The notes beneath the pieces are model-generated. The model searched no databases. It was not told the origin of the DNA and was given only the letters and a program-made list of their open reading frames with translations. DNA of 39,602 bases from a virus: positions 1 to 39,602 of the IMG/VR virus record IMGVR_UViG_3300025162_000013; one strand, given 5' to 3'. A program made the translations under genes and the position numbers. The stretch's first letter is position 1; every line of letters starts with the position of its first letter. Positions 1 through 39,602 of the stretch are shown here, in pieces.

Positions 1-963
1 ATGAATAATCAAAATACAGGAGTTATCGCTCCTAATATACAAAACACTGACTGGGTTTTAGGGTCAGATACTGGAATTTCCTATAAAGAAAACTGCCAAG
101 ACTGGACACCATATTTACCAGTCTATGAGTCCCAGCAAACGCCAATTTTGGCTACACAGGCTTGTGTTACTTTTAGTTGCTTGAATGTGATTGAAACCCA
201 AATTAAACAACAGACTGGAATTGAGATAAATCTTTCAGACCGTTTCCTTGCTAAGATGTCTGGAACTACCAGTAATGGCAACCAACTACAAAATGTTTTG
301 TATTCATTAACTCACGATGGTTGGCTTTTAGAAGAAGATTGGACTTGGGACAGAAACACTTTTACTTGGAATGATTTTTATGCAGAAATTCCTCAAACTC
401 TTAAAGATAAAGCAAAAGAAAATCTTAAAAATGCTAACTGGCAAGTAAATTATGAATGGGCAAATAGTGGAGACTGCCACCCAGACTTAGAAGCATTAAA
501 GGTTCAATTAAAACAAGCTCCGATGCAAAGAGCAACCAGTTATGCAAGTGGATTATGCTCACCAGAACACGCTACAATGCTTTACAAGATTGACGACCAA
601 TTTATTTATATTTACGACAGTTACAACGGGGGAATTGTAAAAAACCCACTTACTTACTGTATGCCTTATTTAATGAAAATTGTTGTATTACCAAAAGTTA
701 TTCTACCAACAATCATCCCACCATTAACAAAAGACTTATCAGTAAATATGCCGTATGACTTGGAAGTAGTTTATTTACAGAGAAAACTCATAAAATTGGG
801 ATACTTGAGTCAGGGCTTAGACACAGGTTTTTATAGAAACTTAACCCAGCTGGCAGTAAAGAAATTCCAAAGTGATTACAAGGTTGCAAACCCAATCATC
901 TTAGCTTGGAACAATGGGAAATATGTTTATATTAATACGAGAAAAGCATTAAATAATTTATAA
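1..963 (+). CDS. Endolysin-like: cysteine-peptidase-like domain plus C-terminal peptidoglycan-binding domain
   Basis: 320 aa. The N-terminal two thirds looks like a papain/C39-like peptidase: candidate nucleophile Cys55 (context TQACVTFSC), candidate His190 (SPEHATMLY), then a YIYDSYNG strand near residue 205. Residues about 255-295 match a PG_binding_1 domain (DLEVVYLQRKLIKLGYL, then VKKFQSDYK). Expected role is cleavage of host wall peptide bonds at lysis, or in the virion tail. The start is ATG within GATGAA, overlapping the stop of an 18-aa ORF upstream across the circle junction. A holin-like gene follows at once. Catalytic assignment is by pattern only; the family is moderately sure. 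Confidence 0.7.
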   Translation: MNNQNTGVIAPNIQNTDWVLGSDTGISYKENCQDWTPYLPVYESQQTPILATQACVTFSCLNVIETQIKQQTGIEINLSDRFLAKMSGTTSNGNQLQNVLYSLTHDGWLLEEDWTWDRNTFTWNDFYAEIPQTLKDKAKENLKNANWQVNYEWANSGDCHPDLEALKVQLKQAPMQRATSYASGLCSPEHATMLYKIDDQFIYIYDSYNGGIVKNPLTYCMPYLMKIVVLPKVILPTIIPPLTKDLSVNMPYDLEVVYLQRKLIKLGYLSQGLDTGFYRNLTQLAVKKFQSDYKVANPIILAWNNGKYVYINTRKALNNL

Positions 964-1052
964 TGGATATAGTACAACTTCTGTCATTAGGATTTGCAAT
1001 TTATATAATTCTCTTGGCAGGATATGTATTAATCCTTAAAGAAAAAGAATGA
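963..1052 (+). CDS. Small single-pass membrane protein (29 aa)
   Basis: The ATG overlaps the last base of the endolysin stop, so translation is probably coupled. It encodes one hydrophobic helix (about residues 4-24, LLSLGFAIYIILLAGYVLIL) and a short charged tail KEKE. It lies between the endolysin and a two-helix protein, so a lysis role such as holin or antiholin is plausible. Too short for family assignment. Confidence 0.5.
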   Translation: MDIVQLLSLGFAIYIILLAGYVLILKEKE

Positions 1053-1225
1053 CAATAAATTATAATAAAATTATGCACTTAGTAGCATCGGTTGTATGTT
1101 TTGCTATTCCAATAATGCTTTCAATGCACAGCGGAGTAGAAACCATAACAGTTGGAGCAATATTGAATGCAGTTTATTTATACTGTTCTCAATTGTTGAA
1201 CCCAACACAACCTGTTTCTAAATAG
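1049..1225 (+). CDS. Holin-like small membrane protein (58 aa)
   Basis: Starts at ATGA, overlapping the upstream stop. Two hydrophobic segments are visible: residues about 10-25 (HLVASVVCFAIPIML) and 34-49 (TVGAILNAVYLYCSQLL), with a polar tail. Size, two membrane helices and position behind the endolysin fit a class II holin, which would form inner-membrane holes to release the endolysin. No specific family recognised. Confidence 0.55.
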   Translation: MTINYNKIMHLVASVVCFAIPIMLSMHSGVETITVGAILNAVYLYCSQLLNPTQPVSK

Positions 1226-1329
1226 TGTCTAATAGAGACAAATTAAAAATAGTCCGAGAGAATGAAACTTTAAGAAAGATAATTATTTTGTTGATTATCG
1301 GATTCATATTCTTTTTGGTAATTAGATAA
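1225..1329 (+). CDS. Small membrane protein with basic N-terminus (34 aa, GTG start)
   Basis: GTG start overlaps the TAG of the upstream gene. The product is a charged amphipathic N-terminus (MSNRDKLKIVRENETLRK) followed by a hydrophobic stretch IIILLIIGFIFFLVIR. It is the last rightward gene before the terminator. Possibly a spanin-like or holin-accessory protein; function unknown. Confidence 0.45.
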   Translation: MSNRDKLKIVRENETLRKIIILLIIGFIFFLVIR

Positions 1330-1332
1330 AAC

Positions 1333-1356
1333 AAAAGCCCTTAGTTGGGCTTTTTA
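1333..1356. terminator. Bidirectional intrinsic terminator between convergent operons
   Basis: Stem AAAAGCCC / GGGCTTTT with loop TTAGTT, followed by a T-rich run on the plus strand and preceded by A's that give T's on the minus strand. It lies where the rightward lysis genes meet the end of the leftward early operon. Confidence 0.85.
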
Positions 1357-1514
1357 TTTACTCTTAACTTTCCTTTTGAAGTACTTTTAAAATTGTTTCT
1401 TATAAATGGCACAGAAACATCGTGTCTACTTTCTTTAACTCCTCTTTCCATTCTATCAAGAGTTTTGATTGTAACTATGCCGTAATTACTATTCTTTTTT
1501 CTTTTATAGCTCAT
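1341..1514 (-). CDS. Small basic hypothetical protein (57 aa)
   Basis: Last gene of the leftward operon. The product is very basic (starts MSYKRKKNSNYG, ends GKLRVNKKPN), which suggests nucleic-acid contact. AAGGAG sits directly against the ATG, too close for a normal SD. The 3' end runs into the bidirectional terminator stem. Family not recognised. Confidence 0.5.
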   Translation of the reverse strand: MSYKRKKNSNYGIVTIKTLDRMERGVKESRHDVSVPFIRNNFKSTSKGKLRVNKKPN

Positions 1515-1518
1515 CTCC

Positions 1519-1695
1519 TTACTTATTTATTTCTCCTTGATCTTGGGGGTTAACTTCGTCTAAATATTTCATAATTGCTGAATCCATAAAAGCCCATTCG
1601 TCTATATGACACATATATCCGTGTTCAAAACAAGTTTCCTTATGTTTTTCCAATTTTTCTTTTGCTATTTCTTTTATTCTTTCACTTGGTTTCAT
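1519..1695 (-). CDS. Small Cys/His protein, paralogue of the 5169-5381 product (58 aa)
   Basis: Begins MKPSERIKEIAKEKLEKHKE and carries the core TCFEHGYMCHIDEWAFMDSA. The 70-aa product of 5169-5381 has the same core (CFEHGFMCHIGEDAFIDSA), so the two are diverged duplicates inside one operon. The CxxHGxxCHI residues could bind a metal. Function unknown. Confidence 0.6.
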   Translation of the reverse strand: MKPSERIKEIAKEKLEKHKETCFEHGYMCHIDEWAFMDSAIMKYLDEVNPQDQGEINK

Positions 1696-1728
1696 ATTTC
1701 TCCCCCGCCATTAGCGAGGTGGTTTAGG

Positions 1729-1830
1729 TTAGTTTTTAACAATTATTAAAATTAGTAACATAATATTTATAATCATCAGTGACCAAAGTCTAAAATTAAT
1801 TTCTTCTTTTGTGAGCCAGTCATATTTCAT
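1729..1830 (-). CDS. Small membrane protein (33 aa)
   Basis: Polar N-terminus (MKYDWLTKEEINFRLW) then one hydrophobic helix rich in I, L and M. It sits between other small leftward genes. No family recognised; short, so only moderately sure it is translated. Confidence 0.4.
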   Translation of the reverse strand: MKYDWLTKEEINFRLWSLMIINIMLLILIIVKN

Positions 1831-1837
1831 AGTTTTT

Positions 1838-2086
1838 TTATTTTTTTAATATTTCTATACACGCAGATATACCTGCGTTGAAACCAAATACATATTTATC
1901 GTGTTCATTAACATCAACTCCATCTGGCTTAATCTTCTCCCTTTCCATCTGCTCTGATTTTGAGGTAAGGAGTTTCTGTTTTTCTTCTTCTATCCAAGCA
2001 TTAACAAAATTATAAATAGCTGGATAATCTTTTTCTTCTACCCATTTCTTTATATTTCCTTCCCCCCACGATTGTTTATTTGTCAT
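1838..2086 (-). CDS. Hypothetical early protein (82 aa)
   Basis: Charged helical protein with two Trp-rich spots near the N-terminus (QSWGEGNIKKWVEE, then FVNAWIEEEK). The C-terminus FGFNAGISACIEILKK resembles the FNAGY segment of the broken gene at 7350-7529, so the two may share a small domain. It follows the downstream gene by about 11 bases and is part of the leftward operon. Function unknown. Confidence 0.55.
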   Translation of the reverse strand: MTNKQSWGEGNIKKWVEEKDYPAIYNFVNAWIEEEKQKLLTSKSEQMEREKIKPDGVDVNEHDKYVFGFNAGISACIEILKK

Positions 2087-2097
2087 TTGAATTTGGG

Positions 2098-2286
2098 TTA
2101 GTTAAATAAATCACTTATTTTTTTAAATACACAATCTCCGTATTGTTTTGTTCTATATCTTTGCCAACATAAAACTTCAAATTTACACCTACAGTATCTT
2201 ATTTCCTTTTTGTCCATAAAATATGTTGCTCTCCATAATCCTTTCCATTTATTTTTATTATTCTCCCCCTTCTTTTGGATTGTCAT
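2098..2286 (-). CDS. Small basic hypothetical protein (62 aa)
   Basis: Lys/Arg/Trp-rich with a YCRCKFEVLCW segment holding three cysteines. The start is one base from the stop of the preceding gene (2288), which supports one operon. Not recognised. Confidence 0.5.
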   Translation of the reverse strand: MTIQKKGENNKNKWKGLWRATYFMDKKEIRYCRCKFEVLCWQRYRTKQYGDCVFKKISDLFN

Positions 2287-2287
2287 T

Positions 2288-2479
2288 TTAGTTTAATAGT
2301 TTTCTATTACATACCATCAGTTCTTTTTTAAGTTTGTTTATTTCATTCCATTTTATCTTATTATGTCTCATTCCTGTCTCTCCGCCAGTCGTATCCATTT
2401 GGTCTGATTTTATTTCAATCAGTTTGTTTATATCAATCATTCGTTGCTTAATTTTATCTCTTTCTTTTTTCATATTCAT
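2288..2479 (-). CDS. Small coiled-coil-like hypothetical protein (63 aa)
   Basis: Almost entirely charged and helical (MNMKKERDKIKQRMIDINKL; ends KLKKELMVCNRKLLN), so probably a short coiled coil. A second Met at position 3 could be the start. Its 136-bp leader contains inverted repeats. Function unknown. Confidence 0.5.
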   Translation of the reverse strand: MNMKKERDKIKQRMIDINKLIEIKSDQMDTTGGETGMRHNKIKWNEINKLKKELMVCNRKLLN

Positions 2480-2615
2480 TTCCTCTAATAATATCTTCCC
2501 CCTATTCGCTTGATGGACAAAAGGTTGCTGGCTACAAAGAATAACTTAAATAATCCTTAATATTGATTGCGACATCATTTACCAGCAACATTCTGCCCAC
2601 CAAGTTTTGATGGGG
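2480..2615 (-). other. Intergenic leader with inverted repeat and possible 19-aa ORF
   Basis: Between two leftward genes. GTTGCTGG (2523-2530) and CCAGCAAC (2582-2589) are perfect inverted repeats about 50 bases apart and could form a leader hairpin. A minus ORF of 19 codons (2532-2591, MLLVNDVAINIKDYLSYSL) lies inside; it could be a tiny gene or chance. Confidence 0.35.
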
Positions 2616-2732
2616 CTAATCTTCATATTTTCCTTCATTTTGTCTATAAGATTTACCAGTCGTTGAAGAATATGTTTGCCCCTCCCAAACATCGGCAACC
2701 AGTTCTCCTTTTTCGTTATAGATTTTATTCAT
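2616..2732 (-). CDS. Small hypothetical protein (38 aa)
   Basis: Starts at ATGA overlapping the stop of the upstream gene (2729), so probably translationally coupled. The sequence is polar and beta-like (MNKIYNEKGELVADVWEGQT, ending QNEGKYED). No family recognised. Confidence 0.5.
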   Translation of the reverse strand: MNKIYNEKGELVADVWEGQTYSSTTGKSYRQNEGKYED

Positions 2733-2953
2733 TTGATTAAATCTTCCGCTTTTATATCTATGTATTTTACTAAAAATTCTGCAAGTTTATCTAAATCCAC
2801 TACTGCGATTTCTCCTTTTTCGTTTAGGTGATACATTACCCCTTCGCAATAATAGTTTTTACCTTTTGGTTGTGGTAAAACTCCAACAAACATTTCATCT
2901 AGTTCGGCATCATAACTAACTTTCCATTGTTTTGGTTTGTAAAACTTCTTCAT
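2729..2953 (-). CDS. Hypothetical early protein (74 aa)
   Basis: Starts MKKFYKPKQWKVSYDAELDE and ends in an acidic amphipathic helix (VDLDKLAEFLVKYIDIKAED). It shares with the 3605 gene an unusual identical leader (TTAGATTTAATACTTTTA on the minus strand) just before the ATG. Not recognised. Confidence 0.55.
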   Translation of the reverse strand: MKKFYKPKQWKVSYDAELDEMFVGVLPQPKGKNYYCEGVMYHLNEKGEIAVVDLDKLAEFLVKYIDIKAEDLIK

Positions 2954-2973
2954 ATTTATTAAAAGTATTAAAT

Positions 2974-3159
2974 CTAATCAAACTTTTTAAGAACGGTATT
3001 TACTTTTTCCTTTAATGAATTATGCGATTTTCCCCAAGCCTTTTTTCCGTCTTCCCAAGCAGTCCATTCTGTTCTTTCCACATAATCAAAATAATAAAGC
3101 AACATAACCGCTTCCCTGCTCGTAATTTTTATATTCTTTTCTATTTTTTTTAATTCCAT
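2974..3159 (-). CDS. Hypothetical early protein (61 aa)
   Basis: Basic N-terminus and a Trp-rich middle (YFDYVERTEWTAWEDGKKAW). The start overlaps the 3' end of the upstream zinc-finger gene by 10 bases, typical of a packed early operon. Function unknown. Confidence 0.55.
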   Translation of the reverse strand: MELKKIEKNIKITSREAVMLLYYFDYVERTEWTAWEDGKKAWGKSHNSLKEKVNTVLKKFD

Positions 3160-3605
3160 TTGTTGTAATATATTAACCCTAATCTGCTTAATTTATGTGT
3201 CACTGAAATCCAACTTCTATTAAGATAAACAGCCATTTCTTTAACTAATTTTTCTCTATAATTTTCTTCTAAATATTCTATTTCTGGTGCTTCCCATCTT
3301 TTTGGTGGTAATCCTTTATTTATAGACTGATTTTTTTTGAGTATAGCCATAATCTCATCTCTCCTAAAATCGTCTTTCCCCGACTTTTTATTACTAATGG
3401 CTTGGTGTTTAAGAACTTTCAGGTATATTTTGGGATTATTCTGATAATACTTTTTATAATGTTCCGAATATTTATTAGGATAATATCTTTTTGCCCAAGT
3501 AATTTTATTCTGTTTGTGGTGAATTGTTATTGCACATTTCGGGGAACAATAAAACTGCTTATTCTTCGGCAACTTCTTTTTGCAAATTTTACAAACCTTC
3601 TTCAT
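3150..3605 (-). CDS. Zinc-finger and helix-turn-helix DNA-binding protein (151 aa)
   Basis: The start chosen is the Met of MKKVCKICKKKLPKNKQFYC; the longer upstream frame runs through the insertion-like element. Residues 1-30 hold CxxC...CxxxC cysteines (CKICKK, FYCSPKC), a treble-clef style zinc site of the kind seen in HNH or transposon-linked proteins. The C-terminus (about 105-151, WEAPEIEYLEENYREKLVKE then LNRSWISVTHKLSRLGL) looks like a Myb/SANT-like HTH that pairs with homing-type nucleases. No clear HNH catalytic core is visible, so it may be a regulator or a degenerate homing protein. Confidence 0.55.
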   Translation of the reverse strand: MKKVCKICKKKLPKNKQFYCSPKCAITIHHKQNKITWAKRYYPNKYSEHYKKYYQNNPKIYLKVLKHQAISNKKSGKDDFRRDEIMAILKKNQSINKGLPPKRWEAPEIEYLEENYREKLVKEMAVYLNRSWISVTHKLSRLGLIYYNKWN

Positions 3606-3615
3606 AAAAGTATTA

Positions 3616-3782
3616 AATCTAATATCTATAAGGGGGCTGACGGACTTACGCCTGCAAATTACCAGAATCAACAATTGGTTTCAATTTTAATCCGCCAAAA
3701 GTGATAGTGAGTTTCGGGATTATCTGGTTAAGCCCTACATTTGCAGGAATAAATCTATCAACCCCCTAATCTAATATCTATA
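3616..3782. mobile_element. MITE-like insertion: 15-bp direct repeats flanking a 137-bp hairpin element
   Basis: AATCTAATATCTATA occurs at 3616-3630 and again at 3768-3782. Exactly inside lie inverted ends AGGGGGCTGACGG (from 3631) and its partner ending at 3767 (AGGGGGTTGATAG on the other strand), 10 of 13 identical. Further nested arms CCTGCAAAT (3651-3659) / ATTTGCAGG (3739-3747) and ACCAGA / TCTGGT make one long imperfect hairpin. It sits in the leader of the zinc-finger gene and encodes nothing. Confidence 0.5.
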
Positions 3783-3796
3783 CCCTAAGAGAAAGG

Positions 3797-3976
3797 TTAA
3801 ACTAACTTATTAATTAGTTCAGTTCTTCGCTGTTCCATAACTTCTTCTAATAGTTCGGACATCATATTCCTAAAATCTGGGATATGTTTTGGCGTTGTTT
3901 GCTGTTCCCAAATCTTAAAACATTTATTGTATGTCTCAAACAACTCATCTCTTATTAAATCTTCTAATGTTGTCAT
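3797..3976 (-). CDS. Small acidic helical hypothetical protein (59 aa)
   Basis: Starts MTTLEDLIRDELFETYNKCF and ends SELLEEVMEQRRTELINKLV: mostly amphipathic helix. Upstream of the MITE-like element in the leftward operon; the next gene's stop is directly before its start. Function unknown. Confidence 0.5.
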   Translation of the reverse strand: MTTLEDLIRDELFETYNKCFKIWEQQTTPKHIPDFRNMMSELLEEVMEQRRTELINKLV

Positions 3977-3977
3977 A

Positions 3978-4127
3978 TTAGTTAAAAAAGTTAATTTTAT
4001 GTTTTTTCCCTTCTTCGTCTTTTACCCAGACAGTTTCTAAAAAATACTCAAATTCTTTATCTTTTAGGAACTCTTTGGATTCTGCAATACTCATTTTCTT
4101 TAATTGTTCTATTTCTTCTTGTTCCAT
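3978..4127 (-). CDS. Small hypothetical protein (49 aa)
   Basis: Charged protein starting MEQEEIEQLKKMSIAESKEF, with a beta-like end FLETVWVKDEEGKKHKI. Its stop overlaps the leader of the downstream gene. Not recognised. Confidence 0.5.
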   Translation of the reverse strand: MEQEEIEQLKKMSIAESKEFLKDKEFEYFLETVWVKDEEGKKHKINFFN

Positions 4128-4143
4128 AATTTTTATATTTTAA

Positions 4144-4695
4144 TTATAACTTATCTATGAGGGCTAGGAATATTCTTTTACATTCTTTTAGCACTTCCTT
4201 TTTAACCTCGTATAAAAATTCTTCTTTTTCGCTGTTTGGTTTCTCTACCTGCATATTATTTATCTTCTCTATCACTTCCCCCTTCCACTTTGCCTTTTCT
4301 TGGAGGGCATTTTCTTTTAATAAATTACGAATAATTGCTTCAACTCTTTTTCTAAACTCTGCCCTATTGGCACTTTCTCTGCCTGATAAATTAGCATACT
4401 CAATAACAATTCTTTCTACCCACTCCCCAACTCCTTCGGGCTTAACATTGTTGTCTGAGGGAGGGGTAGGGTCTATACATTCTGTTTCTTCTCCATACCC
4501 TTTTACTTCTCCGCAATTAAAACAAGTAAGATACTTATCATTGTCTAGTCCTTGGACTTTCCAATCGTGCTTATTTTTCACCTTCTCACACTTATCAAGG
4601 GTGTTGGTTTTACAGAAAGGACAATCAGTTTTTAATTCTTTAACGATTATTGAACTTCTGCCACACTTTGCACAATTATATTTTATCTTTGACAT
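4144..4695 (-). CDS. Zinc-ribbon protein with helical C-terminus (183 aa)
   Basis: Residues 1-65 carry three CxxC pairs (CAKCG, CPFCK and, after a spacer, CFNCG) that look like two zinc ribbons. Residues about 90-183 are charged helix (EWVERIVIEYANLSGRES then VEKPNSEKEEFLYEVKKE). Its start overlaps the 3' end of the upstream gene by 20 bases. Zinc ribbons in early phage proteins often bind nucleic acid or host polymerase; no specific function can be assigned. Confidence 0.6.
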   Translation of the reverse strand: MSKIKYNCAKCGRSSIIVKELKTDCPFCKTNTLDKCEKVKNKHDWKVQGLDNDKYLTCFNCGEVKGYGEETECIDPTPPSDNNVKPEGVGEWVERIVIEYANLSGRESANRAEFRKRVEAIIRNLLKENALQEKAKWKGEVIEKINNMQVEKPNSEKEEFLYEVKKEVLKECKRIFLALIDKL

Positions 4696-4981
4696 ACTCT
4701 TTATTGCGGTTTAATATTTTTAACTCTTTTTGTGGGGGAAATAATTCTGATTTTAACACTGCCCATTCTGACTTGTATCTCATATCGGGGTGTTCTTTTA
4801 CATACTCATCAATATCTCTGCAAATTACTTTTTTGTTTGATTCAGTTAATCTGTCTTTCTGACTTATCACATAATCACAAACACAACCTACTCCGTAAGA
4901 AGCCCTGCCAAGCATATAACGGACAGCAGACATAATCATAACACTTTCATTGCAATCCATTTGTTGTGGTTCTTTTTTCAT
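4676..4981 (-). CDS. Conserved phage-type hypothetical protein (101 aa)
   Basis: Contains SAVRYMLGRASYGVGCVCDY and VICRDIDEYVKE, a pattern I recall from small conserved proteins in early regions of Firmicutes phages (RYALGR-TY...CD...RDI-E). No catalytic motif is apparent. The recalled similarity is from memory and not checked. Confidence 0.55.
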   Translation of the reverse strand: MKKEPQQMDCNESVMIMSAVRYMLGRASYGVGCVCDYVISQKDRLTESNKKVICRDIDEYVKEHPDMRYKSEWAVLKSELFPPQKELKILNRNKEYVKDKI

Positions 4982-5019
4982 CTCCGTCTCTTTTAGTTAA
5001 TAATTTTAAGGGGTGGAGG

Positions 5020-5154
5020 CTAATCTTCTAAATACTTTTTTCTCAAATACTTTATAAATTCAAACTTACCGACTGAATTATCTAACTGGAAATTGGTATT
5101 GTTTAATTCCTCAATAAGCTTTTCCAATAACCATTTTACATCTTCTTTTTCCAT
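5020..5154 (-). CDS. Small hypothetical protein (44 aa)
   Basis: Charged helical product starting MEKEDVKWLLEKLIEELNNT and ending FIKYLRKKYLED. Sits directly after the paralogous Cys/His gene in the operon. Not recognised. Confidence 0.5.
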   Translation of the reverse strand: MEKEDVKWLLEKLIEELNNTNFQLDNSVGKFEFIKYLRKKYLED

Positions 5155-5168
5155 ATTTTTCTCTAAAA

Positions 5169-5381
5169 TTATTTAATATTGCTTTGAATTTGAATATGAT
5201 GTGGATGGGAACAATGACCGTCACACTTTTCTTCGTATTCTTCATCTAAATATTCTAATATAGCCGAGTCTATAAAGGCATCTTCGCCAATATGGCACAT
5301 AAATCCGTGTTCAAAGCATACTTGTTTATGCTCAGCCAATTTTCTTTCACATATTTCTTTTATTCTTTTGCTTGGTTTCAT
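5169..5381 (-). CDS. Small Cys/His protein, paralogue of 1519-1695 (70 aa)
   Basis: Begins MKPSKRIKEICERKLAEHKQ; core CFEHGFMCHIGEDAFIDSA is shared with the 58-aa product of 1519-1695. The C-terminus adds an extra Cys/His tail (CDGHCSHPHH) absent from the paralogue, a likely metal site. Role unknown. Confidence 0.6.
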   Translation of the reverse strand: MKPSKRIKEICERKLAEHKQVCFEHGFMCHIGEDAFIDSAILEYLDEEYEEKCDGHCSHPHHIQIQSNIK

Positions 5382-5402
5382 TTTTATTTACTTTTTAATT
5401 GC

Positions 5403-5690
5403 TTATATTGGGGGTAATTCGTTTGGCTCTGGGGACAACTCATCTGGCTGTTGCACACTGCATTGCAACTTGCAGTAAATAGTTAGCCATACTTTCTTAG
5501 TAAATAATGCACTCCACAATCTTCCTATGTTATCGGCTATTTCGCTGTGTTTACCGATTACAGACTTGTTCAGCTTCTGTGGATATTTGTGGACATTATC
5601 GGGCGAAAGAAGTTGCTGATAGCCCAGAACAAAACGAACTACCTCTTTTTCATATTATTTCTCTAATTTTTCCAACAAATCCCAAGCCAT
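5403..5690 (-). pseudogene. Gene interrupted by an in-frame TAA (about 95 codons)
   Basis: Reading from ATG at 5690: MAWDLLEKLEK, then TAA (5655-5657), then in the same frame a coherent stretch beginning YEKEVVRFVLGYQQLLSPDN and ending in an acidic proline-rich tail (QQPDELSPEPNELPPI) at the TAA of 5403. No ATG, GTG or TTG follows the internal stop for about 40 codons. A single CAA-to-TAA change would restore the gene. Either it is broken, or the stop is read through. The plus-strand ORF over the same bases looks non-coding. Confidence 0.5.
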
Positions 5691-5702
5691 AGTTGGGGGG
5701 GG

Positions 5703-6053
5703 TTAATAGTTTTGTGGGTCTGAAGAAGGAAATGGAGGGATTGATACTTCTATTTCCTCTCCAAAGAATTTACTGAGAGCCATAACAATCTGGTCTATTT
5801 CTTTTTTCTTTAAAAGCTCTGTTGTAGATTCTTTTCCGTACATTGAGGCTTGAAGTGGCTTCCAGATAAGCTCCTTAACGCTGTATTTGGTCACAGGAGC
5901 GTCTAAAATGAATTTGTTGAGTATTAGTGCCATTGTCTTGCCTTCTGCGTTTAAAACGCTTGCTATTGCTTCAAACCAGACGTGGAGAGCCTTTTGTTGT
6001 TGGCGAGTTAATAATTCTTCTTTATTCGGCTGAGAAGGGGTCTTTTCCATCAT
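5703..6053 (-). CDS. Conserved phage protein of the recombination block (116 aa)
   Basis: Pattern LTRQQQKALHVWFEAIASVL ... ELIWKPLQASMYGKESTTEL ... IPPFPSSD matches, from memory, a small protein common in phages and placed near recombination or Holliday-junction genes; it has no firm function. Start is ATG at 6053 (or the adjacent second ATG), overlapping the end of the ssDNA-binding gene by 32 bases, so the two are coupled. Confidence 0.6.
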   Translation of the reverse strand: MMEKTPSQPNKEELLTRQQQKALHVWFEAIASVLNAEGKTMALILNKFILDAPVTKYSVKELIWKPLQASMYGKESTTELLKKKEIDQIVMALSKFFGEEIEVSIPPFPSSDPQNY

Positions 6054-6525
6054 ATAAATTTTCTAATTTAATACTTGAACCCATATAAGCGGTTGTTATC
6101 TCGTCTGATAATTCTGTATGCGGATTTGGCATAACTGCGTATTCTGTATCGTTAAATCCTGAACCTTTGCGAGTAATGGTTATGTCAAACTTTTTTGGAG
6201 AACCCCATTTTGGATTATCAATTAAGGCTTTTAGTGGAGTCATTATTGTCTTTTGAGTTATCTCCATAATTTGCAATCTTTTGGCATCATAATTCCAAAT
6301 TATAAAAGCCCAAAAATGATTTATTTTGCCATCTTTTTTTATATCGCTTGGCATTTCATCAAAAGGTTCTCTTTGTCTTACTGGTTTATTATCTTTATTA
6401 AAATACTCATATCCTACTATTGCAGAAGATAAAATCCTGAAAGTATGTGTTCCTTCGATTAATTTTATGTAATTGCTTGTTTCAGGAATTTTATAATCTT
6501 CTGTTGGAAAAAAATCTTGTGTCAT
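6022..6525 (-). CDS. Single-stranded DNA-binding protein (predicted)
   Basis: 167 aa from the ATG at 6525, which has the A-rich leader used by its neighbours; a start 15 bases earlier is also open. Features of phage SSB proteins: YIKLIEGTHTFRILSSAIVG, an aromatic-rich HFWAFIIWNYDAKRLQIMEI, then IDNPKWGSPKKFDITITRKG. It would coat ssDNA during recombination and replication. It lies between a RecB-like nuclease and the 116-aa protein, as expected of a recombination module. The C-terminus ends DGKDPFSAE, acidic but without the bacterial DDDIPF tip. Confidence 0.65.
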   Translation of the reverse strand: MTQDFFPTEDYKIPETSNYIKLIEGTHTFRILSSAIVGYEYFNKDNKPVRQREPFDEMPSDIKKDGKINHFWAFIIWNYDAKRLQIMEITQKTIMTPLKALIDNPKWGSPKKFDITITRKGSGFNDTEYAVMPNPHTELSDEITTAYMGSSIKLENLYDGKDPFSAE

Positions 6526-6526
6526 A

Positions 6527-7357
6527 TTATTTATTTTCAAAAGCCTTTTGTGCTCGGTACAACTGTACGCAAGCTACAGCGGCATCTTGAAGTTGATTAA
6601 TGTTATTATTTTCTACTGGTTTTAATTCTTTTGCTCCAAATGGAAATACAATATATTTATCAATTTTGTGTGGTTTTAATATTTTATTACCATCTTTATC
6701 AAATCCTCCATTAGTTTCAAATTGTATTGAGTATAAAGCACATTGAATAAATTGAGAAAAGAATGCTTCTTTTGAACTCTTAAAGTCTATAATAGACCAA
6801 TCTCCATTTTTTAATTCTGCGATACAATCTGTTATTCCTCCGAGCCAAAGTTTTTTGTGATAAACATAAACTTCAGAGCCTTTAAATTGTTTGATATTTT
6901 CTTCAGCCCATTTTGCGAAAGAAATTACTTTGTCATCCCATTTTTGAGTAAGTTCTTTTTTATCAAGCCCGATACCAGAATTGAATGCTATATGCCACTT
7001 TACATATTTTTCCAACTCAGCGTGCATATCAGTTCCCTTATCAGCCTTAGTATTTTTGTCTTCAAAGTGTGCAAATCTGGCTTTTTTGAATAAGGGATAT
7101 TTGATTTGTAGTTTGTCTATCGCTTCTTTTTTGTTATCTTGACTACAAGCTTCTAAGTATTCTTGTCTTATAGTTTCAATCTTTTCTCCTGTTTCAAGAC
7201 AAGTAACCGCTGCCATTTCAGCCGCCCACCAAGTTAGGTTTTTTCCTAAGACATCTATTACTGAAGTAGTTCCAGTAAGTTGAATTTCATTTAAAAGATG
7301 TGCGTGTTTTAACTTTCTTTCTTTATTGTTTTCTACAAACTGATATTCATTAGTCAT
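6527..7357 (-). CDS. RecB/Cas4-like PD-(D/E)XK exonuclease
   Basis: 276 aa. Motifs of the RecB-type nuclease: GTDMHAELEKY (His112), Glu162 in GSEVYVYHKKLWLGG, GGITD (Asp177), the core IIDFKSSK (Asp191, Lys193), and motif IV-type QCALYSIQFE (Gln205, Tyr209). Full-length for a phage exonuclease of this type. It should degrade one strand of dsDNA ends, feeding the SSB encoded directly downstream. The start ATG overlaps the end of the broken gene at 7350. Confidence 0.8.
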   Translation of the reverse strand: MTNEYQFVENNKERKLKHAHLLNEIQLTGTTSVIDVLGKNLTWWAAEMAAVTCLETGEKIETIRQEYLEACSQDNKKEAIDKLQIKYPLFKKARFAHFEDKNTKADKGTDMHAELEKYVKWHIAFNSGIGLDKKELTQKWDDKVISFAKWAEENIKQFKGSEVYVYHKKLWLGGITDCIAELKNGDWSIIDFKSSKEAFFSQFIQCALYSIQFETNGGFDKDGNKILKPHKIDKYIVFPFGAKELKPVENNNINQLQDAAVACVQLYRAQKAFENK

Positions 7358-7529
7358 TATGTTCAGCGAGTCTGTTTGCCTCGTTAATTAATTCTTCGGC
7401 TTTTGCTTTTCCATCTATAAGTCCTTACTTATAACCTGCATTAAAGGCTTCCACCTGTAACTTATTCATAGCATTTACTTGGTCTAATATGTTGTCTTGA
7501 AACTCTTTTGAGTCAAATATATTTTCCAT
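7350..7529 (-). pseudogene. Gene interrupted by an in-frame TAA (about 59 codons)
   Basis: From ATG at 7529: MENIFDSKEFQDNILDQVNA ... EAFNAGYK, then TAA (7425-7427), then GLIDGKAKAEELINEANRLA to a TAA overlapping the nuclease start. The downstream part is plainly coding in style and in frame; CAA-to-TAA would give NAGYKQGLIDGK. TATAAGT/ACTTATA repeats flank the stop. Could be a pseudogene, a read-through gene, or two peptides. The 100-bp leader upstream (7530-7629) holds CCTTATC/GATAAGG arms. Confidence 0.5.
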
Positions 7530-7629
7530 AATTGTTTCCCTGTGTTTCAGTTCCCCGATTGTCTGTTGCCCACCTTATCAGTAGGACAAACTCCTGAAAG
7601 AACCAGAACGCAAGGGATAAGGTTAATTT

Positions 7630-7791
7630 TTATTCTTCATCTTCTTTGTCTGGAAGAGTGTCCCAGTCTTCATCTTCGTCATCTTCTTCAATATCTTCTT
7701 CGTCCCATTCGGCTTGTTCATTTGCCCAGTCCATACCGAGTACATCTTCAGGATTTTCACCTGTTAATTCTTTAAATGTTTCTCTGTTCAT
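7630..7791 (-). CDS. Small very acidic protein (53 aa)
   Basis: C-terminal half is a run of Asp/Glu with Trp (AEWDEEDIEEDDEDEDWDTL). Such acidic small phage proteins can act as DNA mimics or inhibitors, but nothing here shows that. Located near the promoter-proximal end of the leftward operon. A plus-strand ORF over it is a shadow. Confidence 0.55.
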   Translation of the reverse strand: MNRETFKELTGENPEDVLGMDWANEQAEWDEEDIEEDDEDEDWDTLPDKEDEE

Positions 7792-7792
7792 A

Positions 7793-7909
7793 TTATTTAT
7801 TCAATCCTGCTATTAACATAATGCCGATAAAGCATATTGTTACTACCAGTCCTTGAACGAATAGAATTAACTTTGGGTGATTTATTTTAAATAATTTTTC
7901 TTGGTTCAT
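7793..7909 (-). CDS. Small membrane protein (38 aa)
   Basis: Basic N-terminus MNQEKLFKINHPK followed by one hydrophobic helix (LILFVQGLVVTICFIGIMLI). The stop is directly before the start of the acidic gene. Function unknown. Confidence 0.5.
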   Translation of the reverse strand: MNQEKLFKINHPKLILFVQGLVVTICFIGIMLIAGLNK

Positions 7910-7910
7910 T

Positions 7911-8057
7911 TTATTTTTTGTTAATTTTTACTTTTCCTTTTTCTTGCGAGCCGACCGATTTAATTCGCAAGCGTCTTATTTTTTGATTTAATGCTTCTAC
8001 GCTTCTTACCTGTTTTAGGCATTTCGGGCAAAGCATTTTTCTAATTTCTTTTTCCAT
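7911..8057 (-). CDS. First gene of the leftward operon: small CxxC basic protein (48 aa)
   Basis: Start chosen at the Met of MEKEIRKMLCPKCLKQVRSV (8057) because the longer frame begins inside the conserved leader RNA. One CPKC pair and a basic tail (RRLRIKSVG ... GKVKINKK) suggest nucleic-acid binding. As the first gene after promoter and leader RNA, it could be regulatory; that is inference. Confidence 0.55.
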   Translation of the reverse strand: MEKEIRKMLCPKCLKQVRSVEALNQKIRRLRIKSVGSQEKGKVKINKK

Positions 8058-8068
8058 AATTTTATTTA

Positions 8069-8173
8069 AAGCGGATAATGTTGGGATTTGCAATCTTGCG
8101 ATTTCTCGTTTAGGTCTGCCGTTATTACAGCATTAGAAAAGATTTTGTTTGTTTGTTCTTTTTTTCCCCGCTT
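8069..8173 (-). ncRNA. Conserved structured leader RNA, copy 2 (early leftward operon)
   Basis: Read on the minus strand: closing helix AAGCGG (8173-8168) / CCGCUU (8074-8069); hairpin UGCUG-UAAUAA-CGGCA (8132-8117); GACCUAAA; a 3-bp hairpin CGA-GAAA-UCG; then CAAGAUUGCAAA and UCCCAACA. The same order with different helix sequences occurs at 10505-10635 on the plus strand. It begins about 40 bases after the promoter and ends 11 bases before the first gene's start, so it is a 5' leader element. Confidence 0.6.
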
Positions 8174-8217
8174 ATAATTGGGACTCCCTTCGGAGCAGTT
8201 ATTGGGTGAACAAGTTA

Positions 8218-8246
8218 AGTATAATTTAAGTAAGCCGACAAGTCAA
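8218..8246 (-). promoter_or_regulatory. Early leftward sigma-70 promoter
   Basis: Minus strand TTGACT (8246-8241), 17-base spacer, TATACT (8223-8218). Transcription would start near 8211 and enter a small hairpin (CTCC-GAAG-GGAG) and then the conserved leader RNA before the first gene. Confidence 0.75.
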
Positions 8247-8281
8247 TAGCCGACACTTATGCACAGGTGCAAAACTCATTA

Positions 8282-8309
8282 TTGACATACGTTAAAAAAG
8301 TATTAAAAT
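8282..8309 (+). promoter_or_regulatory. Early rightward sigma-70 promoter
   Basis: TTGACA (8282-8287), 16-base spacer, TAAAAT (8304-8309). Divergent from the leftward promoter 36 bases away. Followed by an SD-led leader peptide and a hairpin before the replication initiator gene. Confidence 0.75.
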
Positions 8310-8332
8310 GAAAGATGTAAAGGAGAAAACTT

Positions 8333-8431
8333 ATGACAAATAATAATTTAATTTATTGCCAACAAGAGGTAGCGAATCAAAAAGGCGTCATAACCTTTCT
8401 CCGTTCGCTTCCTCTTTTTGGTTGGAAATAA
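8333..8431 (+). CDS. Leader peptide ORF upstream of the initiator (32 aa)
   Basis: Preceded by AAAGGAG at 8-base spacing, a good SD that most genes here lack. Peptide starts MTNNNLIYCQQEVANQKGVI and ends with TAA one base before the initiator ATG, so translation can couple. A long hairpin with a T-run lies inside the ORF, so ribosomes reading it would disturb that fold. No obvious run of regulatory codons. Confidence 0.55.
   Translation: MTNNNLIYCQQEVANQKGVITFLRSLPLFGWK
8364..8420 (+). terminator. Attenuator-like hairpin inside the leader ORF
   Basis: AAGAGG-t-AGCGAA (8364-8376) pairs with TTCGCT-t-CCTCTT (8404-8416), with an inner AAAGG (8381-8385) / CCTTT (8394-8398), followed directly by TTTT. 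This has the form of an intrinsic terminator 13 bases before the initiator gene and only about 50 bases after the promoter start, as in attenuation control. Confidence 0.6.
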
Positions 8432-8432
8432 A

Positions 8433-9191
8433 ATGGCAGAAAAAAAAGAAATTACATATACCTTAATTCTTCATCAAATAAGAAAAGAATTAAAATTAAC
8501 TTTAATGGAGTATTGTGTGGCAGATAGTATTTATCATCTTTCTAATAATCCTAAAAGTCAGGTAAAAGGTTGGTGTTATGCTTCAAAAGAAACAATGTCA
8601 AAAATGTTAGGTAGCACCAGAAAAACAATTTTTGAAACTATTAAAAAACTTATAGAAAAAGGTTTTGTTGAAAAAGACGAAGAAACAAAACATATCAGAA
8701 CAACTTCAAATTGGTATGAAGGTGTTGTTTTAGTCAAAGCAAAAATAGAGTATAACGAAATTACACAAGGTATAACGAAAGGTGATAGGGGTATAACGAA
8801 AGGTGATAGCAGACTATCACGAAAGGTTACACCAGACTATAACGAAACTACACCCAATATATATACTAATAATGATAATAATAAAGAAACTAATAAAGAA
8901 TCAGCGGACAAGTCCGCAGGTAAAGATGTTAATGATTTAATAGATTTATTTAAAAGCATAAATCCTTCTTATAGGAAATTCTTCGGGAATAAAACGCAAA
9001 GGTCGGCCCTTGAAAGAATGTTGGAACGGATAGACAAAGAAACTTTGGTGCGAGCAATTCAGTCATTGCCTAAAACAAACCTTGAAAAATATGCCCCTAA
9101 AATTACCACTCCGTTGCAGTTAGAAGATAAAATGGGAAGTTTAATAGCATATATTCAAAGTAAAAAAACAACTAATCCAATTTTTATATGA
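8433..9191 (+). CDS. Replication initiator / helicase-loader-like winged-helix protein
   Basis: 252 aa. ATG at 8433 (MAEKKEITYTLILHQIRKEL); a TTG five codons upstream is less likely. Residues about 15-100 form a winged helix-turn-helix (WCYASKETMSKMLGSTRKTI then LIEKGFVEKDEE), as in phage initiators and DnaD/lambda-O-like proteins. The middle (about 105-170) is low complexity, encoded by DNA repeats that look like iterons. The C-terminus (about 170-250, DLIDLFKSINPSYRKFFGNK ... LEDKMGSLIAYIQSK) is a recurrent phage domain. It probably binds its own gene to start replication. Confidence 0.65.
   Translation: MAEKKEITYTLILHQIRKELKLTLMEYCVADSIYHLSNNPKSQVKGWCYASKETMSKMLGSTRKTIFETIKKLIEKGFVEKDEETKHIRTTSNWYEGVVLVKAKIEYNEITQGITKGDRGITKGDSRLSRKVTPDYNETTPNIYTNNDNNKETNKESADKSAGKDVNDLIDLFKSINPSYRKFFGNKTQRSALERMLERIDKETLVRAIQSLPKTNLEKYAPKITTPLQLEDKMGSLIAYIQSKKTTNPIFI
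8751..8900. other. Putative replication origin: five iterons plus AT-rich tract
   Basis: Near-repeats of TATAACGAAAGGTGATAG start at 8751, 8771, 8792, 8815 (TATCACGAAAGGTTACACC) and 8838 (TATAACGAAACTACACC), spaced 20-23 bp, about two helical turns. They are followed by an AT-rich stretch 8855-8900 (ATATATATAC, then AATGATAATAATAAAG). The layout inside the initiator gene is like lambda ori inside gene O. Confidence 0.6.
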
Positions 9192-9511
9192 AACAACAAA
9201 TTTTTAATTACCAGTTATTTTTATTCGGTAATAAAGGAGAATTTATAACACTTACACAGGTTCAAGGTCAGCAAATTACAATGATTTTAACCACAGACGC
9301 AACCAGAAAATTTATAGCGATAGGAGAAGATGTGATAAATACTTCTGCCATTGAAAGAATAATCAGAGTTCCTGCAATAGTTAAAATAATAGATTATACA
9401 AAGCAAAGCCAAGAAAGAGAAGAGCCAGAGATTAGGGAATTAACAAGCGAAGAATTAAAAATACAAAAAATGTTAGATACGGCAAAAAATAAAATTAAAT
9501 TATTGAACTAA
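9188..9511 (+). CDS. Hypothetical early protein (107 aa)
   Basis: Overlaps the initiator stop by 4 bases (ATGA). The N-terminal half is beta-rich (FLFGNKGEFITLTQVQGQQI) and may be a small beta-barrel or SH3/OB-like fold. The C-terminus is a charged helix (REEPEIRELTSEELKIQKML). Not recognised. Confidence 0.6.
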   Translation: MKQQIFNYQLFLFGNKGEFITLTQVQGQQITMILTTDATRKFIAIGEDVINTSAIERIIRVPAIVKIIDYTKQSQEREEPEIRELTSEELKIQKMLDTAKNKIKLLN

Positions 9512-9512
9512 A

Positions 9513-9854
9513 ATGGAACTAATAAAATTCGGCAATTATAAAGATTTAGAAAAATCATCAGAATTTCAACAAGGGATAAAAGATTTTAAAGAAAAAAAGA
9601 TAAAAAATGAAGGAGTTAAGTTTAAATGGTATTCAAAAGTTATTACTAAAAAAGAATGGGAAATTTTTTCAAAAGTTGGCAGTTATTCTTTTTTAGATGA
9701 AGATGGCGGAAATGTTAGAGTTGGTTTTTTGGCGGTTAATGAACCATTTAATTGTTTAGAGATTACAGATATAGACGACTTAATGAAAATTCAAAGATAT
9801 CGTGAGGCAACTAATAGTTTTCCTCAACCAATGGAAATAAAAAAAACGATATGA
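9513..9854 (+). CDS. Hypothetical early protein (113 aa)
   Basis: Lys-rich N-terminus (FQQGIKDFKEKKIKNEG), then alternating beta segments (SYSFLDEDGGNVRVGFLAVN, CLEITDIDDL). Stop overlaps the NinG-like gene start. No function assigned. Confidence 0.55.
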   Translation: MELIKFGNYKDLEKSSEFQQGIKDFKEKKIKNEGVKFKWYSKVITKKEWEIFSKVGSYSFLDEDGGNVRVGFLAVNEPFNCLEITDIDDLMKIQRYREATNSFPQPMEIKKTI

Positions 9855-10249
9855 AGCCACTACCCAACAGCGTTCAAAAATTAAAACCAATAGCCGATAA
9901 ATACTTTTCATTATACGTACGGACTTATTATTCAAAAGACGGAATTTGTGAATGTTATACTTGCGATAAAAAGTTTCCGATTAAAGAAATTGATTGTGGT
10001 CATTATGTTTCAAGGACTTGCGGAAATTTAAGATACGATATTAGGAATGTCCGACCACAATGCAAATGGTGCAACAGATTTTGTGAAGGTAAAAAAGACG
10101 AATTCAGTTTAAGGTTAGAAGCAGAAACTCCTGGAATTTTGAAAGATTTGAATAAGTGGAAATACATAATTGTGCCTTTCAAAGTTGCTGATTTATTGGA
10201 AATCATAAAAGAAAATAAAGAAAAATTGAAGGATATTGACAAGATTTAA
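9851..10249 (+). CDS. ninG: NinG/Rap-like recombination nuclease
   Basis: 132 aa. Carries the NinG pattern: zinc cysteines C33-C35-C38 (ICECYTC), DCGHYVSR (His51), LRYDIRNVRPQCKWCNRF (Cys71, Cys74, Asn75) and EGKKDEF, a zinc-bound HNH-type core. Lambda NinG (Rap) cuts branched DNA and Holliday junctions, so it would process recombination or replication intermediates before packaging. The start overlaps the previous gene by 4 bases. Shorter than lambda NinG, covering the core domain only. Confidence 0.75.
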   Translation: MKPLPNSVQKLKPIADKYFSLYVRTYYSKDGICECYTCDKKFPIKEIDCGHYVSRTCGNLRYDIRNVRPQCKWCNRFCEGKKDEFSLRLEAETPGILKDLNKWKYIIVPFKVADLLEIIKENKEKLKDIDKI

Positions 10250-10264
10250 ATTCAGGAGTAAAAT
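10236..10264 (+). promoter_or_regulatory. Sigma-70 promoter at the end of the ninG-like gene
   Basis: TTGACA (10236-10241), 17-base spacer, TAAAAT (10259-10264); a TATAAT directly follows. Predicted start near 10271, so the transcript would begin almost exactly at the interleaved inverted repeat at 10275. Confidence 0.65.
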
Positions 10265-10274
10265 TATAATATAA

Positions 10275-10327
10275 TGCTTTGTGTTTAGAAATGACAGGAT
10301 TACTCACAAAGCAGTCCTGTCTTTTTT
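10275..10327 (+). promoter_or_regulatory. Interleaved inverted repeats (pseudoknot or switch) with T-run, element A
   Basis: Arm a TGCTTTGTG (10275-10283) pairs with CACAAAGCA (10305-10313); arm b GACAGGA (10293-10299) pairs with TCCTGTC (10315-10321), followed by TTTTTT. Order a-b-a'-b', so the two hairpins interlock. The b hairpin with its T-run alone is a good intrinsic terminator; arm a would compete with it. Confidence 0.6.
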
Positions 10328-10345
10328 AAAGCAAACTAAAAAACT

Positions 10346-10492
10346 ATGAAAACAAAAGAAGAATTACAACAAAGAGTTCAGATTATAAATCAACAAATCT
10401 CACAACTCCACGATGAAGGCATAAAAATTGTCGGGCAGTTAGAATTGTTAGAACAAATAGAAAAAGAAAAAGTAATTGAAGCTCCTAAATAA
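10346..10492 (+). CDS. Small coiled-coil hypothetical protein (48 aa)
   Basis: Starts MKTKEELQQRVQIINQQISQ and continues as an amphipathic, probably coiled-coil helix ending EKEKVIEAPK. Lies between two structured RNA elements. Function unknown. Confidence 0.5.
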   Translation: MKTKEELQQRVQIINQQISQLHDEGIKIVGQLELLEQIEKEKVIEAPK

Positions 10493-10504
10493 TTAAATAA
10501 ATAT

Positions 10505-10635
10505 AAGCGGTGTGGTGTCCGACAATTAAACAAAACGGATAACAAGTGAGTATAGATATTACTCAGACCTAAACCTCGTGTTCGTTTCGACACAACAGGA
10601 GGCAAGGTTGCAAAATCCCAACAGGTATTCCGCTT
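10505..10635 (+). ncRNA. Conserved structured RNA, copy 1
   Basis: Closing helix AAGCGG (10505-10510) / CCGCUU (10630-10635). Inside: UCCG/CGGA; hairpin UGAGUA (10547-10552) / UACUCA (10560-10565); GACCUAAA; helix CCUC-GUGU / ACAC..GAGG (10574-10602); then CAAGGUUGCAAAA and UCCCAACA. The copy at 8069-8173 (minus) keeps the unpaired blocks while both hairpins differ in sequence but still pair. It lies between small early genes; it could be a cis leader or a free small RNA. No Rfam family recognised. Confidence 0.6.
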
Positions 10636-10668
10636 TAATAAGTTTATAAATAATTAAATAAAAAAACA

Positions 10669-10878
10669 ATGGAATTTACAAAAAAACAAATAGAAGATAT
10701 TACAGCAAGAGAATTAGAATGTTTAGAGTTTTTAAAAGAACATCAAATGTGTCCGTCAGTTAAAATGGTTGCGGTAAATGTAGGAAACGATTGTTTTGCA
10801 ATGCGTGCTATCCCTTTTTTAAATGATTTAAAATATCAGGAAAAGGTTTTACCACAAGACTTACCTGTAAAAGAATAA
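10669..10878 (+). CDS. Hypothetical early protein (69 aa)
   Basis: Helical N-terminus (MEFTKKQIEDITARELECLE), then CPSVKMVAVNVGNDCFAMRA. It follows the conserved RNA by 33 bases, so may be its regulated gene. Not recognised. Confidence 0.55.
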   Translation: MEFTKKQIEDITARELECLEFLKEHQMCPSVKMVAVNVGNDCFAMRAIPFLNDLKYQEKVLPQDLPVKE

Positions 10879-10879
10879 T

Positions 10880-11053
10880 ATGAAATGTTTTTATCATAAA
10901 TTTATAGAACTTCGGGGACAACTTATTTGTGAGAAATGCGGTTTGTTATGGGAAGAAAGTCAAAAGAAAGTTAAAAGAAATATATTAGGTCAAATAAAAA
11001 AGTCAGTTATAATCCGTAAAGAAAACTTAGACGAAATTTTAAAAGATAAATAA
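10880..11053 (+). CDS. Small zinc-binding-like protein (57 aa)
   Basis: MKCFYHKFIELRGQLICEKC: a C..H and CEKCG arrangement resembling a small zinc finger, followed by a Lys-rich helix. It starts two bases after the previous stop and ends one base before the GroES-like gene, so is in the same operon. Confidence 0.5.
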   Translation: MKCFYHKFIELRGQLICEKCGLLWEESQKKVKRNILGQIKKSVIIRKENLDEILKDK

Positions 11054-11054
11054 A

Positions 11055-11309
11055 ATGTCAAAACTTTTACCACTTGGAGATTATTTACTTATTGAACCCA
11101 TTGAAAAAGAACAGGTGCTTGTTTCAGATGACGAGATACTTTGTACTTATGGAAAAGTTCTTGCAATTGGAAATAAAGCCGATAAAGAATTTTTAAATAA
11201 GATTGTTGGTTATGAAATCTGGGGAGTTCGTACTATTGAGATTGGCGAGAAAAAACATTATCTTATTTCACAAAATAGCGATTTTTTATTGGGTGAAATT
11301 ATCCTATGA
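11055..11309 (+). CDS. groES: GroES-like co-chaperonin
   Basis: 84 aa. Matches the Cpn10 barrel: LLPLGDYLLIEPIEKEQ, GKVLAIGNK, VGYEIWGVRTIEIGEKKHYL and a final LISQNSDFLLGEII. Bacterial GroES is about 95-97 aa; the loss is mostly in the mobile-loop region (here EKEQVLVSDDEILCTY), where VLV could stand in for the GroEL-binding hydrophobic tripeptide. It would cap a GroEL ring, most likely the phage's own GroEL encoded 1.4 kb downstream. The stop overlaps the next start (ATGA). Confidence 0.8.
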   Translation: MSKLLPLGDYLLIEPIEKEQVLVSDDEILCTYGKVLAIGNKADKEFLNKIVGYEIWGVRTIEIGEKKHYLISQNSDFLLGEIIL

Positions 11310-11536
11310 TTGGTACAGAATTATCAAACTGCAAGGAAGGGTGGCTACACGACTTTATTCTTTTAAGACAATTACCAAACGGAGTAGAGGAAGGTTGCAG
11401 GAAATGTCGCCAAAAAAGATATTACAAAATTGAGAATGGAAAAATAAATAATTTACTTTATTTAAAAGAACATATCCGCTCGGCACTGCCGAAATCACAT
11501 AGACTTTTTAAACGAGAATATGAAAAAAAGATATAA
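11306..11536 (+). CDS. Hypothetical early protein (76 aa)
   Basis: Start overlaps the GroES stop, so translation is coupled. Begins MIGTELSNCKEGWLHDFILL with an EGCRKCRQKRYY segment (paired Cys, basic), possibly a small zinc site. Function unknown; physical linkage to GroES is the only hint. Confidence 0.5.
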   Translation: MIGTELSNCKEGWLHDFILLRQLPNGVEEGCRKCRQKRYYKIENGKINNLLYLKEHIRSALPKSHRLFKREYEKKI

Positions 11537-11768
11537 ACTAAAAGAAGAAATTACTGCTTGGAATTATCAATTTAAAAGCAAACTTCCTACTAAAAAAGAA
11601 GAACAAGATTTTATTAAAAATTTAAAACCCTCCCAAAAACAATATACAATTTTTACTTTTCCATCACAAGAAGAAATGCATCCAGATATAAAATGTAAGC
11701 CAGTTTATTTTAAATGGTATCAAAAAATATTTAGAAAATTATTAAATAAAGATGATTGGGATTTATAA
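11520..11768 (+). CDS. Hypothetical early protein (82 aa)
   Basis: Basic protein starting MKKRYKLKEEITAWNYQFKS, with FTFPSQEEMHPDIKCKPVYF in the middle. Overlaps the previous gene by 17 bases. Not recognised. Confidence 0.5.
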   Translation: MKKRYKLKEEITAWNYQFKSKLPTKKEEQDFIKNLKPSQKQYTIFTFPSQEEMHPDIKCKPVYFKWYQKIFRKLLNKDDWDL

Positions 11769-11772
11769 AATT

Positions 11773-11940
11773 ATGAAAACCTACGAAATTATAAAAAAGA
11801 AACTAAACGGAAGCGATACAGATTTATCTCACGTTATTGCTTATTGTTTAGCTTTAAAAGGATTTAGTATCTCAGAAGAAGATTATAACAAGTTGCCTGA
11901 GATGTTTAAGACATATTTTACCGATGAGCCACAACTATAA
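11773..11940 (+). CDS. Small hypothetical protein (55 aa)
   Basis: Start at 11773 (MKTYEIIKKKLNGSDTDLSH) fits the A-rich leader better than the in-frame ATG 21 bases upstream, which lies inside the previous gene. Helical and mixed charge. Function unknown. Confidence 0.5.
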   Translation: MKTYEIIKKKLNGSDTDLSHVIAYCLALKGFSISEEDYNKLPEMFKTYFTDEPQL

Positions 11941-12055
11941 AAGGTTAACTTTTAGGAAAGTACCGATAAAAGCTAATACGCTTATTAAGTTTTCAATATG
12001 GTTAATATGGGAGCTCATTAGAAATAAAAAAGTAAGTATTACAACATACGATTAA
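11924..12055 (+). CDS. Small basic, partly hydrophobic protein (43 aa)
   Basis: Overlaps the previous gene by 17 bases and ends directly at the next ATG. Basic N-terminus (MSHNYKRLTFRKVPIKANTL) and an aromatic/hydrophobic stretch (IKFSIWLIWELI). Possibly membrane-associated; unknown. Confidence 0.4.
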   Translation: MSHNYKRLTFRKVPIKANTLIKFSIWLIWELIRNKKVSITTYD

Positions 12056-12241
12056 ATGCCAAGCGATAATATCACATTTGAAAAAGAACTTCAAGAAAAA
12101 TTGCTAAATGGTATTAGTAAAGTTTCTTGTAATTATTTTACAGAAGAAAAAGCTAAGAAAGTTATTAAGATTATGAAAAAGTGGTTTTTATCTTCAGAAA
12201 GAAAAATAGAAGAAATAAATAAGGTTTTAGAAAATAATTAA
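12056..12241 (+). CDS. GroEL N-terminus-like fragment (61 aa)
   Basis: Residues 3-23 (SDNITFEKELQEKLLNGISK) align with the start of the downstream GroEL (SDSNIILGDELQQKLISGIS): about 14 of 22 identical with one gap. After SKV the sequence diverges into a Lys-rich helix (EEKAKKVIKIMKKWF). It lacks the ATP-site GPKG motif. An HNH gene and an interleaved repeat separate it from the full gene. Likely a partial duplication of the groEL 5' end; it may or may not be functional. Confidence 0.55.
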   Translation: MPSDNITFEKELQEKLLNGISKVSCNYFTEEKAKKVIKIMKKWFLSSERKIEEINKVLENN

Positions 12242-12292
12242 CTTGTAATTCCTATCGGGCGGCTTTCTTACAAGTTGGCTGTCCGACAGGGA
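12240..12292 (+). promoter_or_regulatory. Interleaved inverted repeats before the HNH gene, element B
   Basis: Arm a AACTTGTAA (12240-12248) pairs with TTACAAGTT (12268-12276). Arm b TTCCTATCGGGCGGCT (12249-12264) pairs with GGCTGTCCGACAGGGA (12277-12292) over 16 positions with one A-C mismatch and four G-U pairs. Arms abut with no linker. The same layout and lengths occur before the HNH gene at 18946. It ends 10 bases before the ATG. Confidence 0.6.
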
Positions 12293-12302
12293 TAAAAAAT
12301 AT

Positions 12303-12740
12303 ATGCCAAGAGGAGTTTACGACCATAGTAAGAATAAAATTTGGAATAAGGGATTAAAGGGAATACACTTATCTCCAGAAACAGAATTTAAAAAAGGATG
12401 TAAGTCGGTAGGAGTAACTTTTAAAAAAGGAATACATCCTAAAAATGAATTTAAAAAAGGTTCAATCCCACCCAACAAGGGAAAAATGAAAGTAACGAGT
12501 TACAAGAAAGAAGGAGCTACTTCGGCTGCTAAACACCAATGGATTATATACAATTATGGTAATCCCCCTTATTGTGAAGATTGTGGTAAAGTGGGAGTAA
12601 AAGTAAATAGGCAATGGAATATTGATTGGAGTAACATAGACCACAAATATAAAAGGGAAAGAGATAATTATATTGGTAGATGTAAAAATTGCCACGAAAA
12701 ATATGACCAAATTTATAATAATAAATATTGTAAAAAATGA
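12303..12740 (+). CDS. HNH homing endonuclease with N-terminal FKKG repeats
   Basis: 145 aa. The C-terminal half has the HNH core with zinc cysteines: PYCEDCG, then WNIDWSNIDHKYKRERDNYI and GRCKNCHEKYD. The N-terminal half is a string of NUMOD3-like tracts (FKKGCKS, FKKGIHPKNEFKKGSIPPNK) that typically bind DNA along the minor groove. It would cut an intron-less or insert-less allele to spread itself. It sits between the GroEL-like fragment and full GroEL, whose ATG overlaps its stop. Confidence 0.75.
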   Translation: MPRGVYDHSKNKIWNKGLKGIHLSPETEFKKGCKSVGVTFKKGIHPKNEFKKGSIPPNKGKMKVTSYKKEGATSAAKHQWIIYNYGNPPYCEDCGKVGVKVNRQWNIDWSNIDHKYKRERDNYIGRCKNCHEKYDQIYNNKYCKK

Positions 12741-14260
12741 ATTCTGATTCAAATATTATATTAGGAGATGAGTTGCAACAGAAACTTATTTCTGGAATAA
12801 GCAAAGTTACAGAAGTTATTAGGAAAAATTATGGCCCAAAAGGTTCAAATGTTTCCATTGAACAATATTTATATCCTTTCCACATCATAGCAAATGACGC
12901 TCAATCTATAATTCAATCTGTATATTTTAACGACCCAACAGAAAGAAGAGCTTTAAACTTTTTAAAAGAATTAACTGATAAAAATTCTAAAACATCAGGA
13001 GAAGGAAGAAAGACAAGTTTAATTATCGCTGAGGAACTTTTAAAAGGTGGATTTGAACAAAATATAAAAGGAATGAAACTTAAAGAGGAATTAGACGCTT
13101 TACTCCCACAAGTTTTAGAAAGTATAGACAAACAAAGCAAACGAGTTGAGTTAGAAGATATTGGAATGGTTGCAGAAACATCCTCAAGAAGCTCGGAAAC
13201 AGGAAACTGGATAGCTAAAATCTATCAAGAAATAGGCAGAGATGGTATAATCCAAGTTGAACCAAGCGGTATGGAAAAAACCGTATATGAAGTAACAGAC
13301 GGAGTAAGATTTCACGCAGGAGCTTTAACAACTTCATTCTACAATAGCAAAGACGGAGCAGTTTATGAAAATCCTTTAATCTTAGTCAGCAAACAGAAGA
13401 TTGAAAAGTATAACCAGATAGCTCCTTTGGTAGAATACATAATAAAAGTTGAAAGACCACTTGTTATTTTTACTGATGATATGGACGAGAATATTGCAGT
13501 AGATTTAATCAAAACCCACTTAGCCAAGAAAGCTAAAATACTTATTATCAAAGCTCCGGTAGTATTCAAGCATTATATCTTTGAGGACTTTGCAAAATGT
13601 GTTGGTGCGACAGTAGTTGAAAGTGCAACTGGGTTGCAATTAGGTGAGAAGCTACCTTTGACAGCTTTAGGAACTTGTGATTATTTAGTAAGCGATAAAG
13701 AAGATACAGTTTTAAGGGGAATTAAAGATATTTCAGCTCACAAAGATAGTTTAAGGAAGTTAGGTGATGACGATAGTTTGAGAAGACTGGAATGGTTAAA
13801 CACTAAGACAGCAGTTTTAAAAATGGGAGCTAATAGTGAATCAGAATTATCTTATAAATTATTGAAAGCGAAAGACGCAGTTTCGGCTTGTAAATGGGCT
13901 TTGGACAGTGGAATTGTAGAAGGAGGCGGAATGGCTTTAATGAAATCGGCTTCAGAAATTGATTCATTAGAAGATTATTTACAATTAGACAAATTAGAAT
14001 CAAGAACAACAGAAACTCCAAAAAGTATTTTTGCATCTGCATTAGAAGCACCTTATAATCAATTATTAGAGAACAGTGGCGAAGAAGGAATAAATACTGA
14101 TGGAGTTTGGGACTCAAGTTTGGTTTTGAAGAATGCTGTGAAAAATTCCGTTTCACTTGCAGGAATAATTTTGACAACGGGTTGCGACATAAGATTAAGA
14201 GACAAAACCAAAGAAGAACAGGAGTTAGAAATATTAACACTTAAGAATAGACCCTTTTAG
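12737..14260 (+). CDS. groEL: Phage GroEL-like chaperonin
   Basis: 507 aa (bacterial about 545). Equatorial, intermediate and apical regions are all present. Visible: NYGPKG (31-36), NDA in place of the usual KDG, GEGRKTS (88-94) where bacteria have GDGTTTA, KDAVSA with Asp380 (equivalent of the catalytic Asp398), EGGGMAL (GGG 396-398), and near the C-terminus GVWDSS with the conserved Asp. The Asp-to-Glu and Thr-to-Arg/Lys changes at the phosphate loop imply altered ATP handling. No GGM-rich C-terminal tail. Probably folds phage proteins with the encoded GroES. Confidence 0.9.
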   Translation: MNSDSNIILGDELQQKLISGISKVTEVIRKNYGPKGSNVSIEQYLYPFHIIANDAQSIIQSVYFNDPTERRALNFLKELTDKNSKTSGEGRKTSLIIAEELLKGGFEQNIKGMKLKEELDALLPQVLESIDKQSKRVELEDIGMVAETSSRSSETGNWIAKIYQEIGRDGIIQVEPSGMEKTVYEVTDGVRFHAGALTTSFYNSKDGAVYENPLILVSKQKIEKYNQIAPLVEYIIKVERPLVIFTDDMDENIAVDLIKTHLAKKAKILIIKAPVVFKHYIFEDFAKCVGATVVESATGLQLGEKLPLTALGTCDYLVSDKEDTVLRGIKDISAHKDSLRKLGDDDSLRRLEWLNTKTAVLKMGANSESELSYKLLKAKDAVSACKWALDSGIVEGGGMALMKSASEIDSLEDYLQLDKLESRTTETPKSIFASALEAPYNQLLENSGEEGINTDGVWDSSLVLKNAVKNSVSLAGIILTTGCDIRLRDKTKEEQELEILTLKNRPF

Positions 14261-14262
14261 GT

Positions 14263-14421
14263 ATGAAAATTGATAAGAATAAAGACAGAAAAATTAAACT
14301 TTATCAACAAATTACTGAACAATTAGGTTGGAAAGGAGTAAAAATAGTTTATATGTATCACGATGGAAGGATAGAAATTGATTTAGGTAAATTTTATAAA
14401 TTATTTAAATTTATTAAATAG
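14263..14421 (+). CDS. Small basic hypothetical protein (52 aa)
   Basis: Follows GroEL by two bases. Lys-rich with aromatic residues (MKIDKNKDRKIKLYQQITEQ; ends GKFYKLFKFIK). Not recognised. Confidence 0.5.
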   Translation: MKIDKNKDRKIKLYQQITEQLGWKGVKIVYMYHDGRIEIDLGKFYKLFKFIK

Positions 14422-14422
14422 T

Positions 14423-14563
14423 ATGAAATGCCAATTTTGCAAGCGTAACCATTGGTGGTTAAAAGTAGACTACCGAAATATAAAACACCCAGTAATAGGT
14501 TTGATTAGAAGCAAAGATAAGATGTGTAAAAAGTGTGCCGATAAATTTAGTAAAGTAAAATAA
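14423..14563 (+). CDS. Small zinc-finger-like protein (46 aa)
   Basis: Two Cys pairs, CQFC near the N-terminus and CKKC near the C-terminus, in a basic context (MKCQFCKRNHWWLKVDYRNI). Likely binds one zinc. Adjacent genes abut on both sides. Function unknown. Confidence 0.5.
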   Translation: MKCQFCKRNHWWLKVDYRNIKHPVIGLIRSKDKMCKKCADKFSKVK

Positions 14564-14773
14564 ATGGAAAAAATATCTAAAGAATACGAAAATATAACTG
14601 TTACAGAAGAAATAAAATTAAAACTTTTGATTGATTGTGCTAATAAGATTAACGAAATTATAGACAGTATAAATAAATATTCAGGTATTTGCGAACACGA
14701 CTTTAAGCAACAAATAAACTGCACAGCGAATTGTAAAATATGCACTAAATGTGGATTAACACAATATGAATGA
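14564..14773 (+). CDS. Hypothetical protein with C-terminal zinc motif (69 aa)
   Basis: N-terminal helix (MEKISKEYENITVTEEIKLK), then a Cys/His cluster at the end (CEHDFKQQINCTANCKICTK, CGLTQYE). Overlaps the small terminase start by 8 bases. Function unknown. Confidence 0.5.
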   Translation: MEKISKEYENITVTEEIKLKLLIDCANKINEIIDSINKYSGICEHDFKQQINCTANCKICTKCGLTQYE

Positions 14774-15230
14774 CCTTAAACCAAAAGAAAAAGAGTTTGT
14801 TAAAGAATATGTGGCAAATAATGAAAATGGAACAGCAACAGCTCAAAAGGTTTATAAAATTGAAGATGAAGATTATGCAGGAGTAAAAGCTCATAGGTTG
14901 ATAAGAAGAGATAAGATTAAAACAGAGATTGAAAAAGTCAAGAAAACAATAGCAGAAAGATTACCAGATGACTTGTTAGTTGAAAAGAATATAGCATTGC
15001 TGAATAAGATGGAGATGATAGATACTAAGAATGAAGAAGGACAAACCATTAGAGTTGAGAGCGACCAAATTGATGCAAGAGCCGTAGCAAAGGGTTTAGA
15101 GATAGCTCATAGAGTTAAAGGAACTTACAGTCCTGATAGTTCAGTAAATGTGAATGTAAACATAACTCCTGTTTTAGTAAGGTTTATAAACAAAAAAGAA
15201 GATGGAGATATTGATTCCTCAGGAATTTAA
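14766..15230 (+). CDS. terS: Terminase small subunit
   Basis: 154 aa. N-terminus LKPKEKEFVKEYVANNENGT ... AGVKAHRLIRRDKIKTEIEK is the Terminase_2-like DNA-binding helix-turn-helix with its typical tandem helices; a C-terminal helical oligomerisation region follows. It recognises the packaging site and regulates the large subunit. It overlaps the large subunit gene by 29 bases, the usual order. Confidence 0.8.
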   Translation: MNDLKPKEKEFVKEYVANNENGTATAQKVYKIEDEDYAGVKAHRLIRRDKIKTEIEKVKKTIAERLPDDLLVEKNIALLNKMEMIDTKNEEGQTIRVESDQIDARAVAKGLEIAHRVKGTYSPDSSVNVNVNITPVLVRFINKKEDGDIDSSGI

Positions 15231-16629
15231 AAGACTATTTGATAATGATTGGAGAGAAGCCGCAGTCTTTGGCGGAAGATACTCACTTAAAAGCCATACA
15301 GTAGCAAGATACTTACTTATCAAAGCAAGAGAAAAGAAAACCAGAGTAGCTTGTTTCAGAGAATTTCAAAGTTCAATAGCAGAAAGCTCACATCAGTTGC
15401 TATCAGATTTAATTAAGCAGTACGAACTAAGAGATTTTAAAGTTACCGATAACGCAATTATAAACACAATCAATGGTTCAGACTTTCTCTTTAAGGGATT
15501 ATTCAACAACGAACAGACTATAAAATCCATTGAAGGTATTGATATAGCTTGGGTAGAAGAAGCTCAGACAGTAAGTAAGGAATCATTAGAAGTCTTAACT
15601 CCAACAGTAAGAAAGCCGGGTTCAAAGATAGTTTATACTTACAACCGATTATTAGAGAACGACCCAGTTCATCAAAGGTTAGTGGTAGAGGGAAGACCGG
15701 ATACTTTAATTATAAATGTAAACTACGACATAGCCGAGAAGTATGGTTGGTTGCCTGAAGTTATCAAGAAAGAAATTGAAGACGATAAGCTAAAGAGATT
15801 TGTCCTTTACAAGCAGAAGTGGTTAGGAGAACCATATATAAGTCCGAACGACTTGGTGAGTGAGAGTTCATTGGTTAAGTGTTTAAGTCCAATCCCAAAT
15901 AGCCAGCAAGGAAGAGTGATTATTGGAGTGGATACGGGAAGTAATATTTTTTATACGATGATGAATAAAGAGGGAGTGTTCTATCACGGATATGTACCAA
16001 GTGTAGAAGAAATGCAAGGTAAGCCAGATTATGACCCCTACAACGAGTTAGAACGTAGGTTGATAGAATACACCAGAAGTGTACTTGTCTCTGACCAGGG
16101 AGGAGACCTTATTGGAATAAGAAAGCTCCAGGCTAAGTACAAAGGTAGGGTATTCTTATGCTGGTCTAACAAAGAAAGTAAGAGTGAACAACTTATTAAG
16201 TGGGGTGAAGACGATGAGTTTGGTAAGGTTTCAATAGACAGAAACAGAATGGTTCAAATGGCCGTAGATGAGATTAAAGAACAACGAATGACTTTTAACG
16301 GAACTAAAGAAGACTGGATGCCATTCTTTGAACACGCTATGAATATTTACAGGGTTAAGGAAATTCAAGGTGATAATGAGAATGACCCTCAATACGGTTG
16401 GAGATGGGTATGGAAGCGTAAAGGCCCAGACCACTGGTGGTTCTCATTCATTTATGCTTTAGTAGGCTTTGACCGATTTAGTGAAGACTTGGCTCAAATA
16501 GTTTCTAAAGATAAGTTTATGGCAAAGATACCAGTCGCTTCAGATGAATTAGGACAAGTAAGTGCTAAACAGGTTGGAGCGAGAATAATTAAGAATGAAA
16601 TTCAACGTGGAGAATACTTCAATGGATAA
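15202..16629 (+). CDS. terL: Terminase large subunit
   Basis: 475 aa. ATPase: Walker A GGRYSLKS (24-31; a variant with Tyr and Leu seen in PBSX-type terminases), Walker B IDIAWVEEA (113-121). Nuclease: VIIGVDTG near 239-246 and VSDQGGDLIG near 295, giving the acidic residues of the RNase H-like fold. It pumps DNA through the portal and cuts concatemers. Full length. The start overlaps terS. Confidence 0.9.
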   Translation: MEILIPQEFKRLFDNDWREAAVFGGRYSLKSHTVARYLLIKAREKKTRVACFREFQSSIAESSHQLLSDLIKQYELRDFKVTDNAIINTINGSDFLFKGLFNNEQTIKSIEGIDIAWVEEAQTVSKESLEVLTPTVRKPGSKIVYTYNRLLENDPVHQRLVVEGRPDTLIINVNYDIAEKYGWLPEVIKKEIEDDKLKRFVLYKQKWLGEPYISPNDLVSESSLVKCLSPIPNSQQGRVIIGVDTGSNIFYTMMNKEGVFYHGYVPSVEEMQGKPDYDPYNELERRLIEYTRSVLVSDQGGDLIGIRKLQAKYKGRVFLCWSNKESKSEQLIKWGEDDEFGKVSIDRNRMVQMAVDEIKEQRMTFNGTKEDWMPFFEHAMNIYRVKEIQGDNENDPQYGWRWVWKRKGPDHWWFSFIYALVGFDRFSEDLAQIVSKDKFMAKIPVASDELGQVSAKQVGARIIKNEIQRGEYFNG

Positions 16630-16852
16630 TAAAATAGACTTTACTGTTATGGGCTTAGACGATATGACTTCAGACTTTTTAAATTACTGTATGAAACACC
16701 GAGATAATTTAGAATATGAAAGGATAAACAATGTTCAAGAAATAATTACAGGTTCGGCTACATTATTCTTTGATGACTTTGGAACGATAGGAAGAATAGA
16801 TAAAAATACTGTGAGAAGTAGAAAAGTATTACACCTCTTGACAGGAATTTAA
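16622..16852 (+). CDS. Hypothetical protein between terminase and portal (76 aa)
   Basis: Start chosen at 16622 (MDNKIDFTVMGLDDMTSDFL), overlapping the terL stop in another frame; a longer frame inside terL is less likely. Mixed alpha/beta, ends SRKVLHLLTGI. The late promoter lies in its 3' end. Function unknown. Confidence 0.55.
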   Translation: MDNKIDFTVMGLDDMTSDFLNYCMKHRDNLEYERINNVQEIITGSATLFFDDFGTIGRIDKNTVRSRKVLHLLTGI

Positions 16853-16865
16853 TAGGGCGTATAAT
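16838..16865 (+). promoter_or_regulatory. Consensus sigma-70 promoter for the virion operon
   Basis: TTGACA (16838-16843), 16-base spacer, TATAAT (16860-16865): both hexamers perfect. It lies in the end of the preceding gene and would start transcription near 16872, giving a leader of about 170 bases before the portal ATG. Confidence 0.75.
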
Positions 16866-16915
16866 TTAATTAGACAATATAAAAATATTTTAAGTCCTAA
16901 CATAAAAAAGATGGG

Positions 16916-17031
16916 GGACACCTAACGGTGTTTCCTGTTTTTGTGTATTTAAGATAGGTTTCGGGGTCGCCTCTTAGTAAGGTGTCGCCTAAGACTCAAT
17001 CACCTCCAAGGCAGAAACCTGCCTTAAAAAC
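16916..17031 (+). promoter_or_regulatory. Folded leader of the portal gene with mutually exclusive helices
   Basis: GGACACC (16916-16922) can pair locally with GGTGTTTCC (16927-16935), or the same bases with the downstream AAGGTGTCGCC (16979-16989; nine of ten pairs). Other arms: TCTTAG/CTAAGA (16972-16977/16989-16994), AGGTTTC/GAAACCT (16956-16962/17014-17020), AAGGC/GCCTT. Competing pairings over the only leader of the portal mRNA suggest a regulatory switch. Confidence 0.45.
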
Positions 17032-17040
17032 ATAAACACA

Positions 17041-18870
17041 ATGGATGAGGATTCATTCGCAATGAATATATCCGGAGTCACAGATTTAGTTGGCTCTGAT
17101 ATAAACAAAGTAAACAACAATAACGCAACCGAACAAGTTGGTGAACTTTCTGATGTATTAACATTAGACAAAAGCGATACAGACCTTTTGGAACTTAGAG
17201 ATGAGTATGAAAGCCGACATTCTAAATACTATCCAAAGATTAAACCAAGAACTGAACAAAATAAGATTTATTACTCGGGTTCAGAATATCAATCAGGACT
17301 TAACACAAAGAAGGGAGTAGCTTCTAACTTAATCTTTGAGGGAGAGGAAACGTTCTTACCAGAAGCCTTAGCTAAGAATCCAGAACCTGTTGTTTGGTCT
17401 GATAATACACCAGAGGGAGAAGAAGCAAGTAACCAGATTAAATCTATTTTACAGTACAAAGCTGATACAATGGTCTTGAGAAAGAAACTTGGTATTGTGT
17501 TAAGACATTGGGGAATTTACTTTATAGGAATTGTTAAATACGGCTGGGACAAAAAGAATAAAGACTTTACTGTCCAGGTAAGAAACCCAAAGAATTTCGT
17601 ATGGGACGGAGACGCTTATGTAGACGAGACCGGAAGATATATTGGAGACTTTTTGGGAGAGAGGTGTACTGTTACAGCTAAAAAACTTATAGAACTATTT
17701 CCTAAGAGCGAAGCGTATATCACTTTAAAAGTTGATAGTAAATTAGGAACTAAAACTACTTATACAGAATGGTGGAACGATGAATATTGCTTCTCTACTT
17801 TTGAAGATGAAGTTTTAGACAAACACAAGAACGAGTTCTTTAATTATCCTAAAGTTGAAAAGAATACTGAAGAAGAAAAAGAAAACTATGGTATTGAAGA
17901 AGACGAAACAGTAACTCCAGGCAAGAACCACTTCTCACAGCCTGTAATGCCCTATACGATGTTTTCAGTCTTTACCTTACAGGAACAGCCACACGACATT
18001 ACAAACCTCATAGAACAGTCTATTCCTCAACAGGACAGGATTATAGACCGAGACTTTCAGATTTCAAGGAACTTAAGAAGCGGTAATAACTCTCTGATTA
18101 TGGACGACAGGTTCTTTACTATTGAAACCGCAAAACAAGGAGCTAACGCCATTGAAGACGGAGACCCGATATTAGGAAACATTGAAGGAGTTAAACGATT
18201 ACCAGCTTCTCCACTTCCATCAGGTATTTTAGAAGCTCAAGAAGTTGATAAACAAACTCTTAGAGGAATATTTGGAACTTCCGGAATTACACCTCAAGAA
18301 CAATCCTCTACAAGCACCGCAAGAGGAATGATACTTAATCAAGACCAAGACTCAAGCAGAATAGGTGGAGGAATTGGCGAGAGCTTAGAACAATTCGCAG
18401 ACTCAGTGTTTAACTGGATGCTTCAGCTTATGTATGTCTTTTATGACGAACCTCACTATGCCGCTATTGTAGGACAAGGCAACGCAGTAAGTTATGTTAA
18501 GGTAGTTAATTCTGATATTAATAGGCAATTTGTTGTTTCGGTAAGTCCCAACTCGATGAAGCCCCACGACGAAGTTTCAGAAGTGAATGAAGCCATTAAC
18601 CTTTGGGACTCAAAAGCATTAGACCCATTAAGTTTATACATAAAATTAAACTTTCCTGACCCTAAAAAGACGGCTATGCAAACCGCTATTTGGATAACAA
18701 ACCCCCAACAATATATACAGGAATTTTTATTAGGAGGACAGACTCCACCACAGCAACAAGCACCACAGGGAGGAGTTCAACCGCAAGGAGGCACACCAGC
18801 ACCAGATTTGACTCAACCGCCTCAAAACGAACCTTTATCGCAAATCCCGATTAACACGCAACCACAATAA
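17041..18870 (+). CDS. Portal protein
   Basis: 609 aa. Position directly after terL, length and content fit a phage portal: an acidic N-terminus, a central region with KLGIVLRHWGIYFIGIVKYG and VQVRNPKNFVWDGDAYVDET, the segment LIEQSIPQQDRIIDRDFQIS, and a long helical part leading to a Gln/Pro-rich tail (GGQTPPQQQAPQGGVQPQGG). Twelve copies should form the ring through which DNA enters, docked to terminase. A HNH gene follows it. Confidence 0.85.
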   Translation: MDEDSFAMNISGVTDLVGSDINKVNNNNATEQVGELSDVLTLDKSDTDLLELRDEYESRHSKYYPKIKPRTEQNKIYYSGSEYQSGLNTKKGVASNLIFEGEETFLPEALAKNPEPVVWSDNTPEGEEASNQIKSILQYKADTMVLRKKLGIVLRHWGIYFIGIVKYGWDKKNKDFTVQVRNPKNFVWDGDAYVDETGRYIGDFLGERCTVTAKKLIELFPKSEAYITLKVDSKLGTKTTYTEWWNDEYCFSTFEDEVLDKHKNEFFNYPKVEKNTEEEKENYGIEEDETVTPGKNHFSQPVMPYTMFSVFTLQEQPHDITNLIEQSIPQQDRIIDRDFQISRNLRSGNNSLIMDDRFFTIETAKQGANAIEDGDPILGNIEGVKRLPASPLPSGILEAQEVDKQTLRGIFGTSGITPQEQSSTSTARGMILNQDQDSSRIGGGIGESLEQFADSVFNWMLQLMYVFYDEPHYAAIVGQGNAVSYVKVVNSDINRQFVVSVSPNSMKPHDEVSEVNEAINLWDSKALDPLSLYIKLNFPDPKKTAMQTAIWITNPQQYIQEFLLGGQTPPQQQAPQGGVQPQGGTPAPDLTQPPQNEPLSQIPINTQPQ

Positions 18871-18879
18871 AATATAATT

Positions 18880-18936
18880 AACCTTACACCCTGAATTGTC
18901 TGCCTTTACTTGTAAGGTTGGGCAGATAACTCAGGG
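18880..18936 (+). promoter_or_regulatory. Interleaved inverted repeats before the HNH gene, element C
   Basis: Arm a AACCTTACA (18880-18888) pairs with TGTAAGGTT (18911-18919). Arm b CCCTGAATTGTCTGCC (18889-18904) pairs with GGCAGATAACTCAGGG (18921-18936), 16 positions with one A-C mismatch and one G-U. Nine bases later is the HNH ATG. Element B has the same plan with different bases. A promoter-like TTAACA-N16-TATAAT (18851-18878) lies just upstream. Confidence 0.6.
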
Positions 18937-18945
18937 AAAACAAAT

Positions 18946-19413
18946 ATGCCAACAGGAGTTTATGTTAGAAGTGAAGAAGATAATTTAGCAATGGGAGAAA
19001 GCCTAAAAAAGGCTTATAGAGAAGGAAGAAAGACAGGATTTAAAAAGGGAGAGAAAACTAAAATATGGAATGGATTTACAAGCCCACACACTGCTTGGAA
19101 CAAAGGAAAACCTTGGAGCGAAGAAGTTTTAAAAAAACTTAGATGTAAAAGACCAAAAGCCGCAGGTGAAAATAACCATAAGTGGGTTGGAGGGACACAT
19201 AGATATTGGATAAATAAATGTTTTGAAAGAGATAATTTCACCTGCCAAGATTGTAAAATACAATTTTTAGAAAAGGGATTATTAGATGTTCATCATTTAA
19301 AGTCAAAAAGTAGATACCCAGAGTTAAAGTTTGATGTAAATAATGGAATTACTCTTTGCCCTAATTGCCATAGAGTAAGAACATTACAACAAAGAAAAGT
19401 AAATTTCAACTAA
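18946..19413 (+). CDS. HNH homing endonuclease
   Basis: 155 aa. Classic HNH core: NFTCQDCKIQFLEKGLLDVH, HHLKSKSRYPELKFDVNNGI and TLCPNCHRVR, with HH, N and H plus two CxxC. The N-terminal half has NUMOD3-like segments (GRKTGFKKGEKTKIWNG, TAWNKGKPWSEEVLKKL). Its first residues MPTGVY match those of the HNH at 12303 (MPRGVY), and both follow the same type of RNA element, so they are related mobile units. Inserted between portal and small virion genes. Confidence 0.85.
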   Translation: MPTGVYVRSEEDNLAMGESLKKAYREGRKTGFKKGEKTKIWNGFTSPHTAWNKGKPWSEEVLKKLRCKRPKAAGENNHKWVGGTHRYWINKCFERDNFTCQDCKIQFLEKGLLDVHHLKSKSRYPELKFDVNNGITLCPNCHRVRTLQQRKVNFN

Positions 19414-19416
19414 ATT

Positions 19417-19614
19417 ATGAAACCCGCACAAAAAGCATTAGACAAAGCAAAATACTTTGACCACGACCCTTCTTCTGATAAACGCTTTGGATTAGAACCT
19501 GGTGCAGGTCGTAGAGTTTTAGATTATGGTATGAAAAAGAAAGGCTTTACAGTAACAGGAGAGAAAAAGATAAAGAATAAAAAAGGAGAATTTACAAGAA
19601 TTTATTATAAATAG
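19417..19614 (+). CDS. Small basic hypothetical protein (65 aa)
   Basis: Starts MKPAQKALDKAKYFDHDPSS and ends with a Lys-rich tail (KKIKNKKGEFTRIYYK). First of five small basic genes in a row between portal and scaffold, so perhaps a minor virion or DNA-binding protein. Not recognised. Confidence 0.55.
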   Translation: MKPAQKALDKAKYFDHDPSSDKRFGLEPGAGRRVLDYGMKKKGFTVTGEKKIKNKKGEFTRIYYK

Positions 19615-19615
19615 T

Positions 19616-19768
19616 ATGAACCCAAAATCCAAAGCACTAATAAAAATGAGTAAAGGTAATTTCATAAAAGAACATACAAAACTATTAAAAGCATTAAAAA
19701 GTCGCAGTCCTAAACTTCTTAAAGAAGAGTTTAGAGAACAAAATAAAGAATTAAAAGAATATAAATAA
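19616..19768 (+). CDS. Small Lys-rich helical protein (50 aa)
   Basis: MNPKSKALIKMSKGNFIKEH and on to KELKEYK: strongly basic amphipathic helix. Second of the basic series. The minus-strand frame here is a shadow. Confidence 0.5.
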   Translation: MNPKSKALIKMSKGNFIKEHTKLLKALKSRSPKLLKEEFREQNKELKEYK

Positions 19769-19769
19769 T

Positions 19770-19967
19770 ATGCCAAAATTCTTAGAAGAAGAACTAAAAA
19801 AAGAATACGGAAATAATAATCACGCAATCTACGGAACTATGAACAAGATTGGTGCAATGCGAGGCAACAAAGAAACAAAGAAAGGTGAAAGAATGGAAGA
19901 AAAACACGAAGCAAAACTTAAACACAAAGGGTCGGCAATAAAAAAAGTCTTAAACAAAAACAAATAA
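19770..19967 (+). CDS. Small Lys-rich protein (65 aa)
   Basis: Starts MPKFLEEELKKEYGNNNHAI and ends HKGSAIKKVLNKNK. The last ten residues resemble the end of the next gene product (GIKKVLEKAKK), suggesting a shared C-terminal tag or common origin. Possible internal virion protein; inference. Confidence 0.5.
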   Translation: MPKFLEEELKKEYGNNNHAIYGTMNKIGAMRGNKETKKGERMEEKHEAKLKHKGSAIKKVLNKNK

Positions 19968-19968
19968 T

Positions 19969-20145
19969 ATGGCAAGAGAAATAGAAGACGATGAGGAGAC
20001 AGAGAAAGAAGCCGAAGAAGAGGAATCTTCTCATAAAAGAATGGCTTGCAAAGGATGCGAAGAAGATGGTCATACAAGAAACCATCACAAGCACAAAGCA
20101 AAAAAGGAAGGTATTAAAAAAGTATTAGAAAAAGCTAAAAAATAA
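19969..20145 (+). CDS. Small bipartite protein: acidic N-terminus, His/Lys-rich C-terminus (58 aa)
   Basis: Acidic first third (REIEDDEETEKEAEEEE), then CKGCEEDGHTRNHHKHKAKK (possible metal site) and the tail GIKKVLEKAKK shared with the preceding product. Charge layout like DNA-condensing or scaffold-assisting proteins. Function unknown. Confidence 0.5.
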   Translation: MAREIEDDEETEKEAEEEESSHKRMACKGCEEDGHTRNHHKHKAKKEGIKKVLEKAKK

Positions 20146-20149
20146 AACT

Positions 20150-20299
20150 ATGGGATGGGAAAATCATTTAACTCCAACAGATAAATCTATCGGGAGAAAC
20201 GAAAAAAAAGTTAAAAAAACTTCTGAAAAAGTTAAAAGTAGTTTTTATAGAAAGGCTGGAATTTCTAAAGCACTTAGAAAAGTAGTAGAAGGAAAATAA
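20150..20299 (+). CDS. Small basic protein (49 aa)
   Basis: Starts MGWENHLTPTDKSIGRNEKK and ends AGISKALRKVVEGK, again close to the shared tail of its two neighbours. Last of the basic series before the scaffold leader. Confidence 0.5.
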   Translation: MGWENHLTPTDKSIGRNEKKVKKTSEKVKSSFYRKAGISKALRKVVEGK

Positions 20300-20304
20300 A
20301 CCAA

Positions 20305-20400
20305 ACCTCTTTCTTCTCGGAACGCAGAGGTAATAAAGAACGAACCTGTGTAAATTCAATTAACCATAGGCTTCCTAGGCTGAGCCTGAATCAGTCCGCA
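20305..20400 (+). promoter_or_regulatory. Interleaved repeats and hairpins in the scaffold leader
   Basis: ACCTCT (20305-20310) / AGAGGT (20326-20331) interlocks with TTCTT (20311-20315) / AAGAA (20336-20340), the a-b-a'-b' order with no gap between a and b. A second small hairpin AGGCT..AGCCT follows near 20370-20390 with CTGA / TCAG interlocked. Short arms, so weaker than elements A-D. Confidence 0.35.
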
Positions 20401-20408
20401 ACAAATAT

Positions 20409-21185
20409 ATGGCAAATGAAAACCAATCAACAGAAGACGAGTTTTTAGGAGACTTAGCTAACAATGGTTCAAACGACCCATTTGATGGCACTCCTGATGA
20501 CCTTTTTGAAGCTCCTACCGAGACCAAAAAGGAAGAAAATGTTGAAGAAAAGGTTGAAAAAGTCCCCTTCAACAAAGACCCTAAAATTCAAAGGTTCATA
20601 GAAAAGCAGGTAGAACGAAAACTTTCCGAAAGAACCATTGAGCAACCAGTAAGAGAATCAAAGATAGATACTTCAGAATCTCCTTATGGAGATATTCTCA
20701 AAGAAATCATAGGTGATGACACTCCTGAAAAGAGAAACGCAATAGATAAGTTCAATCGTACCTTTTTGGAGCGAGAAGAACGCATTACGAGCTCTATCAG
20801 AGAAGAATCAAATCAAGAACGCCAAGCAGAGGTGCAAGCCGAAGTGGAAGCGGAAGATACACTTATGACGGGCTTTGAGAACATTGAAGATAGCTATGGA
20901 GTTGACCTATACGCTCCTGAAAACAAGAAGCTAAAAGGACAATTTATAGACTTTATTAAGAAAGTAGCACCCAAAGACGAATATGGTGAGATAGCAGATT
21001 TTCCGGATATTGAAGGAACATTTGAAACATTTCAATCGCTTCGTCAGAGGAGTTCTCAAACAGAACGAGGTAAGGACTTAGCTTCACGTTCTACGGAACG
21101 AGGCAGTAACAGTTCAGCTCCGACTATTAAGGAACAGCCTACTTTTGATAATATTGAATCTATGTTTGATAGACTTGCAGGATAA
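20409..21185 (+). CDS. Scaffolding protein
   Basis: 258 aa, highly charged and helical, placed between portal and major capsid genes as scaffolds are. Acidic disordered start (DEFLGDLANNGSNDPFDGTP), a central coiled region (KIQRFIEKQVERKLSERTIE; REESNQERQAEVQAEVEAED), and a C-terminus TFDNIESMFDRLAG that may bind the coat. It would guide shell assembly and then leave. Assignment rests on composition and position, not on a named family. Confidence 0.75.
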   Translation: MANENQSTEDEFLGDLANNGSNDPFDGTPDDLFEAPTETKKEENVEEKVEKVPFNKDPKIQRFIEKQVERKLSERTIEQPVRESKIDTSESPYGDILKEIIGDDTPEKRNAIDKFNRTFLEREERITSSIREESNQERQAEVQAEVEAEDTLMTGFENIEDSYGVDLYAPENKKLKGQFIDFIKKVAPKDEYGEIADFPDIEGTFETFQSLRQRSSQTERGKDLASRSTERGSNSSAPTIKEQPTFDNIESMFDRLAG

Positions 21186-21209
21186 ATATTATTAAATTAA
21201 AAAAACAAT

Positions 21210-22545
21210 ATGGCAGCAGACCCAACAGCTCCAAATTTGAATATCCAAACAACTACCAACCAGTACCTTTAGTGGTGTGAGGTATGAATCTTTTCTCCCA
21301 AGCAATATAACGGCACCAGCGTGGGTAGACTTGGTTCTTAAGGATAGATAAAATTGTCCTTAATAAAAGGGTTTAACTCGGGGGAACTCCCATTGGGACA
21401 ATCCCGAACCAGCAGAGAGAATAGTTATTTATTAACATTTTATAAATAAGTCTCTCGGGCGTGCGTAACGGTCAGCGGTGAATAAATATAATCCGCATTA
21501 AGAACCCTCACCGAAAGGTGATGATATGACCTGAACACTATGGCAACATAGTGAAGTGAGAAATAGAAAGCTCACGATAACATATTTGAATTTCTTCTTT
21601 GGTGAAGTATTAAGTAACACAAAGAAATGGGACGGTTCACAGATGCTTTTCCCGATTAAATATCAAAAAGGTGTCAATTCAGTAGCTTTTAATGGCTTTG
21701 ATTTCCTCCCAACAACACAACAGCAAGTATCAGTTAATATGACTTTTTATCCGACTTTCGTGGCAACTAATGTCGCCTTAGCGGGAAGTGATTTGTCAGT
21801 TAACAAAACTCCTTCTCAAAAAGTAAAACTTTTGACTCAAATGATGAGTTCAAGAGCACAAGACGGAGCAGACGATGTGGGTAATTTCTTTCAAGGAAAT
21901 GGAACTTCTTTTGGAGGCAAAGCTCCAGCAGGTTTAGGTAACATCGTAGACAGCGGAGCAGTTTCTTCAACTTATGGTGGACTCTCAAGAGCTACCTACA
22001 CAGGTTTGAATGCAACAGTTACAGCTTCATCTGGTACAATTTCTCTTTTAAAAATTAGACAATTATCTAATCCTTTAACAGATGGAAAAGTAGAACCAGA
22101 CCTTTCACTTACAGACTATACAACCTGGTCTTATGTAGAACAGTTGCTACAACCTTTCCAGAGGAACAACTACTCAGATAACTATGACTCAATGAAAGCC
22201 GGAACAGGCTACAAAGGAGGCGTAGGAATCATCTGGGACGGATTGGTAATCCACAGAGACAAGAAAGTTACAACAGGTAATTTTTACCTTTTGAACACAA
22301 AGTTCTTGAAATTCTACGGATTGAATTGGTGGGAAGGAACTCCAGTATCTTTGATGGACAAAAAGATTGAAGGAAACATCTACGACTATATGAATCCAGC
22401 TTCAGCGACAAAAGCTTTCACTTGGACAAATTGGATTAGAGCTTATAACCAAGGAGCTATCAATGGATTTATGATTCTCGGTGGACAATTAATTTGTACC
22501 GACCCACAAAGAAACGGAGTTTTGACAGGAATTACAGGAATATAA
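21210..22545 (+). CDS. Major capsid protein, split by a group I intron (join 21210-21269, 21577-22545)
   Basis: Exon 1 encodes MAADPTAPNLNIQTTTNQYL and runs into TAG in the intron. Exon 2 resumes in phase with ITYLNFFFGEVLSNTKKWDG and continues with HK97-coat-like sequence (PTFVATNVALAGSDLSVNKT; ending GGQLICTDPQRNGVLTGITG). Spliced length 342 aa, usual for small HK97-fold coats; the unspliced exon 2 frame alone would start inside the intron at a GTG. It follows the scaffold gene by 24 bases. A copy without the intron in a related phage would settle the junction. Confidence 0.8.
21270..21576 (+). ncRNA. Group I self-splicing intron in the coat gene (307 nt, no ORF)
   Basis: P1: exon GUACCUU (21263-21269) with IGS GAGGUAU (21279-21285), giving the U-G pair at the 5' splice site. 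P3: AGGGUU (21368-21373)/AACCCU (21503-21508). P4-P5: CGGGGGAACUCCCAUUGGGA then CAAUCCCG, close to phage T4 td. P6 arms AGAGA/UCUCU and UUAUUUAU/AUAAAUAA. P7: GGUCA (21470-21474)/UGACC (21527-21531) after the typical GAUAUGACC. P7.1 GCGG/CCGC, P8 UCACC-GAAA-GGUGA, P9 CACUAUG-GCAA-CAUAGUG. Ends with G before AUAACA, which can form P10. Subgroup IA-like. Confidence 0.85.
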
Positions 22546-22565
22546 TTAACCCAAAATAAAACATT

Positions 22566-23165
22566 ATGAGCAATGCATTTGACAAAACAATAGACAGTGC
22601 GTTACCTATCGTTGCTATTAATGGGTTAATTACTCACAATAATGTTGATATGTCTGATTCTTCAACTGTTCTTCTTCCAGCAGGAACAACAATTGGAGGT
22701 TCGTCATTAACAGCATTAGGAACGATTACATCTTCTTCAGCACAAGCATTGGCAGTAGGTCTTAACGGACTTACTAACCCAGCTTTCAATGTGGATTCTT
22801 CAACGGGTTCACAGGCAGATGGAGTAAATGTAAAAGGTTTAGCAGCAGGTAACGGTGCACAAGTATCAGTAATAACTTCTGGTACAAATGCACCACTAAC
22901 GATTAATGCAGCAGGTTCAGGCACAATTACTATTGGCGGCGTATCAACAGGAGCAATTACATTAACAAGGGCTACAACCTTTACTAATGGAGTTACTATT
23001 GGTGCATCAAAATCAATAGCAAGTGCAGGAACAGGTGCAACTGGAACAGTCCTTGCTGATTTAAAAAACGCAGCAGCAGGTACACTTTCAGGAACAGCAT
23101 TAAATGTTGAGATAAGCATCGGTGGAGTACCTTATTACTTCGCAGTTTATCCAACAAAAACATAA
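22566..23165 (+). CDS. Ala/Thr/Gly-rich virion protein, likely capsid decoration or fibre (199 aa)
   Basis: Low-complexity beta-rich sequence (TIDSALPIVAINGLITHNNV; GLNGLTNPAFNVDSSTGSQA; ISIGGVPYYFAVYPTKT) like head-fibre and decoration proteins encoded after the coat gene. No membrane segment or catalytic motif. The long minus ORF here is an alternate-frame shadow. Confidence 0.6.
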   Translation: MSNAFDKTIDSALPIVAINGLITHNNVDMSDSSTVLLPAGTTIGGSSLTALGTITSSSAQALAVGLNGLTNPAFNVDSSTGSQADGVNVKGLAAGNGAQVSVITSGTNAPLTINAAGSGTITIGGVSTGAITLTRATTFTNGVTIGASKSIASAGTGATGTVLADLKNAAAGTLSGTALNVEISIGGVPYYFAVYPTKT

Positions 23166-23186
23166 TATTATTAACAAAAAACAAAA

Positions 23187-23975
23187 ATGAGCTATATATC
23201 AGATAAAGATTCCGCTCCTCTTTCCTTAATGGGAGTAAACGGCGGAAACACTTCAACAGATGCTTCTCTTTCAACACTCGTTGGAGCAGAATTTAAAACA
23301 GGTGATGGCAGAACATTCGTTTTGGTGCAGAACGGTGGTACGGCTTTAATATCAGGAGTAATGATACAAAGCCCAGCTTCAATCGGAGCTAACCACACAG
23401 GTTTGGCAGTTTCAGGTGCCGCCACAGTAAACGTAATCGGTTCAACAACCGTTACAGTTACAATGGGAGGTACTTTGGCAACAGCTAATCAATATGCAGG
23501 AGGTTATGCAATCGTGTCAGCAGGTTTAGGTATCGGACAAACCCTAAAGATTGCTTCACACCCAGCAGCAACATCTTCAGGAACTTGCGTACTTACATTG
23601 GAAGACCCATTGTCAGTCGCATTAGACACAACTTCAAAAATTTCATTAACACTTCCTCAATATGGAAGCCAAAATGGAACAGATGTCACAACATCAGGAG
23701 TTATTGTCGCTCCATCAACACCAACAGGAAGAATTATTGGTGCTACAATCTATCCTATCCCAGCTTCAACAACAACAGTTCCTACTTATGGATTTATCCA
23801 GACAAGAGGAGCTTGTGGAGTATTGAATCAAGGTGGCACAACCATTGGATTAGGACTTTCAATCGGTTCAGCAGCTGGTTCTTTGGCAACAGCATCAACT
23901 ACAACAGCAAGGCACGCAGTTGCAACAGTTGCAGGAGAAGATGGAAAAGTACAGATGGTAACATTACAATTGTAA
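23187..23975 (+). CDS. Capsid decoration-like protein (262 aa)
   Basis: Starts MSYISDKDSAPLSLMGVNGG; beta-rich with many Gly/Thr/Ser (GRTFVLVQNGGTALISGVMI; LKIASHPAATSSGTCVLTLE; GEDGKVQMVTLQL). The pattern of two small beta proteins behind the coat fits head decoration. The plus ORF in a second frame (23585-24010) is a shadow. Confidence 0.6.
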   Translation: MSYISDKDSAPLSLMGVNGGNTSTDASLSTLVGAEFKTGDGRTFVLVQNGGTALISGVMIQSPASIGANHTGLAVSGAATVNVIGSTTVTVTMGGTLATANQYAGGYAIVSAGLGIGQTLKIASHPAATSSGTCVLTLEDPLSVALDTTSKISLTLPQYGSQNGTDVTTSGVIVAPSTPTGRIIGATIYPIPASTTTVPTYGFIQTRGACGVLNQGGTTIGLGLSIGSAAGSLATASTTTARHAVATVAGEDGKVQMVTLQL

Positions 23976-24116
23976 TAATTGTTCAACTCAGTCCCCTTGT
24001 GAGGGATTGAGATTGGATAGTTATCCAAACCATATTAATTAAGTGGGCTTCTATAATCGCTCTACGAGCTATTACAGGGCTTACAAGGCACACCACGCCT
24101 GAAGTTGGTATTATAT
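23976..24116 (+). promoter_or_regulatory. Hairpin-rich leader between decoration and neck genes
   Basis: CTCAGTCCC (23987-23995) / GGGATTGAG (24003-24011); TTGGAT/ATCCAA (24013-24028); TAAT-c-GCTC-tac-GAGC-t-ATTA (24054-24074); AGGC/GCCT (24086-24100). Four hairpins in about 115 bases ahead of an ATG without SD. The first could act as a weak terminator but has no T-run. Confidence 0.45.
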
Positions 24117-24599
24117 ATGGAAGACCCAAAGTTGACAGCAGAAACGCCTAAAACTAATCCGAATTATTTAAATGGCGTATTTTATTTCAGTAACGCTTCG
24201 GAAGAGGACTTTATAGCATTATGGAACAATGTAGAATACATATTTCCAGCAATGACTTGTTCGCCAATGTTGATAGCAAATGAACCACCTGAAAATGTTC
24301 AGGAGATTAGAAAGAGATTTGCTCTTACTTGGGCCCAAAAGCAATGGTATGCAGGCAGAGAGTATAAGAAAATGGTTAAAGAGGGTGGAAGAATACCAGC
24401 TATTCCAAATGAGAAAGTTTATGAGCCACTTATCCAGATGTGTCTTAATCCATTACCGATAGTTCAAGTTAAAACCAAAAAGAAAGGAGAAGAAAAGACG
24501 AGATACAAAGGAAGCAAACCAGTAAATAAAAAAGATAATCTGAATGAAATTTTCAAAGACGATTCTGAAAGCGTAGTAGCACAATTACCAGAAGACTAA
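24117..24599 (+). CDS. Hypothetical virion or neck protein (160 aa)
   Basis: Start at 24117 (MEDPKLTAETPKTNPNYLNG). Contains FIALWNNVEYIFPAMTCSPM and IRKRFALTWAQKQWYAGREY, then a basic C-terminus (KTKKKGEEKTRYKGSKPVNK). Similar small proteins follow decoration genes in podovirus-like genomes, from memory. Function not known. Confidence 0.55.
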   Translation: MEDPKLTAETPKTNPNYLNGVFYFSNASEEDFIALWNNVEYIFPAMTCSPMLIANEPPENVQEIRKRFALTWAQKQWYAGREYKKMVKEGGRIPAIPNEKVYEPLIQMCLNPLPIVQVKTKKKGEEKTRYKGSKPVNKKDNLNEIFKDDSESVVAQLPED

Positions 24600-24600
24600 G

Positions 24601-25311
24601 ATGAAGATACCTTCAAAACAACAAGTTTCCGTTCAAATAGCCGACCAGAAGCGACATCAGATTTTAGAAGGTGTTCAAATTGCGAAACGTGTGGATGTGC
24701 TAAGAAATGCACTTGCAGAACTTGAACGCAACCAAAAGAACTTTATAGAACAAAGCACCAAAGAACTTACCGAAGTTACGGAGAAACTTTATACAAAGAA
24801 AACAGTCCTTGAAAGAGAAATTAAAGAAGCTGAGATTAAACTGGAAGAATTGAGAAAACCCTTAGATGAAGAATGGGGCAGGGCTACCGAAAAGAAGTTA
24901 GAATTAGAAGCATATGCAAACCAACTGGCAGTTAAGAAATTAAACTTTAACCTTGATAAAGATGAGTTTTTAAAGAAACAAGACAAACTTATTAAACTTG
25001 AAAAACATAACGATTTAATTCAAGAACAGTTTGAAAGATTGTTAGAGGAAGCAAAGGAGGAAAAGTTATCAGCCGACCAGATGTTAAAAGACTCAATAGC
25101 CAACCGAGATGAGATAGAAAAGGAACTTGCTGAAAGATTATTGGCAGTTTCAGTGAAAGAAGAAAAGGTTAACTTTGACTTACAGGCTAACGAACACATT
25201 AAAGAAATTAACGAAAGAAAAGAAAAAGAATTAAATATTAGGGAGAGGCAAATAAAAGATTTATATTCAACTTACGAAAGAAACTTAAAAAGAAATGTTA
25301 GACGAAAATAG
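24601..25311 (+). CDS. Long coiled-coil protein (236 aa)
   Basis: Almost entirely heptad-like charged helix (LRNALAELERNQKNFIEQST; EREIKEAEIKLEELRKPLDE; REIKEINERKEKELNIRE style segments), ending basic (YERNLKRNVRRK). Could be a scaffold-, neck- or fibre-associated rod. It abuts the previous gene and overlaps the next by 17 bases. Confidence 0.6.
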   Translation: MKIPSKQQVSVQIADQKRHQILEGVQIAKRVDVLRNALAELERNQKNFIEQSTKELTEVTEKLYTKKTVLEREIKEAEIKLEELRKPLDEEWGRATEKKLELEAYANQLAVKKLNFNLDKDEFLKKQDKLIKLEKHNDLIQEQFERLLEEAKEEKLSADQMLKDSIANRDEIEKELAERLLAVSVKEEKVNFDLQANEHIKEINERKEKELNIRERQIKDLYSTYERNLKRNVRRK

Positions 25312-25561
25312 CAATTCAACAATTTTATGTGCATTAAATACTGATGGGATTGGTATTGTACAGGTTAAAGTAAATCCAGTTAATCACGCTTTAGAAATAG
25401 ATGATAATACTACTGGAAGCGATAACGGAAACAATCTTGGTAATGCTATGTTAGACCAAAATTCAAGACCAGTATGGATTGCTGAAAGTTCAAATGGAGA
25501 TGGTACATTAGTAGAAGTATATGGTGATACTAACGGTAATTTATTAGTAAATTCAAATTAA
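25295..25561 (+). CDS. Tail-fibre-associated repeat protein (88 aa)
   Basis: Two copies of a roughly 37-residue module: MLDENSNSTILCALNTDGIG ... HALEIDDN and MLDQNSRPVWIAESSNGDGT ... GNLLVNSN. A third copy starts the next protein (GIDQNSRASLTGISSVDGKT ... HRLLIDTA). Probably a small beta hairpin unit for attachment of the fibre. Inference from repeats only. Confidence 0.55.
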   Translation: MLDENSNSTILCALNTDGIGIVQVKVNPVNHALEIDDNTTGSDNGNNLGNAMLDQNSRPVWIAESSNGDGTLVEVYGDTNGNLLVNSN

Positions 25562-25562
25562 T

Positions 25563-27026
25563 ATGGCAAATGCCGGAATAGACCAAAATTCAAGAGCTTC
25601 ATTGACAGGAATATCTTCTGTTGATGGAAAAACAATTGTTCCTTTGTATTGCGACCCGACGACGCATAGGTTGCTTATAGACACAGCAGGTTCTTCTAAT
25701 ATTATTATCGGAACATCTACTATAACTTCAGGTTCTAATGGGAAGATTTTATATGATAACAATGGAGTAGTAGGAGAACTTACCAACAACTTTGAAGTAA
25801 CCACTAATAAGGCAACTGATTTTACAACTATAAATAATACTCTTTATCCGACAGTTCAGGCTGTAAATAATCAGATAATAACCTCTGTAACAGGTCTTTT
25901 AGACTATCGTGGAAGCTACAATGCTTCAGTAAACACTTTCCCAGCCACAGGCGGTTCGGGAACTGCAGGAGCTATCTTGAAAGGAGACTTTTGGATTTGC
26001 TCGGTAGCTGGAACTTTAGGAGGGACTTCTGTAACTCCAGGAGATTTGATTATTGCTTTAGTAGATACTCCAGGACAGACAGCAAGTAATTGGGATTTAA
26101 TCCAACACGATATAAATGGAGCTTACTTGATGACCAATGGTTCAGTAACTGGAGCTACTTCCCAAGCACAGGTATTCACAAACACATTACAAATTACAGC
26201 ACTGACAGCTTCTCAGGCAGTAGTAACAGATGCTTCTAAAAATCTTGTTTCGCTGGCTTATACAAATTTAAATACAGGCTCGACAATAGTTTCAAGGGAT
26301 ACTAATGGAAATGCTAATTTCGTTAATGTAATTTCAACAACAGTTGCTACTGCAACATCAGGACAGACTATCGCTTTAACTGCTGGGAGTGCGAGGATAC
26401 AAGAGGCAACCGGAACCTTAAATATTACATATAACTTACCCGATGCTACTACGGGATTTTTAGGAACAACTTATGAATTTAATAATGACTCAACTGGAAC
26501 AATAACAGTTTATAAAAATGACGGAACAACACTTATAACAACAGTTCCATCGGGTGGATATATGATAGTTATTTGTTCTAATAATTCTACTACAAATGGA
26601 TTATGGGATTATCATTTTTGGTTGGCAAATAATGTTCAATCAGGAACATCGTTGACAGCTTTTAATTCATCAATATCAGGAACGACTTCTACTTTTAATC
26701 AAACTATAAATGCTCCAAATACAGTTACAGTTTCTTCTAACGCTGGCACCGTTCCAATTACTTACCGAATAAACAACTTCACAAACAGTTCGGCTTCAGC
26801 AATGACGATTACTATGTCAGTAACAAGTGCTGTAGATGGACAACAGTGTATTGTTAGAATTTATGACGCTTCAGGGGCAACCAAAGGAATTACTTGGGTA
26901 AACACAGAAAACAGTGCAAATATAACAGCACCAGCAACATCAGCAGGAAGCACAACAATACCATTAACGGTCGGGTTCATTTTTAATGGGGTTACATCAA
27001 AATGGACTTGCGAGGCTTATTCATAA
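25563..27026 (+). CDS. Tail fibre or spike protein (487 aa)
   Basis: N-terminal attachment module shared with the 88-aa protein (residues 4-40), then GKILYDNNGVVGELTNN, also found in the fibre at 35848 (GLFLYDNNGVLGEVAG). The rest is Thr/Ser/Asn-rich beta repeats (TLQITALTASQAVVTDASKN; TTYEFNNDSTGTITVYKNDG) typical of trimeric fibres. Probably binds the host surface. No hydrolase motif seen. Confidence 0.7.
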   Translation: MANAGIDQNSRASLTGISSVDGKTIVPLYCDPTTHRLLIDTAGSSNIIIGTSTITSGSNGKILYDNNGVVGELTNNFEVTTNKATDFTTINNTLYPTVQAVNNQIITSVTGLLDYRGSYNASVNTFPATGGSGTAGAILKGDFWICSVAGTLGGTSVTPGDLIIALVDTPGQTASNWDLIQHDINGAYLMTNGSVTGATSQAQVFTNTLQITALTASQAVVTDASKNLVSLAYTNLNTGSTIVSRDTNGNANFVNVISTTVATATSGQTIALTAGSARIQEATGTLNITYNLPDATTGFLGTTYEFNNDSTGTITVYKNDGTTLITTVPSGGYMIVICSNNSTTNGLWDYHFWLANNVQSGTSLTAFNSSISGTTSTFNQTINAPNTVTVSSNAGTVPITYRINNFTNSSASAMTITMSVTSAVDGQQCIVRIYDASGATKGITWVNTENSANITAPATSAGSTTIPLTVGFIFNGVTSKWTCEAYS

Positions 27027-27851
27027 ATGTCATCAACTATAAAAATATTAGCTATAGGGGGAGGAGGTTCTGGTGGAACTGGAGACAATGGACAATTTTT
27101 TGGTGGCGGTGGAGGATCTGGAGGATTTCAATATGACTCATCTCACATTGTTACGTCTCAAACATATACTATTACAGTTGGTTCTGGGGGAATTAGTGTT
27201 GGTACTAACACTAATGGAAATACTGGTGGAAATTCAGTTTTTGATAATATTACTGCTAATGGTGGCGGTGGTGGAAGTTATAATCGTAATGCAAGTAATG
27301 GCGGTTCAGGAGGTGGCGGCGGAGCAGATGCAGGTGGATCTATCTCTTATTCTGGAGGTTCTACATTATCAGGTGTTTCAGGAATTGGCCCAGGAGGGAT
27401 AAATAATCAAGGTTTTGGTGGTGGAAATGGATATTTTAATCTTAATCAAGGTGGTGGAGGAGGCGGAGCAGGAGCAGTAGGCGTTAATGGCAATACAACT
27501 GGTAATGGCGGGGCAGGATTTTCAAATTCTATTACAGGTTCTTCGGTAACTTATGCAGGTGGTGGTGGTGGAAATGTCGGTGCTGGGGGTTCAGGAGGTG
27601 GCGGTGGGCATGGTTCATCTGGAACAAATGGTTTAGGCGGAGGCGGAGGGGCTGAAGGGGGTGCTGGAGGTTCAGGAATAGTTATAATATCTTTTGCGAC
27701 CAATGGAAGTTCAGGAGTTTATAGCTATTCAACCACAGGAAGTCCATCAGTAACTACAAGTGGAGGAAATACTATTATTTCTTATGCTAGTTCGGGTTCC
27801 TTTACTCCACAAACATCATTAAATCAAGGTAATATGTTAATGTTTTTTTAA
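27027..27851 (+). CDS. Glycine-rich fibre tip / adhesin-like protein (274 aa)
   Basis: Built of poly-glycine loops (GGGGSGGTGDNG; NGGGGGSYNRNASNGGSGGG; GGGGAEGGAGGSGIVIISF), the pattern of glycine-rich receptor-recognition domains at phage fibre tips (T-even Gp38-like, also seen in many podovirus fibres). The GIVIISF strand after the Gly loops is typical. It directly follows the fibre gene, so likely its tip. Confidence 0.65.
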   Translation: MSSTIKILAIGGGGSGGTGDNGQFFGGGGGSGGFQYDSSHIVTSQTYTITVGSGGISVGTNTNGNTGGNSVFDNITANGGGGGSYNRNASNGGSGGGGGADAGGSISYSGGSTLSGVSGIGPGGINNQGFGGGNGYFNLNQGGGGGGAGAVGVNGNTTGNGGAGFSNSITGSSVTYAGGGGGNVGAGGSGGGGGHGSSGTNGLGGGGGAEGGAGGSGIVIISFATNGSSGVYSYSTTGSPSVTTSGGNTIISYASSGSFTPQTSLNQGNMLMFF

Positions 27852-29756
27852 ATGATTTCACAAGAACAAAATTCAAACGGAGACTTAGAATGGGTAATTG
27901 ATTCTCCACAGAATGGAACTTCAGATAGCCCTGAAAGTGGTTTTGCTGATATGAGAAATGTGAATATAGATAGTATTCCTGGAATTGCTTTGTGTAATTA
28001 TAAACTTCAACCGCAAACTCCAGTAGCAAGTAGCGGAACTATTAGTGTATTAAATTATACAAACGGAATATATACATTAAGTACTTCAGTTCTTTATGGA
28101 ACATTGATTAACGTGAGTTCAGGAATACCAGGAGTTTCAGGAGCAAATTATTATTGGTTTGGGGGGGCGGGATTTACGGGTACAGGAGGAACAAGTGGAT
28201 TTCTTGCTTCTGTATTTGACCCAGCACATTCTTTTACAACTTATCCGACTGTTACTGGTAACGGAAGTGCAACCTATAGTGTTGTCAGTTTAGGACAACC
28301 AAAATGTTATGCAATAGATACTGGAAGAAACGGACAAAATTTTAATTATTATATTTTAGATAGTTATGGACAAGTTTGGACTAATTATTATGGAAATGTT
28401 GGAATTTCATTTAATAGTATTTGGGTTCAATTAAAAGGAAACCTAACAGGAAATGGTGCTAATAATTACGCCTATGGAAATGGAATTTGTTTTTATAAAA
28501 AATACTTATTCGTTTATAGGGATAAAGCAATAGATGTTTTTGACGCTTACGGTCAAGAAGCAACTCCTTATAGTTGGACACAAAATTGGTACACAACCTT
28601 TAACGCTACTAATGGTTCAGCTTGCCCTCACCCTGCTATTTGGGGGCAAAACGACAGACAGTATTACGGAGATACAAGTTTCTTAGGGAATATTTATGTT
28701 ACCAATCCAGCGGTTTCTTCACTTGCAAACTTTATTATCAACACCTCAACCCAGCCAACACTTAACTTACCTACAAACGAAGTTATATCATCTCTTTGCG
28801 AACCGAGCATAGACGCTTCCCCTGGAAACTATATTTATTTAGGAACTAATACTTCTCAATACATTTATCCTTGGAATAAAACCCCTCAAGCATATACAGT
28901 CTATAACGCAACCTCAACACAGATACTTACCACTTCTTATGACGCACCTTTAGTTATGCCAGAGGTAGGTTGCTTTGGAATGATTAACATAAACAAGTTA
29001 GTCTATATCTTAGCAGGTCAGAGAGGAAATATTTATTACACAAACGGAAGTTCAATAACGCATTTTTCAAAAATACCTTATCAACCTACACAAACGCCAT
29101 ATCCTATCTTTACTTGGGGAGGGATTATGTCTTTAAGAAACAATTTAGTGGTAGGAGTAGCAGATGCTAATAATAACGCTTCAGGGGTCTATTCTATCGC
29201 TTTGGCAGTGGGTCAGATGTTAAACAATGTAGCAGGAGCAATTAGATATATAGGACAACCTTCAAGCGGAATGGTTAATCCAACAGTCTTAATCCCAAAT
29301 GCGAATGGATTAAATTACTACGCAGGAAGTACAGGGGTTATTGATTACTTAGACACCACAACTCCATCGTTTTATACTTACGACTCTTCAACTACAACAT
29401 TACCCGTAACAGGAACTTCGTATATTGAGTCAGATTTAATCCCAATAGGAACGGCTTTTAGTCCAACTTCAATAAGCAAGGTCAGTGCAAAATTAGATTC
29501 AACTTTAGTTTCAGGAGAGAAGTTTAGAATTTGTATGAGAAGTAACTTATCGGACAGTTATGTAAAAGTCTTTGAACAAACTACGGTAGGTGCGATAGAT
29601 GGAAAAAGTGATAATGGAATACCTCTTAATCAGGGCGACAGTACCGCAACCCCACAGCAAGGTTTAAAATGGGTACAGTTTAGAGCAGATTTAGATTGTT
29701 CTGCATCGGGCAGTAATAGAAGTTTTGTTCGCTTAAAGGAAATTAGATTTTCATAA
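27852..29756 (+). CDS. Large tail/neck protein, DNA-stabilisation-like (634 aa)
   Basis: Begins MISQEQNSNGDLEWVIDSPQ, then GFADMRNVNIDSIPGIALCN, a start I associate with P22 gp10-like tail accessory proteins that plug the head. The middle has repeated beta-propeller-like strands (NTSQYIYPWNKTPQAYTVYN; GQRGNIYYTNGSSITHFSKI); the end is WVQFRADLDCSASGSNRSFV. Role as tail accessory or hub is inferred. Confidence 0.55.
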   Translation: MISQEQNSNGDLEWVIDSPQNGTSDSPESGFADMRNVNIDSIPGIALCNYKLQPQTPVASSGTISVLNYTNGIYTLSTSVLYGTLINVSSGIPGVSGANYYWFGGAGFTGTGGTSGFLASVFDPAHSFTTYPTVTGNGSATYSVVSLGQPKCYAIDTGRNGQNFNYYILDSYGQVWTNYYGNVGISFNSIWVQLKGNLTGNGANNYAYGNGICFYKKYLFVYRDKAIDVFDAYGQEATPYSWTQNWYTTFNATNGSACPHPAIWGQNDRQYYGDTSFLGNIYVTNPAVSSLANFIINTSTQPTLNLPTNEVISSLCEPSIDASPGNYIYLGTNTSQYIYPWNKTPQAYTVYNATSTQILTTSYDAPLVMPEVGCFGMININKLVYILAGQRGNIYYTNGSSITHFSKIPYQPTQTPYPIFTWGGIMSLRNNLVVGVADANNNASGVYSIALAVGQMLNNVAGAIRYIGQPSSGMVNPTVLIPNANGLNYYAGSTGVIDYLDTTTPSFYTYDSSTTTLPVTGTSYIESDLIPIGTAFSPTSISKVSAKLDSTLVSGEKFRICMRSNLSDSYVKVFEQTTVGAIDGKSDNGIPLNQGDSTATPQQGLKWVQFRADLDCSASGSNRSFVRLKEIRFS

Positions 29757-29758
29757 AT

Positions 29759-30067
29759 ATGGAACAAGAAGAATTACAACAAAATCAACCATTACAACCA
29801 CAGCAACAACTGCCTGTAAATAATCCTTTACAACCGACACCAAATACAATTCCTTTTCACCGACATAACGGAAAAGACGCACCAAAAATCAACGCACACG
29901 ACTTATTAGGTTCACCTACAACTTTACAGACTATATCAGTTGCAAGTGCTACTGTCGCACCAACCTACGCTTCACAAGAAGGGACAGTAATAATCCAGTA
30001 TGATACAACTCACTGGGTTATGTGGATTAGGATTAATTCATTGTGGAAGTCAGCAACATTTTCATAA
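29759..30067 (+). CDS. Small tail-associated protein with HxHNG motif (102 aa)
   Basis: Gln/Pro-rich N-terminus (LQQNQPLQPQQQLPVNNPLQ), then PFHRHNGKDAPKINAHDLLG, a motif recurring in phage tail proteins (HxHxGxDxPKI), and a beta end (VIIQYDTTHWVMWIRINSLW). Likely part of the tail tip or fibre connector. Confidence 0.55.
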   Translation: MEQEELQQNQPLQPQQQLPVNNPLQPTPNTIPFHRHNGKDAPKINAHDLLGSPTTLQTISVASATVAPTYASQEGTVIIQYDTTHWVMWIRINSLWKSATFS

Positions 30068-30082
30068 TTAAACAAAACAAAA

Positions 30083-31411
30083 ATGAAGTCATTTAGCCAG
30101 TTACAAAACTATTTTACGACTGCTACTCAAAACACCTCGGCAGCTAATATTGCATGGGGAAATCAACTCATTAATGATGAGCATAGATACCTTTTGCAAA
30201 AGTATTTTAATAATGAAACAGTTTATAGTATTCCAACTCAAGGTGCAGCAAGTCAAAATTTAACTCTTACAGGAACTTTATCGGCAGGAGCAACATCAGC
30301 AACCTTAAATGCAGTTTGGGCTGGAGTTACTGGAACATACAATGTAGCATTTTCAGATGGAGAGACTTTTCCAACCAATTTTACTAATGGTTCTGCATCA
30401 ATATCTTGGCCAACTGCTTTGGTAAATAATGTCAGTTCAACTATAAGCGTTCAGGTATTATTACTTACAGGTTCGCTTTCAGCTGGTGCAGTATCAGCAA
30501 CTTTAGCATCAAATTGGACAGGAAATACTATTGGTATTCAAATTACTTTTTCAGATGGAGAAGTTAGATTAGCAAATTTTACAAATGAGGCGCCCACTTT
30601 GACTTGGCAAGTACCACTGCAGTTTAGTGTTACAAATCAGATTAGTGTAGGAGGGCAGCAATTCTATGCGTTGCCACCTAACTATTCCAAGATGAAGAAC
30701 GTTACTATTACACAAGGGAATCTCCAATGGCCAATGCAGGAAATGCTTACACGACAAGAATGGGACAGATTAAATGTATTTCCTTACTATGCTAACATCC
30801 CAGTTTATTTCTATATCTATCCAGGAGGAGACCACGGAGGACAAGTAGGCATTTGGCCTATTCCTTCAACGACTAATAATGTAATGAATTTTAGTTATAA
30901 ATATAGAGTACCAGATTTAAGTATTGCAGATGTCAATGACCATACAGTAAGCATTACTACAAAGACAGTAGGAGTTACAGGTTCTTCTACTGCATTTACT
31001 CCAACCAATAATATTCAACTTGAAAGTAGGTGGATTCAATTTACGCCATCAACAACCGCTTCAACTAATGGAGATAATTTATGGTATCAGGTATCTAATA
31101 TAACAAGCGGAACCGCCTTAACACTTTATCAACCATATCAAGGAACTACCTTATCGGGAGCTTCTTATACTTTAGGACAAATGCCCTTACTTTCTGAAGA
31201 TTTTCAAGACTTGTTAGTTTATAGACCATTAATGATTTACTTTTCTTCAATTAACAAAGATGCTGATAAGGCTTCACAGTTTAAAGATTTATATGAGGAG
31301 AAGTTAAAACAGTTAGCGGAGTATTCGGGTTCAAACACAGTTCAGGTAAATTTATCAAGACGACCTATTTCAAACAATCCCAACCTTTTCGGAAGTTCAT
31401 TTGGTCAATAA
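30083..31411 (+). CDS. Head-tail adaptor / neck-like protein with an inserted beta repeat pair (442 aa)
   Basis: Starts MKSFSQLQNYFTTATQNTSA ... GNQLINDEHRYLLQKYFNNE, a start common to a family of podovirus-like neck or adaptor proteins. After residue 55 there are two tandem beta domains (LTGTLSAGATSATLNAVWAG; LTGSLSAGAVSATLASNWTG) each with an FSDGE...NFTN pair. The family core returns (QFYALPPNYSKMKNVTITQG; WDRLNVFPYYANIPVYFYIY), ending RRPISNNPNLFGSSFGQ. Confidence 0.55.
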   Translation: MKSFSQLQNYFTTATQNTSAANIAWGNQLINDEHRYLLQKYFNNETVYSIPTQGAASQNLTLTGTLSAGATSATLNAVWAGVTGTYNVAFSDGETFPTNFTNGSASISWPTALVNNVSSTISVQVLLLTGSLSAGAVSATLASNWTGNTIGIQITFSDGEVRLANFTNEAPTLTWQVPLQFSVTNQISVGGQQFYALPPNYSKMKNVTITQGNLQWPMQEMLTRQEWDRLNVFPYYANIPVYFYIYPGGDHGGQVGIWPIPSTTNNVMNFSYKYRVPDLSIADVNDHTVSITTKTVGVTGSSTAFTPTNNIQLESRWIQFTPSTTASTNGDNLWYQVSNITSGTALTLYQPYQGTTLSGASYTLGQMPLLSEDFQDLLVYRPLMIYFSSINKDADKASQFKDLYEEKLKQLAEYSGSNTVQVNLSRRPISNNPNLFGSSFGQ

Positions 31412-31429
31412 ATATGTTAAAATAAGAGT

Positions 31430-31969
31430 ATGAGAAACGAAAAAGGACAATTTATAAAAGGTAGTAGTGGGTTCACTGGAAAACATTCTGAAAGTGCTAA
31501 ATATAAAATGCGTATTGCCAAATTAGGTAAACCATCAAACAGAAAAGGTTATATTACATCAGAGGAAACAAAGTTAAAACAAAGATTATCTCATTTGGGT
31601 AAGAAACAAACAGAAGAATGGAAAGAGAAAAATAGACAAAGAATGTTAGGTAATACTTATGGGTTTAAAAAGGGACATCATATAAATAAAGGAATGAAAA
31701 AATCTGAAGAATACATAAAAAAAGTAAGTGGTAAAAATGCTTACAATTGGAAAGGTGGAATTGATGCAGGAACAAGGGTTAAAAATGCTCCAAGACCTAA
31801 ACCTGAACAGTGCGAGGTTTGCGGTGCTATGGGTAGGATTTGTTACGACCATTGCCACACTACTGGAAAGTTTAGAGGTTGGATATGTAATAGATGTAAT
31901 CTTGCATTAGGACTTGTAAAAGATAATAAAGAAACATTACAAGCATTAATAAATTATCTTAATAATTAA
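31430..31969 (+). CDS. Endonuclease VII-like HNH homing endonuclease
   Basis: 179 aa. The C-terminal third has the endonuclease VII zinc core: CEVCGAMGRICYDHCHTTGK then FRGWICNRCNLALGLVKDN (DHxHxTGxxRGxxCxxCN). The N-terminus is NUMOD3-like repeats (FIKGSSGFTGKHSESAKYKM; MLGNTYGFKKGHHINKGMKK). Free-standing and inserted between virion genes, so a mobile endonuclease rather than a resolvase. Unlike the HNH genes at 12303 and 18946 it lacks the interleaved RNA element. Confidence 0.8.
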   Translation: MRNEKGQFIKGSSGFTGKHSESAKYKMRIAKLGKPSNRKGYITSEETKLKQRLSHLGKKQTEEWKEKNRQRMLGNTYGFKKGHHINKGMKKSEEYIKKVSGKNAYNWKGGIDAGTRVKNAPRPKPEQCEVCGAMGRICYDHCHTTGKFRGWICNRCNLALGLVKDNKETLQALINYLNN

Positions 31970-31975
31970 AACAAT

Positions 31976-33718
31976 ATGGCAACAAATAATTCACTTCCAA
32001 TAGGAGGATTTGGGCTTAATGGTTCAGGTAATCCTAATGCACTAACAAATCAACCAGGTATGATGAAACTTCCAGCGGGTATGTCTCCGATGACATTAAA
32101 TCCTAACGGAAGCGTAGGAACAAATCAGACTTCAACTGCTGGGTTATTTTCTAACGCCAATGGCTCTCCAGTTAAAGGAGCAGGAGCACCATTAACCTTT
32201 TCACAAGGACTAATGAATAGTGCCGTTAATAGTTCTTCACCAGTTGTAAATGGTGGAGGTTCTTCAACTTCTGGTGCAGGAACAGGTGGTAGTAACGCAG
32301 GAGGAAATAATAATCAAAACAATCAAAATGGAGGAGGTTCAACTGGTACATCTACCGCAGACTTAAATGCAGCTCATCAAGCAAAAGTAGATGCAATAAC
32401 TAAGCAAATATCTGATTTACAAGGTCAATTAAAAACCAAACAAGACCAAGAAGCGACAAATGTTGCCAGTTATCCATCAGGAACTACACCACAAAAAGAC
32501 GCTAATGGTGATACTATTCCTTATGTAGCCCCAACCCAAAATCAACAAGCAGTATCAGGGTTATTAACCCAAGCTAATCAAAGCCCTGCTTATACTGATG
32601 CTATAGCAGCCGAAAACGCAGCACAACAAAAAATAACAGACCTCCGAAATCAAGAAGGAACTGCTCTCGGACAAATAGGTGGAGCAGGGAGTCCTCAAAC
32701 ATCTGGCTCAGCTGCGGGTTCAGCTATGACAACTCAATCAGAGTTTCAAAATGAAATAGCCAACGCTCAAAGCACGCTTACACAAGCCCAACAACAAGCA
32801 CAACAGGCAATATCAGAACAAGGAGCTCAAACAACTGCTGGAAATGAAGCAGCAAGTCAGACTTCACCAATTGGTGCCGCTCCAATAATGAATCCCCAGA
32901 CTGGTCAATTAATAAATCCTGGATTGGTTCAAGATGCTATGATTGCGGTTCAGGCAGACATTAATAAGGGAGCTGATATAAACAACGACCCAAATATACA
33001 AAAAATAGCCAGTTCTATGGGTTTCTTAGGTTCAACCGCAATTCTTGATATGGCGAATAAATTAGGAGTAAGCACAACTGCTCAGAGTGCGGCTTCACAA
33101 CAAAACGCAAGCACGGGTCAGTCATTCCAAAATCAAGGAGCGGTATTACAAGCAACTCTTACTGGTATGGATGGGTATGGCAAGCAATTACAAACAATAA
33201 TGGGATTAAGTGGAGCTAATCCATTTTCAACAAATATCGCTAATCAAACATATAGTAATTATTTTACTAATGTTAACCCATCAGCTAAAGATTCTATTAA
33301 TGCTTATTTGGCTGAAGTTAAAAACTCTGCTTCGCAAATTATAGCTTCATCAACAGGTGTTAATCCTATTGAGGTTACAAATATGTTAAATTCTTATGAT
33401 TTTACTCAACTCTCTCCAAAACAACTTAATGACTTTATGCAAAATATTGATGCCGCTGGACAAACAAAGTTAAGTACATACCAACAAGGTAAAAATGCTT
33501 CTTATGGTGGTAATATAGGATACTCTGGTAATACCGCTAATCCTAATGCTCCTGTAAATGGTGGTACTGCTAATAGTCCAATAGTTGCAGGTGCGGCAAC
33601 AGGAGCGACTGCGTTTAGTGGTTTATTTAATGATATTATGAACGCTTTAGGGGCAAATGCAACAACAACAGTATCTGGAGCGGCAGGAGGATTAGCAACC
33701 AAAATGTTTGGAGGTTAA
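31976..33718 (+). CDS. Gln/Asn/Ala-rich internal virion protein (580 aa)
   Basis: Low-complexity first quarter (SSTSGAGTGGSNAGGNNNQN), a coiled-coil centre (AKVDAITKQISDLQGQLKTK; QSTLTQAQQQAQQAISEQGA), and a hydrophobic Gly/Ala C-terminus (VAGAATGATAFSGLFNDIMN). This resembles ejection proteins packed in the head and inserted into the host envelope. A transglycosylase gene follows at once. Assignment by composition and position. Confidence 0.5.
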   Translation: MATNNSLPIGGFGLNGSGNPNALTNQPGMMKLPAGMSPMTLNPNGSVGTNQTSTAGLFSNANGSPVKGAGAPLTFSQGLMNSAVNSSSPVVNGGGSSTSGAGTGGSNAGGNNNQNNQNGGGSTGTSTADLNAAHQAKVDAITKQISDLQGQLKTKQDQEATNVASYPSGTTPQKDANGDTIPYVAPTQNQQAVSGLLTQANQSPAYTDAIAAENAAQQKITDLRNQEGTALGQIGGAGSPQTSGSAAGSAMTTQSEFQNEIANAQSTLTQAQQQAQQAISEQGAQTTAGNEAASQTSPIGAAPIMNPQTGQLINPGLVQDAMIAVQADINKGADINNDPNIQKIASSMGFLGSTAILDMANKLGVSTTAQSAASQQNASTGQSFQNQGAVLQATLTGMDGYGKQLQTIMGLSGANPFSTNIANQTYSNYFTNVNPSAKDSINAYLAEVKNSASQIIASSTGVNPIEVTNMLNSYDFTQLSPKQLNDFMQNIDAAGQTKLSTYQQGKNASYGGNIGYSGNTANPNAPVNGGTANSPIVAGAATGATAFSGLFNDIMNALGANATTTVSGAAGGLATKMFGG

Positions 33719-33735
33719 AATTAAAATAAAATATT

Positions 33736-34344
33736 ATGGATAATACAGCATATAATATAACAAAGTCAATAGGATATACGGAAAATGGGGGAAAGCCAAA
33801 TATAAAAAATCCCAGTGCAGGAAAAACTGGGGAGATGGCTTCTATTTTTCAATACGAACCCTCAACATGGTCTGCTTATTCTTCGCAGATTACAGGTAAA
33901 AAAAATATGCCACTTACACCAGATAATGAGGTAGCTGTAACTCAAGCAAAAATACAACAATGGCTTGATGAAGGAATGACCCCGCAACAATGCTTTAGTG
34001 CGTGGAATGCTGGGCCAGGAGAATCAAATGCTTATACAGGAAAGTTTTCTGATGGACAATCTTCAGTAGGAGTAAATGCAAAATATGGAGTAAAGTATGA
34101 TGTCCCTGGTTACGTAGATAAAGCTATGAATTATTTTAATCAATTTAATAATGGGCAATCTAATCAACAATCATCACAGCCAACACAGCAAAATCAAACA
34201 CCATCCGTAATGCCTTCTGTAAGTCCAACTGCCTCACCACAAAATCAACCTCCACAAGTTCCTCAAAGTAAGTTAGCATTATCACCTCAACCCAAACAAT
34301 CATCAATGGCAAGAATACCAGGTTTAATGCCCAGCAAAGGGTAG
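33736..34344 (+). CDS. Virion-associated lytic transglycosylase-like protein (202 aa)
   Basis: Residues about 8-125 look like an SLT/lysozyme fold: IGYTENGGKPNIKNPSAGKT with candidate catalytic Glu16, then ASIFQYEPSTWSAYSSQITG, SAWNAGPGESNAYTGKFSDG and GVNAKYGVKYDVPGYVDKAM. I recall close relatives in Patescibacteria genomes. The C-terminal 70 residues are Gln/Pro/Ser-rich linker. It would open peptidoglycan during DNA entry. Confidence 0.7.
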   Translation: MDNTAYNITKSIGYTENGGKPNIKNPSAGKTGEMASIFQYEPSTWSAYSSQITGKKNMPLTPDNEVAVTQAKIQQWLDEGMTPQQCFSAWNAGPGESNAYTGKFSDGQSSVGVNAKYGVKYDVPGYVDKAMNYFNQFNNGQSNQQSSQPTQQNQTPSVMPSVSPTASPQNQPPQVPQSKLALSPQPKQSSMARIPGLMPSKG

Positions 34345-34540
34345 AATAAATAACAACATTAAATAAGGAAATAAACTGCAAACTGTAATTACTCCTAAAA
34401 ATGCTATAAATATTTTCAATACAATGTTCATATTTTTTAACAATTAAAAGGCGGCTAACTGATGAGAAAACCGCCTTGTAATTATTCATCAGTTAATAAT
34501 ATACTAACTATACCATATAAACTATTAAAAAGCAATTAAA
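34345..34540 (+). other. Non-coding gap with interleaved repeat (element D) and a possible antisense small ORF
   Basis: AAGGCGG (34448-34454) / CCGCCTT (34471-34477) interlocks with TAACTGATGA (34456-34465) / TCATCAGTTA (34486-34495), the a-b-a'-b' order, with AATTA/TAATT extending the first. On the minus strand 34324-34431 is a 35-aa hydrophobic ORF (MNIVLKIFIAFLGVITVCSL), possibly chance. No rightward gene fits. Confidence 0.5.
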
Positions 34541-34771
34541 ATGAACCCAATCGCAAACGCCCTAAATAAAGCCCAAGCACCCAACGCAACTTTCAGAAAG
34601 TTAGCTAAACAAGGTGTTAAAAATAAAATGCAAGGTATTGTTATTAGAACAGACCCTTCAACTACTGCAAAGGGTAATAAGACTTGCGAAATATGCAAGG
34701 AAGCTAAGAGGACAGGTGCACCTTTGCCTCCTCAACATAGGAATTGCCGTTGTTCAATTCAAAAAGTATAA
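34541..34771 (+). CDS. Mini Mu-gpF-like minor head protein C-terminal domain (76 aa)
   Basis: Ends CEICKEAKRTGAPLPPQHRN then CRCSIQKV,the PPxHxNCRC signature of the Phage_Mu_F C-terminal domain with its CxxC. Normally that domain ends a protein of 250 aa or more beside the portal; here it stands alone with a 45-residue basic leader (MNPIANALNKAQAPNATFRK). Could be a peptidase/zinc domain recruited as a small virion protein. Confidence 0.55.
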   Translation: MNPIANALNKAQAPNATFRKLAKQGVKNKMQGIVIRTDPSTTAKGNKTCEICKEAKRTGAPLPPQHRNCRCSIQKV

Positions 34772-34792
34772 ATATAATTAAATAAAAAGAAT

Positions 34793-35011
34793 ATGTTAAA
34801 AGTTAAATTAGGAAAAGAAAAATTAGATAACTTTGGTTATCAAGTATCAGACCATAAAGGTAAAGTTTTGAAGGAAACAGGAAATTATAAAAAACACGCA
34901 GTTAATAAAACCTTAGAAAAGGCTAGAGGTGGTATGATTGGAGATTTAAAAATCACAATGAGAGATAAAGACTTGAAGAAAGACCATTATAAAGAGTTAG
35001 GTAAAAAATAA
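34793..35011 (+). CDS. Small basic hypothetical protein (72 aa)
   Basis: Lys-rich (MLKVKLGKEKLDNFGYQVSD; KITMRDKDLKKDHYKELGKK) without motifs. Located among tail-fibre accessory genes. Unknown. Confidence 0.5.
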   Translation: MLKVKLGKEKLDNFGYQVSDHKGKVLKETGNYKKHAVNKTLEKARGGMIGDLKITMRDKDLKKDHYKELGKK

Positions 35012-35026
35012 TTAAAATATAAAACT

Positions 35027-35347
35027 ATGTTAAATGTATCACCAACAGGAAAATTAACATCTCAAACATCAGCGGGTGGATTACAAACTTCCACTACAGT
35101 TTTAGCGGCAAATGAAGCAAGAACTTCTTTTATGATTCAGAACCAATCCACAAGTCCTTTATTCATAGCGTTCGGAGTAACAGCAAGTTCTTCGGTTTAT
35201 CATTTAGTCTTAAAAGGTTGTACTGGTGCGGCAGACGGCTCGGGAGGTGTAGTGGCAATGGAGCAAGGGGTAATTTATTCAATGGCGATCACTTGTTACG
35301 CTTCTGGAACTCCAAGTTATACAGTCACAGAAACAGCCGACCAATAA
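35027..35347 (+). CDS. Small virion-like beta protein (106 aa)
   Basis: MLNVSPTGKLTSQTSAGGLQ then VLAANEARTSFMIQNQSTSP and LFIAFGVTASSSVYHLVLKG: the 'anomalous spectrum' small beta sandwich found in many phage fibre or head accessory proteins (N-E-x-R-xx-FxIQN). Function as a decoration or fibre clip is inference. Confidence 0.6.
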   Translation: MLNVSPTGKLTSQTSAGGLQTSTTVLAANEARTSFMIQNQSTSPLFIAFGVTASSSVYHLVLKGCTGAADGSGGVVAMEQGVIYSMAITCYASGTPSYTVTETADQ

Positions 35348-35364
35348 TATTAAAATATAATAAA

Positions 35365-35844
35365 ATGATAAACTCACCCGAAGTAAATATTCCTTTAGAC
35401 CAAGCAACCGCTCAAGCAATAGAGCAAGGTAAAAATCAAGTAACTTTATTACAGGCAGAAGTTTCCCGACTTACCAAACTACAATCTCAAATAAATAGAG
35501 ATATAGTAAATTCGGCTACAACTAAATCCAACTTAGAATCCTCAATTTTAGTTTTACAATCCCAATCCGACAAACTAACTTCTGACAACGAAACACTTCA
35601 AGAAAGTGTCAAAACTTCGTCTCAGACGCTTGAAGATATTAAAAATCAACAATCCATCATCTCTGAAGAAATAACATCACAGAGAGCCGATTTAAGCGTA
35701 AAACAGGACTCTTTAAAACAGGACAAAGACGCTTTTGATAAAGAAAAAGCAGACTTAACGGAAAGCGTTCAAAATCATCAAGCTGATAAAGACGAATTAT
35801 CTAAGAAGAAATCTTTCTTACAGGAATTATTAACTAAGTTATAA
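35365..35844 (+). CDS. Coiled-coil protein (159 aa)
   Basis: Start at 35365 (MINSPEVNIPLDQATAQAIE), since the longer in-frame extension lies inside the previous gene. Long heptads (VTLLQAEVSRLTKLQSQINR; SSQTLEDIKNQQSIISEEIT). Just before the large fibre gene; may be a fibre neck or chaperone. Confidence 0.55.
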   Translation: MINSPEVNIPLDQATAQAIEQGKNQVTLLQAEVSRLTKLQSQINRDIVNSATTKSNLESSILVLQSQSDKLTSDNETLQESVKTSSQTLEDIKNQQSIISEEITSQRADLSVKQDSLKQDKDAFDKEKADLTESVQNHQADKDELSKKKSFLQELLTKL

Positions 35845-35847
35845 AAA

Positions 35848-37557
35848 ATGGAGATTACTGGTTCAGGAGGAGGTTCATCTGAATTAGAAGTGGGGGTTAC
35901 AACTATCGTAGGAGGAACGAATGGACTTTTTCTTTATGATAATAACGGAGTTTTAGGAGAAGTTGCCGGTCTCACCAAATCCCAAGCCGACACTTACTAC
36001 CTCGCCCTTGACCAAACCACTCCCCAAACCACAATAGGGACTTTTACGTTTACCCAGATTATAGATTCAGGACTTATCGCCTCCTCTCTTGTAATGTCTG
36101 ATGGAAGTAAACAACTTATTTCAATAGCCAATAATTCTACTGCCGTTGAAAAGTTCCTATCCCAGACTTCTTCTGGCACGCCTTCTTGGCAGACAGTTCC
36201 CTCGCAAGGACTTCTGACTTATTACTTAACTCCGACAGCTTCTACTCCGCCAGCAGGCTATTTAGCCCAAACAACCGCTCCATATTCTCCGAAAACTACT
36301 CTGCCCTTTGCTGGAGTTAATACTACAAGAGTTTTACAGAACTTCATTACTCCTGTTGGATTTCCTAATTTAGCTTTTATACCAGCAGGACAATACGAAT
36401 TTCACATACACGCAGATTCAACCAATCCAGCTTCAATTAACCTATACGCCGAGTTTTGGGAAGTATCTTCTATTGGAACGGATATAGGTCTAATAGGAAC
36501 TACAGAAACGACAGCAGGGAATATGGCAGGAAGTGAACAAGAGTTTAGATTGTATTTTGTCAACGCAAACGTCTATACGATGGGTTCTACCGCCTCAAGA
36601 ATTGTTTGCAGAGTTTGGGCTTTAAGAACTTCTTCATCTCACGATATTAATTTATATGTCGGTGGCGAAGCCGATTCACACATTTCACTTCCTTCAAACA
36701 CAGTAGATGCCACAAACTTCGTACCTTATACAGGAGCAACAGCAGATGTTAATTTAGGTTCTCATAATTTGACTGTTAATACATTAAATTATACAACACT
36801 TAACCCCCCAGCTGGCGGTGGAGCTTCAACTGGCACACCTTACGCAAATTTATCTGGTTATTCCCAACAAGCCATAAATATGGAGGGGCTTATAAACGGA
36901 GAGAATTTGATTTTAACAGCAGGAACAGGATTGAGCATTTTACCTATAACGGTAGAATTAGCAAGCTGGAATGTTACGGGAGCTACAACATATTGGTTTT
37001 ACAAAAAAACTGCCGGAGGTGTGATACAGGGCGTGTTTGCTCAAAATGGTAGTTTAGCCGCCAACGCACACGCTGAATTTAATATACAGGATAGAATAGT
37101 ATTAGCCCCAGGAGAAACACTTTGGTTGCACACAAACACAGCCAATGTATTTCTTTCAATGTCTTACCATCAATGGACTTCCGGAACCGGTCCGAAACAG
37201 TTTTATATCCCGATTGATAACGCCCAGAATTATGTTTTATACACTTGCCCTGCTGGAAAAACCGCTTCAATATTTACTTCTACTGCACCTGCCACTTCTT
37301 CTATAACGCCTGGTTTTATCGGAGGATACAATACTTCGTCAGCTTCGCCTACATACACAATATGGCTTGTAAAATCTGGCAGTTCAGCAGGCAACGCAAA
37401 TAAAATAACCACCTTTAGTTTGGGAGCAGGAAACGTAACCCCGGCATTTGGTAGCGTTTCACTTTCTGGCGGTCTGGCGGCAGGAGATAGTATAATAATC
37501 ACTTCAAGCAGTGCATTGGCAGGTCAATACGCATTTGTTTCGGTTTTAGAAGAATAA
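35848..37557 (+). CDS. Second large tail fibre protein (569 aa)
   Basis: N-terminus has GLFLYDNNGVLGEVAGLTKS, shared with the fibre at 25563, then beta-rich fibre sequence (QTTIGTFTFTQIIDSGLIAS; GNMAGSEQEFRLYFVNANVY) and a C-terminal domain (QFYIPIDNAQNYVLYTCPAG ... AFVSVLEE) like receptor-binding tips. It probably contributes to host recognition, perhaps as an alternative to the 25563/27027 pair. Confidence 0.65.
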   Translation: MEITGSGGGSSELEVGVTTIVGGTNGLFLYDNNGVLGEVAGLTKSQADTYYLALDQTTPQTTIGTFTFTQIIDSGLIASSLVMSDGSKQLISIANNSTAVEKFLSQTSSGTPSWQTVPSQGLLTYYLTPTASTPPAGYLAQTTAPYSPKTTLPFAGVNTTRVLQNFITPVGFPNLAFIPAGQYEFHIHADSTNPASINLYAEFWEVSSIGTDIGLIGTTETTAGNMAGSEQEFRLYFVNANVYTMGSTASRIVCRVWALRTSSSHDINLYVGGEADSHISLPSNTVDATNFVPYTGATADVNLGSHNLTVNTLNYTTLNPPAGGGASTGTPYANLSGYSQQAINMEGLINGENLILTAGTGLSILPITVELASWNVTGATTYWFYKKTAGGVIQGVFAQNGSLAANAHAEFNIQDRIVLAPGETLWLHTNTANVFLSMSYHQWTSGTGPKQFYIPIDNAQNYVLYTCPAGKTASIFTSTAPATSSITPGFIGGYNTSSASPTYTIWLVKSGSSAGNANKITTFSLGAGNVTPAFGSVSLSGGLAAGDSIIITSSSALAGQYAFVSVLEE

Positions 37558-37573
37558 TATTAAACAAAAAAAT

Positions 37574-37768
37574 ATGGATAACGCAGTAACACAAACAATA
37601 AACATAAACCAGCCTAAAATTTTACAGGCATTAGGAAATATAGATATTCCGACAGGAACAAACAGGGCTTTGTATTTTCAACTTCTTAATGCGGTTTATA
37701 ACGCAGAAAATTCACTTTCTTTAACACAAGATTTGTATGAATATTATTTAACGGTTTTTCCACAATAA
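37574..37768 (+). CDS. Small fibre-linked hypothetical protein (64 aa)
   Basis: MDNAVTQTININQPKILQAL ... AENSLSLTQDLYEYYLTVFPQ. Short and polar; follows the fibre by 16 bases. Not recognised. Confidence 0.5.
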   Translation: MDNAVTQTININQPKILQALGNIDIPTGTNRALYFQLLNAVYNAENSLSLTQDLYEYYLTVFPQ

Positions 37769-37769
37769 A

Positions 37770-37958
37770 ATGGAACTTACAACAGAGCAAGTTCAAATGG
37801 AGATTAACACAGAACGTGCCAAAGCAGAACAAACTCTTGCAAATCTTCCTGCGAAAGAAGCAATGTTAAAGACAGCCCAAGATAAGGTGGAAGCTATGCA
37901 AATAACCGAACAATCTATGCAAAAAGACACAGAACCTATACAAATTAAACCGGAATAA
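37770..37958 (+). CDS. Small coiled-coil hypothetical protein (62 aa)
   Basis: Helical with Ala/Glu/Gln heptads (MELTTEQVQMEINTERAKAE). Abuts the previous gene. Unknown. Confidence 0.45.
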   Translation: MELTTEQVQMEINTERAKAEQTLANLPAKEAMLKTAQDKVEAMQITEQSMQKDTEPIQIKPE

Positions 37959-37992
37959 AATTTTTTAGTAAAATTATTAACATTCGATTAAA

Positions 37993-38319
37993 ATGTCAGA
38001 GCAAGATTCAGTAGAAGTAAAAATAGGTAAGTTGGAAACAAAGATTGATTTTGTTCTGACTGAAATTAAAAACTTGAGAGATGGGACTTATCAAGATATT
38101 TGTAACCTAAAAGATAAGTACGAAAAAATTGAGAATGAAGTAGTTGATTTAAACGCTACAAGGTCTGATTTTAGAGCAAAGATTGAAGAATCTACAAGAC
38201 AATGCAAGTTGGCACACCAATCAGAAGAAAGATATGTTAAGTTTTTAGTTTGGATAGCTTCCGGTTATGCCGCCTTTATTACAGGAGTTATGATATGGAT
38301 AATTTATAATAAAAAATAA
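37993..38319 (+). CDS. Coiled-coil plus C-terminal membrane helix protein, XhlA-like (108 aa)
   Basis: Residues 1-80 coiled coil (VKIGKLETKIDFVLTEIKNL; LKDKYEKIENEVVDLNATRS), then one membrane helix (FLVWIASGYAAFITGVMIWI) and short basic end. Layout fits XhlA-type lysis/secretion accessory proteins. On the circle it lies upstream of the endolysin/holin genes. Confidence 0.55.
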   Translation: MSEQDSVEVKIGKLETKIDFVLTEIKNLRDGTYQDICNLKDKYEKIENEVVDLNATRSDFRAKIEESTRQCKLAHQSEERYVKFLVWIASGYAAFITGVMIWIIYNKK

Positions 38320-38322
38320 AAT

Positions 38323-38427
38323 ATGACAAAATCAGAAAAAAAAGCCAAAGAAGAAAGAGAAAATATCTCTGAAGAAAGAATGAAAAAGTATTGGAATGAG
38401 ATGCGTAAAAGATGCGGGGGAAAGTAG
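38323..38427 (+). CDS. Small charged peptide (34 aa)
   Basis: MTKSEKKAKEERENISEERM, a Lys/Glu-rich helix ending RKRCGGK. Last gene with the A-rich non-SD start before the cassette of different composition. May be real; unknown. Confidence 0.4.
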   Translation: MTKSEKKAKEERENISEERMKKYWNEMRKRCGGK

Positions 38428-38438
38428 AGGGCAGAGTG

Positions 38439-38475
38439 GCGGTGCGGTTATCGTGCAATTTAACCGCTTCACCGC
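38439..38475 (+). terminator. Long GC-rich hairpin heading the foreign cassette
   Basis: GCGGTG-CGGTTA (38439-38450) pairs with TAACCG-ctt-CACCGC (38461-38475), followed by TTTGTTCTTT. Fits an intrinsic terminator between the late operon and the three-gene cassette. Confidence 0.6.
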
Positions 38476-38505
38476 TTTGTTCTTTACAATAGAAAGGAGG
38501 TCATT

Positions 38506-38685
38506 ATGTGCAAGCGTTACGTGATGGACGAGATTTTCGTGGACAAGGATACGTTCTGGGCAGACGAACTGGTTATTCTCAAGAAGTTGTCGCTTCTTAT
38601 GAAACTGGTTCAATCTGGTCGTGAACGCATTGTTGTTCAAATCATTGAGGAAGAGGTCACCATTGCAAAGGAGATTAAGGTATGA
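38506..38685 (+). CDS. Cassette gene 1, hypothetical (59 aa)
   Basis: Strong SD AAAGGAGG 6-7 bases before ATG, unlike most of the genome. MCKRYVMDEIFVDKDTFWAD, then helix to KEIKV. GC and codon use higher than neighbours. Start of the next gene overlaps its stop (ATGA). Not recognised. Confidence 0.6.
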   Translation: MCKRYVMDEIFVDKDTFWADELVILKKLSLLMKLVQSGRERIVVQIIEEEVTIAKEIKV

Positions 38686-38912
38686 GTAAGCACCGCAAAC
38701 CCCGTGGTCGCAACACACACCACATTTACTGCCAACAGCGTTTTCCGGAATTGCGTAATGCAAACTGGAACCAAGTTGACGTGAATGTTGATGCTCACAA
38801 CAAGTATCACTGGCTTTTCAACAACCGCACCCCCGAGGAAATCCTTGAGTATCTCATTAGATACTTTTGGGGTGGCTACATTCCACAGACGATTAGAAAG
38901 GAGAAAAACTAA
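38682..38912 (+). CDS. Cassette gene 2, HNH-like small protein (76 aa)
   Basis: RGRNTHHIYCQQRFPE, N/H spaced residues (VDVNVDAHNKYHWLFNNRTP) and EEILEYLIRYFWGGYIP: a pattern H-H...N...H like a mini HNH, which I associate from memory with conserved small proteins in Patescibacteria genomes. SD AAAGGAG lies in the previous gene. Might point to the host lineage. Confidence 0.55.
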   Translation: MSKHRKPRGRNTHHIYCQQRFPELRNANWNQVDVNVDAHNKYHWLFNNRTPEEILEYLIRYFWGGYIPQTIRKEKN

Positions 38913-39142
38913 TGGGTTTCTTTGAACAGACTGAACGCCCAGAGCGAAATTCCCGCCTTTGGTTTTCCAACATCCACAACTTAGAAGAACTTGAAGAAGC
39001 ATTAAGCTTCGCCAGAGGACTTCTTGAGGAGTGCGTGCTTGCAGGCAGGAAGACGACCATTGAGGTTTATACCGAGAAGCGGACTCCGAACGTCCAGCAA
39101 CCCGAAAGCAATATTCCGCATTATGCAGGAATGACCTCTTGA
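38912..39142 (+). CDS. Cassette gene 3, hypothetical (76 aa)
   Basis: SD GAAAGGAG at proper distance; ATG overlaps the previous TAA by one base. Helical protein (LEELEEALSFARGLLEECVL) with polar tail. Ends the cassette; a terminator-like element follows. Confidence 0.6.
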   Translation: MGFFEQTERPERNSRLWFSNIHNLEELEEALSFARGLLEECVLAGRKTTIEVYTEKRTPNVQQPESNIPHYAGMTS

Positions 39143-39146
39143 ATTA

Positions 39147-39180
39147 AGTGGCTGGGAGTCCACTCAAACTCCCATTCTTT
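39147..39180 (+). terminator. Terminator / H-type pseudoknot after the cassette (element E)
   Basis: TGGGAGT (39153-39159) / ACTCCCA (39168-39174) followed by TTCTTT is an intrinsic terminator. AGTGG (39147-39151) / CCACT (39160-39164) interlocks with it, giving a compact H-type pseudoknot option. Confidence 0.6.
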
Positions 39181-39222
39181 ATAAATTAAACTACCAATTA
39201 TAGTTATAAGATTGGTTTCATA

Positions 39223-39354
39223 GCCTTCGGGCGGCGATTGAGTAAAAACAATGGTTAATGACCATTACGGGCAACCGTGTCAGACTACGCAGGAACTGCT
39301 TTTAATGGCAAGCATTGTGGCGAATAGCCTACTTAACTACCAATGCGTTCCTGC
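39223..39354 (+). ncRNA. Dense tetraloop hairpins and three-way junction: candidate ncRNA
   Basis: GCC-TTCG-GGC (39223-39232), ATGGT-taatg-ACCAT (39251-39265), ACGG-GCAA-CCGT (39267-39278), then GCAGGAAC (39289-39296) / GTTCCTGC (39347-39354) enclosing TGC..GCA and GCATTG / CAATGC with GGC-gaata-GCC inside. Two ultra-stable loop types (UUCG, GCAA) and a tRNA-like three-way fold in about 130 bases argue for a functional RNA. No gene found in 39143-39422. Confidence 0.5.
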
Positions 39355-39374
39355 ATAGATAATAATAGTTAAGT

Positions 39375-39414
39375 CTATTAAGAGTATAAAATGAGTATAA
39401 TTATACTTTAATAG
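39375..39414. repeat. AT-rich inverted repeat before the endolysin leader
   Basis: CTATTAAgAGTATAA (39375-39389) pairs with TTATACTTTAATAG (39401-39414) with one bulge; a 14-bp perfect palindrome AGTATAATTATACT sits at 39394-39407. Could be an operator or leader hairpin for the lysis genes. Confidence 0.5.
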
Positions 39415-39422
39415 TTAAAAAA

Positions 39423-39479
39423 ATGAAGAAAAAAGCAAAGAAAAAAGTTAAGCATAAAATTAAAATTTATTATAGATGA
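39423..39479 (+). CDS. Lys-rich leader peptide before the endolysin (18 aa)
   Basis: MKKKAKKKVKHKIKIYYR, ending TGA that overlaps the endolysin ATG (ATGA at 39476). Size and overlap suggest translational coupling to lysis; as a protein it may be only a leader. Confidence 0.4.
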   Translation: MKKKAKKKVKHKIKIYYR

Positions 39480-39602
39480 ATAATCAAAATACAGGAGTTA
39501 TCGCTCCTAATATACAAAACACTGACTGGGTTTTAGGGTCAGATACTGGAATTTCCTATAAAGAAAACTGCCAAGACTGGACACCATATTTACCAGTCTA
39601 TG
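39476..39602 (+). repeat. Terminal redundancy identical to bases 1-127
   Basis: 127 bases at the end match the first 127 bases exactly, from the endolysin ATG onward. This marks a circular map of 39,475 bp; 127 is also a common assembler k-mer, so the repeat itself is likely an assembly overlap rather than a biological terminal repeat. Confidence 0.9.

Follow-up and report, generated by a model that had tools for sequence, protein, structure and literature searches.

The capsid gene of mycobacteriophage LittleE contains a group I intron (PMC3706429). Tandem group I introns with a tiny exon between them have been described in Twort orf142 (introns 2 and 3) and in the Coxiella 23S rRNA (PMC10136302), and tandem introns also surround a tiny exon in phiNIT1, where the gene is a nucleotide reductase, and in SIOphi (PMC11878797). 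Group I ribozymes have moreover been engineered to remove an internal segment using their P1 and P10 helices (PMC4094466). The open-licence literature that we searched yielded no natural group I intron devoid of a catalytic core. Here we describe a viral capsid gene in which, as we consider probable from sequence comparison, two group I-type introns flank a 33-nt exon and share one core, with the core of the downstream intron splicing the upstream one that has lost its own.

The locus lies on a stretch of 39,602 nucleotides that was analysed as a whole (IMG/VR record IMGVR_UViG_3300025162_000013; hereafter the window). Positions 21210-22545 hold a major capsid gene into which group I intron sequence is inserted. 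For comparison, 52 related capsid loci were examined together with an overlapping set of 80 from a profile search. Intronless relatives read ...NIQTTTNQYL, APAWVDQVLRDN and FFFGEVL in a single frame, and the uninterrupted protein is the state in most relatives. No homologue of the whole region was found by blastn against plasmid and phage collections. All four junctions were fixed by comparison with intronless relatives, and a close one from a genome collection, L138, aligned without gaps over both junctions. The exons were mapped as follows.

21210-21269, + strand: exon 1 (E1), MAADPTAPNLNIQTTTNQYL, ending in U, from the alignment to intronless relatives
21313-21345, + strand: exon 2 (E2), 33 nt, APAWVDLVLKD, kept in intronless relatives as APAWVDQVLRD
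21589-22545, + strand: exon 3 (E3), NFFFGEVL... through the stop codon, matching the phrog_9953 major head protein (E = 3.5e-30)

The gap between E1 and E2 is 43 nt (21270-21312) and that between E2 and E3 is 243 nt (21346-21588). A first-pass annotation of this DNA had proposed a single intron beginning after codon 20 of the coat protein, with the frame resuming 307 nt later. The 20-codon N-terminus does end at a TAG; however, the frame resumes only 319 nt after codon 20, and the conserved E2 was missed. Since this exon lies inside the supposed single intron, there must be two interruptions of 43 and 243 nt around it, and a single intron of about 307-319 nt starting at codon 20 was rejected. 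The intronless homologue that the same annotation had called for exists in L138, but it retains E2 and contradicts the earlier map.

An ordinary group I intron, complete in its core and free of any open reading frame (ORF), forms the second interruption, although its splicing as such is a prediction. It was identified by a match to the Rfam family Intron_gpI (RF00028), by a covariance model of our own (R2) and by its similarity to the core of a related contig, L059. Its elements are listed below; P3, P4, P5, P6, P7.1 and P8 were mapped and their pairs counted.

21346-21588, + strand: complete group I intron, 243 nt, between the codons for D and N (phase 0), with the 3' end UUUG and a final G
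21338-21363, + strand: P1b, UUAAGGAU (21338-21345) with GUCCUUAA (21356-21363), 8 bp, U.G at the splice site, from sequence
21351-21355 with 21589-21593, + strand: P10b, AAAUU with AAUUU, 5 bp, from sequence
21368-21374 with 21502-21508, + strand: P3
21379-21383 with 21402-21406, + strand: P4
21388-21392 with 21394-21398, + strand: P5
21415-21420 with 21451-21456, + strand: P6
21470-21474 with 21527-21531, + strand: P7, the G-binding helix, GGUCA with UGACC, by covariation
21475-21478 with 21493-21496, + strand: P7.1
21509-21512 with 21517-21520, + strand: P8
21536-21553, + strand: P9, CACUAUG with CAUAGUG

When a local stretch of 601 nt was searched, RF00028 matched at 21327-21553 with 23.6 bits (E = 7.5e-4). 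Related cores in L014 and L020 scored 40.3 and 32.6 bits, so that the Rfam matches here span 23-40 bits and all fall below the gathering score of 50 bits, a threshold which concerns detection and not the nature of the molecule. Automatic annotation would therefore miss these introns. Eight whole loci searched at E <= 0.01 gave no Rfam match, nor did the whole window at E <= 1, and covariance models were built for this reason. Model R2 scored 147.6 bits at 21364-21537, the window sequence having been among those from which it was built. The L059 core is near-identical to that of the window and its contig was the sole match in a search with a core-specific 18-mer. The L059 intron occupies a neighbouring site (APA-T|GG) and contains an HNH ORF within its P6 region that is absent in the window copy.

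The core structure was further supported by covariation. In an alignment of the window with L059, L014 and L048, the core helices were paired at 86% of cells, and 11 core pairs had changed on both sides compared to 6.9 in shuffles. The covariation score was reached by none of 500 shuffles, and sliding the partner strands lowered it sharply. Changes on both sides of a pair occurred in P3, P5, P6, P7 and P8; P7 alternates between GGUCA/UGACC and GACUA/UAGUC, in which three pairs differ on both sides. P1b was predicted with a pair probability of 0.96. These results bear out several earlier proposals, namely a group I intron in the capsid gene before FFFGEVL, the P4 to P9 elements, the phase 0 position and the lack of an ORF; the Rfam search that had been suggested did give a match, but one below the gathering score.

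The first-pass annotation had also placed three free-standing HNH-type genes elsewhere on this DNA and suggested that they could supply mobility in trans. Of the window's free-standing endonuclease candidates, one is an HNH protein, one an endonuclease VII and one of the NinG type, and a fourth matched no family; no link was found between these genes and the capsid intron site. Taken together, the earlier observation is partly confirmed and its interpretation partly supported. Another mobile insertion, one that duplicated the start of a gene, is possible at 12056-14260 of the window. Upstream of a GroEL-like chaperonin gene (12737-14260; phrog_5725, E = 1e-68) lies a small ORF (12056-12241) that resembles the start of GroEL over its first 24 residues (15/25 identical), and between these two sits an unclassified, HNH-like ORF (12303-12740). 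A further small ORF at 11055-11309 appears GroES-like by eye, with no Pfam or PHROG match at 1e-3.

The first interruption carries the marks of group I splice sites, namely a P1 with a U.G pair, a P10 and a final G.

21270-21312, + strand: predicted coreless intron, 43 nt, starting with UAG, with an internal guide and a final G (ending ACG), boundaries from the protein alignment
21263-21269, + strand: exon strand of P1a, GUACCUU, pairing with 21279-21285; 5' splice site a follows 21269
21273-21278, + strand: P10a guide, UGGUGU, 6 bp with GCACCA (21313-21318) from the first nucleotide of E2, contiguous with P1a
21279-21285, + strand: P1a guide, GAGGUAU, 7 bp, U.G at the cut
21286-21337, + strand: bridging hairpin predicted by RNAfold, joining the end portion of the coreless intron to E2, with 3' splice site a in its loop

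The U.G-ended P1 that had been noted at codon 20 is thus real (GUACCUU/GAGGUAU), but it belongs to the 43-nt element, and the complete intron has its own P1b. As the boundaries of the insert were taken from the protein alignment, the P1 and P10 guide constitutes an independent observation; a combined P1 and P10 of this length had p = 1.2e-4 against 50,000 dinucleotide shuffles. The covariance models detected no catalytic core in the 43-nt element, whose length alone leaves no room for one, and the only core in the whole window was that at 21364-21537. We predict that this element works like a group I intron while lacking the core required for membership in the group. At 43 nt and without a catalytic part, it is apparently excised by the ribozyme of the intron next to it. 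No match to the exact insert was found in the viral or genome collections, and no P9.0 was identified for 3' splice site a.

The same arrangement of a coreless intron, an exon of 20-33 nt and a complete intron is present in four related contigs, L014, L048, L020 and L023, which represent three further distinct sequences because L020 and L023 are identical here. The coreless introns are 41 nt in L014, 37 nt in L048 and 673 nt in L020/L023. In L014 and L048 the insert at APA-T|GG is followed by a 23-nt exon and a complete intron between D and N. In L020/L023 the insert at APA-T|GG harbors an HNH gene in its P1 loop, and the complete intron follows a 20-nt exon and lies between R and D. The coreless intron of the window is at L|A, 10 nt from the T|GG site of the others. 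L014, L048 and L020 show a P1 of 7-8 bp, a P10 of 4-6 bp from the first nucleotide of E2 and a final G, with P1 and P10 at p = 8e-5, 6.4e-4 and 1.2e-4 against shuffles, respectively. In all four distinct sequences P1a directly adjoins P10a, and the two helices begin precisely at the two junctions. More coreless introns were sought with P10-P1-exon 2 and exon 2 plus P1b patterns (window excluded), and only the known contigs were recovered; matches in L056, L135 and L136 were dismissed as chance.

We considered whether these inserts could be accommodated by translation instead. If only the complete intron were spliced, a +1 frameshift at CUU_UAG, similar to that of release factor 2, would translate the 43-nt insert and add SGVRYESFLPSNIT between NQYL and APAW; alternatively, a one-base contig error could conceal a 42-nt in-frame insertion. 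CUU before a stop codon is a known type of slippery site, which CUU_UAG fits, and the insert in the window is open in the E2 frame. These readings are nonetheless unlikely, since the related inserts of 41, 37 and 673 nt would require different shifts and those of L048 and L020 have stops in the E2 frame. Moreover, they leave unexplained the terminal G as well as the P1 and P10 guide in all four sequences (p from 8e-5 to 6e-4). T4 gene 60 is translated by bypass over a gap of similar size, and here too a stop directly follows the putative take-off codon. We give a bypass of the 43 nt next to no credence, as the take-off codon CUU is not matched by the ACG before landing and the relatives are interrupted within a codon, one of them by 673 nt with an HNH gene. 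Both the frameshift and the bypass were rejected on account of the insert lengths and stops in the relatives and the unmatched codons.

The distribution of cores points to splicing that depends on the neighbouring intron. The covariance models found one core per contig in the window, L014, L048, L020 and L023, always downstream of E2, and none upstream of E2 in any of them. All APA-T|GG introns that lack a close second intron downstream (L022, L034, L036, L045, L059 and L118) have a core of their own, and a complete intron follows 20-33 nt downstream in 5/5 contigs with a coreless one. Conversely, among roughly 85 related contigs, the D|N or R|D intron was seen in L110 and otherwise only where a coreless intron is present. 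This last contig (L110:2360-3000) has an R|D intron without an upstream coreless intron, and an ATG takes the place of the TGG codon at the T|GG site, a change that might reflect resistance to a homing endonuclease. Excision of the 43-nt intron by a group I ribozyme acting in trans, be it the freed second intron, a host intron or that of a coinfecting phage, was also weighed. Engineered group I cores can employ P1 and P10 in trans, as in spliceozymes and trans-excision-splicing (PMC4094466). We judge this to be quite improbable in the present case, because every coreless intron is followed on its own transcript by a complete intron that begins 20-33 nt downstream, and trans action would not need this.

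Comparison among relatives suggests how the coreless state arose. The coreless intron of L020 is 69% identical over 684 nt to the complete intron of L045; the match runs from near the 5' end to the start of the L045 core, where L020 passes with hardly any further sequence to the 3' splice site. In this lineage at least, the coreless state therefore goes back to complete introns. The HNH protein of L020 is 58% identical to the one in the complete intron of L022. We suggest that a core may have been deleted once a second intron in the same gene made it redundant. The downstream cores fall into three sequence classes (the window; L014 and L048; L020), which together with the different insertion site in the window indicates that the arrangement goes back to more than a single frozen accident. 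Common descent probably links L014 and L048, and with L020 and L023 identical about three independent lineages are left.

Additional introns were observed in this capsid gene at other sites in L024, L044, L125, L045, L127 and L036, among them QMLFPI|KYQ, a site before TFVATN and one within exon 3 of L036; several of these introns have apparently split cores. The related capsid gene of L139, a contig binned as Candidatus Hydrogenedentes, has a frame break shortly before WVDQVLRDN, which suggests another intron. This capsid gene, itself highly expressed, appears to be a hot spot for introns.

To examine how one core might reach both introns, the RNAs were folded with RNAfold. In each case, P1a, the bridging hairpin and P1b were placed in a row, followed by the core; the L020 RNA was folded without the HNH gene that lies between its two P1a strands. 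The arms of the bridging hairpin differ among relatives yet stay complementary (AAUACGAGG/CCUCGUAUU in L014, AAAACUUGG/CCAAGUUUU in L048, ACCUGGU/ACCAGGU in L020). Taken singly, its stability is not clearly greater than that of shuffles (fractions of 0.04 to 0.27), and in a longer fold of L020 its probability is just 0.11. In the window, RNAfold prefers an upstream hairpin that competes with P1a by 1.6 kcal/mol when these are folded in isolation. Run on L014, the Rfam model pairs the downstream core with P1a rather than P1b, and the remainder is handled as an insertion.

We propose that P1a would dock first into the downstream core, displacing P1b, and that a guanosine bound by P7 would cut after 21269. 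The G that ends the 43-nt intron would then enter the G site while P10a holds E2, such that exon 1 could attack E2 and release the 43 nt. Next, the core would join E2 to E3 in the ordinary manner via P1b and P10b. The bridging hairpin may set 3' splice site a beside P1a, and the matching of the P10 helices could keep the four splice sites correctly paired. A single core that handles two 5' splice sites and two 3' splice sites should permit exon skipping, as in Twort orf142, and skipping may occur as a side product. It is very improbable that skipping is the actual outcome, with one intron at 21270-21588, NQYL joined to NFFFG and E2 discarded. P1a with its U.G at 21269 does exist, and so does the 3' splice site at 21588; the pairing that Rfam draws in L014 is the one that skipping would use, and skipping of a 23-nt exon is known from Twort orf142 (PMC10136302). 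However, it would delete 11 residues that are conserved in relatives and, as read from the exon ends, would create a TAA or TGA right where the exons meet in L014, L048 and L020; P10a, furthermore, is complementary to E2 and not to E3.

Regarding the wider meaning of sequential splicing by one core, it seems fairly likely that the locus represents a natural group I spliceozyme, in which one core serves two interchangeable substrate helices and removes two introns from one message, and that core-stripped introns, even those with an HNH gene, persist by borrowing the core of a neighbour. Until now, such behaviour has been known chiefly from engineered RNAs, and this would be a natural instance. 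Loss of catalysis followed by reliance on shared machinery is the supposed step from self-splicing to spliceosomal introns, and to our knowledge there is no natural group I case of such dependence; the present one, if true, would be the group I counterpart of the reliance of spliceosomal introns on common machinery. Among the sequences compared here, the coreless intron that has kept its HNH gene would be an intermediate. If the proposal holds, introns of about 40 nt may hide from intron finders in phage genes, where they would be read as frameshifts or broken genes.

In many respects the locus resembles known systems. Like the IA introns of the LittleE capsid gene and Twort orf142, the introns here have a 5' exon ending in U, a final G and a P1-P10 guide, along with an IA-type P7.1 extension and HNH genes in relatives; LittleE also shares the capsid gene as the location. 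Unlike the LittleE and Twort introns, each of which has its own core, the first intron of the window has none. The placement of two introns around an exon of tens of nucleotides, with its risk of exon skipping, is similar to that in Twort orf142, Coxiella and phiNIT1. Those tandem introns have two cores, whereas the four splice sites here would all depend on one core; phiNIT1, with two separate Rfam matches of 94 and 42.7 bits, was rejected as a second natural coreless case since both of its introns have a core. Group III introns of Euglena and degenerate group II introns are short, have lost catalytic parts and depend on others. Theirs is group II chemistry, in contrast to the group I features of the window and its donor core on the same transcript. 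As in trans-excision-splicing ribozymes and spliceozymes, the core would use P1 and P10 to remove an internal segment and join its flanks. Unlike those engineered trans systems, the case described here is natural, apparently acts in cis and has its guide within the segment that would be removed.
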